From Platanthera guangdongensis (lineage: Eukaryota > Streptophyta > Magnoliopsida > Asparagales > Orchidaceae): DNA of 64,000 bases. This document shows, piece after piece, positions 1 to 64,000 of this stretch. Under the pieces are notes generated by a model that ran no database searches, had not been told where the DNA came from, and saw only the letters and a program-made list of their open reading frames with translations. The DNA is taken from the NCBI GenBank assembly GCA_039583875.1, contig CM077162.1, forward strand, positions 113,304,589 through 113,368,588, read 5' to 3'. A program made the position numbers and the translations under genes. Numbering within the stretch: the first letter of the stretch is position 1; every line of letters begins with the position of its first letter.

Positions 1-2
1 GG

Positions 3-1241
3 ATGTTCTTGGCCTATGCAACCTATCAAGGGTTTAAAGTATACCAAATGGATGTTAAGTCAGCCTTTCTGAATGGAAATCTGAAGGAAAAAGTCTATGT
101 AGAACAGCCATCAGGTTTTGTTGATTCTACTAAACCTAATTATGTTTATAGACTTAGGAAGGCTTTGTATGGGTTAAAACAAGCCCCTAGGGCTTGGTAT
201 GAAACCCTGTCTAGTTTCCTCATTGAGAATAAATTCACAAGGGAGAAAATAGACATGACTCTATTCCTTAGGGAATCCAGAGGCAAGATTATCTTAGTCC
301 AAATATATGTAGATGACATCATATTTGGGTCTACTGAAAGTAGTCTTTGCAGAAAGTTTGCAAAACTAATGCAAGGACAATTTGAAATGAGTAGTATGGG
401 GGAACTTAAGTTCTTCTTGTGTCTCCAAGTTAGACAGACTGAGGATGGTTTATCCATATGCCAGTCTAAGTTCACCCTAGAATTAATAAGGAAGTATGGT
501 ATGGAATCATCCACTACCATGAAAACTCCTATGGGGTCAACAATGTCTTTATGCAAAGATGATGCAGGAAAACCTGTAGATGAAACCTTGTATAGAGGGA
601 TAGTTGGCTCCCTACTTTATTTGACTGCAAGTAGACCATATATCATGTATGCTACATGTGTCTATGCTAGGTACCAAGCTTGCCCTAAAGAATCTCATTT
701 GACAGCAGTTAAAAGAATCCTGAGATATCTTAAGGGCACTCCTTATCTAGGCCTTTGGTACCCTAGGAATGGAGAGTTTGAACTGACAGGTTATTCAGAT
801 ACAGATTTTGCAGGCTGCAAGGAAGATAGGAAAAGTACAACTGGAACCTGTCAATTCCTAGGTGGAAGGCTGATATCATGGAGTAGCAAGAAACAAACAA
901 GTGTGGCTATCTCCACAGCAGAATCAGAGTATGTTGCTGCAGGAAGTTGCTGTGCTCAACTTCTATGGATTCAACATCAGCTAGAAGATTATGGTATTCA
1001 AGTAAGTAGAACACCTCTATTTTGTGATTCTACTAGTGCTATTTCTATTGCAAACAATCCTGTCTCCCATAGTAGGACTAAGCACATAGAAATAAAATAC
1101 CATTTTCTTAGAGAACATGTGGAAAAAGAAGATATTTCACTAGAGTATATTAATACAGATAATCAGCTAGCTGACATGTATACTAAGCCTTTAGATGAAA
1201 CCAAATTCAAAATTGAATTAGGGATGATAAACTTAGAATAG
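3..1241 (+). CDS. Ty1/copia pol C-terminal part: reverse transcriptase and RNase H (5' partial)
   Basis: The C-terminal part of a copia polyprotein, which makes the element's cDNA in virus-like particles. It enters from the left edge, so position 3 is an internal Met and not the true start. Motifs in order: AFLNGNLKEKVYVEQP and GLKQAPRAWY of the RT fold (residues about 20-66), the catalytic YVDD near residue 103, the GSLLYLTASRP connection, then RNase H with SDTDFAGC, the acidic residue in STAESEYVA and the FCDSTSA aspartate, and the terminal TKHIEIKYHFLREHV and LADMYTKPL blocks. The frame is open over 412 codons with every visible catalytic residue present, unlike the ORF downstream. Identification is firm from the motifs; functionality cannot be judged without gag, protease and integrase. 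Confidence 0.95.
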   Translation: MFLAYATYQGFKVYQMDVKSAFLNGNLKEKVYVEQPSGFVDSTKPNYVYRLRKALYGLKQAPRAWYETLSSFLIENKFTREKIDMTLFLRESRGKIILVQIYVDDIIFGSTESSLCRKFAKLMQGQFEMSSMGELKFFLCLQVRQTEDGLSICQSKFTLELIRKYGMESSTTMKTPMGSTMSLCKDDAGKPVDETLYRGIVGSLLYLTASRPYIMYATCVYARYQACPKESHLTAVKRILRYLKGTPYLGLWYPRNGEFELTGYSDTDFAGCKEDRKSTTGTCQFLGGRLISWSSKKQTSVAISTAESEYVAAGSCCAQLLWIQHQLEDYGIQVSRTPLFCDSTSAISIANNPVSHSRTKHIEIKYHFLREHVEKEDISLEYINTDNQLADMYTKPLDETKFKIELGMINLE

Positions 1242-1266
1242 TTTACAAAAATTGGCTAAGTAAAAA

Positions 1267-1690
1267 GGTGTCGACACACAGAGTTGTCTGTGTCGACACA
1301 TAGAAGATGGTGTCGACATTTCAGAGAAATGGTGTCGACACATCTAGGAAGTCTGTGTTGACACTTCAGAGAATTAGTGTCGACACATGCAGTGTAGGTG
1401 TCGACACATCCAAGGTGGTGTCGACACTTAGGCTTTACATAGAATTAGTCTTGTAGAGTCTCGACTAAGTGTCGAGCTAAGTGGTGTCGACACATATACA
1501 AGTGTCGACACATATATTCTGTCGACTATACTTATGTCGACACATAGTTGTCGCGACATTATAAGTAAGTGTCGACACTTTTCAACATTGTCGACACAAT
1601 TTAAGTATCTTGACGCGCCTTTTCATCTTCGATTCTAGAAAGGTATAAATAGGTTTTTGCCATTGTTTGTCGACACGCTCACCAAAGTTT
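1267..1690. repeat. GTGTCGACAC palindrome cluster between copia pol and the env-like ORF
   Basis: About nine exact copies of the 10-bp perfect palindrome GTGTCGACAC, plus one- and two-base variants (GTGTTGACAC, GTGTCGACAT, ATGTCGACAC), occur every 20-40 bp between the pol stop and the next ORF. The same word fills the U3 half of this element's LTR. The intervening bases are not obviously repeated. The cluster ends just around a TATA box at 1644, so it sits where an upstream promoter region would be. Confidence 0.9.
1644..1651 (+). promoter_or_regulatory. TATA box upstream of the env-like ORF
   Basis: TATAAATA lies 100 bp upstream of the first ATG of the env-like frame (1751) and 400 bp after the pol stop. 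The spacing would give a start site near 1675 and a 5' leader of about 75 nt. Together with the palindrome cluster directly upstream, this resembles a separate internal promoter for the 3' ORF. The assignment rests on sequence only. Confidence 0.5.
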
Positions 1691-1750
1691 CGAGACCAAA
1701 CTTGTGTGTCGACATCTCTCTTCTCTAAATTCAAATTTCTTCAAACCCTA

Positions 1751-4570
1751 ATGACGCCCAAGCTAGAGGAGAACATTAACGAAGGATATGAACTCGTGCG
1801 ACACGCATTTGATGACGCAGAACCCGAGATCAAAGGCGTGATAACCCTAATAGCAGAGACTGGGTTAGAATTTCTTGTATCAGAACCGATCAAGATATGG
1901 AAGAAGGAAGTCCTCGAATTTCTGAATGGAGCAACCCTAGATGAATCAGGACTCAAGATTAAGTCCAGAGTTCATGGGGCAAAGGTGAAGGTCTCTCCTA
2001 AAAGTCTAAGAAAAGTCCTTCAACTACCAAGGACAAAGGAAGAGGAAGATGTGTCTGCTTCTAAGACTAGAGAAGCATTGACATGGTGTGGTTTGGACTC
2101 AAACCTGAAGATAGGATCTGTGTTCAATAGGAAGGGAATGAATATGCAAGGCAAGTTTCTATCTGAGATTGTGGGCAAGGTCATACTGAGCAAGCCTGGT
2201 GGGCATGACAGAATTTCAGCTCACATGTTCAGTCTAATGAAAAGGATTATCTTCAAACTAGATACCGATTGGTCTACAGTTATGTTTGAGAAGATAAAAG
2301 AGAGTATGAATAAGCCCAATTTGGGTAGAATACTGAGTCTATACCTAGCTGGTAGTATACCAGAGGTGATGAATCAAGCAGCTGGATCTAAGATTAACCA
2401 CATGAGGAGAATGGATTTGAGAATCTTCTCTAGGTGGGATAGAGTACTGACCAAAGAACTGTCATCTCCAGTAAAGGAAACACCCCAGAAAAAGAAGAAG
2501 AAAACAGCCCCTGTGGCTCAGGAATCCTCTAGCAGCTCTGAAAAGCAAGTAGTATTTAGTTCTGATGATGAACAAGGAAGGAATGCTGGACAGTCTCCAG
2601 CTAGACAAGAAGATGTAGAAAGGCAGGGGGAGCTACCACAAGCTAGCCCAATTCACCTGGATTCACTCTAGGGGGAGCCTCTACTGGTGGATGAGCCAAC
2701 TCCCTTAGAGAGTGAAAGGGCTACCCACACAATACTTGAGGTAATAACTGAAATTAATAAATTAGATTTCCCTATTGAGGATGATGTTTTGTCTGATTCA
2801 TTACCTAATGTTAATCAGCAAACACAGACACATAGCCAACCCCAAGATGTGGTCATGGAGGACACATCTGTAGCTGAGAAAGAGGTATCAGCTGCTCTTG
2901 AGATCAGGGATTCACCAAGTCAACCTCCACAAGAGTTTACATTGGAAGAGCTGTTCCTAGACTCGTTACAAACTGACTTTGAAGTGAAAAAAGCAGTTGT
3001 TGAGGGGGAGCAGGTAGATCTTCAGGGGGAGCAGGTTAGGTCTCAAGAGGAGACAGTAAATAAAGAACCTGAAGTGCCAAAGGATGCTGAGCAGGTTCCT
3101 AGGACTGACAAGGATTTACCTTCTAGTCCTAAAGACAGAGTGGATATTGCAAGCACATCTGCTTCAGAGGATGAAGAGGCTGTGAGAGCCAGGAAGAGAA
3201 AATTCTAAGTCTTTAAGAGAAGGAGCCAGAATTATAAGAAAGCCCTACAAACAATTGCACCACATCCTGCACCATCTACTGATTTCAGTTCACTGATGGT
3301 AGCTTTGCAGATAAAGATGGATGAGCAAAGGCAAGCTATATAAAAGTATATAGATGAAGGGCATAAGTCACTGCAATTTGATCTGGCCCAAGACATCAAG
3401 TCAATCAGATTTGAAATGAATCTGAACAAGAAAGAAATGACTGACTGCTTCCATAAGGGAGAAAATGCAGTAGTCTATTTGGCTACACATCAAGAGAAGA
3501 TCAAGACTCAAGTGGATGACATGACTGTCAAACAAGGATATGTACTGGAGAATCAGATAAGAATGAATGATAATCTAACAGCTTCCCATAATGCCATTGT
3601 CACTGAGATAAAGAATATAGCCACTGCCCAACCTACAGAGAGTGCAACTGCCAAAGCTGAGTTTGATAAGAAATTCTAGGAAAGCCTGACGGCTTTTAAG
3701 ACTATTCTTGAAACTTCTCAGAAGGCCATTGCAGAACAACTTCAGAAGTTCAAACCGTTCTATAAGGATGGGGTTAATTATCTGAATTATCAAATAAGAT
3801 TCCAGAAAGATGATCTTAAGGATCACATTGTTAGAGAAGTCTTAAAGGGGGAGAGGGTGTTAGTCAAAGACAGCTCTGATCATGCCAAATGGATTTCAAA
3901 TTCCATTAGAGCCACCCTTGGATATCCTCCATTATGTGATGATGATAATGTGGCAGAGTCTGGAATATACCCTGCTTACTTTGGAGGAGAGCCAGCTGAA
4001 GTAGCTCAGGTAATATACCCTCCAGCAGACTTTGATATGATACATCAGGAGGTACAGTCCATGTATAGTCCTCCTGATGGTAATCTGAATGTTATTTTGG
4101 AGAAAGTAGTACAGCCAGTGCCAGAGGTAGTTCTAAAAGAACAAGAAGCACAATTATCTAAGAAAAGGTTAAGAGAGCAAGCTGAACTTAGGCCTGATTT
4201 TGTATAATGGAGCCCCACTTCCAGGAATATCATTTTGACTGCTTGGAAGGCTGCTAAAGATAATATCCTGGATAGAGGCAAGTGGTACTCTGAACAAGAG
4301 TGGAGGAAACATGAGAACAGGCAAGAGGCTATTGTTCAATATAGAAGAAAGGCTAAGATGGGAAAGCTACCTCCTACTGCATAGGAGCCTAGAAAGTACT
4401 TTCCAAAGCCTTATCATTACTTTGAAAGGCAAAAGATAAAGGCTGAAGATTTGAAAAAGAAAGATATTAAGGGAAAGAAGCATGCTGCTGCTGAAGATAC
4501 TGAAGCTCCTGTCCAAGCAAAGATACAATCAGGAAAGGACATTGTGATCAAGGAGCCTGAGCTGCCTTAG
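1751..4570 (+). pseudogene. Env-like extra ORF of the SIRE-type element, broken by in-frame stops
   Basis: One reading frame of about 940 codons runs from the ATG at 1751 to a TAG at 4568, interrupted by six stops (TAG 2669, TAA 3206, TAA 3341, TAG 3677, TAA 4205, TAG 4382) and no frameshift. An upstream TTG at 1667 is also in frame, but the ATG is preferred because it follows the TATA box. Residues about 40-235 (IWKKEVLEFLNGA, VHGAKVKVSPKSLRKVLQLP) resemble the putative plant transposon protein domain found in such extra ORFs. Then come a Lys/Ser-rich stretch, a long acidic region, a probable coiled coil around 3300-3800 and a basic C-terminus. I see no signal peptide or membrane segment, so an envelope role is not supported. 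Position between pol and 3' LTR fits the SIRE ORF3. Confidence 0.8.
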
Positions 4571-4830
4571 GATAGGAATTTTCTTAAGTTTACTATGTGT
4601 AATCAGTTGCATTCAACTTTCTGTAAACTTTTGAATAATGAAAATGTTGAAGTTGTTAGAGCAATGTGATATGTGTTAAATCTATTACATTACTGTTCTG
4701 AGATATTTGTGTATATATGTTTTGTTTATACATGTTTATGTACTTACCCTGTCATTTAATATTGTTTTACATCATAATGTGAATTTGTTATGTATGGTGT
4801 ATATCATTGACTAAGGGTTATGACTTCTCC

Positions 4831-4843
4831 AAATGGTGGGAGA
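4831..4843 (+). other. Polypurine tract of the copia element
   Basis: AAATGGTGGGAGA lies immediately before the LTR that begins TGTTGGGTAC at 4845. Plus-strand DNA synthesis is primed from such a tract. The preceding 260 bp (4571-4830) are AT-rich 3' untranslated sequence with nothing else recognisable. Confidence 0.85.
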
Positions 4844-4984
4844 TTGTTGGGTACATTGGAATATATATACCTGATTTGAAGAAGCCTCACCCTACTCAAT
4901 GATATACATCAAGATGTATTTGATATGTTTTTGAGTTTATGTGTGCAGGTTAAGTAATTGCGGGGAAAGCAGAAAAGTTTCTAA

Positions 4985-5890
4985 GTCCATATGTCGACAC
5001 CCAGAAGAAAAGTGTCAACACTTAAGAAGACTTGTGTCGACACCCAGAGAAGCTGTGTCGACACTTGGAGTCATTGTGTCGACACCAGGAATGCAGAGTC
5101 GACATCAGAAGGAAAGTGTCGACACATATAGGCTGTGTCGACACACAATGAAGGAATGTCTAAAGAATCAGTGTCGACACTTAGAAGCAGTGTCGACACC
5201 CAGAGGAACTTTGTCGACATCACAAGTGTCGACACTAGGAGGCTGTGTCGACACTCAACAAAACTTCAACAAAGTTCAAGTACAAGTGTCGACACCAGGA
5301 GGCTGTGTCGACACTCAGCAAAATTCAACAAAGTCTAAGTACAAGTGTCGACACAAAGGAGATGTGTCGACACTCAGCAAAAGTCTCAACACATGAAGAA
5401 TATGTCGACACAAAGGAGATGTGTCAACACTCAGCAAAAGTCTCGACACATGAAGAATATGTTGACACAAAGGAGATGTGTCGACACTCAGCAAAAGTCT
5501 CAACACATGAAGAATGTGTCGACACAAAGGAGATGTGTCGACACTCAGCAAAAGTATCAACACAGAAGGCATGTGTCGACACCAATGAGATGTGTCGACA
5601 CTTAGCAAGTATCAACACAAGAAGATATGTTGACACAAAGGAGTTGTGTCGACACTTACAAGAAATCAACTAAGTATCAAAGAAGAAGGACTTGTGTCGA
5701 CACACAGGATCAGTGTCGACACATGTTGAAGAAGCAGTGTTGAGAAGTAATTTCTACAACACAAGGTGTTGTGTCGACACCATGAAGGCTAGTGTCGACA
5801 CTTAGTCTACTTGTGTCGACACTTAGTCTATCAGTGTCGACACTTAGTCTATCAGTGTCGACACTTAAAGACTGACTGTCTCGACACTTT
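4985..5890. repeat. GTGTCGACAC palindrome array with a 57-58 bp higher-order repeat
   Basis: More than 25 exact copies of GTGTCGACAC, with many single-base variants (GTGTCAACAC, GTGTTGACAC), fill the U3 of the copia LTR. Around 5346-5575 a higher-order unit of 57-58 bp recurs: copies with the word GACACAAAGGAGATGTG start near 5346, 5404, 5461 and 5518. A related unit (CACCAGGAGGCTGTG) is seen near 5230 and 5290. The variants are mostly C-to-T or G-to-A at the central CG, as expected from decay of methylated CpG. Open frames on both strands here are by-products of the repeat. Confidence 0.92.
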
Positions 5891-6419
5891 CAGACAGTTA
5901 CAAAAAATTCAAGAAGTGACTGGATGACTTGACAGCTGCCATTCCAGCCGGTCTACTGCAATTGTCAGAGCTATCAGAAAGTTGTTAGAAACCGGAACAG
6001 CCGGTTACCTTGGAGAAAGTCTACATAAAGACCCTTCTCCTTCGACAGAAAGGGTAATTGGTGATTGATCAAGCAATTCATTGAAGAATCAATTGAAGTG
6101 ATCAGAAGATCTAAGAAGTTGGAGAGAGAGAGCTCCTTCTAAGAAGACAACTGTTGAACCAGGCTGTGAAGAAAGTTTCAGATTGAGATCTGATTCTTAA
6201 GTCAGTAGTGATTGAAGATTATCTGCATAGAGAATCAACCCTACTGTGTTCTAATTCAAGAAGCTTTGAAGAAAGCCAAGGGAGGTTGATCTCAGCAAAG
6301 TTCTTCCAAGAACTCATCAAGAAACCTGTCAACTCTTCTCTCTCATTCTGAGTTGTGGGTATATACTTTGTAATTTTAATTTCTTGTAGGATCCTAAGGG
6401 ATCTGAGTTGTAAGCCTGA

Positions 6420-6610
6420 AATTATAAAGGCTGAGTGGTAGGGCCTGTGTGCCTGAGTGTAGGGGATTCATTTCTCTGAGTGTAGGCCTTGTTGAGGGCT
6501 GAGTGTAGGCCTTGTTGAAGGCTGAGTGTAGGTCTTTGTGAAGACTGAGTGGTAGGGCTGTTGAGCCTGAGTTGTAGGAGTGGGATCACACTGAGCTGTA
6601 GGAACCTATT
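6420..6610 (+). repeat. Degenerate GAGTGTAGG repeats in the copia LTR
   Basis: About nine copies of a 9-10 bp word (CTGAGTGTAGG, CTGAGTGGTAGG, CTGAGTTGTAGG) spaced about 20-40 bp apart, downstream of the palindrome array and therefore in the likely transcribed R/U5 part of the LTR. Confidence 0.7.
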
Positions 6611-6878
6611 TGGGGTTCTGAGTGTAAGATCTGAGGATCTGAGGAATAGTGGAGAAGTTGGGCCGAATCTAGTACACTACTAGGTAGGCGAAGGGGGAAA
6701 GTGGATGTACCCAGACCTTGGGGAACCACTATAAAAACTGTGTGTACTCTGTGTGTGACTGATTTTGTGTTTGTTGTTTAAAGTTCTGTGAATTCTGTGA
6801 TTAATTCTGCCTAAAGTTTAAAAAGATTAAAGGCACCTATTCACCCCCCCTCTAGGTGATTAGGTACAATTTCTTTCA

Positions 6879-8290
6879 AATGGGTTGACCTGTGAAGGGC
6901 AGTAGAAGGAAGTACTGGAGTGGTAGTCCAGGAAAATACCCGTATAATGTTGGTGCTAAATGGGTTGTACATGTGAAGGGTAGTAACTTTAAGTACTGGA
7001 CTGGAAGTCCAGGAAATACCCTTATAATGCTTGATGTTAATGGGTGGTACCTGTGAAGGGTAGTAGCAGGAGGTACTGGCATGGTAAGTCAGGAAAATAC
7101 CCTTGATATTTGTGATGCTTGGTGGGTTGTGCCTGTGAAGGGTAGTAGCAGGAAGTACTGGTGTGAACGGCCGGGAAATACCCGCAAATGCTAGTTCGAT
7201 CTAGGGATGGAAAATGAGTCCTGTCTCTACCGCTGAGTGTGGAACCTAGCGAACCTGTGATTGTGAAGCCAGTCTTGCGAGGATGTGATGGCTATGTATG
7301 AGCTGGAAGAGCTCTTACGACTTGATGCCAAACATGTAAGGTGAAACAGACCCACGCCTTTTGATAGCCGCGAGTACGCTGCACTCGGTGATTCCAAGTC
7401 AATTTGAGCAACGAGGGGTGGATGATCCGACCTGCGTTATGACCGTCCGACGTAAGACCTAAAAGTGCGGTCTGTTGGAGCGCATAGCGAGAGTTTTAGG
7501 CCTGCGTGCCACGACACCATGGGGGGCTACGGGCCAATCCCGGGTCATTAAGACTTAAATCTCCGGCTGCACGCCATGGAGTAAATGCTCAATTGTTTTA
7601 CCGTTAGGTTGCGACCCTGATACGGTGGTGGGACCCTTGTTCACTGGTACACCAAGAAGGTGCCCTGAGTGCACGGATCGTCGGCCACGTAGCGGACAAT
7701 TGTGATCGAATGTTTGTGTGTGAGTGCACAATTTATGATGAATATATATGCATGTGAATTGCTATGCCTGCAGGGAAGGAATACCACTGTCCCGGGAAAG
7801 GGGTAGGATCGTTATAATTTGGTCAGCTGAATGCTGACTGTTGCCTTGTTTGCCGCCGTTGGGTGGGCTGTCCCTGTCCAGGTGCTGGGGAACCAAGCAG
7901 GACGCATAAGGGCTGAAGTCCCTGCTGTTGCTGCTACTGCTGCTGCTAGCCCTCGAAGTCTAAGCTTAAATGTTGTGTTCTATTTATATGTGGCCGGCCT
8001 GCACTCTAATGTTTGGGAGTCACTGGTGTAAAAGGACTTGTAAGGCCATAAGGCCAACTGACTTTGTATTTACTGAATGTTCCTGTTTATATATCATTGT
8101 GGATATTATGTGGTGGTCATTCATGTTTAGAGTTTTGTTTCATGTTATAGGCTTCCGCTAGAATGCAATGAGTTAGGACGAGCAACTCTGGTATCACTCT
8201 GTGACTTCGCCGCCTGTTTTGTGGTATATATTGTAGGGCCTCGGCCGGACCATCTAGTATATGTTGTATGAACGGATGGAGTCATTATAC
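6879..8290 (+). repeat. Ty3/gypsy LTR fragment (3' part), cut by the copia element
   Basis: From about 7660 this tracks the 3' part of LTR D (45100-45750) block by block: a GTGCCCTGAG word, GCAGGGAAGGA, a TCGTTATAATTTGG block, GGCCGGCCTGC, AAGGCCATAAG, TTCCGCTAGAATG, and GGCCGGACC near the end. The usual LTR end (GGGTGTTACA) is degraded to GGAGTCATTATA near 8290. The left part is missing because the copia LTR lies there. Orientation is plus, opposite to the pol fragment that follows, so it is not that fragment's own LTR. The ORF-like frames at 7831-8161 are not genes. Confidence 0.65.
6881..7200 (+). repeat. Four tandem copies of an 80-bp unit in a gypsy LTR
   Basis: Copies start at 6881, 6961, 7041 and 7123, each with TGGGTTGT, CCTGTGAAGGGTAGTAG, AGTACTGG and GGAAAATACCC in that order. 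Periods are 80, 80 and 82 bp. The array begins 2 bp after the end of the copia LTR, so further copies may have been on the other side of the copia insertion. Confidence 0.88.
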
Positions 8291-8295
8291 TCTAA

Positions 8296-9053
8296 CAGTT
8301 CCTGTAACTGCACCTTGAGCTCGACCAACTCCTTCGGTGTCATCCTATAAGGAGGACATGACATCTACATAGCTTCTAGCACTAACTCAATCGAGAAATC
8401 AATATCCCGTCGAGGAGGTACTCCAGGAAGCTCTTCAGGAAACACATCCTCGAATTCTGATACTACTGGCACTCCTCTAATTGATAGCTTGGAAGGTTGA
8501 ACTTCCAACAACGCTGTAAAAACTACTCCCTGGTTAACTGCCTGCACCAACTGTAGGGCCGAAATCAGGGAACAGGCCACTCTACTAAGGCCCTCAAATT
8601 TGACTTGTTCCTTTCATTCACCTCTCAGGGTCACCACCTTAGATAGGCAGTCAGTACTGGCATGTTGCTCTGCCAATCAGTCCATCCCCAAGATCACATC
8701 GAACTCGGTTAATGGTAGAACCTTTGCTACCAACATGAAGTCAACTCCGTCTAAACTCCAACCAATGCGCCCTTTCGTCCTGGCGGTCATGAAAGACCCA
8801 TTAGGCATGCACACTCTAAGCTCTGTGTCTGCCGAAAAGGGCTCGACTCCAATTCTATGGATAAAGCTTTCCGCAAGAAAGGAGTGTGACGCTCTCTTAT
8901 CGAACAATACCCTAGCGAGGTAACGTGAAACTAGCACGAAGCCTAAAACACATGCGACATACTTAAAAGTCTCAAAATTCTAAAGCAAATAAATGAACTT
9001 AAACTTTCTCATACCTATCACCACATCGGGTTATCGAACTGCTTCTCGTTTTC
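8296..9053 (-). pseudogene. F2 gypsy element: gag end, protease and start of RT (degenerate)
   Basis: Read on the minus strand, the gag C-terminus (NPDVVIGM, near 9013) is followed by a retropepsin domain (8937-8677) ending VILGMD, then the protease-RT linker VSEFEDVFPEELPGVPP (about 8480-8430) and the RT entry [17 protein letters not shown] at 8296. The protease active site reads LFDKRASHSF where the family has LFDTGASHSF, so it is inactive. Three stops lie in the frame (after VILGMD, in the following spacer, and before the RT entry). The sequence stops abruptly at 8296 against a plus-oriented LTR. It is continuous with the gag piece at 20400-20510 if the LTR 9054-20399 is removed. Confidence 0.82.
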
Positions 9054-10059
9054 TGATGTGCCCGCGAACAGACTCTTTTTAAGTGGTTGGTTCGATGAGT
9101 CGAATGATGCGGGCTTGCTAAAAAGCGAACTTTTAACGGAAGGAGGCAAGTGCACCTATCGCATGTAGTACTCGATATTCGGGGTAATACCGAGGTCGTA
9201 TTATTATCGGGGTCAGGTTGATTATCCCTACTGCTCCTAAAGCACTGTTATTTTACCCGAAATAGTAAGTTGTTGGTTTTAACTAAAAAAGGGAAGAAAA
9301 TAGATTAAGATTAAAGTCGATGAGGAGATAACACTCGGTATCGAATTATGTTAGGTGTAAAATAGTTTTGAATAAAAAGAGATCTTAGGTTTCAATTTAA
9401 TTAAAGTGGAAACTTGGTCGTGGAGGTTCCAAAAGTATTAGCTCACATATCTCTAGGAATATCGCTCACCTGGACATTAAGGCTATTCGACCGGGCTCTC
9501 GTCCGACGAAGGATTCCTCTTAATGCCCGCAGTACGCTAAGAACTCCGCTACTGGGTGGGGAACCCAATCCAGTAGAGTTAGCGTGCCTCCTCTCTCGAG
9601 GGTTAGTGCGAAACTCTCTTTACCTAGGGGTGATCAGTTCATACGAACGGCCTCTCGGCTAGTTAGCATATGAATAACAGAAATAGAGCCCACACATCGA
9701 TATGTGGTTCTACGCGTCGTTAACCCGGGGTAAACCTTAAGTTTATTAATTAAATATAAAAATAAGACCTTTAGTTATTTAAAACATTTTATATCCCAAT
9801 GCTCTTCGATACCGAGGGCTAAAAGCGATTAGCCACTCATCGGAATGGGGATAGCTTATGAGTTTTGTTAGGGGAGCATTTTAAACTATTCGCTGAAGGG
9901 TTACAAAGAAAATAAGAAAAAAAAATAAGATAACCTAATATTAGATATAGAAAAGCTACTACAAATAAAAACACACCCACTCCTCCAAACTCATAATAAA
10001 GAGAAAGGAACAGAATATTTACAACTAAGTTATAAAAAAGAGAAAATGACATAACTGAA

Positions 10060-10700
10060 ATGACAAGTCCTACTCAAACAATTAGGTCGTAAATTAAAGC
10101 TGAAAATTACAAGTCCTACTCAAACGAGTAGAACTGAAATGAAAACAAGTCCTACTCAAGCGAGTAGGAGAAAATAAATGCACACGCACGCACTCTACTG
10201 AAAATAAAACACACACGCACATACTCGACAGAAATGAAAATGCACCCACTCTACGGAAAGTAAATACTCACACACACAAATCCTACTCAAATGAGTCGGT
10301 GAAAAAAGATAAAGACCAGCCATTTAACTCTTAACGAGTAGGCAGAGATAAATGCAACATACGCACGCACTCTTCAGATAGTAAATACTCACACATACAA
10401 ATCCCACTCAAATGAGTAGATGAAAAAAGATAAAGACCAGCCATTTAACTCTTAACTAGTAGGCAAAAATAAATGCTATTACAAGTCCTCAAATATTTAC
10501 AGGGAAATAAAGACACACCATTTAACTCTTAATGAGTAGGTGAAAATAAATGTGAGTACAAGTCCTACTCAAATGAATAGGAGGGAAATATAGAGCTGTC
10601 ATTTAACTTCTAGCGAGTAGGCGAAAAATAAAGACCTGTGATTTAACTCCTAGCAAGTAGGCGGAAATAAATGGAACATACGTACGCACTCTTCAGAAAG
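10060..10700. repeat. Serial CCTACTC-GAGTAGG hairpins in LTR C0
   Basis: Repeated words of the form CCTACTCAAACGAGTAGG (7-bp arms, 4-base loop) and CATTTAACTCTTAACGAGTAGGC recur every 60-90 bp, alternating with CACACGCACGCACTCTAC. The same series occurs at 11765-12200 and 16975-17405. On the minus strand these lie downstream of the TATA box, in the RNA leader. Confidence 0.75.
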
Positions 10701-12316
10701 TAAATAATCACGCACTCGATATAAGTAAACACACACACACACACTTGCATAAATGAAATACACATACTGATTGATATTTTTCGCATCAAGTTCGAAAACT
10801 TAATGCGGTTAAAACTCCAAAAAAAGGTGAGGATGCGCGGCGCCCCGGGCGGTTTATTTAAGAAAGCGGGTGATTGGTTTTTATTTAGAAATGGGGGCGC
10901 GCGTATTTATTTATTTGGATATAAAAAGGTGTGATCGAGTTTTAACGAAAGGAGGCAAGTGCACCTATCGTGAATAGTACAGGATATTCCGGGTGGAATA
11001 TCGAGGTTGTATTGTTCTCGGGGTCGGTTCGATTATTTTTACTCTTCCCAGGAGGGGACTATTATTTTACCGAGATTTACTTGTCGGGTAATTTTTATAT
11101 ATAAAAACAAAATGACAGAAAAAGTAATAAAAAAGGTGGAGCCGATGAAGAGCTTAGCTCGAGGGCACCGAATAAAATTTGAACTAAAATATACTTTTAA
11201 TAAAAAGAGATCCTAAATTTCTAACTAATTAGGGCGGAGACTTGGCCGTGGAGGCTCCACTAAAATGAGCTCACCTAACTCTAGGACTATCGCTCACCTG
11301 AACATTAAGACTATTCGACCGGGCTCTCGTCCGATGAAGGATTCCTCTTAATGCCCGCATTATGCTAAGAACCCAGTTATTGGGTGGGGAACCCAATCCG
11401 GTAGAGTTGGCGTGCCTCCTCTCTCGAGGGTTAGTGCGGAACTCCATTTACCAACGGGTGATCGGTCCATACGCACGGCCTCTCGGCTAGCTAGCGTATG
11501 GACTATGAAAATAGGGCCCACACATCGATTATGTGGTCCTACGCATCGTAAACCCTAGGCAAACCTTGAGTGTTTTTAATTAATTAGAAAAATGAGACCT
11601 TTAATTATTTTAAGTTATTTTATTTGTCTCAATGCTCTTCGATACTGAGGGCTAAGAACGGTTAGCCACCCATCGGAATGGGGACGGTAGCAGTTGAAAG
11701 CAGAAAATTAAAGCAGTAAAATAAAGCAGAAAAATGAAATCAATAAATGGAAAGCAGTAAATTGCAAGTCCTACTCAAACGAATAGGACTGAAATGAAAG
11801 CTGTAAAAGTGCAAGTCCCGGCTCAAATGAGTGGGCGGGAAAAAGAAAGCAAGTCCTACTCAAACGAGTAGGAGAAAATAAATGCACCCACACACGCACT
11901 CTACTGAAAAGTAAATACATACACAGACCTGCCATTTAACTCAAATGAGTAGGCGGTAAATAAATGCTAGTACAAATACTACTCAAATTATTACAGACAA
12001 ATAACGACCTGTCATTTAACTCAAATGAGTAGGCGTTAAATAAAATCTTACCATTTAACTCCTAGCGAGTAGGCGAAAATAAATGCTAACACTCACGCAC
12101 TCTACTTGAAAGTAAAACACACGCACACAAATCCTACTAAAATGAGTAAGAGAAAATTAAAGCATGCCATTTAACTCTTAACGAGCAGGCGAAAATAAAT
12201 GCAACACACGCACACACTCTACAGAATTGAAATAAAGCTATAAAAACTAACTCATACACGCACGCACACCTACAACATTAAGAAAAACAAAGTGACTGAA
12301 AAATTAAAATGACTAC

Positions 12317-12344
12317 ATTTCTACCGCTAGAATGCGGTAGAAAT
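12317..12344. repeat. Perfect 11-bp-arm inverted repeat ATTTCTACCGC/GCGGTAGAAAT (C1 3' LTR)
   Basis: Two 11-bp arms around TAGAAT. A second, slightly mutated copy lies about 115 bp on (near 12430-12458). Confidence 0.85.
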
Positions 12345-13045
12345 GAATAAAAAGTGAAAATAAAATTTAAAGGAACAAAGGTTTTTGCAAATAAATGAAA
12401 AGTACAAGTGCTCGAAAAATTGAAATAAATACATTTCTACCACTAGAATGCAGTAGAAATGAATAAAATGAAGAAATAAAATTTGAACGGGCAAAAAATA
12501 TTTGAAAATAAAAGCGAAAATGAAGTGTTTGAAAAATTAAAACTACTACTTTTTTCATTCTTATAGCTTTATAAAAACACTTAAAAAGTGGAAAAAAGAG
12601 TAAAAGAACAAAATGTTTTACGAACCTAAAAAAACTAAGTAAAAAGAAAAAAAGGTAAAACCACTTTAAAGTCATTTTTATAACTTTATAATGATGAAAA
12701 TAAAGAGTACGGAAAAACCTAACACTATGAAAATTATGAAATCTACTAATGTATAAAACTAAACTCATACACGCACGCACCCATTTTAAAGACAAGAAGA
12801 ACAAGGTTAAAACAAAATAAAAGAAATAAGATTGCATAAGAGAGGCATAGATCCATTCCAAAACCACATAAAGAGATAAAAATCTAAACATTTATTAAGC
12901 TAAAATGAGAGTTACAGAAAGCTAAAAACAAACATAAGAGAGGGGGAGAAAGTCACTTTACATAGCTTTGGAATGCATCTAACAGCCGACCCCTATACAA
13001 AATGGTTCAGGAAAAAGGGAACCCTTAACTCATACAACAGCTGCC

Positions 13046-13053
13046 CTTTTATA
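13046..13053 (-). promoter_or_regulatory. TATA box in C1 3' LTR
   Basis: TATAAAAG on the minus strand, followed by GGCAGCTG. The first palindrome of the U3 cluster lies about 30 bp upstream. Confidence 0.75.
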
Positions 13054-13079
13054 GTCAAAAATTTCCAAGTACATGCCCT

Positions 13080-13470
13080 CCGACACGGGCGTGTCGGGGA
13101 TTCGACGATCGTCGAGCGGAAAGTCGTCGAGCGGCAAAATCGTCGAGCGGGAAGATCGTCGAGCGCGGGTCTTTGTCAGCCAGGTGGAGGAGTCACGCCC
13201 CAGGTCACGGGCGTGATGCTGGGCGTGTCGGATTGTTCGACGATCGTCGAGCTGAAAAATCATCGAGTAGGAAAATGGGTTTGACGATCATCGAGCGGTA
13301 TGGACACGGGCTTAGGTCACGCCCCATGTCGGGTGACACTGGCGTGACGCCAGGCGTGTCAAGCTTTTCTCTTCAAAAATCATTGATTTCGCTGGAATTT
13401 GACGGGTCACGCCATGGTCACGGGCGTGACCCATGGAACACGGGCATGACCCATGCAAAAAATTTGACTT
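13080..13470. repeat. U3 palindrome cluster, C1 3' LTR
   Basis: Contains GACACGGGCGTGTC, GTCACGGGCGTGAC, the 14-bp perfect palindrome TCGACGATCGTCGA (13102-13115) and several half copies (ATCGTCGAGCG). The cluster ends about 30 bp upstream of the TATA box. Confidence 0.88.
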
Positions 13471-13625
13471 TTCCTGAAATTTTTCAGAAAATCAAAACAA
13501 AGTAGGTTAGCAAAATATTTACAAAATAAGAGCAATTTATTAAAGAGATATAAGTAAAAATGACGAAAAGTAACTAAAATGACTTATTTATTATACACAA
13601 AAATACGTATATTTACAACTCATCA

Positions 13626-13640
13626 AATACCCCCATACTT
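13626..13640 (-). other. Polypurine tract of element C1
   Basis: Minus-strand AAGTATGGGGGTATT abuts the 3' LTR. A second, similar word (AAGTATGAGGGTG on the minus strand, near 15282-15294) lies inside the interior and may be a relic of an earlier rearrangement. Confidence 0.8.
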
Positions 13641-15957
13641 AAGCTTTTGTTATTCCAGAGCAAAAGTTGGAGATGAACTTATAAGAAATAAAAGAAATCC
13701 TAAGTTTAACTACCGCTTGACTTAATTGAAAGAAATATCAAAATGAATATCTAGGGTATACGAGTTAAATCCTAAATTATGCCAAAACTTTAAATAAAGG
13801 AAGAGTTTCAGCTAAAAACTTCTAATATAATCGAATAGATAGCAAAAAAAATTTATTTGTTAGGCTAACAAAATTAGAGTTGATTATGGAAACTTTAGCT
13901 TTGTAAAAATTATAGGAAATAATAAAATTTACAAATTATGCTCTCAAAAATATTTTAAAATTAAATCTAGAATCTTTTGAATTTGGCAGAGGGGGTGTTG
14001 GTTTATGAAGATGGCTTTGATTTAGAGGTGAGGGTATATTTTTTTCGCTCGAACCTCTAATGATTTTTTTTTCGAAAATGGATGTTTGGAAAATGAAATC
14101 TTATTATCCATAACATAAATTTGTTTTTTATAATCTTCATAATAATCCAATGTCTATGTATAGGAGTAATGAATTTTATCCTCTTACTCCGTAACATATA
14201 ATCTTTTCAAATATTAGATGCCTATGTTTACGGAACGAAATCTTATTCCCATTGACATAGGATCTTTTAAGGATCGAAATCATGCCAAGTATGACATGAA
14301 AAAAAATGATAGGGTTTTGCAAAAATAAAACTAGGTTTAATAAAATATTTTTGAGAGCAACCTTTATAAATTTAACGTTCTGATATTTCAAAAAAAAAAG
14401 CTTGGTGTAAACATAATATGAAATCTAAAGTTGTTATTTTCTAACAAAATAAATATGTAACTATTTAGATTAGTAGAAGTGGTGTTGAAAACAGGTCTCT
14501 ATCTAAATAAAAAAGGCATACAAAAATGTTTAAATCGTAACCCCAAATATCTAAATTTATCGATCTCCAATTAATAAACAAATAATAAGCAAAGAATTAA
14601 GATAATTCACTTATAAATTAACTCGCAACTGGATTTTTGGAGAGCGAAAAGGGTTAAGAATTGAGATATTTGAATTATTTGTTAAATAATTTACAAAACA
14701 TAGTTTTTGGAATTTTAGGATTTTTAACTCTTTTTTTCTGGTTTTTTTTGTGATTATCATCTTTTTTGAATTTTTAAAGGTGTTTTATCTTTTTTTTTTA
14801 TTATTTTCAGTTTTAATATTTTTTTAGATGTTTTTGGTTTTTTAGATTTATTTATAAGAAAGGGATGAGAAAGAAGAGTTATTTACAAAGAAGATAGGGG
14901 GGAAGAGAGAAAATGTTTTTATTAGATATATATTTTTAAAAAACTCGAAGACGACCCGCGAACAGACTCTTATTTGGGTGGTTGGTTCGATGAATCGAAT
15001 GCCGCGGGCATGCTAAAAAACGAGCTTTTAAAAATAAAAAGAGCGGGGAGAAAGAGAATTATTTTTACAAAGAAATATTTACAAAGGAAAAAGAAAAAAT
15101 GTTTTTTTTTAATATTTTTGATGTTTTATAAGTTTTTTGGTGTGATTTTTATTTTTGTTTTATGATTTTTGTGAGTTTTTTTATTATAAAAAATAAGGAA
15201 ATTTTTTTAGGTTTAAAGTTTTGTAATTTTTTTGTATTTTTTATGAGTACGGAATAGTAAAAAAATGCAGAATAGGGAAACACCCTCATACTTAAGCCCA
15301 GCATTGTCCCCAATGTTGCAATCGAAGTATACGGAACGAATAATATACAAATGAAATATGTACAAAAAAAAGAAAAGTGGAGGGTAGAAGCTCCCCTAAG
15401 ACGAGTGCGGGAGGCCCGGGGGTTGAAACCCTGCATTATTGTTAGACGACGTAGGAAAAATATAACAGAGACAAAAAATAAAAGGAAAAAGATAAACGCG
15501 GCGAAAATATTGTGGGCGGTAGGGGGGCATGTGCTTGGGGGAGTCGAAGGTAGCTAAGACCTTAGCTACGTGAGTGTGATGCAAATGCGCACCCCTAGCT
15601 CGCACAAGAATGGAAGCGCGCCAAAGCGAAATAAAATAAAACTTAGCTACGTAAGTTTTTTTGATTTTTAGGGGGTTTTTTAGTGTTTTAGTTTTTTTTC
15701 ATAAAAATAATGAAAATTTTTTTGAAGTTTTTCATTTTTTTTAGATTTTTTTTGGGTTTTATAGGTTTTTCAATTTTTTAGTTTTATGGGTTTTTGGATT
15801 TTGAGTTTTTTTTATTTTATTTTTAGGATTTTTAGTTTTTTTTAGTTTTTATTTTTACAGTAGTTATTATTAGTATTATTAAATTGGCCAATTATATATA
15901 TATAGATTTAGAGGTAAAATTAATAGGTCTCCAGCGTTCAAAATAACGACTCGAAAT
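13641..15957 (-). other. Non-coding interior of element C1
   Basis: About 2.3 kb of AT-rich sequence with long T runs and no retroviral motif in any frame. Positions 14950-15035 repeat the left end of the older LTR (9054-9140): GCGAACAGACTCTT, GTGGTTGGTTCGATGA, CATGCTAAAAAACGAGC. The stretch 15540-15655 carries repeated TTAGCTACGT words. I see no gene. Confidence 0.7.
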
Positions 15958-15975
15958 TCCCAGGCAACGGCGCCA
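15958..15975 (-). other. Primer binding site TGGCGCCGTTGCCTGGGA of element C1
   Basis: It lies 6 bases downstream of the 5' LTR end on the minus strand. It matches, with one or two changes, the TGGCGCCGTTGCCGGGGA primer site typical of plant Athila-type Ty3/gypsy elements, usually assigned to tRNA-Asp. This fixes the element's orientation. Confidence 0.88.
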
Positions 15976-17525
15976 AAAACTTGATTGATATTTTTTGCAT
16001 CAAGTCCGAAAACTTAATGCGGTTAAAACTCCAAAAAAAGGTGAGGATGCGTGGCGCCCCTGGCGGTTTATTTAAGAAAGCGGGTGATTGATTTTTATTT
16101 AGAAATGGGGGCGCGCGTATTTATTTATTTGGATATAAAAAGGTGTGATCGAGTTTTAACGAAAACAGGCAAGTGCACCTATCGTGAATAGTACAGGATA
16201 TTCCGGGTGGAATATCGAGGTCGTATTGTTCTCGGGGTCGGTTCGATTATTTCTATTCTTCCCTAGAGGGGACTATTATTTTACCGAGATTTATTTGTCA
16301 GGTAATTTTTATATATAAAAACAAAATGGCAGAAAAAGTACTAAAAAAGGTGGAGCTGATGAAGAGCTTAGCTCGAGGGAACCGAATAAAATTTGAACTA
16401 AAATATACTTTTAATAAAAAGAGATCCTAAATTTCTAACTAATTAGGGCGGAGACTTGGCCGTGGAGGCTAAACTAAAATGAGCTCACCTATCTCTAGGA
16501 CTATCGCTCACCTGAATATTAAGACTATTCGACCGGGTTCTCGTCCGATGAAGGATTCCTCTTAATGCCCGCATTATGCTAAGAAGCCCGCTATTGGGTG
16601 GGGAACCCAATGCGGTAGAGTTGGCGCGCCTCCTCTCTCGAGGGACAGTGCGGAACTCCATTTACCAAGGGGTGATCGGTCCATACACACGGCCTCTCGG
16701 CTAGCTAGTGTATGGACTACGGAAATAGGGCCCACACATCGATTATGTGATCCTACGCGTCGTAAACCCTAGGAAAACCTTAAGTGTTTTAATTAATTAG
16801 AAAAATGAGACCTTTAATTATTTTAAGTTATTTTATTTTTCCCAATGCTCTTCGATACTGAGGGCTAAGAACGGTTAGCCACTCATCAGAATGGGGACGG
16901 CAGCGGTTGAAAACAGAAAATTAAAGCAGTAAAATAAAGCAGGAAAATGAAAGTAGTAAATGGAAAGCAGTAAATTGCAAGTCATACTCAAATGAGTAGG
17001 ACTGAAATGAAAGCTGTAAAAGTGCAAGTCCCGGCTCAAATGAGTGGGCAGGAAAAAGAAAGCAAGTCCTACTCAAACGAGTAGGAGAAAATAAATGCAC
17101 CCACGCATGCACTCTACTGAAAAGTAAACACATACACAGACCTGTCATTTAACTCAAATGAGTAGGCGGTAAATAAATGCTAGTACAAACACTATTCAAA
17201 TTATTACAGACAAATAACGACCTACCATTTAACTCAAATGAGTAGGTGGTAAATAAAATCCTGCCATTTAACTCCTAGCGAATAGGCGGAAATAAATGCT
17301 AACACTCACGCACTCTACTTGAAAGTAAAACACACGCACACAAATCCTACTCAAATAAGTAGGAGAAAATTAAAGCACGCCATTTAACTCTTAACGAGTA
17401 GGCGAAAATAAATGCAACACACACACTCTACGGAATTGAAATAAAGCTATAAAAACTAACTCATACACGCACGCACACGTACAACATTAAGAAAAACAAA
17501 GTGACTGAAAAATTAAAACGACTAC

Positions 17526-17553
17526 ATTTCTACCGCTAGAATGCGGTAGAAAT
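17526..17553. repeat. Perfect 11-bp-arm inverted repeat (C1 5' LTR)
   Basis: Identical to 12317-12344, with a second near-perfect copy near 17640-17667. Confidence 0.85.
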
Positions 17554-18251
17554 GAATAAAAAGTGAAAATAAAATTTAAAGGGACAAAAGTTTTTGCAAA
17601 TAAATGAAAAGTACAAGTGCTCGAAAAATTGAAATAAATACATTTCTACCGCTAGAATGCAGTAGAAATGAATAAAATGAAGAAATAAAATTTGAACGGG
17701 CAAAAAGTATTCGAAAATAAAAGCGAAAATGAAGTGTTTGAAAAATTAAAACTACTACTTTTTCATTTTTATAGCTTTATAAAAACACTTAAAAAGTGGA
17801 AGAAAGTGTAAAAGAACGAAATGTTTTACGAAACTAAAAAAACTAAGTAAAAAGAAAAAAGGTAAAACCACTTTAAAGACATTTTTATAACTTTATAAGA
17901 TGAAAATAAAGAGTACGGAAAAACCTAACACTATGAAAATTATGAAATCTACTAAAGCATAAAACTAAACTCATACACGCACGCACCCATTTTAAAGACA
18001 AGAAGAACAAGGTTAAAACAAAATAAAAGAAATAAGATTGCATAAGAGAGGCATAGATCCATTCCAAAACCACATAAAGAGATAAAAATCTAAACATTTA
18101 TTAAGCTAAAACGAGAGTTAAAGAAAGCTAAAAACAAACATAAGAGAGAGGGAGAAATTCACTTTACATTGCTTTGGAATGCATCTAACAGCCGGCCCAT
18201 ATACAAAATGGTTCAGGAAAAACGGAACCCTTAACTCATACAGCAGCTGCC

Positions 18252-18259
18252 CTTTTATA
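18252..18259 (-). promoter_or_regulatory. TATA box in C1 5' LTR
   Basis: TATAAAAG on the minus strand at the position equivalent to 13046-13053, again followed by GGCAGCTG and preceded by the palindrome cluster. This would be the promoter of the element's genomic RNA. Confidence 0.78.
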
Positions 18260-18284
18260 GGCAAAAATTTCCAAGTACACGCCC

Positions 18285-18665
18285 TCCGACACGGGCGTGT
18301 CGGGGGTTCGACGATCGTCGAGCGGAAAGTCGTCGAGCGGCAAAATCGTCGAGCGGGAAGATCGTCGAGCGCGGGTCTTTGTCAGCCAGGTGGAGGAGCC
18401 ACGCCCCAGGTCATGGTCGTGACGCTGGGCGTGTCGGATTGTTCGACGATCGTCGAGTTGAAAAATCGTCGAGCGGGAAAATGGGTTCGACGATCGTCGA
18501 GCGGTATGGACACGGGCTTGGGTCACGCCCCGTGTCGGGTGACACGGGCGTGACGCCAGGCATGTCAAGCTTTTCTCTTCAAAAATCGTTGATTTCGCTG
18601 GAATTTGACGGGTCACGCCATGGTCACGGGCGTGACCCATGGAACACGGGCGTGACCCATGGAAT
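18285..18665. repeat. U3 palindrome cluster, C1 5' LTR
   Basis: Same word set and order as in the 3' LTR: GACACGGGCGTGTC, TCGACGATCGTCGA twice, and GTCACGGGCGTGAC followed by CCATGG-centred words. Confidence 0.88.
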
Positions 18666-18961
18666 ACGGGCGTGACCCATGCAAAAATTTGAATTTTCCT
18701 GAAATTTTTCAGAAAATCAAAACAAAGTAGGTTACCAAAATATTTACAAAATAAGAGCAATTTATTAAAGAGATATAAGTAAAAATGACGAAAAGTAACT
18801 AAAACAACTTATTTATTACACACAAAAATACGTATATTTACAACTCATCAGACACACTTACATATTTGAAATAAGGAGATGAAAATTATCTCATACACAC
18901 ACACACGCAGGTGAGAAAAAAAATAAGAAAAACAAAGTTATTGAAAAATTAAAACAACTGC

Positions 18962-18989
18962 ATTTCTACCGCTAGAATGCGGTAGAAAT
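18962..18989. repeat. Perfect 11-bp-arm inverted repeat (older LTR C0)
   Basis: Same hairpin in the older LTR. It has stayed perfect although the surrounding sequence has diverged clearly from C1. Confidence 0.82.
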
Positions 18990-19659
18990 GCATAAAAAGA
19001 AAATAAAAAATTGTTTGAGCTAAGAGTTTTCAAATTAAAGCGAGAAAAGCAAGTTTCTGAAAAATTAAAACGTTGACATTTTTACCGTTAGATTTTAATA
19101 GAAATGCATAAAAACTGGAATTAAAAATTGTTTGAGCTAAAATCTTTTTAAGTAATTGGCAAAATCAAAGTAGTTGAAAATTTTAAAGTAACGCGTGATC
19201 CATTTTTATATTTTTGTAAAAGGGTTTAAAAAGTTTAAGAAGCAGAAAATGAAAGTAAAAATCTTAAGTCTAACCAATTTTTAAAGAGTATGATAACAAA
19301 AATGGCTATAATAACGACTAGATATTTTAAGAAAAATGAAAGTAAGGTAAACAGTGTTTCATTTTAAAGCATAAATTCAGCAAAAAAAAATGAGCTCATA
19401 CACGCACACACGCACATAAAAATGAAAACAAAAGTACATAAGATTGATGAAAATGAGGCGTTCAGAGAAATTTCAAAGCATTGTAAGGATGAAAAGAAAC
19501 GATTTTCTTAACAAAAAAAAGGTTGATACAAATGCTTAAACAAACTTGAAAAGGTGGGGGAAGGTTCCTTACATAGCCCCAAAACTAGCTCCAAACAGCA
19601 GCCCTTAACATCAAAATGGTTCAAAATTTTTGGAACCCTGAACTCATACAGCAGCTGGC

Positions 19660-19667
19660 TTTTTATA
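19660..19667 (-). promoter_or_regulatory. TATA box in older LTR C0
   Basis: TATAAAAA on the minus strand in the same context (palindromes upstream, CAGCTGCTGTATGAG downstream) as in the two C1 LTRs. Confidence 0.7.
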
Positions 19668-19689
19668 GGCAAAATTTTTCAAGTACACG

Positions 19690-20240
19690 CCCTCTGACAC
19701 GGGCGTGTCAGGGGGCGTGTCACTACTATTCAAATGACGGCCGGTGATTCGACTGGAAATTTGACTTTGCGGCTGAAAACGCGGCGGTCACGCCCCGGAT
19801 CACGGGCGTGACATTGGGGCGTGTCGGGGAGGTTGAACTAGGCGTCGTTTGCGTCAAAAAGTCACTGGCGTCAGTTTGTCGGGCCAGGTGGAGGAGTCGC
19901 GCCCGTGTGGCATTTTAACACGGGCGTGTCGGGTTGGTTCGACGAATGTTGAACGCGGTTTCGTCGAGCTGGAAGCCTTGATCTTCGATCGGGAATGACA
20001 CGGGCATGTCGGATCATGGGACACGTGCGTGCCCCTGTTGGGTTGACGAACGTCGAGCGTAAAACGTCGAGCACGGTGACACGGGGCTCGGTCACGGGGC
20101 ATGTCCAATGACACAGGCGTGTTGCTGGGTGTGTCCATCAATTTCTTCAATTTACGGCCGATTTCATGGAATTTGAAATGTCACGCACTAGATATGGGCG
20201 TGGCTAGTAAGTATACGGGCGTGTCCTTACTATTTTGGCA
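19690..20240. repeat. U3 palindrome cluster, older LTR C0
   Basis: Several GACACGGGCGTGTC-type words and CGTCGAGC half sites, more eroded than in C1 (GACACGGGCATGTC, GACACAGGCGTGTT). ORF-like frames here are by-products. Confidence 0.82.
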
Positions 20241-20399
20241 GTTTTTTGGATTTTTTCTGAAAAATAAAATAAAATAAGTTAGCAAAATATTTACAATAAA
20301 AGGAACATTTTATGAAAGAAATTTAACTGAAAACAACAAAAGAAAACGAGAACTACTTAAATAATGTACATAAAAAATAGGTATATTTACAACTTATCA

Positions 20400-20510
20400 T
20401 TTCCCAAGGTTGTAAGCCCTTGGCTGCACAGGTTGGAACCGTGAAGCGCTCGACTCTGCAATCTTCCCTTTCTCCAAAGCGCTGGTGATAGCAATGCTGT
20501 TAGGGATGCC
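20400..20510 (-). pseudogene. F2 gag C-terminal fragment
   Basis: On the minus strand it reads EKGKIAESSASRFQPVQ followed by PRAYNLG, alignable with the EKGKAVES...YNLG region of the intact gag of element G. Its continuation (DVVIGM) lies at 9013 on the other side of the inserted LTR. The junction with the plus-strand debris near 20511 is not sharply defined. Confidence 0.7.
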
Positions 20511-21282
20511 ATGAGCCCGCTGGGTGAGAGTATTCTAATTAGTGGGAGTAGCCCCATGATTTATACTCATGATGTTGGGGGAATGTCTGACCCCCATAAT
20601 GTCGAGAGCCCAACTCAGCCGACGACCTTAGTCTTATTAGAGTCTCCTCCCAAACTTGTTGATATTGTGTTTGAATCTTCTGATGATTCTGAGTTATTAC
20701 CTTTGAGCGAGCCTCCCGCTGAGGGCAGTCTCATTATTGATGAAGAGTATAGTGACGTTGAGGACTTGGGTTACCCAAGTGACATGCAAGAGGAATTTCC
20801 CTCTAAAGTGCCACACCATATGAATATCCAACCTACCCTCGACCTTACCCATGATCCATCACCTATACTAATTGAGGAATGATCTGATGACCATGACGTA
20901 ATGGATGTTCTGACTGATTGGGAAGATTTACCTTATGAGGGAAGGTTAATTTTGGATGACTTTAGCGCTGAGAACCCGAAAGATTTTTCTTTAATTTTAT
21001 CACCATTGCTTGAAGCTACATGTGAATTAGAAATTTTGTCGGGTTCGATTTTGCTTATTCCTGAGACCTTTACTGAATCTGAATTGGATGATCTATCTAT
21101 CTATTACGGAAGAATTTTCTAGTGAGGGAGTTGTACTTTTGGATAACATTAATGGTGTAGACCCGAATGAGCGTCCTTTGATGTTGTCTCTGTTGCATGA
21201 AATTCAAGATGATTTTGATTATCTCTTGGGTTTGATTTTACAGACCGTCCCTCCCGCTCCATTGACCCGACTAGCCCCTTAA
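20511..21282 (+). pseudogene. Acidic ORF with three related segments, function unknown
   Basis: Frame 3 from 20511 to 21122 with one stop (20880), then a shift to frame 1 from about 21090 to 21282. The protein is very acidic. Three segments of 45-60 residues resemble each other: PPAEGSLIIDEEYSDVED, LPYEGRLILDDFSAENPKD and FSSEGVVLLDNINGVDPNE, the last two followed by an LSLL-type hydrophobic block and an acidic patch. I do not recognise it. It lies directly upstream of an integrase C-terminus on the same strand and may be part of the same gypsy element, or captured sequence. No zinc finger, protease or RT motif is visible. Confidence 0.45.
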
Positions 21283-21317
21283 TTAGGATACAAAGTTTTT
21301 ATAACTAGTCCAACAAT

Positions 21318-22440
21318 TTGGTGTTGTCTACATTAGTAACCCATCCGTTGGACATGTCTCGTGTGATAGGTATTAGTGAGTTGTTAGAATTCATGTTCGG
21401 TATCATCACAAGTTTTTGTAGTTCTGTATCCTCCAAACCTCCTATGAATAATCAATTCTTTGATTATACGTTTACGATGAGGTCATCTATTATGCCCACT
21501 TCAGATTTCATGACGGGTGTGCTAATTGGTTTGTGTCTGCTAAACATTAAATATAAATTAAATCGATTAAACGATTTAGCACCGGTGCCACCTGATTTAG
21601 TTCTGTTACCTCCAACGTATAAATCAAGTGATTTTGCACAAGAATTCACTCTTCATATTCACAATTTACATGAGCACATTCCTGGAACGTTTGTCGCTCA
21701 ATTTGCATTTTATAAATCTCGTGTTAACGTACATGGAAGAGAGTCTCACTTTAATGTCGATGATTTTGTTTTGGTGTGTCTCATCCTTGAACGGTTGCCT
21801 TCGGGCTCCATAAAAAAGTTAGCGAATCGGCAAGCCGGTCCTTCTCGAATTTTGAAGAGGCTAGAAGAAAATGCATATCTTTTGAAGTTACCCACTGATT
21901 AGGGTATATCCCCTATTCTCAATATTTTGGATTTAACGCCTTATGATTCTCCACCACTTAAATTATCTGTCTCCCCGTTTATTCCGTCCACTATATTTTC
22001 TAATGGGTTGAGGGGTGAGCTGGGTCCTGGATCGCTCTCTCTTACAGTTTCGACAGGAGGTATGTTGAATGTTCAAACTTTTTTGCCTTCTTTGACTAAT
22101 GCTTTTCGAAGGTTCCCCAAGACCTTCTTTTTACCTGACAGGTGCTACTTGATGTGGGATTATCACACTACTACAACTTGGATTGCGGGACCAGATTTGC
22201 CCCCTATTGTTGTTGCTTTCGACTATTTTCCCCTCACGGGCCACTCATCGGCGATGAGTAATTTTGAGTGTGGGAGGATTGATGGAGACGTTGTCCCGCC
22301 ACTAGTTCATGATGACATTGCTGAGGTGGCCTTTGATCTGAGACATAGAGAGTTTGTTGATTGGGATGATCGTTGTCGCAAGCTCGAAGATGGGATGCTA
22401 CCGCGCCATTCAACTCCAACGCCGCTACATGTTTTGCTCA
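21318..22440 (+). pseudogene. Ty3/gypsy integrase C-terminal region (degenerate)
   Basis: The block HFNVDDFVLVCLILERLPSG (about 21750-21805), then KKLANRQAGPSRILKRLEEN and LPTD-stop-GISPILNILDLTPY, is the C-terminal module that follows the integrase core in plant Ty3/gypsy elements (family pattern FNVGDxVMVRxxPERFPxGTVKKL). One stop at about 21900 splits it. The upstream 140 residues are only partly alignable (FAQEFTLHIHNLHEHI matches the usual helical linker). The catalytic core is missing. The downstream 150 codons (WIAGPDLPPIVVAFDYFPLT and following) are not recognised. Confidence 0.72.
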
Positions 22441-23555
22441 TAGTCTGCCGTTGTTGTTACCCTCATATAAAAATATATGATTATAAATTAAATATTCATA
22501 ATTATATATTTTTAAGTATTATTACTTTTAAGCATTTTTTATTTTAAGCATTTTATTTTCATGCATTTTATTTTTATGCATTATCCTATTTGTATTTTTA
22601 TTTCATGTTATGATGGGTGTTTATAAGCATCTTTTGTATTTCAATTTCATGAATGGTGGAGATTGAGTGGTTAGCATATAAAAGGCCATGTGATGTAGGA
22701 ATTATTTATTGATAAATGAAATATTGAAAACCTATAATTTCAAATTGAAATCCCCCCCCCCCGCTCCACTCTTGCTTCCCTCTTTGGTTGTCGGCCTCCT
22801 TCCCACTTCCCTTGTGGTTCGGACACCTTCTTCCCCCCTCTTCCTTCCACTATTCTCCACCTTAACTCTCCCTCTCCTCTCCAAATGATTTGCAACAAGC
22901 ATATGTGACTTCTCCACCTTGAAGGAATTTGGCTTAGCCTTGGATCTCCCTCTAGGATTCGGCCAACCCGTCTTCTTCCCCTTGAAGATTTCAGCCAACC
23001 AAGGAGTTCAATCTTGGTGGATTTCGGCCAAAGTGCAAGGCCCTCCGTGGTTTCGTGGAACCATCTCCAGCATGAAGCAAGGAAGGCGGACGAGTTTCTC
23101 TCCATTCGGCGTGGCTCCGTCATGGGTTCGGCGTAGCCATAGAAGAGCGAACCATTTTTTTTAATCGGAATCATCCATTCTGATTGGGGTAACAAAATTT
23201 CTACCTTTTGAGCCTTTCACTCCAAGATTAATTCTTGTGGTGGTTTTCTTTGGCGTTGCCTACAAACTTTGAATTCATTGTGGTTTTGATTCGAATGACT
23301 TTGTTATTTTCTTTTGATCTATTTATATTCGTGAGTATTGGCATACCTCATTTTCTTTTTTGGAGAAATCTACCACTTTCTGAATCGTTTATTTTCGGTG
23401 GATCTCTTTTGGTACAACACACGCACGAACGGATCGGGTCGATCCATTTCGCTCGAGAGAATATTGGTTCATTGCCTCTATTTGATCTCTAAGCGTGTAG
23501 CGAACCCCTTCATTAGCATTAGATTGATATTATTGTGAATCGGGTATGCAGTGTT
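22441..23555 (+). repeat. Probable LTR or LTR remnant after the integrase debris
   Basis: AT-rich sequence, then a TATA box (TATAAAAG at 22677-22684), a C-rich run at 22751-22762 and a GC-richer stretch full of CTTCCC and CGGCC words, ending against F2 gag near 23555. Position after an integrase C-terminus and the promoter-like order fit a 3' LTR, but I could not find both ends or a partner copy. ORF-like frames here (22732-23195) are not convincing. Confidence 0.4.
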
Positions 23556-24701
23556 TCAATTATGCGAGCGTAGAATGCGAACATGTGAGAACAATTCGGT
23601 GACATTTTCCCGTTGCGGTTCGTCAGGAGACGTAGCCTGCATTAGCTGGGACCGGAACGCACTGACTGTTCCTGCCTTAGCTCCTACTCAGTGCCACGCT
23701 CAGTGCAGAAACGAGATATATGGCCTGGCTTGCCAAACTTGTACCACAATGGTGGTCCCTTGAAGTGAGATCCCTACTGCTTTTCTCACCTGACCTGAAG
23801 GGATAAGGCTTCTTACTCCATTTACTCCCTTCATACTTCCCTTACGATGAGAAGGCTTTCCTTCTCCCTGCTTGACTGTTAATCCCTTTCGACATTGGGT
23901 TCATTCCAAATCACATTCCAATGTCTTGGCAGCCTCTATCAATTTATTGAAACCCGCATTCTTCATAGCTATTAGTGGTTGTCTCAGATTCTCCCTCAAC
24001 CCATGGTATAATAGATTGTCCCTCTCCTCATCTTCAGCCATGGTCATTCCAGCATAACGACCAAATCGAGTAAACTCCTAAACGTACTCATCTACACTCT
24101 TATCCCGCAACACCAAGTGCAGAAACTACCTCTGGAGGGCTAACCTTGTTGACGAAGGGATATACTTCTTTCGGAAGGCATTCCCGAACTCTCCTATGGA
24201 CGAGGTGCGTCTAGGAAACTGGCAGCTGCTATGGCTCACCCACCACAACTTAGCATCACTTTCTAACATGAAGGTCGCAAACTGAGACTGCTTCTCCTCT
24301 GGTATCTCTTCCGCCCTCAGAAGTTCCCGAATCCTTGCCCACCAGTCCTCTACATAAGTCGACGTGCCGACTCCCTTGAATGTTGGAGGATGGAAAATTA
24401 GAAAATACTTAATATGTCAGTCTCCCTACACAACTACCACTCTTTCAGTCCATGGCTCTGCCTGCCTGGCTCCTTTGCCCAGTATGACTGGTGTCACGTC
24501 CGGAGTAACAAGAGCCATTACCTATGAAACATGGGTCACAACTTGCACTACCACTATAGCTTGGGTCGCTACCATTGCCTCTGCAATCATGCGATAGAAA
24601 TCAGCCGCGGTTACACCCATGCCCATAGGACCCGGAGCAGTAGCACTGCTCGCTGAAGACTCCTCTTGCGGCCTCGACATCCTTGCATCATCGCTTGTAC
24701 C
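23556..24701 (-). pseudogene. F2 gypsy gag (exon 2), degenerate
   Basis: The minus-strand frame opens at 24701 directly after a TTAAG acceptor-like site (GTSDDARMSRPQ). The capsid-type Retrotrans_gag region follows: HPPTFKGVGTSTYVEDWWAR, LWWVSHSS, FGRYAGMTMAEDEERDNLLYHGLR. The zinc knuckle has lost cysteines (LWYKFGKPGHISRFC for a CxxC...GHxxxxC motif). Stops interrupt the frame in several places. The gag is cut near 23556 by plus-strand debris and resumes at 20510. There is no ATG at the conserved start, which matters for the leader exon at 26316-26339. Confidence 0.82.
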
Positions 24702-24857
24702 CTTAACAAAAGCAAGGTAAAATAAGAATCAGCTTCTAATCGTAAAACTTAGACACTATGACACAAATGGTCCCACGATACTCCTATGTGGATAACTTTT
24801 TTACGTGATCCGATTATGCCAAATCGACCACTACACCTTACCTTGGACACCAACCTA

Positions 24858-24869
24858 GCTCTGATACCA
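24858..24869 (-). other. Primer binding site TGGTATCAGAGC of F2
   Basis: This is the standard plant initiator tRNA-Met primer site, 3 bases after the end of the 5' LTR on the minus strand. Confidence 0.9.
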
Positions 24870-26315
24870 AATTTTAACACCTCTCCTGTAATGATCATTT
24901 AATATGGGTCCGGACGGGGCCCCACAACATATAGACGGCACGGCTTTAACATTAAAAAGTGATATAAAAGAACTACGTATCTCAAAACTCATGACACAAA
25001 TAGCGGAAACACACAAACACTAGAAGTTATCCACTATCATAGGAGTATCAAAATGTCCTTAAGGCCTTACAACAAACATGAGTCCAAAAACTGAACAACA
25101 GCAAACATAGCAATGTGCTTTAGCACTCCTAGGCTACCTTGGCATGCAAGCCAGATTACAGTTCATGGAGCAAAGCATTCAACAAAATATAAACCGCTAA
25201 ATAAAGAGTTCATTTCATGAGGCTTAGGCCTTTTTGGAGAGCAAACTTGCTCCTGCTTGCGATCCTTGCCTTGTAAAAATTTGTTGTAACATGGGTCAGC
25301 AAAGGCTGACCTCAATTGTGTAACCAACACGTCTCCTCCTGGTCATCCCTAGAGGACCCCGGGGCACTCCACCACCCTACAGGTCAGCACTTCATATGCA
25401 AATACACAAGAACATAGAAAATAGTATAATAAGTTTGGATATCTCATACAACAAACACGTTTCTATGTTGAGCAGGTAAATTAAAGGGGTCTACCATGCA
25501 ACATGTATGCAATCCTGGATTTCACCCAAGGCACCCTATAGCACATGAATCTAACACATCATCACACATCATCAAACGGGTACATCCAATTTCCCCATCG
25601 GTGTTCAAACCACAAACACATGGGTACTTCCAATTTCCCCTAACGGGATACATGCCACCACACGGAACTCTTGCCAAGGCCCCACCCGCTCGTGGGTCTC
25701 AAAACCCAGTCTTGCTTGCAAGATCTGACTTCTCATGTCAGGATTCTGTCTCACAAATAATGAACTGATGCTAAGAACCCTTGCTTGACCCCACCCGCTC
25801 GTGGGCTTCATCGCATGGGCTTATCCAAAGCGTCAATTTCATAGAATGGGACTTGTCTTGCTAGGACACTCTCCGCACACGACTTGCACGTCACGGGCTA
25901 GCTAGCCGACCACAGAGACAAAGCCATGCCTTAGCACATCATAATCAATAGTCTTTCCCACCCTAATCCACCATTCGCTCTCGCACGAAATAAAGGGGGG
26001 ACAAATATCACAAACGGCTTCTTACCGCAAACGGATTTCTAGAAAAATCCTTAAGGCTCATTATGCAACAACACCAAGTCGGACTAACGTTTGCGACTAT
26101 AGCTTCACCCACAATGCCTAATCTACTAGTGGAGCGGATTTCTAATGCAACATTATGTCGAGGACGGACACAATCGACCTGGTGTCTCCTCTTGAACCAT
26201 GGCAACCTGAACCCCTCTTATTTGAGAGATCTTGTGCCAAAATGCTTGAAAGAAAGCAAGAATAAAATGGATGTCATGCACGCATCCTAAAGATCGAGAG
26301 GAGAAGTGTCATTAC

Positions 26316-26339
26316 TTTATAACTCCTCTTCCTAGCCAT
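26316..26339 (-). CDS. Candidate gag leader exon in F2 LTR (8 codons)
   Basis: On the minus strand ATGGCTAGGAAGAGG and three more codons (MARKRSYK) end exactly at a GTAATG donor. Length (24 nt), phase 0, the MAxKR start and the donor match those in the Tekay-like LTRs although the F2 LTR is otherwise very different. The F2 gag frame opens in phase 0 at 24701 after an AG. The implied intron is about 1.6 kb and contains the primer binding site. Confidence 0.6.
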
Positions 26340-26599
26340 GGAAAACACGATTTGCATGGATGAAAGGGTGCACCTTCAAGTCTTCTCCATGTATCTGGCA
26401 TTGGATCGACGATCGGATCCCCAAAGCTTCATTAATGGCAGAAGATGCTCTTCATCTTCCTCCAAACCCTCTCTCCCCAAAACCCTAACTTCAACTCTCA
26501 AATGTGAAGAAAATGTGGGGAAAGAGTGTTTCAGCCCTACTTATGCCCCTTGGAGTGTCTTGGGCCATAGGATCAAATCTAAAGCGAAATTGGACAGTC

Positions 26600-26940
26600 A
26601 AAACATAGATGTACGAAACTGCTTTCATCCGCTACCACTAGGCAGTGACCACCTACCGCACCGTGGTAGCTTCCAAAGCCCTCAATAAAAAATAAAGCCG
26701 CTCTACCATCGGCGGTAGAAATACCATTGCACGGTAGTGCACTCAATGCTTCTGTCTCAACGTAAGAAATCTAATGCCACGTTGTAGCTATCTAACGCCA
26801 CGCGCTAGCACTTGATGCACTCAACGCCTCCATTCAACACCTGCTACTTAACGCACTCAACGTCAGGATACTGCCAAGCAGTAGCTATCCAATGTCGCGT
26901 GCTAGCTTCCAGAGGTTCAAGTACTGGAAAACTTGGGTGT
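26600..26940. repeat. U3 imperfect palindromes of F2 LTR
   Basis: Words such as CTACCGCACCGTGGTAGC, CTACCATCGGCGGTAG and CACGCGCTAGC recur every 20-50 bp within the first 340 bp of the LTR. Single-base decay is evident. Confidence 0.65.
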
Positions 26941-26944
26941 TACA

Positions 26945-27719
26945 CGCAGGGTCTGGCGAATCTCTGACTAGATGGGGAGGCAAAGTCCTACCTCAAAGTG
27001 TTCGGCAGGGATAGCAAGTTCGTAGGGTGATAAGTGGTTGATCGACTCATCCTTCCCCTAGTGTCATGCGGTGAAGCCCGACGAGACATAGAGACCAGCA
27101 AGCAAGTGGTACTCCTCTTCGGTCAGGTTGCAGTTCATGAAGGGGTAGTCAGCAAATGCAGTTGCACACTTGGTTCGTCCATCGACTTCTCCTATCATCT
27201 CGTGAGAAGTGGGAAAGAAATATAGAAGTGCAAGTGCAAGAGAAGGAAAAGTAGAAGAATGGTTGGAAGCTATTAAAAGCAGTGGTTAATGCGGTAGGTG
27301 AGGGATCTATTTATAGAAAATTTTGGGCGGGAAAGAATCCGGGCTCGGAAAAGTGCGGATAGCCAATTCCCCAGATCCCGCCCAAAGCCCTGTTGAGATC
27401 TCGCACTCCCTCACTCACCGCTGAGATAAAGTTGAATACTGTAAGGCCTAAAAAGTAAGTTCCAGAACAAAACATGCGCGAAAACAGAAAGAACAGATTG
27501 CGAGAATGTTTAAGCGAGATAAAAAAGAAAAAAAAACACAGTTTCATTATCCATTAGCAATAAGCATAAGAGCCAGAAATTATTATAGACATTAAAAGAA
27601 TAGAACAGGAAGGTGAGAGCGGGTAGGCCTATCATGGGTCGTCACCACCATCCCCGACCTCGCCTTCCCGCCTTAGGCATCATGCTGGAATACTACAGTG
27701 CGTGAAGGGTCTGCAGCTA
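26945..27719. other. Unassigned flank of the Tat-like remnant
   Basis: No coding motif found. A TATAAATAG on the minus strand (27307-27315) is followed by a leader-like stretch towards 26945, which could be a promoter remnant. It is most simply part of the Tat element cut by F2. Confidence 0.35.
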
Positions 27720-29061
27720 CTACTGGACAAGATGCAGTTGGTCTTCTGCTCTCATGATATGTATTCCAGGAAAGTCCCTACCGCCGTCGGCATCTCTCCC
27801 TAGCTCAGCAATCAGTTGCATGTAATTATTCTCCAGGTAGAGCACCCGCTCCTCGATAGATTTGTGGTTCTTGCGAACCTGGTTGTAGAGCTCGTGCAAC
27901 ATCAGGGCGTGCTTCCATAAAACCTCGATCGTCAGCTAATTCAGTGCTTTAGCATCCTTTGGATTGCCCAGGAAGGCGGCGATTGGGGAGGCAAGAACTC
28001 CTCATCATTATCGACATAAGTCGACGAGATATCTTGGTAACCTTAAATGGATGGTGTTAGAAGTGCGTAATATTCATTCTTTTTAGAGGGCGAGTGCGAT
28101 TGCCTACCTAGCTTGGTATCCGCATCCTTGGCCGAGTGCCAGCGGGAAGTGCTGGGCTGCCCCTGGAGGGAGTGTCGAAGGTGATATACGCCTTCCCGAG
28201 CCCGGGGTGCTGTGTTGTTGGCTCAGCAGAGGTAACGTCATATTGAGTAGTAAGGTTGGGCATGATATTTGCTTGAGGTAGTCGGCCCAAGGAGTGATCC
28301 ATGGGAGCCAGGCAAGTAGGGGATTTGGGCGTTGTAGCACCCAATACCGTGGTCCCAAAGGCGGGAGAAGCAAAAAATAAGGGGTAGTAAACTGGTAAGA
28401 GGCGAATGGATAAAAGGGGAGTTATAATTGTCCTACGGGAGATCCTTCGATTAGTGAGAGGAGGTGATCTCGGGGACCGTCCTGTCATTGTTAGCCTCAA
28501 GCGAGTGTGGTTCCACACTAGCCTCCCCAACCCCCTTTCCCTTTGGCGGGATCTGCAAGAGAACATATCGACACCTATTTTTTATCTCAGTAAATAATGT
28601 AAAGAGAGTGAGGTTACCTGAGCGATCCCGGAGTGGGAGGGAGTCCGTGAAATGGTCTCATTCCTACCCAGGTCACACCTGACCATCTTGGCTTTCTTCA
28701 TTTTAGTGGAAGAGCTCTGGGCTTTCTGCCAAGCCAAGGGGCGAATGAGCCCATCAAGGTTTTGGTCTTGGCCTGGGCAACGTTGAGGCGATCTTGGGCT
28801 TCCTTCGAGAGCAGCATCGACCTAGAGGCGAGAAAACCGAAAAGAAAAAAGAATGGATGGGGCAAAATTAATTTGTCTGTGATTGGACATTTATAGAGCC
28901 ATGAAGGGGCCCATAAAAGATTCTCTTCCAGGTCAACAAGCACTCATCAAATACTTGGGGTTGGATGATTCTTTCTGAGCTTTGCGAAAGCTTACAAAGA
29001 GAGGGGATTGTGTCCAACGCCGTATTCGCAGAGTGGGCCCCCTCTGGTAGGTTCAGGGTAT
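27720..29061 (-). pseudogene. Antisense extra ORF of a Tat-lineage element, copy 2, with short introns
   Basis: Coding-like blocks on the minus strand: an N-terminal piece (PEGAHSANTALDTIPSLCKL, about 29030) ending near 28889, a middle piece with QDRLNVAQAKTK, then PPKGKGVGEASVEPHSLE after 28552, and a C-terminal helical piece ELYNQVRKNHKSIEERVLYL (27902-27720). Between them are intron-like gaps with GT and AG ends: 28617-28553 (65 bp, CAG/GTAACC donor, TTGCAG acceptor) and, less surely, 28888-28822 (67 bp). Extra ORFs antisense to pol near the 3' LTR are known in Tat-lineage elements (Grande, Retand). The product has no assigned function. Several stops are present, and it is truncated by the TRIM at 29063. 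Confidence 0.5.
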
Positions 29062-29062
29062 T

Positions 29063-29544
29063 GTAGGTAGGTACATGGCGCAACCAACTTGCCCAAAATC
29101 CCGGACGGTTTGAGGACGGTGCTACCACTCCTTTATGGAGCTGGCTACCTTAGGCAGGATCTACGGGGCGGCCAGTTAGGCCCTGGGGACACGCCCTTAT
29201 ATTCGACTAGTTTGGGCCATAGTGCCTCGCGTCGTACCTCCCAACACCGGGGGAATTACTGAACCCCAACAATTCCCCCCACCCCCCCCCAGAAATGACT
29301 GCAGGGTTTCGAACATGTAACCTCCCTCTGATACCACTTGTAGGGTCATGGCGCAACCAACTTGCCCAAAAGCTCGGACTATTTGAAGACGGCACTACCA
29401 CTCCTTTATGGAGCTGGTTACCCTAGGCAGGATCCACGGGGCGGCCAGTTAGACCCAGGGGACATGCCCTTCTGTTTGACTAGTGTGGGCCATAGTACCT
29501 CGCGCCGAACCTCCCAACACCGGGGGAATTGTTGAACCCCAACA
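29063..29544 (-). mobile_element. TRIM-like mini LTR element
   Basis: Two direct repeats of about 207 bp (29063-29271 and 29339-29544), both ending CCCCAACA on the plus strand, flank a 67-bp interior. The interior holds a perfect initiator-Met primer site (TGGTATCAGAGGG on the minus strand, 29324-29336) beside the right LTR and a G-rich polypurine tract (minus strand of 29275-29290) beside the left LTR. All cis signals for retrotransposition are present without coding capacity, which is the definition of a TRIM. TTGTAGG occurs at both outer edges, so the target duplication lies within it; the exact left base is ambiguous. Confidence 0.85.
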
Positions 29545-29551
29545 TTGTAGG

Positions 29552-30210
29552 ACATTCAGGCCCATAAATACCAGATTGGTAAGTAAGGTAGGCTGACCTG
29601 CACTCTCCCATTGCCCAAAATGGCATTCGTACAGATCAGGGAAAAATCAAACCCTTTAGGCGAGTGCGATCTTCCTCATGCACTCACGTCATACTCGTGT
29701 CGCAGCACGCATGCAGGAGGACATCTCGCCAAGTCAGATGAGTGGTTGCCCAAGCTAGCACTCGCCCTTCAGAGAGAGCCTAGGAGGCGAGTGCACGGCT
29801 CCCCCCACACTCTCTCCTTTATGCGAGTGGTGCCTTCATGGACCATTCGCCCAGTGGGACCCAGAGGCAGAATTACCTGTATTCCACCAAAGGGCTGCAA
29901 ATAGCCTTCCAGGACAGCGACGTTTGGCTGTTGGCAGACCTAATTGGACTGCATATATCTGTTTAGGATAGCGTAGTTGTGTTACTTGCAGGCCAGGACT
30001 AAAAATTTATAAATAGGCCCAATGGGGTACCTCAGAAGGTATGCTTTCTTATTCTCTAGTCTTTTAGCACTTTCTGAGCTATCCTTAGCTCAGCACTAGC
30101 TAAGGAGTGGAAGCGCTCTAAGATCTTTTGGGTGTGTGATGAGACCTCTATACTAGAGCCTTGGGTCTGTTTTGAGTTCTAAGTCTTCAGTCAGTCAAGA
30201 TCGTTAGGGG
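29552..30210 (+). repeat. Probable 3' LTR of Tat-lineage element, copy 2
   Basis: GCGAGTG/CACTCGCC-rich sequence followed by a TATA box (TATAAATA, 30008-30015) and a CT-rich leader, the same order as in the better-placed LTR at 33990-34560. It lies just beyond the antisense ORF, as expected for the 3' end of a plus-oriented Tat element. Ends not defined. Confidence 0.5.
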
Positions 30211-30414
30211 TAGTAAGTGTGCGGTCGCCCCTTTTCGAGGGTCTGAAATTCACTGAAGCCGGTTCTCTGTTTCAATATATAGTGTCTACACACTATAAAC
30301 ACACAATAAGCATGATCAAATACACAATGAGAATTGTTATTTTCAAACCAAGACATACAGAATGTAGGTTCCAACATGAAGATCGCTTGAAGCTCGTCGA
30401 GAAGCCTTCGAAGA

Positions 30415-30630
30415 CCACCACGCACATTACACCCTACACACATTGCACACCATGCATATTGTACCACATACATGTTTCACTTCATGCAAATTACACCTCT
30501 AGAAAATTGCACGCCTTACATATTACACCTTGTGCACATTGCACCCCATGCATATTACACACCATGCACATTGAACTCTGTGTACATTACATCATCCACA
30601 TTCGGCTATGCACATTGCAATGAACACATC
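30415..30630 (+). repeat. Degenerate 17-18 bp minisatellite (CATGCACATTACACC type)
   Basis: About twelve imperfect copies of a unit with CACATTGCACACCATG or CATATTACACC, in register for roughly 215 bp. Confidence 0.78.
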
Positions 30631-30779
30631 AATCTAGACTTCTCCAACTGCAACCGGAGACAAGTCACATACTCCATATCGGGTTGAGCACACAACTCCT
30701 GCTTCTAAGCTTCAGCAGAAGGCTCCAGAGAGCAACATGCACATTTCAGCTCACAGTAACTGAGAAAATACTTAGCTTC

Positions 30780-30935
30780 ATGAGTGGTTGTCTGTCACCA
30801 TCAAAGCTTCTTCCCCTTCTATCTCTACAACTATAATGAGTGGTAGTTTGTCACGCTCGAAACTTATCCTTATTCTCCTCCTTCTACTGCTATAACAAGA
30901 GGCAGCTTGTCACCCTCGAGTTCTCAAACTCATAC
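30780..30935 (+). repeat. Tandem unit of about 57 bp, 2.5 copies
   Basis: Units begin TGAGTGGTTGTCTGTCACC, TGAGTGGTAGTTTGTCACG and AAGAGGCAGCTTGTCACCC, each with a CTTCT-rich middle and CTATAA end. Confidence 0.72.
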
Positions 30936-31031
30936 TTATAATAACATAAAGAAGAAGGTTCTAGAGTTTCTCAATGCGCTATATTATTGCAAAAAAGTAC
31001 AGTACCGTAGACCGCTCATATGCGAGCACAG

Positions 31032-31283
31032 TGTAATTCCCCAAATTTCCTAAGGCGGGAGATGCTTCTTTGGGGGTTATCGCTTGGAGGTAGCTAGTTA
31101 CCGAGCGGCAGTAGCTCCAGGGTTTGCGTCGAGACCTTTGAGTTCTCGAGAAAGTGTTGAGTTCTCGAGGAAGATGTTACCGCGCGGCGGAAAATTGTTA
31201 CCGTGCGATGATAGCAGGGGAATTAATCTGGCAGACCTCTCGGGAAGCTATCGCCCGACGATAGTGTTACCGCTGACGATAGC
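31032..31283 (+). repeat. LTR start fragment with TACCGC/ATCG palindromes
   Basis: Starts TGTAATTCCCC and carries GTTACCGCGCGGC, GCTATCGCCCGACGATAG and GTTACCGCTGACGATAGC. It resembles a U3 region truncated by the next LTR, which begins TGTAACGCCCC at 31284. Confidence 0.5.
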
Positions 31284-31732
31284 TGTAACGCCCCTGATTT
31301 TCCGATAATTATTTAATCCTCTCGTTGACATCATAATGACGTAAGGGGGCGTTACGTTATCGTGGAGTTAATGCGCATCGCCGTTAGTGCGTTTTCGAGT
31401 CTGTTTGGTTGGGGCGGCCAAATTCGTGAATCTTTGTCGAAAATAGAAAACTTCACGTTAGGAAATTAAATTAATTAATTTTTGACATGAACGTCAAGTT
31501 TTCTCGTGATCCGAGCGATATTCGAGTCTCGACGAATTTTCAAAGTTTTGTAGAATTTATGTTCGTCGTAGGCTTTGAAAATTTATATCTCGAGAATGGC
31601 TCGTCGGATTTTAATTTTGTCTTCGTCGTTAGATTTGTAGCGCTGACATTCGCTTACGTTGCGAATTTTGTTTGAATCCGGGTACGGTTAGCCCCTGTAT
31701 CGTCATTTTATCCAGAAGTATGAGACAACTGA

Positions 31733-32060
31733 TTTTTCGAGAAATAACATTGATTTCTCGAGAAATAATATTGATTTCTCAAGAAATAATGTCATTTCTC
31801 GAGAAAATAGGTCATTTCTCGAGAAAATAGGTCATTTCTCGAGAAACGGCATTGTTTCTCGAGAAACGGCATTGTTTCTCGAGAAACGGCAATGTTTCTC
31901 GAGAAACGGCAATGTTTCTCGACAAACGGCAATGTTTCTCGAGAAACGGCAATGTTTCTCGAGAAACGGCAATGTTTCTCGAGAAACGGCGTTGTTTCTC
32001 GAGAAACAGCTTTGTTTCTCGAGAAACAGCAATGTTACAGCAATGTTTCTCGAGAAGGTC
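31733..32060. repeat. Tandem 20-bp array with TTTCTCGAGAAA palindrome
   Basis: About 16 units. From 31854 the unit is 20 bp: GTTTCTCGAGAAACGGCAAT, with a 12-14 bp palindrome centred on CTCGAG. Earlier units have ATTTCTCGAGAAAATAGGTC. Most units keep the central CTCGAG intact. The array lies 280-610 bp upstream of the TATA-like site. Confidence 0.95.
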
Positions 32061-32269
32061 ATTCCTTCAGTTTTCGCGAACGTTCAGACGCTTTTTTGAG
32101 GGTCAAAACGACATCGAATGAAAAAATATTTAACATTAAATTTGTTTGTCTCGACGAGACAACACTCATGTTGATCACTTTTTGATTCGAGGCCATCTTA
32201 AGCCTCTATTTCATTTTATGCGCACCCGCACTTAAATTGTTCGCCTCCTTCCTGTTTAGACAAAAAAAA

Positions 32270-32271
32270 AT

Positions 32272-32330
<59 letters not shown>
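32270..32330. repeat. (TA)n(GT)n microsatellite
   Basis: A short TATATAT run followed by an uninterrupted GT run to 32330. Confidence 0.98.
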
Positions 32331-32331
<1 letters not shown>

Positions 32332-33042
32332 CATATACTTAAGGATAAATAGAACAACTTCATCTTATTCTTGACCGAACCAGAGAGCGAGAGTGACGGT
32401 GAGGGTTCTAAGTCATGAAGCTTCGGATCGTCGCCGTCGGAGCTACGGTGCTTGGAATCACAAACCGAGCATAGATCCAGAAAGCACTCGCCGAGATCCT
32501 CACGTTTGTGGTAAGTATTTGTCATTTCCTGGAAATTTTTCATTTGGGTTTTCGGCCCTAACCTCTCTTTTGGCCAAATCCTTGTAGATTCCGCTTCCCC
32601 GCGCCTTCTTTTGGCTAGACCCATGATGTGGAGTATATTGGAAGACCGATTGGAGTAGAAATCGAGGCAAGTGTTGTTCTTGCCATCCCTCATGCTCTTT
32701 TCTTCCAAATTCTAGCCATATGTTGTATATTTGACATGTTTAAGCTAACCTTATCCTCGAATTGCTAGTTAATTGTCTTGGATTACGAAGTGTGTTTCAC
32801 CTAAAACCATTTCTCCCAAATTTTATTCAGTAGATTTGGTAAACCAATTTGGTTGTTGTGCCACTTTAGCTATCGAGTCATTATGATCGATGCGACACCT
32901 CGTGCATCCCATTGTTTTGATTGTACCTCACTTTGTTTAACCCTTGTAATGTCCTTATGCAGTCCAAATCGTTTGTTGACCATTAATCCATGTTGAATAA
33001 AAGAAACTCTACGTGTATAATTAAGTAACTAAAGAAAACTCT

Positions 33043-33240
33043 GTTGGTTTGTGCGCGTTGGGGTTTCTCCCTCGGCACAGTGCCTTATGGTTGAGTATGT
33101 GCGCGTTGTGGACCTTCATCCCCAGCACTTTACCTTAGTTGTTGGTCTGTACATGTTGGGATTTCTCCCTCGGCATGGTGCCTTTTGGCTGGGTTTGTGC
33201 GCGTTGTGGACCTTTTTCCTCGGCACAGTACTCTTTCCTG
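33043..33240 (+). repeat. Tandem repeat of about 95 bp, two copies
   Basis: Each copy has GTGCGCGTTG or a variant, TTTCTCCCTCGGCA, GTGCCTT and GCGCGTTGTGGACCTT. Its place within the LTR is analogous to the 80-bp repeat at 6881-7200. Confidence 0.72.
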
Positions 33241-33989
33241 TTGAGCTGATCAGTCTTATTTTAAATGATGAATGACACGAATAATAAAGAAAGATGAATA
33301 TATGAACTGCTGATGTTTGACACTCTGTTCTGTCCAGTTTTTGTGATTTAGCCCTTCTTTCTCAGCTAGATTTAACGTTTTGTTTATGTTTCTTTGCAAC
33401 TGACTTTTGTAGCAGACGATTTATTGTCCCTCATTCACTTCGAGGTTTGTTGGTCTTCCTTTTACTCTTTTGCACCACTTGTAACTTGCTTCTGAGGTGT
33501 TCTTCTTTTGAATGCCTTAGGTCCAGAGCATTAGCAGTTTTAGCTGACAGATTTGTGTTTTTGGTGCTGCGAGTTGCTGCGGATGTTTGTTTCCGCCTCA
33601 GAGTATTGAGGTAGATATTTTGTTAGACATGAATGTTTCTCTATGGGTTCGTGTCAGTTGTTTATGCCCATAGTCTTAGACTTCTTATGACAGTTTACTT
33701 GTTACTTTTACTATTGTTACTTATTGTTTGTTTATACTTGCTCTCTGAGAAGAATTTATGTTAGGATGCATATAGTTACTTTTAAGAATACAAAACTGTG
33801 TTCTGGAAAATGGTCATGGCATAATTTTTAACTGCAAAATATACTACTTTTAAGCGTTATGAAAGTCCTTTTATTTATATTAAATGTAGAAGTCACATCA
33901 TCATTACAATATGCTAGGCTTTCATTCTCATATAAGATAATAAATGAATCAAACTAAGTATTTTCCGCTGCGTAAACTTATATATTTTC

Positions 33990-34560
33990 TCACCTATGGA
34001 CTAGTGATCCACCCGACCAAGGTGTACAACCCGTATTCATCGAGGATGGGTCCTACCATAGCCAGGTCAGCAGAAGTCAGGGTTAACAAGTCAAGATAGA
34101 AGTCAGAGTCAGTGCACAAGACCGCGGAAGGCCTGGGCGAGTATGGCGAGCTCCCCTTGCATACTCACCAGGCAGGAGACTAGGCGAGATACTCGCCCAG
34201 CCCGTGCGAGTTCCCCCTGAAGTCGCGTAGTAGCCAGGGGGTATGGTATAAATATGACCCCCCCCCCTCCTTGGATTTTCCTATAAATAGGAGCCCAGGG
34301 GTACGAGGTGAGGGATAGAAAATCCTCTACAGGATACTCACGAGCTCTCCTTTAAGATACTAGTCGATCCTTTGGATTCCTTTTCCTTAGAGACCAGGTC
34401 GCAACCTTGCGACTTAGTCATCAGCTAGTCTCCTTCGTACCCAATTCGGCCATTTTTGGTTGAGAAGGGGCTGCTCCTTTCTAGCATCCGGGTACGTGGT
34501 GGGACCTTCCTGCCGCAATATCTGGGGTCATGTTTGTCTTCATTCTCCATCCTAGTCATC
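33990..34560 (+). repeat. Probable 5' LTR of Tat-lineage element
   Basis: GCGAG/CTCGC-rich U3 with GGCGAGATACTCGCC-type words, then two TATA boxes (34247-34254 and 34282-34289) and a CT-rich leader into the gag region. I could not identify a clean primer binding site or the exact ends. Confidence 0.55.
34247..34289 (+). promoter_or_regulatory. Paired TATA boxes in Tat LTR
   Basis: TATAAATA at 34247-34254 and again at 34282-34289, 35 bp apart with a C run between. Either could set the transcription start. Confidence 0.6.
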
Positions 34561-35012
34561 CAATTCATCTGATCTTACCCCTGAACCGGTAATCTTAGGC
34601 AGCATTGGTCCGAATTCTGAGGTTGGGAATTTTCCTAGCTCAACACTTGGTGCGGTGGGCGTGGATCGCAACCAATGAGGAAAGTTTTGCGATTTAGTAA
34701 GATGACCAATGGTTGCGAGCATGGAGAGTTGGCTGGTAACTCGGCTGGAGTTGGTGATCTCGCGCGAGGAGGTGAGTTCGTGACGGTTGCTACATTTGAG
34801 GAGTTCGCGAAAACGATTGAGAACACCATCCTTTTCAGATTTTCTCATCACCCCGATGTCACGGCAACATCCCCTCGTCACGTGGCACCATAGGATGAGG
34901 AAGCGCCGCCAAGGCGAGCTAGGAAGGAGCCCGCTTGGGCAAGAGAATAGCGACCGATAAAGTCGCGACATCATCCGGCGGGCAGCCAAGGGGTCCGTTT
35001 TCGGGATCCGAT

Positions 35013-36180
35013 GTCACTGGCGAGATACCGTGATACTCGCCAGTAGAGCCCCTTCTATGACGAGATCCTCGCCGCCCCCGTTCCCGAAGGGTTCAGAGAG
35101 CCCGTTCTCACCTACTACTCTAGTAGGGATGACCCTGTCAGGCATCTTCAGTGGTTTGAAGACGTCTTCTCCATCCGCAACATGTCTGATACGTTCAAGT
35201 GTCGGTTCTTCTCCATCACCCTCAAAGGCAATGCAAGAGACTGGTTTCACCAGCTGCAAGCAGATTCCGTCTACTGTATCTCTTATTTGCATCGGGGCCT
35301 CATGGCGAGGTTCACGACATCGAAGAAGAGGAAGAAGGAGGCAACAGCTCTCTTCAAGATTACCCAAGGGCCGCATGAGAGCTTAGGCCATCACATTGAC
35401 CGTTTTCAGGAAAAGATCTTGGAGGTCGAGGAGGTGGATAGCTTCACTTTGATGGTGGCCCTGAAGTTCAGTTTGAATTAGGGTCTGTTTAGCATAAAGA
35501 TGTGCTCCAATCCCACGAGGCCTTTTGAGGAGATGATAGAGAGGGTGAATACCTTTGTTCGAGGAGAGGATAAGGATAAAGATTTCCTGGCACAGCTGGA
35601 CGGAGATAATACGATGGAAAGGGGGAGAATAGGACCTTCAGGAGAGAAACTTAAGAGGATGTCAGAGAGGCAGGTCGACAGGAGGAAGGAAGAGCCGGGG
35701 AGAAGAGAGGAGAGGAGGACGAGAGAAGAGACCAGGAGGGTGGAAGAGAGGAGGCAAGAGAGGCCTCGAAGGTAAGAGGAGAGGAGGCCGGTGAAGGCCC
35801 AGGCAAGAAGAGGGGAAGATAGGAGGTTCTAGTATCCCGAGGAACGCCCCCAGTGGAGGCCACCAGTGAGACCACGTTTTGAAGAGGAGAGAAGGAATGA
35901 CAACAGGCAGGGGGAGGCCAAGGAGGAGGAAGAAGGGAGGCAATGGTCATAGCCTGTCAAGACAACAAGCGTCGTCGGAGGGAGAAACGGGCGATGGTTT
36001 AGGAGACAGAGATTCCAGTCTACTGCAACATCCATCGAGTAGAGGGGCATGGGACATTGTCCTGCATGGAGTTCTGTGAAGAGAGGAGGAGGTTGGAGGC
36101 AGGAGAAGCAGAGAGGGAGTAGTAAAGGCAGGAGGTCCCGGTCGGACAAGTAGCATTCCAAGCTCCGGTGATGAGGAGGA
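35013..36180 (+). pseudogene. Tat-lineage gag (degenerate)
   Basis: Frame pieces give the capsid-like Retrotrans_gag block (DDPVRHLQWFEDVFSIRNMS, NARDWFHQL, ATALFKITQGPHESL, FQEKILEVEEVDSFTLMVAL at about 35120-35480), a stop at 35480, then KMCSNPTRPFEEMIERVNTF and a long Arg/Glu-rich tail (35650-35930). A zinc knuckle-like YCNIHRVEGHGTLSC (about 36018) replaces the usual CxxH...GHxTxxC. Frameshifts and stops break it. Upstream (34561-35012) only fragments of the N-terminal region can be read. Minus-strand Pro/Leu-rich frames at 35651-36348 are antisense shadows. Confidence 0.8.
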
Positions 36181-36790
36181 ATGAGGATTGTGTCGACCTG
36201 GGAGGTCATGGAGAGGTAATATATGGCCCAGAAGGTGGGCATGTCGGAGTAATAAACGGAGGAGTTGGGCCCGGAGCTTCCCGCAAGGAAAGTCTCCATC
36301 AGATCTACAAGAAGAATGTCGCTTCGACGTCGCAGAACCAACCGCCATTAGAAGAGATCAACTTCTCAGAGGATGACATGCTGGGGAATGAGAACCCCTT
36401 CCACGACGCCCAAGTAATTCAAGCTGTCATCGAAGACTTCACCGTCGACCAAATCCACGCGGATAAGGGTAGCTCGGTGAATGTCATATTCAAGAGAACT
36501 TTCGTCGGGCTTCAGTTGGAAGTGTCTCGGGTCCAGGCTACAGATGGACCCCTCTTTGGCTTCTCAGGCGAGAAGAAAGAGGTCGAAGGGGCAGTGGAGC
36601 TTCTGGTTACTCTCGGCGAGACTTCGATCTGATATCGCTTTGTCATAGTCGATGCACCGAGCAGATATAATGACATCTTCGGGCGGCCCCTCATCAACAA
36701 TTTCAAGGTCGTTCTGTTATCATATCATCAGTGCTTGAAATACTAATGGGGGGATGTCCAAATCAGGATCAGGGGAGATCCCATGGCCTC
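36181..36790 (+). pseudogene. Tat-lineage protease region
   Basis: VGVINGGVGPGASRK (about 36250) matches the INGGxxGGxSxxARK linker of this lineage. The aspartic protease follows: INFSEDDMLG, VIQAVIEDFTVDQIHADKGSS (catalytic DxGSS retained as DKGSS, about 36455), FGFSGEKKEVEGAVEL and, after a TGA at 36630, the RYNDIFGRPLINNFKVVLLSYH block. Another stop follows before the RT. The shape is right but it cannot be expressed as one protein. Confidence 0.78.
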
Positions 36791-36959
36791 CAGGTAGTGT
36801 TACCTGAATGCCGTCAATACCATCAGCCGGATGGGTGATACGGAGTGGTTGGAGGAGCTGCTAGAAAAGGAGAAGGGGTTGTGTGCTACTGAGGAGGTGG
36901 AAGAGGTGGAAGTGATCTCTCAAGGAGGAGAGCCTGGTCTACTGAAGGTTAGAGTATCC

Positions 36960-37890
36960 CTGTCGCTGTAGGGAAAGATTGAGATGGCCTCTTGCCTGCA
37001 GGAAAACATCGACGTATTCGCTTGGAGCGCCGCCAAGATGCCAAGGGTTGACGTCGATGTTACCTGCCATCGCCTCAACCTGGATCCCGCGGTGGCTCTC
37101 GTTCGTCAAAAGCAAAGGAAGAGCACTGCCATGCTAGCTGGACCAATCAGGGAGGAACTTGGGAAACTCCTGAAGGCGGGTTTTGTTTCAGAGATCCAGT
37201 ATCCAGGCTGGGTCTCCAATGTTGTAATGGTGAAGAAGCCCGGAGGGGACTCGCATCTTTGTATTGATTTTTCTATGCTAAATAAAGCTTGTTAGAAGGA
37301 TTGCTACCCCTTGCCTCAAATCAATGCACTGGTTGATTCCGCCGTCGGGTTTCTTGTGATGAGTTTTCTTGATGCTTTTTCAGGATATCACCAGATTTGG
37401 ATTTATCCCCCGACTGCCGCGACGTCTCCTTCATAACCAGCGACGATTGTTATAGCTACAAAATGATGCCCTTCGGGCTCAAGAACGTAGGGGCGACTTA
37501 TCAGAGAATGATGGATCAAATCTTCAAGGAGCAGAAGGGGCGGAACTTGGAATTTTATGTGGACAATCTCCTTATCAAGATCAAAAGTGTTGTGGTGCAC
37601 ATAACAGATCTGGATGACACCTTCGCCACCCTGAGGAAGTACAAGATGTGACTCAACCCAGCCAAGTGCATCTTCGGTGCAGGAAGAGGGAGGTTCTTAG
37701 GTCACCTTCTCAATCCCAGGTGGTGGAACATAATCCATACAAAGTGAAGGCCATTCTGGAGATGGCGTCTACGAGAGATCCCAAGGAAGTCCAAAGGTTG
37801 ACAGGAAGGTTTGCAGGCCTTAGCTGTTTCCTATCCAACGCAGGAGAAAAGTGTTCTCCATTCTTTAAAACTCTTCGGGGGAATTAGAAG
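36960..37890 (+). pseudogene. Tat-lineage reverse transcriptase (inactive)
   Basis: ENIDVFAWSAAKMPRVDVD, KLLKAGFVSEIQYPGWVSNV, CIDFSMLNKAC-stop, YPLPQINALVDSAVG, then a frameshift and KMMPFGLKNVGATYQRMMD. The catalytic box reads FYVDN where the family has YVDD, so the second aspartate is lost. Stops at 37293 and 37649 and at least two frameshifts are present. The thumb block VQRLTGRFAGLSCFLSNAGEK ends it. Confidence 0.85.
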
Positions 37891-38800
37891 TTTGAGTGGA
37901 CCGAGGAGTGTGAGGAGGCCTTCGAAAAGCTCAATCAGCAGCTAACACAAGCTCCTCACCTCCAAGGCCCACAGGGAAATGAAGACCTCTTACTCTATCT
38001 GGGAGTAGGAGCATAAGCGGTTAGCTCGGTGTTGGTCCGAGAAGAAGGCAAGAAGCAGCTTTGCGTCTACTATGTGAGTAGAGTGTTGCGATAGGCGGAA
38101 ACGAGATATCCTATTCTAGAGAAGTTGGTGTTTGTTCTGGTGGTTTTGGCTCGGAGGCTCCATCCTTATTTTCAGGCTCATTCCATCAGGGTCGTCTCTG
38201 ATCACCCTCTGCATAGTATCCTGGATGGGGTGGAGCATTCAGGCAGGTTGGCAAAATGGGCAGTGGAGCTTAGCGAGTTTGACATTTTTTACTCTCCAAG
38301 GGTAGCGATCAAGGCGCAGGTAGTGGCAGATTTCCTGGCTGACTTCTCAGCTGAGGTGGAAGGACATGAAGGCTCTTCTAGCCCAGTCTCTTGGAAGATG
38401 TTTGTGGACGGGGCTTCGGGCAGGTATTCCGTGGGAGTCAGAGTCGTACCTGTAAGCCCCGAGGGAACCTGGATCGAGCAAGCAGTCGAGATCATCTTCC
38501 CCGTTACAAATAATCAGGCGGAGTATGAAGCTATGGAGACTGCCTTGCGTCTCGCCAAGGAGTTAGCAATTCGGGATATCAGGGCCTTTATTGACTCGAT
38601 GATAGTCGCATCCTAGATCAGAGACGAGTTTGAAGTGAATGATCCGGTCCTACAGAAATATTTAGTCAAGGTGAAAGGTCTGATCGGGGGATTTCATTCT
38701 TTCTTTGTCGAACATGTACCACGACAAGAGAATTCAGAGGCCGACTACCTCACCAAGTACGGTCCCCAGGCTAGGGGGACCATGACCGAACTTTTCTGAC
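37888..38800 (+). pseudogene. Tat-lineage RNase H pair (gypsy RNase H plus archaeal-type RNase H)
   Basis: The first domain: FEWTEECEEAFEKLNQQL, SSVLVREEGKKQLCVYYVSR, ETRYPILEKLVFVLV, SDHPLHSIL, RLAKWAVELSEFDI. The second: WKMFVDGASGRYSVGVRVV with the catalytic Asp, NNQAEYEAMETALRLAKELA with the Glu, and FIDSMIVAS with the next Asp. Two RNase H domains in tandem identify the Tat lineage. Stops occur at about 38014, 38092 and 38614. Confidence 0.85.
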
Positions 38801-38899
38801 CATCCATTGAAGAGGGGGAGATGATGGAGATCGAGCAAAGGGCATCCTGGAGGGATCCATTTATTTCTTTCTTGGCAACATGTTAGGTTCCTTCCAGCA

Positions 38900-40100
38900 A
38901 GGGGGATCAGAGAAAGTTTTGCTACAAGGCTGCATATTACTTACTATAGGAAGGAGAGCTCTATCGTAAGACTATCTCAGGCCCTCTAGCCCGGTGTCTA
39001 TCAGAGGTTGAATTCCCTCGTGTTCTAGAGGAGATTCATTCGAGAGAGTGTGGAAGTCACTCAGGAACTCGCACTCTGGAACAGAGAATTCTAAGGCATG
39101 GATACTTTTGGCCCACCATTTGAAAGGATACAGAAGCCTTCTCCAAGAAATGTATGCAATGTCAGATCTTCGCACCTCTTAGACTATAACCAGCTCAACA
39201 CCTTCGATCGATCACTGCTCCATGGCCCTTTGCCATCTGGGGAATGGACTTGATCAGCCCTTTCCCTCAGTCCAGCGGATAGAGGAAGTTTGTCCTCATC
39301 ATGATCGATTACTTCTTCAAATGGATCGAGGCGAAATCTCTGGCCAAGACCACTTCTCATATTGTGAAGAATTTCATATGGGCAGATATTGCATGCAGGT
39401 TCGGGATTCCTCTCGCCATCATCACCGATAATGGTACACAGTTCGCCAGCTTGGAGTTAGAGGACTTTTGCAAGCAACTAGGTAAGGATCTTTGATTTGC
39501 CTCCGTGCATCATCCTCGCAGCAACGGACAAGTGGAGGCTGCCAACAAGTTGATCATCAACCTCCTGAAGAAGAAAGACACCAACTTGAAAGGTAATTGG
39601 GCAGAGCAGCTCCCCTCAGTCCTTTGGGCTCTGAGAACAAGTCCAAACTCGACTACGGGGGAAACTCCCTTCAACTTGTCCCATGGTTCTGAGGCACCAT
39701 CCTAGTGGAGTTTGAGGTTTGGAGCCCGAGAGTCATAGCAGCTGGAGACGGCAGCGAAGAATGGCATTTGGAGAATGAAGACGCTCAAAGGCTCTCGCTT
39801 GATTTTGTTGAAGAGCTTCGTGACTTAGCCGTTATCCGCCAGGAGGAGATCAAGCGGCGCATGGCAAAGCATTTCGACAAAAACGTCCGCCTAAAACATT
39901 TCCTAGCAAGGGATCTGGTCATGAAAAAGGTGGACGCCGCTGGAACGGGAGCAATGGTTGGTAAGTTGCATCCTAATTGGGAAGGTCCCTTTATCGTCAA
40001 AGAAGCCTTGGCCACCGGAGGGTATTATCTTCACGATCAAGTCGGACAGCAGCTGGGAGGTACTTGGGGCGGCGATGACCTGAAGAGTTTCTATCCCTAG
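38900..40100 (+). pseudogene. Tat-lineage integrase (degenerate)
   Basis: The N-terminal zinc-binding region is eroded (HSRECGSHSGTRTLEQ, CMQCQIFAPL). The core shows GMDLISPFPQSSG, RKFVLIMIDYFFKWIEAKSL, IITDNGTQFAS with the second Asp, and HHPRSNGQVEAANK with the Glu. Then GNWAEQLPSVLWALRTSPN and the C-terminal DLVMKKVDAAGTGAMVGKLH and NWEGPFIVKEAL, ending DDLKSFYP at 40100. Stops at about 39493 and 39702 and frameshifts break the frame. Confidence 0.85.
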
Positions 40101-40255
40101 CAGTAACGCTGTATTTTCCTTGTAAATCCTATTTTCACAAATATATACAAATTGTGGCAACCATATGGTTTCTCTTTATGCTATTTCATCCCAAGATTTC
40201 TGAGGCTTTAGGGTTCAGCTCCGTGCTCGATCCGAAAAACTGACTGTCGACCCGT

Positions 40256-40866
40256 TCCTCCTAAATAGCCCAGTGCGGATGATGGGACGATGCCTCCGGA
40301 AGCACTCTTGTAAGACTGAGCCTCTGCACTAACGGCCAAGATCAGCTCCCCCCTTGTATGTCGGCCTAGGTACCCCCGACTGCATCTCTCCTCTGACTGG
40401 AGGAACTATCAGGAATAGGTTTGGACTCCAATCTATCGGATTCGAGGAAGGATCGACCTTGCCAAGCTCTCATCTGGGCAACAGCCCTTCGATTATTTTC
40501 AAAGGGAGGATAACCGTCCAAAGGGCAGGGGTATGCCAAAGGGAATATGTTAGTTGCGAGTGCGTCCTGAGGGACCCTCGGGAGAATATTACCCCTCATT
40601 CATACACTTGCACTCGTAGCCAAGTGGCAGAGGTGAAAATTATCTCCACGGTTGGGTTGGGAAACGAGCTTTCAATCTGTTTCTCCTAAATAGCCCATGG
40701 CGGACGATGGGACGATGCCTCGTGATGTAAGTGTCCTTGTAAGACCGAGCCCCTGCATTGACGGCCAAGATCAGCTCCCCCCTTGCATGTCGGCCTAGCT
40801 ACCCCCGATTGCATCTCTCCTCCGACTGGAGGAACTATCAGGAACAGGTCTGGATGCCAACCTCCC
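40256..40866 (+). repeat. Direct repeat of about 185 bp separated by 240 bp
   Basis: 40256-40440 and 40683-40866 share CTCCTAAATAGCCCA, GATGGGACGATGCCTC, CCAAGATCAGCTCCCCCCTT, GTCGGCCTAG and GGAGGAACTATCAGGAA in the same order. Confidence 0.88.
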
Positions 40867-40969
40867 AACATGACAGATGCAGGATCATCGTTCTCTTTAT
40901 AATTTCTTCATCCTCAAAGATATTGATGCATTTGACTCATTTGCAATCTCTTAAGCAGCAGGGAAACTA

Positions 40970-41900
40970 CTCCAACAATGTTCAAAGTCCTCGAGTGGCA
41001 GTGTCATCGTAAGTCCAAGTCCCTGCACGAGCTCCTCTCCTGCATATTGGCCAACGACCTCCTCGAGTGAGACCAAGTTTCTCATTGGAGTGATGCCATA
41101 GTCTGTGAACTCTATATGAGCTCCTCTCCTGCAGACCGACTACTTTCCTCCCCAAGTCGACTTACACCACTCTAGTTGAGCAAGGCTCCTGAGAGCTGTC
41201 GACTCCAACAATGTTCAAAGTCCTCGAGTGGCAGTGTCATCATAAGTCCAAGTCCCTGCACGAGCTCTTCTCCTGCATATTGGCCAACGACCTCCTCGAG
41301 TGAGACCTAGTTCCTCATTGGAGTTATGTCGTAGTCCGTGAACACTGTACGAGCTCCTCTCCTGCAGACTGACTACTTGCCTCCCCGAGTCGACTTACAC
41401 CACTCTAGTTGAGCAAGGCTCCTGAGAGCTGTCGACTCCAACAATGTTCAAAGTCCTCGAGTGGTAGTGTCATCATAAGTCCAAGTCCCTGCACGATCTC
41501 CTCTCCTGCATATTTGTCAATGATTGCCTCGAGTGAGACTAAGTTCCTCGTTGGAGTGATGTCATAGTCCGTGAATTCTGTACAAGCTCCTCTCTTGCAG
41601 ACCGACTACTTGCCTCCTCGAGTCGACTTACACCATTCTAGTTGAGCATGGCTCCTGAGAGCTGTCGACTCCAACATTGTTCAAAGTCCTCGAGTTGCAG
41701 TGTCATCGTAAGTCCAGGTCCCTATACAAGCTCCTCTCCTGCATATTGGCCAACGACCTCCTCGAGTGAGACCAAGTTCCTCGTTGGAGTGATGTCGTAG
41801 TCCGTGAACTTTGTATGAGCTCCCCTCTTATAGACCGACTACTGGCCTCCCCGAGTCGACCGATTCCCACCCTCAGTTAAGCTTGGCTCCTGCTGGGTGT
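40970..41900 (+). repeat. 233-bp tandem repeat, four copies
   Basis: Copies start at 40970, 41203, 41436 and 41669 (exact 233-bp steps), each CTCCAACAATGTTCAAAGTC or nearly so, then CTGCATATTGGCCAACGA, TCATTGGAGTGATG and CTGAGAGCTGTCGA. The fourth copy diverges in its last 40 bp. Confidence 0.95.
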
Positions 41901-41995
41901 CGAATGATTCCCACCCCCCAGTTGAGTTTGGCTCCTGCTAGGTGTCGACTACCTCCCACAGCTAGTCGAGCTCTGCTCCTGATGGGTGTCGGCTC
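41860..41995 (+). repeat. Short tandem unit of about 50 bp
   Basis: Three imperfect copies of CCCAC...CAGTTGAG...TTGGCTCCTGCTGGGTGTCGA follow the 233-bp array and are derived from its end. Confidence 0.7.
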
Positions 41996-42019
41996 TGCCA
42001 GTCAGGTTTAGCTACTGCG

Positions 42020-42125
42020 AGATAAACAATTAGACAAGTGCGAGTATGTCTTGACGAGTATGCGAGTATGCCTTGGAAAGCGTGCGAGTATGCTCTGCGA
42101 GTATACGCACGGACACAAGCGAGCA
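42020..42125 (+). repeat. GCGAGTATG cluster
   Basis: Five copies of GCGAGTATG or ACGAGTATG within about 80 bp. The GCGAGT word is also the theme of the Tat LTR U3. Confidence 0.7.
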
Positions 42126-42389
42126 TTGAGATGTGAATTGCTTACTATGGTCATACGAGTAATTACTGTGTGACTATGACTGATGCCAACGCATGGATAA
42201 AAGCGTCACAATCACTCATCCTCCCCGTGCCTATGAGCCTAGCGAGCATCATCAATCAACAAACATGCGATCAAAGAATAACAAAGTGCGGTAACTTAAA
42301 CTTGTATAAATATATATATCAAGAATTTACAAGTCACAAAAATTTGTTAACAATATGTTACATGCGAGCATGACAAAAATCGGCGAGCA

Positions 42390-43645
42390 ACTAGGATTCA
42401 TCGTCACCAATATCGGGCCGATATTCGTCGTCTCCAATGTCGGCATCCTCCTCTTCCTCGTTGCCTTAAACTCTTTCCTCCCCAGCAGTGCTTTCACCGC
42501 TGTCGCTGCTACTACTGCTGCCGTTGCTGCTGGAGCCCGATGTCGAGGAAGGGAGGCGATCGGGCGAGGTAGATTCCTCGACGAGCAGTTCGGAAATGAG
42601 CTCGCCAACGGTGAGCTGCTTCTCCCCCTCGACGAGTTGGTCGTTGATCCTCAGTCGGGCGAGCATGATGTTCCCCGCCGCTCGCGCTATCTCGCGGCGG
42701 ACCGATGACCTCTCTTTCCAAAGGACTCAGGACCTCTTAACAGCCCAATGCGGGTCATCCTACAGCCGCGACGCATCGGGGATGGGAAAGGAAGAGCTCG
42801 CGCGGCCCTCGAAGGCTGTCAGGCGAGTCTCCATCTCAGCAGTGTGCACTTGGGCTGCCTCCAACTCCGCCAGAGAGTTGGCAAGTTTCTCCTCGCACTC
42901 AGAGAGCTTCTTCGTGGCCTCAATCTCGGCAACTTGTGATAAAGAACAAAGAGCAAAATAAATCCAATTCCAAAACCATCAATGTCGTGTGTGGGAAGCG
43001 ACTTATCTCATAGTCTCTCCAGCGGACCGACTGCATGCCGAGGTCAATGGCCTTCTTGGTGACGACCTTCAAAGCCTCGGTCTTTTCCAACCGCTTCCTG
43101 GCCAAGTAATGCCCTAGCTCGACAGCCCGGGCGAGCGAGCAAGCAGTTTGCTGGGTGATTTCCTTCTGGGATGAGCTCCAGCATGGAATCGGCATCAGCC
43201 CGCCCGTGTAGAGCATGAAGGATAGCAAAGTCCTTCCCCTTGTCCTCCCAATCCATCGACCAGGAGGAGAGGTTGGTGCTCAGAGTCACCAAATGGTTGT
43301 CTTTCGACCAAGTCACCATCGGATGGCCATAAGCATCCACCGCTCTTCGCCCAAGGTTGAATTTTGGGTGGAAGTGGGGGGCCGAGCATCCAGCGGTGAC
43401 TCTTGATCGTCGGACCGAGGCGACGATACCTTTTCCCTCTTACTCGTAGGTCCTGGCGACTTGACCTTCGTCTTCCCTTTAGCAAGTTTCTTCTTCTCAC
43501 CGACGTCAGGCGAGGGGTGGATTCCGGGAAGGATGTGGCGACTTCCTTCACCGGAGGAAACGACTTCTCTAGAAGCTCGCAAGCCACTGCAAACATCGTG
43601 CAACATATCAGTACCGAGCTCCAATAAATAGAAGCGAGCATGCAA
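42390..43645 (-). pseudogene. Antisense extra ORF of the Tat element, copy 1, with an intron
   Basis: Minus-strand blocks in order: a Lys/Ser-rich segment (KKLAKGKTKVKSPGPTSKRE, about 43500), WSKDNHLVTLSTNLSSWSMD, KDFAILHALHGRADADSMLE, a frameshift, QQTACSLARAVELGHYLARK, DLGMQSVRWRDYEI. A 70-bp gap (43002-42933, GT...AG) then joins in frame to AEIEATKKLSECEEKLANSL and a coiled coil, ending with a Ser-rich and acidic tail (about 42550-42390). Stops at about 42768 and 42464 break it. The orientation opposite to pol, 3' of integrase, fits the antisense extra ORFs of Tat elements. It is cut at 43648 by LTR D. Function unknown. Confidence 0.6.
42933..43002 (-). other. Probable 70-bp intron in antisense ORF
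   Basis: Donor GTCGCT and acceptor CACAAG preceded by a T-rich tract (TTTTGCTCTTTGTTCTTT). Removal joins two coding blocks in frame (phase 1). The first coding block has no other exit. Confidence 0.5.
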
Positions 43646-43709
43646 GCTGTAACGCCCCGAAACTCAAAATACGGACGGGTGGCATTTTGAGCAAAGTTTC
43701 GGACTTGGT

Positions 43710-44160
43710 AGAGGTCACACGGACACGGAAACGGGCGTGTCCCAGGGGCGTATTGTGCTCGAGTTCGACGATGGTCGTATGGTTGATGAAGTTGCAGTCG
43801 ACGATCGTCGAACAGCGAACACAGCCTGAGACACGTGCATGTCCCAAGTCGTGTCCTACTCGGGTAATTAGCCGAGTTGTTGGGGGAGAAACACGGCCTG
43901 GAGCCCAGGCGCGTTCAGGTATGACACGGGCGTGTCAAATGGGACACAGGCATGTCGAATACCCGTGTTCTTCTCGGGTTGGTGTTTGTCCTGTGTCGAT
44001 GGAGGAACACGCCGCGCTACACGGGCATGTCCTGGATGACACGGGCGTGTCAAGCCTGACACGGGCATGTCGAGAGCCCGTGTTCTTTTCAGGACGCGAT
44101 GGTTTCAGCGTCGAATGAGGCACACGGCCTTGGACACGGGCGTGTCACAAGCCATGTTCG
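43710..44160. repeat. U3 palindrome cluster, LTR D
   Basis: Five or more GACACGGGCGTGTC-type words and TCGACGATCGTCGA (43798-43811), within 60-510 bp of the LTR start. Confidence 0.9.
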
Positions 44161-44445
44161 GCCTAGGTTTTGGATTTTAAGTGCGAATCGTGGCCATCTG
44201 TTTCCTTCCTTTGGGATCTAAGGGTCCTGGCTTATCCTGGCAGTGTTTAACCCAGGAATAGGGTTTAGAAACCCTCATTCTATTTGGGTTTTCACTTTCT
44301 AAGAGTTCTAAAGAGAGGGGAGAGTAAGGAAGAAGAAGGAGGAGACATCCGGCCGCCGGTGGAGCTTCGGAGCCCCAAATCGCAAGCCGAGTTCGGATCC
44401 ACGGAGGCGAGGATGTTGTCGTGCTTTTCATCTGCATAGATCTTC

Positions 44446-44469
44446 ATGGCGCTAAAGAGGAATGCTAGG
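44446..44469 (+). CDS. Candidate gag leader exon in LTR D (8 codons)
   Basis: ATGGCGCTAAAGAGG and three more codons (MALKRNAR) run straight into a GTAATG donor at 44470. Compared with LTR E the two third-position changes are synonymous (AAT/AAC, GCT/GCA). The matching acceptor is AG at 45971-45972, where gag opens in phase 0, giving a 1503-bp intron that spans the LTR end and the primer site. Confidence 0.65.
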
Positions 44470-45753
44470 GTAATGATTCTCATCTTGGACATGTGAAGTC
44501 CTCTTTTACCTTGCATAGGAAGCCCGCTCTTGCGGGTTTGTGGTGAGTGTGAGGTGTTCCTTCGGGTAGACATGAATAGTCCTCGTTATTTTTCATGTAG
44601 AGTCCGTAATCGAGAAACAGACATATGCATGATGTGTGAAGCCTACCCGGACAAGTTGGTCTGGATCATTGATGTTGCATTGCATGAATGGCCGGAGAAG
44701 GCTCCCCGCAGATGATTGTTTTCCGGGTTTTCTACGCGGTAGATTGCAATAGGGAGCCTTGGGGACTAACTCCAAGGTGCACCCGGAAAACTGGGCAGAT
44801 GCGTGATTCTGCCAACTTGGTGGTCTGGGAGCCAACTTGTATATAACCGGGTTATGTAAAGTGTGAAATCAATTTGGAACTCGGGAAAGCTTGACCCGCG
44901 CATATGGCTTAAATTGACGTTGCGGTGTGAGCAATGGGTTAGGAGGAACCCTACCAGCTCTATGTCATTCGGTACAAGCGACCTAAAGTATGTGGGACTT
45001 GTCATTGGCATAGATGGAGGGTCTTAGGCAGTCTATGGCTTAAATTGACGCGACTTCTGCCGGAAATACCAAAATGCTCACGGGAATTGCCGTCCAAGGA
45101 GAGGTGGTGAGACCGCGGACTTTGAACGGGTTCACCTAGAATGTGCCCTGAGAGCACGGGGTGTGTGGCCGTGCGAGCCTACTCCTATGATGATGTGTAA
45201 TTTATCTATTATATGGTAATGCTAATAAAGTGCAGGGAAGGAGCATCGCCGCCCCGAGTTTGGGGGCGGGATCATTATAATTTGGTAAGCATAGGTGACC
45301 GTTGATTTTGTTTGTCACCGCTTCGGTGGATTGTTGCTTGCAGGTGCTGCGGAGCCGAGTGGCAAATAGCGGGCAAAAGCCCTTGTTGCTGAGCCGACCC
45401 TCGAAGGCCTAATTATGAGTGTTTTCTTTTATTCTCATGTGTGATCGGCCTGCGTACCGTGGTTTGGAAGACACTTATATTTGAGTAAACTATTTTAAGG
45501 CCATAAGTCCAAGTACTTGTGTATTTGTACGTTCATTCCTGTTGGGTTTATGTAGTGGACATCCATGCTTTTGGCTGGGTTCTTAATTTACAACTTTTAA
45601 ATTGCTTCCGCCAGAATGTACTCTATGTAGGACGTTGTTTATTGGCAGGATGGTTCCATTGTGTAACCTTCCGGTCTGCCTGTGGTATATGGCGCCGGGC
45701 CCCGGCCGGACCTACTGTTATATTCTATGCGACGGATAGGGGGTGTTATAATT

Positions 45754-45763
45754 TGGTATCAGA
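45754..45763 (+). other. Primer binding site of element D
   Basis: TGGTATCAGA, the start of the initiator tRNA-Met site, 3 bases after the LTR end. The expected GC that follows is changed to CT. Confidence 0.88.
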
Positions 45764-45972
45764 CTACTGGTTTCGGTCAACTTAAATGAATTCGTGGATG
45801 AATTCTTTTAAGGGGTGGTGAGCACATGTGTGTGCTTCATCGTTATAACATAAAAGAACCCATGAATGTCCACTTAGGAATAAAAATACACGTGTTTGAG
45901 GAACCTGCGTGTTCATATAATTGCTTTTTGCAATATTGTTTGGCCAGTTAATTGTGTTTTGTATGACTATAG

Positions 45973-46995
45973 GTGACCAGGAGTGGTGCAGGGCTGTCAG
46001 AACGTCCTGTTTCTAAGGCAAGTAGCGCATCGAATGATGTGCCTGCAACATCTCCTTCTGTTGAAACCATAAGAAGGGTAGTTGAAGCGGTGTTCACTGT
46101 GACAAATGCATAGCATGGAATCAATGTGCAACCCTTTGTTTCTAAGATGGCTTCAATCTCGGGTGTTGTGTTGGATCAAATGCCATTTAGAAGGCCATCA
46201 GGTCAGGAGTTGAACATATTTTTAGTGCAAGGTACGCACTCAGTTGATGAATATTTGCAGGTGTTTCTTATGATAAGGCGCTGCCCAGGCATTGAGTTTG
46301 AAAACGAGCAGTCCATGGTTGATAGATTTTATAATGGACAGCGCGATGATTTACGACTGCTGTTGTTAGGACCAAAGCTACTTGGTTTCCGAGTATTGGT
46401 GGATTCGGCTAGATCTTTAAAAGAGGATTTGGCAAAAGTCAAGCAGACATTAGAGTTCAGGGTACCAAACTCTGCAGGTTCGGCAAAGTCTGAACACCAA
46501 AGGAGGAGGATTAAGAGATCTAGAACACCTACTATTCAAGCTCCATGTACTTGCTATACATGCGGCAAGTTAGGACACTTAGCTTGTGATTGTCGAGATG
46601 GTGCTCAGAAGGAAAACAAAGCTATGTCAGGAGCAGTTGGGGACTCTAGTGCAAAGGAAACGGTGTTCAAAATACCGAACTCCTCAAAATCTGTGTTCCG
46701 TAAGTGGTATAAGAAGGCTAGGACTTCAGGTCCAGCCCCTTCTTCTGGTGCATTTGGGGCCACTACAAGCCGAACCCCGGGCGCATGTTACAACTGTGGA
46801 AAGCTGGGGCATTATACCTGAGAGTGTTGGAGCGGACGTCCAAAGTCTGAGAGGAAACCTGGAGCAACTTACGAAGAAAAGGGAAAGGTGGTGGAGTCAA
46901 CCGCATCCCACCATGCTCTAACCCAGCCTAGTGTGAACAATCTTGGCCTTCCGGAGGCCATAAAACAGTCTGACGTGGTGACAGGTATGATTTAA
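45973..46995 (+). pseudogene. Element D gag, exon 2, with internal deletion and two zinc knuckles
   Basis: The frame opens immediately after TAG/GTG at 45973 (VTRSGAGLSERP) and ends DVVTGMI-stop at 46995. Compared with the gag of G, about 80 residues of the capsid core (the WWDELDF region) are missing. A stop at 46111 and another inside the second zinc knuckle (GHYT-stop-EC) break the frame. There are two CCHC knuckles, CYTCGKLGHLACDC and CYNCGKLGH, each preceded by a related PNS-containing segment, where G has one, so a segment has been duplicated. Confidence 0.82.
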
Positions 46996-47059
46996 TTAAA
47001 AGCAGATAAACTTTATATATATCTGTTACCTTTTGTGCGTTAGCCTATGACTGGTACTG

Positions 47060-48798
47060 TTAGGCTTTGTTTTGATTTTTCGTTTATCCGGCAAGAACAC
47101 TGTTCGATACAGAATCTTCGCATTCACTTAGTCTGAAGAGTTTGTATCGCGCATTGGAGTACCTTCTTCGATGGCAAGGGACAAATTGGATGGGCTGCTG
47201 CCTACGGGCACCCTATGCGCACGGATAGAGTTTATTCCGTAAAGTTAAGACATGCGAGTCACTTTGAGGTCTAACGAGCATCGCTACTGCCGATAGTAGA
47301 GTGCGATGTGATCTTTGGAATGGACTGGCTATCGGAACAGTGTGCATACAACGATTGCAACCGTAAGGTGGCTGGTTTGGGACTGAATACCGATCGTGAG
47401 ACGATGTTCTCAGTCGTGTTGAGGGTCGAGGAAGATATTGATGTCTGCTCTTCGGGTGGTTAAGGCGGTTTAGTGTGGTGCCAAACCTGTGTCACGCTCT
47501 CCATATCGATTAGCTCCTAAGGAGATGGCAGAACTGAAGGTTCAACTTCGAGAGTTATTGGAGCAGGGTTAAGTTCGTCCAAGTTCATCGCCTTGGAGTG
47601 CACCGGTCCTTTTTGTTAAGAAGAAGGATGAAAGCTTGCGACTTTGTATCGATTATCGAGAGCTGAACAAGATAACGGAGAAGAACAAGTACCCGATCCC
47701 AAGGATTGATGATCTGTTTGATCAGTTAGTCGGGTCGTCGGTGTACTTGAAATTGGATCTGAAATCCGGATATTATCATTTGAGGATAAGGGAAATTGAT
47801 ATCCCCAAGACAGCGTTTAGTACGCGGTACTGGCATTATGAGTTTACGGTCATGCCGTTTGGGCTGACTAATGCGTCGTCAGTGTTCATGGATCTGATCA
47901 ACAGGACTTTCAGAGAGTACCTAGACCACTTTGTGATTGTCTTCATCGACGATATATTGGTGTGGTCGCAGAGTGAGGAGGATCACTTTAAGCATCTGCA
48001 TTTCGTGTTGGAGATGCTGAGGAGGAATCAACTGTACGCCAAGTTCTCCAAATGCAAGTTTTAGTTGTCCTCAGTAGCATTCCTTGGTCGCATAGTTAGT
48101 GGAGAGGGAATTGCAGTGGATCCGGCGAAGATTGTTGTTATAAGAGAGTGGACTGTACTATCTACGGTAGCGGAAGTCCGGAGTTTTCTGGGGATTGTTG
48201 GCTATTATAGGCGCTTCATGGAGAACTTCTCGCGGATAGCGCTACCCCTCATGACTTTGACGAGGAAAGAGCATAAGTTTGTTTGGACGTCGTAGTGTGC
48301 ACGAGCTTTTGAGGAGTTGAAGAGTCGGTTGACCACGACGCCTATGCTAAGTTCGCCGAGTGGGACAAAAGGCTTTGAGATCTACAGCGATGCTTCGGGC
48401 AGTGGATTGGGTTGTGTCCTACTACAGCATGGAAGTGTGATAGATTATTACTCGCGTCAGCTGAAGGTGCATGAGAGGAATTATTTGATCCATGATTTGG
48501 AGTTAGCGGTCGTGATATTTGCCCTAAAGCTGTGGAGGCATTACTTGTATGGGGTGAAGGTCGATATCTTTACCTCCCACAGGAGCCAGAAGTACTTGTT
48601 GGATCAAAAGGACCTAAACATGCGACAGCGGAGATGGATGGAGTTCCTGGGGGACAACACATTCAAGATTCATTACGTGTCTGGGAAAGGCAATGCAGTT
48701 GCAGATACGTTGAGTCGCAGGGCCCCAGCTCAAGCCAACTGGGTGTCAGTTCATGATGAGCACTTGGTTCAGGAGTTGGAGGCATTGGAGATCACTTG
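47060..48798 (+). pseudogene. Element D protease, RT and RNase H (degenerate)
   Basis: The protease is barely readable: LFDTESSHS replaces LFDTGASHS near 47110. The linker to RT is mostly deleted. The RT frame then runs [67 protein letters not shown] (catalytic box intact), and RNase [35 protein letters not shown] and [13 protein letters not shown]. Stops lie at 47570, 48062 and 48293, all in one frame with no shift. The frame is cut at 48798 by element E. Confidence 0.88.
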
Positions 48799-50084
48799 TG
48801 TAACACCCCCTATCCGTCACATAGCATATAGCAGTAGGTCCGGCCGGGGCCCGACGCCATATACTACAGACAGACCGGGTGGTTACTTATGGAAACCATC
48901 CAACCAATCGCAACGTAATACACAGCGCATTCTAGCGGAAGCAGTTTATAAAAGTTGTAACAAAGAACCCAGCATTCAAGCACGAATGTCCACTAATACA
49001 AAATAGGAATGTTATACAAAATACCCAAAACAAGCCTTAAGGCCTTACAAAATGTTTCACTTGAATATTACATGTTTTACAAACCACGACACGCAGGTCG
49101 GTCATACATGAATAAAACAGTAAACACTTCCATTTGGGCCTTCGAGGGCCGGCTTCGCAAAAAGGGCTTTAGCCCGCTATTAACCGCTTGGTCCAGCTAC
49201 ACCTGCAAGCAACAAACCACCACACGGTGGCAAAACAAGGCAACGGTCAGCAATGCTGACCAAATTATAACGATCCCGCCCCCAACTCGAGGCGGCGATG
49301 CTCCTTCCCTGCATTTCATTAGCATAAGCGAGCAATGTATATCAATAGCCATTTCATCACAGACGTTGGCTCGCACGACCACACGCCCCGTGCACTCAGG
49401 GCACATTCTCGGTGAACCGGTCGATGTCACGTCAATTAAAGCCATTAACATTCCGGACTCACCACCGCCACTTAGACGGCCAAACCTATGAGCAATTTGT
49501 CTTCTTGGCCTGGGTCACGACAATTTAAGTCATTGACCGCCGAAGACCCTAATCTATGCCAACGGTAAGTGCCACGTGCCTTTAGGTCTCTTTAACCGAA
49601 CGACATAGAACGGGTACGGTTCCATCTAACCCGTGCTCACATCGCAACGACAATTTAAGCCATTTGCGCGGGTCAAACTTCCACCGAGTCCCATTTCCAT
49701 CACAAGTCACATAACCCAGTTATGTTCAAGTTGGCTCTCAGGCCACCAAGTTGGCAAGATCTCGTATCCGCCCAGTTTTCCGGGTGCACCTTTGGGTTAG
49801 TCCCCAAGGCTCCCTGCTGCAATCTACCGGGTAGAAAACCCGAAAAACAACCAATAGCACAGAGTCTTCTCCGGCATTATGCAATGCAACATCACCGATC
49901 CGGACCAACATGTCCGGGTAGGCTTCACACATCATGCCTATGTCTGTTCTCGCTTACGGACTCTAAACAACGGGGACTTCATATATCTACCCGAAGGAAC
50001 GCCTCCAACTCTCTGCAAACTCGCGAGAGCGGGCTTCCTATGCAAAGAAAGAGAGCTACTCATGCTCAAGATGAGGATCGTTAC

Positions 50085-50108
50085 CCTTGCGTTCCTCTTT
50101 GGCGCCAT
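50085..50108 (-). CDS. Candidate gag leader exon in LTR E
   Basis: ATGGCGCCAAAGAGG and three codons (MAPKRNAR) ending at a GTAACG donor. As part of the 3' LTR it would not itself be spliced to gag, but it is the template for the next 5' LTR. Confidence 0.6.
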
Positions 50109-50397
50109 GGAAACGTAATCGGATGAAAACCACCGCACCAGCGTTGCCTCCGTGGATCCGGAGTCGGCTCGCGATTCGGAGCTCCGAAGCTCCTCCAATG
50201 GCGGGATCTAGCTCCTTCTTCCTCCCTTGGCTCTCCTCTCTCTCTAAGGATTTAGAAAGAGAACACTTAAGAAAAGTGAGGGTTTTGGAAGCCCAAACCC
50301 GGGTATATCCCTTCAGGAACAACCCCCAGTCGTTGGATCTCAAAATAAGGAAACGAACGGCTTTGATTCGGGACTGAAATGCCCAATCTGGACCGAA

Positions 50398-51050
50398 CAC
50401 GGCCTGGCACACGCCCGTGTCCAGGGTCGTGTGCCTCATTAGCCGTCAAAATCGAATCACCTGGAACCTCACACGGGTATCGAACACGCCCGTGTTCGAG
50501 CTGACACGCCCGTGTTCCACCTGACAAGGCCGTGTGGCCGGCCGTGTACCCCATGATTTTTCCCCAAAATCAACCCGAGCACTGCACGGGTTCTAGGACA
50601 CGCCCGTGTCCCTACCTGTGTTACCTCAACACGCCTGGACCCCAGGCCGTGTACACGGTCTCGATACTCGACACTTCGTCGAGTGAAGATCGTCGACCTG
50701 ATGATACGGCCTTGGACACGCCCGTGTCCTAGGCCGTGTGCCTTGTGTCGCCGATCGTCGAGAAAATCTCGTCGACTCCCCGGGACGATCGTCGAGACAG
50801 GTCGACACGCCCGCGACACGCCCGTGTCGCAGGCCGTGTGCCTTGTCTCGACGCATCATCGAGCGAATCTCGTCGACTTCGCAGCTAAGTGTCGACACAG
50901 GTCGACACGCCCTGCGACACGCCCGTGTCGCAGGCCGTGTGCCCAGTCTCGACACAATGTCGAGACCAAAGTGTCGACTTCCCGGCTCAGTGTCGACACA
51001 GGCTCGACACGCCCTGGGACACGCCCGTGTCCCAGGCCGTGTGCCTGCAG
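50398..51050. repeat. U3 palindrome cluster, LTR E
   Basis: All three word types occur together: GACACGCCCGTGTC (at least six copies), GACGATCGTC with CGTCGAG half sites, and GTGTCGACAC (50889-50898, 50990-50999). CAGGCCGTGTGCC follows many of the copies at a fixed distance. Confidence 0.92.
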
Positions 51051-51105
51051 CCAGAACCCAAACTGTCCCAAAACGTCCCCCTTCGCTCCTTTGAGTTTCG
51101 GGGCG

Positions 51106-51449
51106 TTACAACTCTCCCCCTCTTAAAAGAATTTCGCCCACGAAATTACATAAAGGAAAGACATGTACAAAACCAAAATTTGTACCTGAGCGGAACAACT
51201 CCAGATACTCGTCAAGCATAGTCTGCTCTCGCTCCCAAGAGAGCTCCTCACGACCGCAATTGTCCCACCGGACCTTGACCATCCTGATCTCTTTATTGCG
51301 TAGCCTCTTGACCCCCGAGTCCTCGATCCGCACGGGCTTGACCTTTGTCATTAGCCCACTATCCACCGGCACTTGATCAACCGCGATCACTTGCGTAGGC
51401 TCTTGCACCGCCTTCCGAAGTACCGAAATGTGGAATACATCATGTAAAC
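51106..51449 (-). pseudogene. Element E pol C-terminus with chromodomain
   Basis: On the minus strand LHDVFHISVLRKAVQEPTQV leads into a C-terminal chromodomain: VRIEDSGVKRLRNKEIRMVK, VRWDNCGREELSWEREQTML, DEYLELF. The chromodomain places the family among chromoviruses. The frame reads on through the polypurine tract and stops at a TAA made by the LTR start (TGTAACG). The upstream part is separated by element G. Confidence 0.85.
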
Positions 51450-51536
51450 TGTAACACCCCCATCTGTCGCATGGCATATAACAGAAGGTCCAGCTGGAAC
51501 CCGACGCCATATACCACAGACAGCCAGAAGAGATAC

Positions 51537-53082
51537 TGTTAAAGCCAAAATCTGACTCCGACAAATGTTCACGAAATAGGGGCGTAGCCGACTCCTACTT
51601 GGCCCAAGCTCCGACCTCCGACTGGTCGTGAAGGACTAGAAAAATGGCCCAAAGCCGCAGCAGGGAGGTCCCACCGCTTACCCGGAAGGTCACAGAGAGC
51701 TTCCCCTCCAAAGCCAAAAGCTGGGCTTGGAGTTCTTCAGAAGACTGTGCCAAATGAATCCTCTTAAGAGTCCGAAAAGTCTCCCTCCTGAAGAACCCCC
51801 TATGGGCTTATTTATAGATTTCAGAATCTGAACTGCCAATAACAAGACTGCACAGGTCTGAAATTACCGGGGTACCCTTGGCTGGGTCTGCCAACAGCCA
51901 AACTCTGCTGTTCTGAGAAGCTATATGCAGTCCACTAAGGGTAAGAGGGTAAAAGTACCCGGAGTAGAAGAGTAAAAACCTCTGTTTGACAGGGAAATAT
52001 AACATATAATATAAAGAAAGGCCTCTTCTCGCCCTGGCGAGTGGAAAGGTGCCTACCGGCGAGAGTGGCCCCACTGCCCGTCTCGCCGGCGCCTCTCGCC
52101 CCTTACTGCGAGATCTCCTTGCTGCTGGAGATTCTCTCGCCCGTGGAGGCCCTCTCACCTCCGGAGGCCCTCTCGCCCCTGGATGGGGTATCTCGCCCCT
52201 TGGAGAGTCCATCATCTCGCTGATTGCGAGTGGGCCCCCCTGGTCCCATTTGCCTATCTCGATCTGTTTGCTTCTTGAGGGCTCTTTGCGAGCCCGAGGT
52301 TGTACAGTTCCACGCTCACCGCACCAGAACTGTTGAAGCCAAAATCTGACTCCGACAAATGTTCACGAAATAGGGGCGTAGCCGACTCCTACTTGGCCCA
52401 AGCTCCGACCTCCGACTAGTCGTGAAGGACTAGAAAAATGGCCCAAAGCCGCAACAGGGAGGTCCCACCGCTTACCCGGAAGGTCACAGAGAACTTCCCC
52501 TCCAAAGCCAAAAGCTGGGCTTGGAGTTCTTCAGAAGACTGTGCCAAATGAATCCTCTTAAGAGTCCGAAAAGTCCCCCTCCTGAAGAACCCCCTATGGG
52601 CTTATTTATAGATTTCAGAATCTGAACTGCCAATAACAAGACTGTACTGGTCTGAAATTACCGGGGTACCCTTGGCTGGGTCTGCCAACAGCCAAACTCC
52701 GTTGTTCTGAGGAGCTATATGCAGTCCACTAAGGGTAAGAGGGTAAAAGTACCCGGAGTAGAAGAGTAAAAACCTCTGTTTGACAGGGAAATATAACATA
52801 TAATATAAAGAAAGGCCTCTTCTCGCCCTGGCGAGTGGAAAGGTGCCTACCGGCAAGAGGGGCCCCACTGCCCGTCTCGCCGGCGCCTCTCGCCCCTTAC
52901 TGCGAGATCTCCTTGCTGCTGGAGATTCTCTCGCCCGTGGAGGCCCTCTCGCCCCTGGATGGGGTATCTCGCCCCTTGGAGAGTCCATCATCTCGATGAT
53001 TGCGAGTGGGCCCCCCTGGTCCCATTTGCCTATCTCGATCTGTTTGCTTCTTGAGGGCTCTTTGCGAGCCCAAGGTTGTACA
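51537..53082 (-). mobile_element. LTR-PBS-LTR mini-element
   Basis: Direct LTRs 51537-52306 (770 bp) and 52331-53082 (752 bp; the difference is one 18-bp duplication plus scattered substitutions) are separated by only 24 bp (52307-52330). On the minus strand the LTRs run TGTACAACC to AACA. The interior holds the 18-nt word TCCACGCTCACCGCACCA (plus strand), which as I recall it is the 3' end of plant tRNA-Phe including CCA, so the minus strand carries a tRNA-Phe primer site 4 bases after the LTR. There is no polypurine tract and no coding sequence. The 5-bp target duplication GATAC (51532-51536, 53083-53087) is perfect. The LTR frames at 51808-52215 and 52602-53111 are not genes. Confidence 0.92.
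52040..52240. repeat. CTCGCC/GGCGAG palindromic words in mini-element LTR
   Basis: CTCGCCCTGGCGAG and many TCTCGCCCC words, repeated at 52816-53010 in the second LTR. The same GGCGAG/CTCGCC theme marks the Tat LTR at 34130-34210. Confidence 0.75.
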
Positions 53083-54262
53083 GATACTAAATGAATAATC
53101 AAACCAACCAACTAATACTACTCGTCCTAAACACAGAGCATTCTAGCGGAAGATTTTAAAGTTGAAAGAACCCAAAATTAAATCCATCAATATGAATGTC
53201 CACAGCTACAACAATAGTAATGAAATCTCAAATACACAGAAACGGGTACATGGCCTTATGGCCTTACAAAAGTTCACTTAATAAAGAGTGTTTTACATAC
53301 ATCGGCTCGCAGGCCGGCCACACATGAAATATGAAAAAACAACTATTCTACGGCCTTCTAGGGCCAGCACAGCAACATGGGCTCCAGCCCGCTATTTGGC
53401 GCTCGGCTCTGCAGCACCTGCAAGCACATAGCACCGCACGGTGGCAAATAAAGCAACGGTCAGCTAAAAGCCGACCAAATTATAACGACTCCGCCCCTTA
53501 CTCGGGACGGCGGTGCTCTTTCCCTGCAAAACATTAGCCCAACAATATATATATCGCAATTATAATTCGCCACAGGTGTAGGCTCGCACGGCCAAACACC
53601 CCGTGCAGTCAGGGCACATTCATGGTGAACCCTGACAAATCAGTGCATTCACCACCATCCCCAGGATGACAACAACATGTGAGCATTTAGCCTTTCTGAC
53701 CACCGTCTAAGGCTCTGACTATGCCAACGGCCAATCCCCGTCTTCGGGTCTCTCGCACCGAACCACATAGCCTAGGTCCAATTCCACTTGCCCGTTGCTC
53801 ATGCCGCATGTCCAATTTAAGTCCTTTGTGCGGGCCAAGCTTCTCTCGGATCCCAAATTTTCCAAAACAATCTCATAACCCAGTTATGAACAAGGCCGGT
53901 TCCCAGACCGCCAAGTTAGCAGAACACGTTTCCGCTCAGTTTTTCGGGTGCGCCTTGAAGCTAATCTCCAAGGATCCCTGCTGCAATCTACCCTGTAGAA
54001 ACCCGAAAAAAATCCAAAGCACGGAGTCTTCTCCGGCAAAACCACATCAAATGCAACATCACCGATCCAGACAAAACACGTCCGGGTAGGCTTCACACAC
54101 AATGCCTATGCCCGTACTTGCGATTCCGAGCTCTATATGCAACACGTGGGGGACTATTTTCATCAACCCCAAGGAACACCACGCACTCGCCGCACACTCG
54201 CGGGAGCGGGATTCCCTATGCAGAAAGAAAGAGCTTCAAACGCTCAAGTTGAGAATCGTTAC

Positions 54263-54286
54263 CCTTGTAGTCCGTTTTGGCGCCAT
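54263..54286 (-). CDS. Candidate gag leader exon in G 3' LTR
   Basis: Identical to the exon in the 5' LTR (63438-63461): MAPKRTTR then a GTAACG donor. Confidence 0.6.
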
Positions 54287-54564
54287 GGAAAAACTACGCG
54301 GTTAGAACTCTTCGCAATGACTTTCCCTCCACGGATCCGCTCTCCGATTTCGAAACGGTGCTCCGATGCTCCGTCGGCGGCCGGAAACCTCCTTCTTCTT
54401 CCTCTTCTCTCTCACTTTGGAAGGGGAGAACTTTGGAGAGAAAATGAGGAAATAACCCCCTATTCCCGGCCTTAACAGAGCAGAATTTCATCTGGGCCGT
54501 CGGATCTAAATTAAAGGAAACGAATGGCTCGGATCTGCACAAAATTCCCTAGACCTGGGCCGCA

Positions 54565-54900
54565 CACGGCTTGGCACACGGCCGTGTCCAAGGCCGTGTG
54601 CCTCGATCCAGGCACGATCGTCGAACTGAGAAACGCACACGGGCCAAGACACGCCCGTGTCTGACCTGACACGCCCGTGTCGGGTTCCTCGCCACGCCCG
54701 TGTTCATGGGCGTGTCACGCATAACCGCCACGGCAACGGACATGACCCATCAGGACACGGGTATGGACATGGGTTGGCACACGCCCGTGTCGGATAACAC
54801 GCCCGTGTCATCCGGCCGTGTTTCTGGCCGTGTCCTTCTCGGGTTGAAAACAGCCAAAAAATCACCAGCCAGACACGTCCTTATACACGCCCGTGTCCTA
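54565..54900. repeat. U3 palindrome cluster, G 3' LTR
   Basis: Several GACACGCCCGTGTC, CACACGGGC and ACGATCGTCG words within the first 400 bp of the LTR on the minus strand. Confidence 0.88.
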
Positions 54901-55028
54901 GGCCGTGTACCCCTACCTGTACCAAAAACTCTTTTTTTCGCGACCGACTCGCACACAACTTTCGGGGCGTTACAAATCTCCCCCACTTAAGGAATTTCGT
55001 CCCGAAATTAAGCAAAGGTACACGAAAG

Positions 55029-58000
55029 CTAAATGATACCTGAGTGGAATAACTCGGGGTATTCCTCCAACATAGCTTGCTCTCGCTCCCAAGAAAGCTC
55101 CTCACGTCCGCAATTACCCCAACGGACTTTAACCATTCGGACCTCCTTGTTGCGGAGTCGTTTGACTGCAACATCTTCAATTCGCACTGGCTTGACCCTT
55201 GTTGTTAACTCATAATCAACCGGTGCCTGATTGTCAGTAACGATCTGCGAAGACTCTTGCACTGCCTTACGCAACACCGATACGTGGAATACGTCATGCA
55301 GCCCACTCAACTCCGTCGACAGCTTTAATCTATACACCGCCTCGCCAACACGCTCCAGGATTTCAAATGGTCCAAGGTATCTTGGACTCAGCTTCTTCAA
55401 GCGTCGAACCCGCGATACACCCTTGAACGGCTTGATCTTTAAATATACCATGTCGTCAACGTTGAACTCCACATTTCTATGTTTGGCATTGTAATACTTT
55501 GACTGTATATCCTGAGAAATCTTCAGCCTTTCCTAAAATTGTCCGTATCATTGAAGTGGCATCTTCCACCGCTTGACGTTTATACAACTTTGATTCGTCT
55601 GCCTCCAACTAAGACAACGGCGTACGACACTTCCTCCCGTACAAGGCTTCGAAAGGCGCCATTCCAATGCTTGCCTGAAAGCTATTGTTGTAAGCAAACT
55701 CCACCATGTACAGGTGATCCTCCCAATTCTTCCTGAAATCTAGGACGCACATGCGAAGCATGTCCTCCATAGTCCTGTTGACTCTCTCGGTTTGGCCATC
55801 TGTCTGCGGGTGAAAGGCTGTGCTGAACTTTAGCTTAGTACCCAACAGACTATGCACCAACCTCCAGTCATTCGACGTGAATCGTCCATCTCGATCACTA
55901 AAAATACTTCTAGGCACACCATGCAATCGTACAATACTATCCACGTTGAGTTTGGCTAACTTTTCCATTGGATCTTCCTTTCTGACTGGGATAAAGTGCG
56001 ACACTTTGGTCAATCTATCAACGACCACCCAAATGGCGTCGTTTCCCTTCTGCAACTTCGGCAAACCGTGCACAAAATCCATAGATATGTCGCCAAACTT
56101 CCATTCTGGGATAGGAAGGGATTTCAAGAATCCTCCGGGCTTCTGACACTCCGCTTTCACCAAGGCACAAGTACGGCACTTGGCCACATAAAGTGCCACA
56201 TCCTTCTTCAAACCCGGCCACCAGAATAATTTATTCATGTCTCTATACATCTTCGTGCTTCCCTGGTGGATTGAGTACTTGGTATGATGAGCCTCATACA
56301 TCAACTCCTCCCGAATATTATCCGCACTAGGAACGCATAGACGACTGTCCTTCCTTAGCAACCCATCTTCAACCACAAACTGGGAATTTGATCCATCCAA
56401 AGTTCCATCTAAGATTTGCTTCATGCTGCTATCCTGAACCAAAGCCCGCCGAACTCTATCCGCTAGGTCACACTGCACCTCTGTCCAAAACAGTTTCGCC
56501 TCGGCACTTGACTGCTTGTCAACGCAAGATATCTCCAATGCCTCCAACTCTTGGACCAATCTCTTATCATGCACTGATAACCAATTGGCTTGTGCGGGAA
56601 TTTTACGACTCAATGCATCCGCCACTGCATTTCCCTTCCCAGGCACATAGTGTATCTTGAAGGTGTAGTCCCCTAAGAACTCCATCCACCTCCTCTGCCT
56701 CATGTTCAAATCTTTTTGGTCCAAAAGGTACTTCAAACTTTTATGATCGGTGTAAATATCCACCTTCACACCGTACAGATAGTGCCTCCAAAGCTTTAGA
56801 GCAAATATCACAGCCGCTAACTCTAAGTTGTATACCGGATAATTCCTCTCGTGAACCTTCAGTTGTCATGAACCATAAGTTATCACTCTCCCATGCTGTA
56901 GCAGAACACAGCCCAAACCACTGCCCGAAGCATCACTATAAATCTCGAACCCTTTGGTTCCACTTGGAGAACATAAAATAGGCGCCGTGGTTAACCACCT
57001 CTTCAACTCTACAAAAGCCTGTTCGCACTCCGGAGACCACACAAACTTCTGATCCTTTCTTGTCAACGTCGTGAGTGGTAGTGCTATCCGCGAGAAGTTC
57101 TCTACGAAGCGCCTGTAGTAGCCAGCAAGCCCTAGAAAACTCCGGACCTCTGCCACTGTAGTCAAAGTAGGCCACTCCCGTATCGCCACTATCTTCGCCG
57201 GATCCACAGCTATTCCTTCTCCACTGACAACATGACCAAGGAACGCTATTGAGGATAACCAGAATTCACACTTGGAGAACTTTGCATACAACTGACTTTT
57301 CCTCAATGTTTCCAACACCATGTGTAAATGCTTGTAGTGATCCTCCTCGCACCGCGAATACACCAGGATATCATCGATAAATACTATCACAAACTGATCC
57401 AAGTATTCTCTGAACGTCCTATTCATCAGATCCATAAACACGGATGGCGCATTCGTCAACCTAAACGGCATGACTGTGAACTCGTAATGCCCAAACCGCG
57501 TACTGAATGCTGTCTTTGGAATGTCGCTCTCCATTATTCTCAACTGATAGTAACCGGACTTCAAATCTAACTTCGAATATACAGTTGACCCAATCAACTG
57601 ATCAAATAGATCGTCAATCCTCGGGATTGGATATTTGTTCTTCTCCGTAAGTTTGTTCAATTCCCGATAATCGATACAAAGCCGCAAGCTCCCATCTTTC
57701 TTCTTAACAAAGAGAACTGGTGCACTCCAAGGCGACGAACTTGGACGCACATAACTTTGCTCTAGCAACTCTTGCAGTTGCACCTTCAACTCTGCCATTT
57801 CTCTTGGGGCTATCCGATAGGGGGAGCGTGACACCGGTTTGGCACCCGGTACCAGCTCTATAGTAAAGTCTATCTCCCGCTGAGGAGGGGCTCCTGGGAG
57901 ATCATCTGGAAACACATCAGGATACTCGGACACAACTGGGATGTTGCCCAAACTAGGTTTAGGCGTCGCAGTCTGCACTAGAGTGACATACAGTTCTGCC

Positions 58001-58121
58001 CCAGACCGAACTGCCTTGAACACCTGAAGGGCCGATATCAGAACTTTCCCTGACCCCTTCATGCCCGCAAAAGTAGTCTCTCCACCAGTGTCCAGACCCA
58101 ACTTGACTTCTTTACGGTTGC
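55029..58121 (-). pseudogene. Element G pol: RT, RNase H, integrase, chromodomain
   Basis: The minus-strand frame continues from the protease across the solo LTR and reads [69 protein letters not shown] (catalytic Asp pair), [24 protein letters not shown] at 56866 (Arg CGA expected) is followed by RNase [12 protein letters not shown] and [13 protein letters not shown], integrase [10 protein letters not shown]...CRTC zinc site, [12 protein letters not shown] and [18 protein letters not shown] at 55609 (Trp expected) and a frameshift near 55535 precede the C-terminal domain MVYLKIKPFKGVSR and the chromodomain ending at 55029. Otherwise intact, so loss of function is recent. Confidence 0.92.
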
Positions 58122-59412
58122 TGTAACACCCCCCCTATCCGTCGCATAGCATATAGCAGTAGGTCCGGCCGGGGCCCGACGCCATATACCACAGACAGAC
58201 CGGGTGGTTACTTATGGAAACCATCCAACCAATCTCAACGTCCTACACAGAGCATTCTAGCGGAAGCAATTTATATAAGTTGCAAAACAAGAACCCAGCA
58301 ATAAGCATGAATGTCCACTAACATGATAATAGGAATGTTATTACAAAATACTCAAAAGTCGGCCTTAAGGCCTTACCAAATGTTTCACTTGTCTTTTACA
58401 TGATTTACAAACCTCGGCACGCAGGCCGGCCATACATGAATAAAACATAAAACATTCCCACTTGGGCCTTCGAGGGCCAGCTTCGCGAAAAGGGCTTTAG
58501 CCCGCTATTGACCGCTTGGTCCAGCTGCACCTGCAAGCAAACAAACCACCGCACGGTGGCAAACAAGGCAACGGTCAGCAATGCTGACCAAATTATAACG
58601 ATCCCGCCCCCAACTCGGGGCGGCGATGCTCCTTCCCTGCATTTCATTAGCATAAGCGAGCAATAGATCACCATAGCCATTACATCACAGGCATTGGCTC
58701 GCACGGCCACACGCCCCGTGCACTCAGGGCACATTCTCGGTGAACCGGTCGATGTCACGACAATTAAAGCCATTAACATTCCGGATTCACCACCGCCACT
58801 TTGACGGCCATTCCTATGAGCAATTCGTCTTCATGGTATTGGTCACGTCAATTTAAGCCATTGACCACCGAAGACTCACATCTATGCCAACGGCGAGTGC
58901 CATGTAACTTTAGGTCTCTCTAACCCGAACGACATAAAGCGAGTACGGCTCCATCTAACCCGTGCTCACATCGCAACGGCAATTTAAGCCATTTGCGCGG
59001 GTCAAACTTTCACCGATTCCCATTCTACCGCAAGACACATAACCCCGTTATGTTCATGTTGGCACTCAGGCCACCAAGTTGGCAAGACCTCGTGTCCGCC
59101 CAGTTTTCCGGGTGCACCTTTGGGTTAGTCCCCAAGGCTCCCTGCTGCAATCTACCGCGTAGAAAACCCGAAAACACCAAATAGCACGGAGTCTTCTCCG
59201 GCCTTATGCAATGCAACATCACCGATCCGGACTAACATGTCCGGGTAGGCTTCAACCAAAAATGCCTATGTCCGTTCTCGCATACGGACGCTAAACAACG
59301 AGGACTTTACATATCTACCCGAAGGAACGCCTCCAACTCTTCGCAAACTCGCGAGAGAGGGCTTCCTATGCTAAGAAAGAGAGCTATCATGCTCACAAGT
59401 GAGGATCGTTAC

Positions 59413-59436
59413 CCTTGCGTTCCTCTTTGGCGCCAT
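59413..59436 (-). CDS. Candidate gag leader exon in solo LTR H
   Basis: Same eight codons as in LTR E (MAPKRNAR) and the same GTAACG donor. With only a solo LTR left there is no gag to join. Confidence 0.55.
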
Positions 59437-59724
59437 CGAAATGTAATCGGATAGAAATCACCGCACTTGCGTTGCCTCCGTGGATCCGGAGTCGGCTTGC
59501 GATTCGGAGCTCCGAAGCTCCTCCAATGGCGGATCTAGCTCCTCTTCCTCTTGCCTTAGCTCTTCTTTCTCCAAGGGTTTGGAGAGAGGATAAGTGATGA
59601 AAAGTGTGGATTTTTCTAAGTCAAACCCGAGTATATACTCTCAGGAACCATCCCCAGCCGTCGGATCTCAACCTAAGAAAACGAGCGGCTTTGATTCGGG
59701 GCTGAAATGCCCAATCTGGGCCGA

Positions 59725-60360
59725 ACACGGCCTGGCACACGCCCGTGTCCAGGGCCGTGTGCCGCATTCGCCGTCAAAATCGAATCTTCTGAACACGCAC
59801 ACGGGTATCGAACACGCCCGTGTTCGAGCTGACACGCCCGTGTTCCAGCTGACACGGCCGTGTAGCCGGCCGTGTACCCCATGATTTTCCCCCGTTTCCA
59901 ACCCGAGAACTGCACGGGTTCTAGGACACGCCCGTGTCCTTGCCCGTGTCACATTGACACACCTGGGCCCCCAGGCCGTGTACACGGGGCATTTCGTCGA
60001 GGGGAGAACGACGACTGGATGACACGGCCTTGGACACGCCCGTGTCCTAGGCCGTGTGCCTTGCCTCGACGATCGTCGAGTGAATCTCGACGATTTCACC
60101 TTGACGATCGTCGACACGGGTCGACACGCCCTGCGACACGCCCGTGTCGCAGGCCGTGTGCCCATTCTCGACGAATCGTCGAGAATAACTCGACGATTTC
60201 ACGGCTAAGTGTCGACACGGGTCGACACGCCCTGCGACACGCCCGTGTCGCAGGCCGTGTGCCCTTTCTCGACGAATCGTCGAGTATAACTCGACGACTT
60301 CGCGACTAAGTGTCGGCACACACTTGACACGCCCTGGGACACGCCCGTGTCCCAGGCCGT
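59725..60360. repeat. U3 palindrome cluster, LTR H
   Basis: Includes the 16-bp perfect palindrome CTCGACGATCGTCGAG (60065-60080), GTGTCGACAC (60209-60218) and at least six GACACGCCCGTGTC copies. Confidence 0.92.
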
Positions 60361-60436
60361 GTGCCGTCAGCCAGAAACCAAAACTGGCCCAAAACGTCCC
60401 CCTTTGCTCCTTTGAGTTTCGGGGCATTACAGTTGC

Positions 60437-60743
60437 AATCAATGCATGCACTCTGCTCCGAGAGCCAATCCATACCGAAAATTACGTCAAACTCCACTAA
60501 TGGTAGAATCAACGCCCGCAAATCAAACTCCCGATCTCCAATTCGAATCTTCACAACACAAATCCTATCCGCACGCATTGAGCACCCATTAGGCAACAAC
60601 ACATCCAACTTGTTTTCTGCCATCGAGAACGAAACTCCGATGCGCGATATAAACTTTTCAGACAAGAAGGAGTGTGATGCCCCCGTATCAAAAAGGGCTC
60701 TCGCCGGAAACCCAAAGATCAACACAAAGCCTAGCACTAACAA
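60437..60743 (-). pseudogene. Element G protease (N-terminal part of pol)
   Basis: The minus strand reads GFPARALFDTGASHSFLSEK with an intact DTG active site, then MAENKLDVLLPNGCSM and LILPLVEFDVIFGMDWLSEQ. The frame is cut at 60436 by solo LTR H and resumes at 58121 in the same frame. It lies in a different frame from gag, which ends at 60797, so pol expression would need a frameshift or reinitiation. Confidence 0.9.
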
Positions 60744-60796
60744 ACGTAAGCTAACAAATACAAAGGTAACAACTATAAAAGTTAAACCACTATAAT

Positions 60797-61951
60797 TTAA
60801 CTCATACCTGTCACCACGTCTGCTTGCTTAATGGCCTCCTGCAGACCAAGGTTATAGACTATAGGCTGGGCTAGAGCATGATGGGATACGGTTGACTCCA
60901 CCGCCTTCCCTTTATCCTCATAAGTCGCTCCAGGTCTCCTCTCGGACTTTGAACGTCCGCTCCAACACTCCCGAGCAAAATGCCCCGTCTTCCCGCAGTT
61001 GTAGCAAGCCCCGGGGACTCGACTTGTAGTTGCCCCCGATGCATCAGCCGAAGGGGCTGATTTCGAAGTCCTCCGCTTCTTGTTCCATCTGCGGAAACCT
61101 GTCTTGTTACCTGGCACCTTGAACTCGGTCTTCCTTTCTCCTGGGTCCCTCTTCTCTAGAACTTTCTTCGCAACCTTTTCCAACGATCGGGCCGAATTGA
61201 CCAAGGCTAGGAAGCCCTGCGCCTTAGGCCCAGCAAGGAGTAACTGTAAATCGGCGCGAAGACCCTCATAGAATCGGTTGGTCTTCCTCTCTTCTTCTGA
61301 AAACATAGCACCAGCATAACGACCCAACCGTGTGAACTTATGCAGATATTCGTCCACGCTTCTGGATCCCTGAGTCAACCCAAGAAATTGATTCTCCATA
61401 TCCAATCTCTGAGCAGAAGATACAAATCTGGCTAGGAACAATCTTGAAAATTCCTCCATCGGCACATCCGCAAGTTGCCTTCCCACTAGAAGATGAAAGT
61501 CCAACTCGTCCCACCACAGCCTCGCCTCACCTTCCAAAAGAAAAGTCGCTATGGTGGTCTTCTGCCACTCCTCAGTCAGTGTGGTCGTCAACACCCTCTT
61601 TATGGAAGAGAGCCAGTCCTCAGCTTGAGTTGGCGTTCCAACCCCATTAAACCTCGGAGGATTAAAGCCCATCACGTGCTTTAGCTGCCGCTCCGTAGTT
61701 CTCCTCGGCTCTACAAACTCAACTGCTGCGCGTTCCACCACTCTCGGCTCTGCCGCCCTAACCGGTTCTTGCTCATTCACAGGAGGTGCGCGATGCATTT
61801 GCCCTGCAGGTTGGGCATTTATCATTGCAAACACGGCTTCAGCCACCATCCTGATGGTTTCCGCTGAAGGAGGTGTAGTAGGCACGTCCCTTGGTGCGCT
61901 ACTTTCCGCTGATTGCGGACGCTCTGACTGACCAGCACCGCTCCTAGCTTC
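60797..61951 (-). CDS. Element G gag, exon 2 (open)
   Basis: Open from 61951, directly after a CTAATTTAG acceptor-like site with an in-frame TAG, to a TAA at 60797: 384 codons. Starts EARSGAGQSERP, which aligns with VTRSGAGLSERP of D. The GTG at 61885 is an ordinary Val codon, and the first ATG is only at 61849. Capsid core: FNPPRFNGVGTPTQAEDWLS, LLEGEARLWWDELDF, SVDEYLHKFTRLGRYAG, KTNRFYEGLRADLQLLL. Basic region, then one CCHC knuckle CYNCGKTGHFAREC near codon 325. Gag forms the particle and binds RNA. The lack of a local ATG suggests translation starts in the LTR leader exon at 63461. Confidence 0.9.
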   Translation of the reverse strand, partial: EARSGAGQSERPQSAESSAPRDVPTTPPSAETIRMVAEAVFAMINAQPAGQMHRAPPVNEQEPVRAAEPRVVERAAVEFVEPRRTTERQLKHVMGFNPPRFNGVGTPTQAEDWLSSIKRVLTTTLTEEWQKTTIATFLLEGEARLWWDELDFHLLVGRQLADVPMEEFSRLFLARFVSSAQRLDMENQFLGLTQGSRSVDEYLHKFTRLGRYAGAMFSEEERKTNRFYEGLRADLQLLLAGPKAQGFLALVNSARSLEKVAKKVLEKRDPGERKTEFKVPGNKTGFRRWNKKRRTSKSAPSADASGATTSRVPGACYNCGKTGHFARECWSGRSKSERRPGATYEDKGKAVESTVSHHALAQPIVYNLGLQEAIKQADVVTGMS

Positions 61952-62159
61952 CTAAATTAGCAAAGACACACGATTAGACAACAAACAAATTGCTAAAGGC
62001 AATCATTGGAATACTCAGGTTCCACAAAACAAGTGTATTTACATTCCTAAGTGGACATTCATGGGTTCTTTTTAATGTTATAACGATGACGCACACATGT
62101 GCTCACCACCCCTTAAAAGAATTCGCCCACAAATTCATTTAAGCTTGACCGTAATCAGA

Positions 62160-62171
62160 TGTCTGATACCA
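62160..62171 (-). other. Primer binding site of element G
   Basis: TGGTATCAGACA on the minus strand, 3 bases after the 5' LTR end. One or two changes from the initiator tRNA-Met site TGGTATCAGAGC. Confidence 0.9.
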
Positions 62172-63437
62172 AATTGTAACACCCCCATCTGTCGCATCAC
62201 ATATAACAGAAGGTCCAGCTGGAACCCGACGCCATATACCACAGACAGCCGGAAGAGATACTAAATGAATAATCAAACCAACCCACTAATACTACTCGTC
62301 GTAAACACAGAGCATTCTAGCGGAAGATTTTAAAGTTGAAAGAACCCAAAATTAAATCCATCAATATGAATGTCCACATCTACAACAATAGGAATGAAAT
62401 CCCAAATACACAGAAACGGGTACATGGCCTTATGGCCTTACAAAAGTTCACTTAATAAAGAGTGTTTTACATACATCGGCTCGCAGGCCGGCCACACATG
62501 AAATATATAAAAACAACTATTCTATGGCCTTCTAGGGCCAGCACAGCAACATGGGCTCCAGCCCGCTATTTGGCGCTCGGCTCCGCAGCACCTGCAAGCA
62601 CATACCACCGCACGGTGGCAAATAAAGCAATGGTCAGCTAAAAGCCGACCAAATTATAACGACTCCGCCCCTTACTCGGGACGGCGGTGCTCTTTCCCTG
62701 CAAAACATTAGCCCAACAATATATATATCGCAATTATAATTCGCCACAGGTGTAGGCTCGCATGCCCAAACACCCCGTGCACTCAGGGCACATTTATGGT
62801 GAACCCTGACAAATCAGTGCATTCACCACCATCCCCAGGATGGCAACAACATGTGAGCATTTAGCCTTTCTGACCACCGTCTAAGGCTCCGACTATGCCA
62901 ACGGCCAGTCCCCGTCTTCGGGTCTCTCGCACCGAACCACATAGCCTAGGTCCAATTCCACTTGCCCGTTACTCACGCCGCATGTCCAATTTAAGTCCTT
63001 TGCGCGGGCCAAGCTTCTCTCGGATCCCAAATTTTCCAAAACAATCTCATAACCCAGTTATGAATAAGGCCGGTTCCCAGACCGCCAAGTTAGCAGAACA
63101 CGTTTCCGCTCAGTTTTTCGGGTGCGCCTTGAAGCTAATCTCCAAGGATCCCTGCTGCAATCTACCGCGTAGAAACCCGAAAAAAAATCCAAAGCACGGA
63201 GTCTTCTCCGGCAAAACCACATCAAATGCAACATCACCGATCCAGACAAAACACGTCCGGGTAGGCTTCACACACAATGCCTATGCCCGTACTTGTGATT
63301 CCGGGCTCTATATGCAACACGTGGGGGACTATTCACATCAACCCCAAGGAACACCACGCACTTGCCGCACACTCGCGGGAGCGGGATTCCCTATGCAGAA
63401 AGAAAGAGCTTCAAACGCTCAAGTTGAGAATCGTTAC

Positions 63438-63461
63438 CCTTGTAGTCCGTTTTGGCGCCAT
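63438..63461 (-). CDS. Candidate gag exon 1 of element G (8 codons)
   Basis: ATG at 63461, eight codons (MAPKRTTR), then donor GTAACG at 63437. The ATGGCG context is favourable for plant initiation. The acceptor is AG at 61953-61952 and gag continues in phase 0 at 61951, so the intron is 1486 bp and includes the LTR end and primer site. The encoded basic start MAPKRxxR resembles the usual basic N-terminus of plant chromovirus Gag. Confidence 0.65.
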
Positions 63462-63744
63462 GGAAAAACTACGCGGTTAGAACTCTTCGCAATGACCTTC
63501 CCTCCACGGATCCGCTCTCCGATTTCGAAACGGTGCTCCGATGCTCCGCCGGCGGCCGGAAACCTCCTTCTTCTTCCTCTTCTCTCTCACTTTGGAAGGG
63601 GAGAACTTTGGAGAGAAAATGAGGAAATAACCCCCTATTCCCGACCTTAACAGAGCAAAATTACATCTGGGCCGTCAGATCTAAATTAAAGGAAACGAAT
63701 GGCTCGGATCTGCACAAAATTCCCCAAACCTGGGCTGCACAAGG

Positions 63745-64000
63745 CTTGGCACATGGCCGTGTCCAAGGCCGTGTGCCTCGATCCAGGCACGATCGTCGAA
63801 CTGAGAAACGCACACGGGCCAAGACACTCCCGTGTCTGACCTGACACGCCCGTGTCGGGTTCCTCGCCACGCCCGTGTTCGTGGGTGTGTCACGCATAAC
63901 CGCCACAGCAATGGACACAACCCATCAGGACACGGGTATGGACACGGGTTGGCACACGCCCGTGTCGGATGACACGCCCGTGTCATCCGGCCGTGTTTCT
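63745..64000. repeat. U3 palindrome cluster, G 5' LTR (cut by window end)
   Basis: GACACGCCCGTGTC and ACGATCGTCG words as in the 3' LTR, with a few more mutated copies (GACACTCCCGTGTC). Confidence 0.88.

What the first reader, a model, noticed from the sequence alone, without database searches (positions are those of the whole stretch)
61951..63461. Gag start codon appears to be encoded in the LTR and joined by splicing (element G)
Gag of G is open from the base after an AG (61951) but has no ATG until 61849, 34 codons in. The skipped residues (EARSGAGQSERP...) are conserved in element D, mostly with synonymous third-base changes, so they are translated. In the 5' LTR an eight-codon ATG exon (63461-63438) ends at GTAACG in phase 0, and gag resumes in phase 0. 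The 1486-bp intron contains the primer binding site. Spliced RNA could then be translated but not reverse transcribed, while unspliced RNA could be reverse transcribed but lacks the gag start. That would separate messenger from genome.
Basis: partly seen in the sequence, partly recalled or inferred. Interest (0 to 1): 0.92.

Follow-up and report, generated by a model that had tools for sequence, protein, structure and literature searches.

The report
Gag start codon hidden in LTR
A very abundant plant (orchid-like) jumping element seems to keep the start of its main protein gene in its repeated end and to need RNA splicing to use it, and that splicing cuts out the site needed to copy the RNA back into DNA, so one transcript can serve as messenger or as genome but not both.

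Summary
In G, Gag is open from the base after an in-frame TAG (61951) with no ATG for 34 codons. The 5' LTR holds an eight-codon ATG exon (63461-63438) ending at GTAACG in phase 0; the 1486 nt between contain the primer binding site. The five LTRs in the window that span this stretch all carry the exon. Of the 40 closest genome copies (window copy included) 39 keep ATG, open exon, GT and AG. The Gag leader evolves as protein (dN 0.20, dS about 1.7). For it the genome records splicing: 83 places match the spliced junction (5 exactly, the rest with up to 3 mismatches) against 3173 with the intron; 10 of 10 examined lack exactly 77 nt, and 9 of 10 keep PBS and intron-1 acceptor. The intron-1 junction has 0 matches against 4170 acceptor-plus-gag matches. 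Best reading: a two-intron Ty3/gypsy element in which splicing separates Gag mRNA, Gag-Pol mRNA and genome. No transcript was seen; the intron-1 donor is weak. New variant of a known kind.

The parts
63438..63461 (-). Exon 1: eight-codon start exon (MAPKRTTR) inside the 5' LTR, ends in phase 0 at GTAACG
61952..63437 (-). Intron 1 (1486 nt), holding the rest of the LTR, the PBS and 32 ATGs; ends TTTAG
62175..64000 (-). Part of the 5' LTR of G that lies in the window (it starts beyond 64000)
62162..62171 (-). Primer binding site TGGTATCAGA (match to plant initiator tRNA-Met 3' end is recalled)
60808..61951 (-). Exon 2: gag (381 codons + 1 base); Retrotrans_gag and zinc knuckle
60731..60807 (-). 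Intron 2 (77 nt, 49% T), ACAG|GTATGAGTTAA...GTGCTAG|GC; in-frame stop if retained
60432..60730 (-). Start of exon 3: aspartic protease (FVLIFGFPARALFDTGASHSF...), cut by a solo LTR at 58122-60431
55609..58134 (-). RT, RNase H and integrase of G, two ORFs separated by a stop in this copy
55032..55532 (-). Integrase C-terminus with a weak chromodomain match
54977..54988 (-). Polypurine tract before the 3' LTR
53082..54974 (-). Main part of the G 3' LTR, with the exon-1 copy at 54286-54263; the LTR end is at 51450-51537 beyond an insert
44446..44469 (+). Exon 1 of element D (MALKRNAR), donor GTAATG; D gag resumes at 45973
59413..59436 (-). Exon 1 in a related solo LTR (MAPKRNAR), donor GTAACG
50085..50108 (-). 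Exon 1 in a related 3' LTR (MAPKRNAR), donor GTAACG

Best explanation
G belongs to a large Ty3/gypsy (chromovirus-like, probably Tekay) family whose coding sequence is split by two introns. Intron 1 runs from an eight-codon start exon in the 5' LTR to the body of gag and contains the primer binding site. Intron 2 (77 nt) lies between gag and protease. Inferred working: the transcript starts upstream of exon 1 in the LTR, so the exon-1 ATG is its first AUG. Removing intron 1 joins MAPKRTTR to Gag in frame. If intron 2 is kept, translation stops two codons past the exon and gives Gag; if intron 2 is also removed, Gag-Pol is made. RNA that keeps intron 1 has no usable gag start (32 ATGs and an in-frame TAG precede gag) but keeps the PBS and is the only form that can be reverse transcribed. 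Shown: layout, phase, conservation, coding constraint on the gag leader, precise intron-2 absence in copies that keep intron 1. Inferred: use of the intron-1 junction in RNA, the start site, control of the Gag to Gag-Pol ratio.
For: Exon-1 ATG, frame, donor and in-phase acceptor kept in 39 of 40 G copies, 24 of 40 D copies (exon 1 found in 30) and 10 of 20 E copies (found in 17). Leader codons 1-41 under protein constraint: 78/128/328 changes by codon position, dN 0.20, dS about 1.7 over 10 of 14 pairs where dS could be computed; the next 19 codons give dN 0.26, dS 0.82. That leader has no ATG in 18 of 20 E copies as read. First 12 bases of intron 1 0.94 identical against 0.62-0.75 around. No ATG between 63640 and exon 1 in G. 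Intron 2: borders kept and inside diverged between G and E; 83 junction matches, 5 exact, control 0, against 3173 with intron; 10 of 10 examined lack exactly 77 nt, 9 of 10 keep PBS and intron-1 acceptor, and so do L032 and L048; intron-less copies scattered on the tree (9 changes, at least 2 forced). The distance from the VVTG-like motif to LFD after the join, 11 residues, equals that in unbroken relatives P0005, P0006 and P0016. Intron-1 junction 0 against 4170 acceptor-plus-gag matches.
Against: No RNA data were available. The intron-1 donor AGG|GTAACG is weak: rank 21 of 243 GTs by a recalled plant matrix, while intron 2's donor ranks first (its acceptor 15 of 237). Exon 1 alone shows no clear codon-position signal: extra alleles 4, 6, 6 at positions 1, 2, 3 among 12 repeated haplotypes, and several haplotypes change amino acids; the dN 0.13, dS 1.67 from eight codons is rough. 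The D copy in the window has an ATG opening an eight-codon ORF (44413-44439) just before exon 1, so exon 1 is not always the first ATG. Ten of 40 D and 3 of 20 E copies have no recognisable exon 1. The absence of intron-1-less copies also fits no splicing. Only two changes of intron-2 state are forced by well-supported branches, and the label is not significantly clustered or spread (118 of 500 shuffles as low).
Confidence: 0.84

Rival explanations
1. Gag starts on unspliced RNA at an internal ATG (61849 or the next Met, MINAQ) or by internal entry, and the LTR ORF is only a short upstream ORF.
For: A relative (P0001) is predicted to begin at MINAQ. Plant pararetroviral RNAs can use shunting or leaky scanning (PMC5902531, passages).
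Against: Codons 1-41, upstream of that Met, are under protein constraint. The ATG at codon 35 is L or F in all 20 E copies read. 32 ATGs lie in intron 1. MINAQ as start is a prediction, not a mapped start.
Confidence: 0.07
2. Gag starts at a non-AUG codon right after the TAG, without splicing.
For: D and E mostly begin with GTG just after the TAG.
Against: G copies begin GAA, GCA or GCT then mostly GCT, with no usual near-cognate start (recalled). The long ATG-rich leader remains. The in-phase ATG exon in the LTRs would be unexplained.
Confidence: 0.03
3. The LTR donor exists mainly to hold back polyadenylation in the 5' LTR, as in foamy viruses, and the coding match is secondary.
For: Foamy virus has its major splice donor in the LTR upstream of the poly(A) signal, and U1 binding there suppresses 5' polyadenylation (PMC3694450, abstract). 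The bases at the donor are better kept than those around them.
Against: Would not explain kept ATG, frame and phase, nor the missing gag start. It can be an added role.
Confidence: 0.04
4. The intron-2-less copies are not products of spliced RNA but an ancestral intron-free state or a one-time deletion.
For: Many of the 83 hits share one variant (TTTGAGT), so one lineage has multiplied.
Against: The intron is shared by the diverged G and E families, intron-less copies are scattered within G (weakly resolved), and the loss is exact to the splice borders in 10 of 10 examined.
Confidence: 0.07

Closest known systems
BARE1 (Ty1/copia, barley)
   Same: Separates RNA for translation from RNA for copying; splices a small intron in the gag region so that about half of its capped RNAs make only Gag (PMC3735527, passages).
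   Different: BARE does it with two start sites, capping and polyadenylation; its splice creates the Gag stop, whereas here keeping the intron does. DNA copies of its spliced RNA could not be amplified from barley DNA.
Ogre (Ty3/gypsy Tat)
   Same: Intron within the polyprotein region, removed from only a subset of RNAs (PMC6317226, passages).
   Different: Ogre's intron lies between gag-protease and RT; no LTR start exon is described in the passages I read.
Foamy viruses (Spumaretrovirinae)
   Same: Splice donor in the LTR upstream of the poly(A) signal, hence (inferred) spliced messages lack the PBS; Pol made from spliced RNA (PMC3694450 abstract, PMC7828637 passages).
   Different: Foamy Gag is made from unspliced RNA (recalled); here Gag itself would need splicing.
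Rice tungro bacilliform virus ORF IV
   Same: A leader upstream ORF is fused by splicing to a distant ORF (PMC5902531, passages).
   Different: RTBV makes P4 this way, not its coat protein.
ZAM/Beagle env of insect retroviruses
   Same: A short peptide-coding exon upstream of gag is spliced to the main exon (PMC12992720, passages).
   Different: It serves env; gag is read from unspliced RNA (recalled).

Membership tests
Ty3/gypsy LTR retrotransposon | LTRs TG...CA, PBS and PPT next to them | tested here: met
   TGTAACG...GTTACA, PBS 62171-62162, PPT 54988-54977
Ty3/gypsy LTR retrotransposon | Order gag, protease, RT, RNase H, integrase | tested here: met
   Pfam matches in that order
Tekay (Del) chromovirus clade | Chromodomain at the integrase C-terminus | tested here: inconclusive
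   Pfam Chromo 16.9 bits, below its cut-off of 25.1
Tekay (Del) chromovirus clade | Position in an RT tree | not tested
   No named reference RT sequences were at hand; clade given from recalled LTR, PPT and protein motifs
Tekay (Del) chromovirus clade | Single uninterrupted gag-pol ORF (usual form, recalled) | tested here: not met
   gag ORF of G ends after 384 codons and protease resumes in another frame
BARE-like separation of RNA pools | Distinct RNAs for translation and for packaging, shown in cells | not testable with these tools
   No RNA data
Foamy-like LTR splice donor | Splice donor in the LTR upstream of the PBS | tested here: met
   By sequence only: GT at 63437 in the LTR, PBS at 62171 downstream of it; use as a donor not shown
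Foamy-like LTR splice donor | Gag translated from unspliced RNA (recalled) | tested here: not met
   By sequence only: no ATG in frame for 34 codons after a TAG

The most novel reading that the evidence does not exclude
A two-intron splicing code in an LTR retrotransposon sorts one transcript into three roles: genome (intron 1 kept), Gag messenger (intron 1 out, intron 2 kept) and Gag-Pol messenger (both out). Because the primer binding site lies inside the intron that must leave for Gag to start, translation and reverse transcription exclude each other on the same molecule.
Probability: 0.58. Interest if true: 0.86.

Novelty: new variant of a known kind. Interest (0 to 1): 0.8.

Why it matters
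How one retroelement RNA is divided between being translated and being copied is called a major question in the BARE paper (PMC3735527, passages). Here the sequence itself would make the two uses exclusive, and thousands of genomic copies record the outcome: RNAs spliced at intron 2 came back, RNAs spliced at intron 1 left no trace. [quoted passage not shown] It also warns annotators: gag of such elements is easily started at an internal Met, as in P0001, and thousands of LTRs carry a start exon plus donor that might splice into nearby genes.

Tried and rejected
Intron-1-less copies as direct proof: none found, as the model itself predicts. Relatives outside this genome: the virus-contig collection gave none, the protein database gave 3 relatives of gag and 17 of the protease piece (7 of the 17 read); presence in other plants is untested. 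A programmed frameshift at the gag end was considered and dropped when the 77-nt stretch with exact splice borders appeared. Clade by RT tree was not attempted. E-family and non-autonomous-family junction counts could not be obtained (service busy). Literature: nine answered searches (one search matched no paper) were seen as listings with the start of abstracts; nothing in them, nor in the passages or abstracts of the 14 papers opened, reports a gag start codon in an LTR joined by splicing. The library is open-access papers only, so this is not proof of absence from print.

Full report
Setting. The window is part of a 4.25-Gb genome. The closest named gag relative, P0001, comes from the orchid Platanthera zijinensis (62% identity). 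The 118 scored matches to P0001 inside this genome are 77-83% identical and the longest contig met is 308 Mb, while P. zijinensis chromosomes reach 288.56 Mb (PMC9023349, passages). The host is therefore probably another orchid near Platanthera; this is inference. Element G lies on the minus strand. Its 5' LTR runs past the window end; its 3' LTR begins TGTAACGCCCCG at 54974 and is split by an insert; the LTRs end GTTACA; the PBS is 62171-62162 and the PPT 54988-54977. Gag, protease, RT, RNase H and integrase are recognised by Pfam in Ty3/gypsy order. The copy is dead: a solo LTR (58122-60431) interrupts the protease and pol has an internal stop.

Checking the observation. The same exon with a GTAA donor stands in the five LTRs of the window that span this stretch: MAPKRTTR in both G LTRs, MALKRNAR in D, MAPKRNAR in two others. 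In G no ATG lies between 63640 and exon 1 (the nearest upstream is at 63666), so with a start site in the pyrimidine-rich stretch near 63640-63600 (inferred) the exon-1 ATG would be the first AUG; 32 ATGs lie in intron 1. In the D copy an eight-codon ORF (44413-44439) precedes exon 1.

Copies in the genome. The 40 best G copies (capped list; all 40 fetched; the window copy is one) show ATG 40 of 40, open exon 40 of 40, GT donor 39 of 40, AG acceptor 40 of 40, all together 39 of 40. For D, 40 copies were returned (capped) and all fetched: exon 1 was found in 30, AG in 37, and all features in 24 of 40. For the P0001-related family E, 118 matches were scored, 26 of them without stops in gag by my count; 20 of those 26 were fetched: exon 1 found in 17, AG at the expected place in 15, all features in 10 of 20. 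These families look older and decayed, so loss is expected, but it is a loss. A pattern of exon 1 plus donor matches 8831 places at up to 3 mismatches, with none for the reversed control.

Is the leader translated? G was compared with 14 of the 20 E copies (6 dropped because the leader was not open from the TAG). Leader codons 1-41 differ at codon positions 1, 2 and 3 in 78, 128 and 328 cases; dN averages 0.20 and dS about 1.7 over the 10 of 14 pairs where dS could be computed; the next 19 codons give 54, 48 and 117, dN 0.26, dS 0.82. The copies share ancestry, so these are not independent counts. Codon 35, the first ATG in G, is L or F in all 20 E copies read. Exon 1 itself is too short to be decisive: 12 haplotypes seen at least twice among 89 exons have 4, 6 and 6 extra alleles at codon positions 1, 2 and 3; pairwise dN averages 0.13 and dS 1.67 (64 of 66 pairs usable), which is rough for eight codons. 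Codons 4-5 keep two basic residues through AAA CGG, AAG AGG, AAG AGA and AGG AAG in most but not all haplotypes. Against 16 chosen D and E copies the first 12 bases of the intron are 0.94 identical, exon 1 is 0.72, the 60 bases before it 0.62 and bases 13-72 after it 0.75.

A second intron. The gag ORF of G ends after 384 codons at VVTGMS-stop. In a genome search with P0002, 98 of 121 scored matches have an open frame of exactly 384 codons without a stop (my count; presumably G-type). The protease resumes in another frame. The boundary reads GACAG|GTATGAGTTAA...GTTAGTGCTAG|GCTTTG: a 77-nt, 49% T stretch with the best-scoring donor of the region. Exon 2 ends at DVVTG and exon 3 goes on FVLIFGFPARALFDTG; 11 residues then lie between the VVTG motif and LFD, the same distance as in the uninterrupted relatives P0005 (VITG), P0006 (VAEG, LMD) and P0016 (VVIG), three of seven read. 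Family E has the same intron with a diverged inside, GTACGGTTTAA...TATAG (5 copies). In both families a retained intron stops translation after two codons.

Genomic record of splicing, and a contrast. The intron-2 junction is matched at 83 places: 5 exactly, 25 with one, 33 with two and 20 with three mismatches, reversed control 0 (the weakest hits may include other changes). The intron-containing form is matched at 3173 places. Two of the 40 G copies, L032 and L048, are among the 83. I looked at 10 further hits: 10 of 10 lack exactly the 77 nt, and 9 of 10 keep the PBS and the intron-1 acceptor upstream, the tenth being rearranged there; L032 and L048 also keep intron 1. On a tree of 51 rows (40 G copies, 9 of these 10, 2 E rows) the 11 intron-less rows need 9 changes; well-supported branches force at least 2; none of 200 bootstrap trees makes them one clade; 118 of 500 shuffles were as low (short alignment, weakly resolved). 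So RNAs spliced at intron 2 have been reverse transcribed, most likely more than once. For intron 1 the same kind of search gives 0 junctions against 4170 acceptor-plus-gag matches. This is what a PBS inside intron 1 predicts. If the two introns were lost as freely, tens of copies would be expected; but if the 83 descend from as few as 2 events the contrast is weak, and absence alone cannot show that intron 1 is spliced.

Mechanism. I take the three-way sorting of the transcript (genome, Gag messenger, Gag-Pol messenger) as most likely. The intron-1 donor is weak by a recalled matrix (rank 21 of 243 GTs) while its acceptor is good (rank 4 of 237); intron 2 has the top donor and an acceptor at rank 15. 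A weak donor kept across families could hold splicing back so that genomes remain; that is inference.

Comparison. BARE1 separates RNA pools by start sites and capping and splices a small gag intron; Ogre has an intron within its polyprotein region; foamy viruses carry the major splice donor in the LTR and make Pol from spliced RNA; RTBV fuses a leader ORF to ORF IV; ZAM and Beagle splice env from a short exon upstream of gag. None of these passages describes Gag itself depending on an LTR start exon. The 2005 statement on introns upstream of gag and the 2025 review agree with that. Papers were seen as passages found by term, one as abstract and section list only.

Limits. No RNA, no other plant genome, no RT tree. 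Clade Tekay is a recalled resemblance; the Pfam chromodomain match is below cut-off.

Noticed in passing
window 60731-60807: A second, 77-nt intron between gag and protease with an in-frame stop when retained; likely sets Gag against Gag-Pol.
   Followed up: yes
L139-L144 (C1 near 81.94, 91.92 and 98.13 Mb): A second class of elements, about 6.64 kb from exon 1 to exon 1, carries the G-type exon 1 but a D-like internal region whose protease looks degenerate by eye (active-site motif lost); possibly a young, abundant non-autonomous family riding on G. Three loci seen.
   Followed up: partly
C3 near 26.07-26.09 Mb; C1 near 81.71 and 87.29 Mb: Runs of hits at regular spacing of one LTR plus internal region (about 6.6-6.9 kb), suggesting tandem arrays; the C3 run matches the intron-2-less junction.
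   Followed up: no
window 51535-53083: Two 95.9% identical repeats of about 770 bp with only 21 bp between them, inserted in the G 3' LTR.
   Followed up: no
window 50684-51046 and 60013-60365: Short tandem and partly palindromic repeats inside the two F-type LTRs.
   Followed up: no
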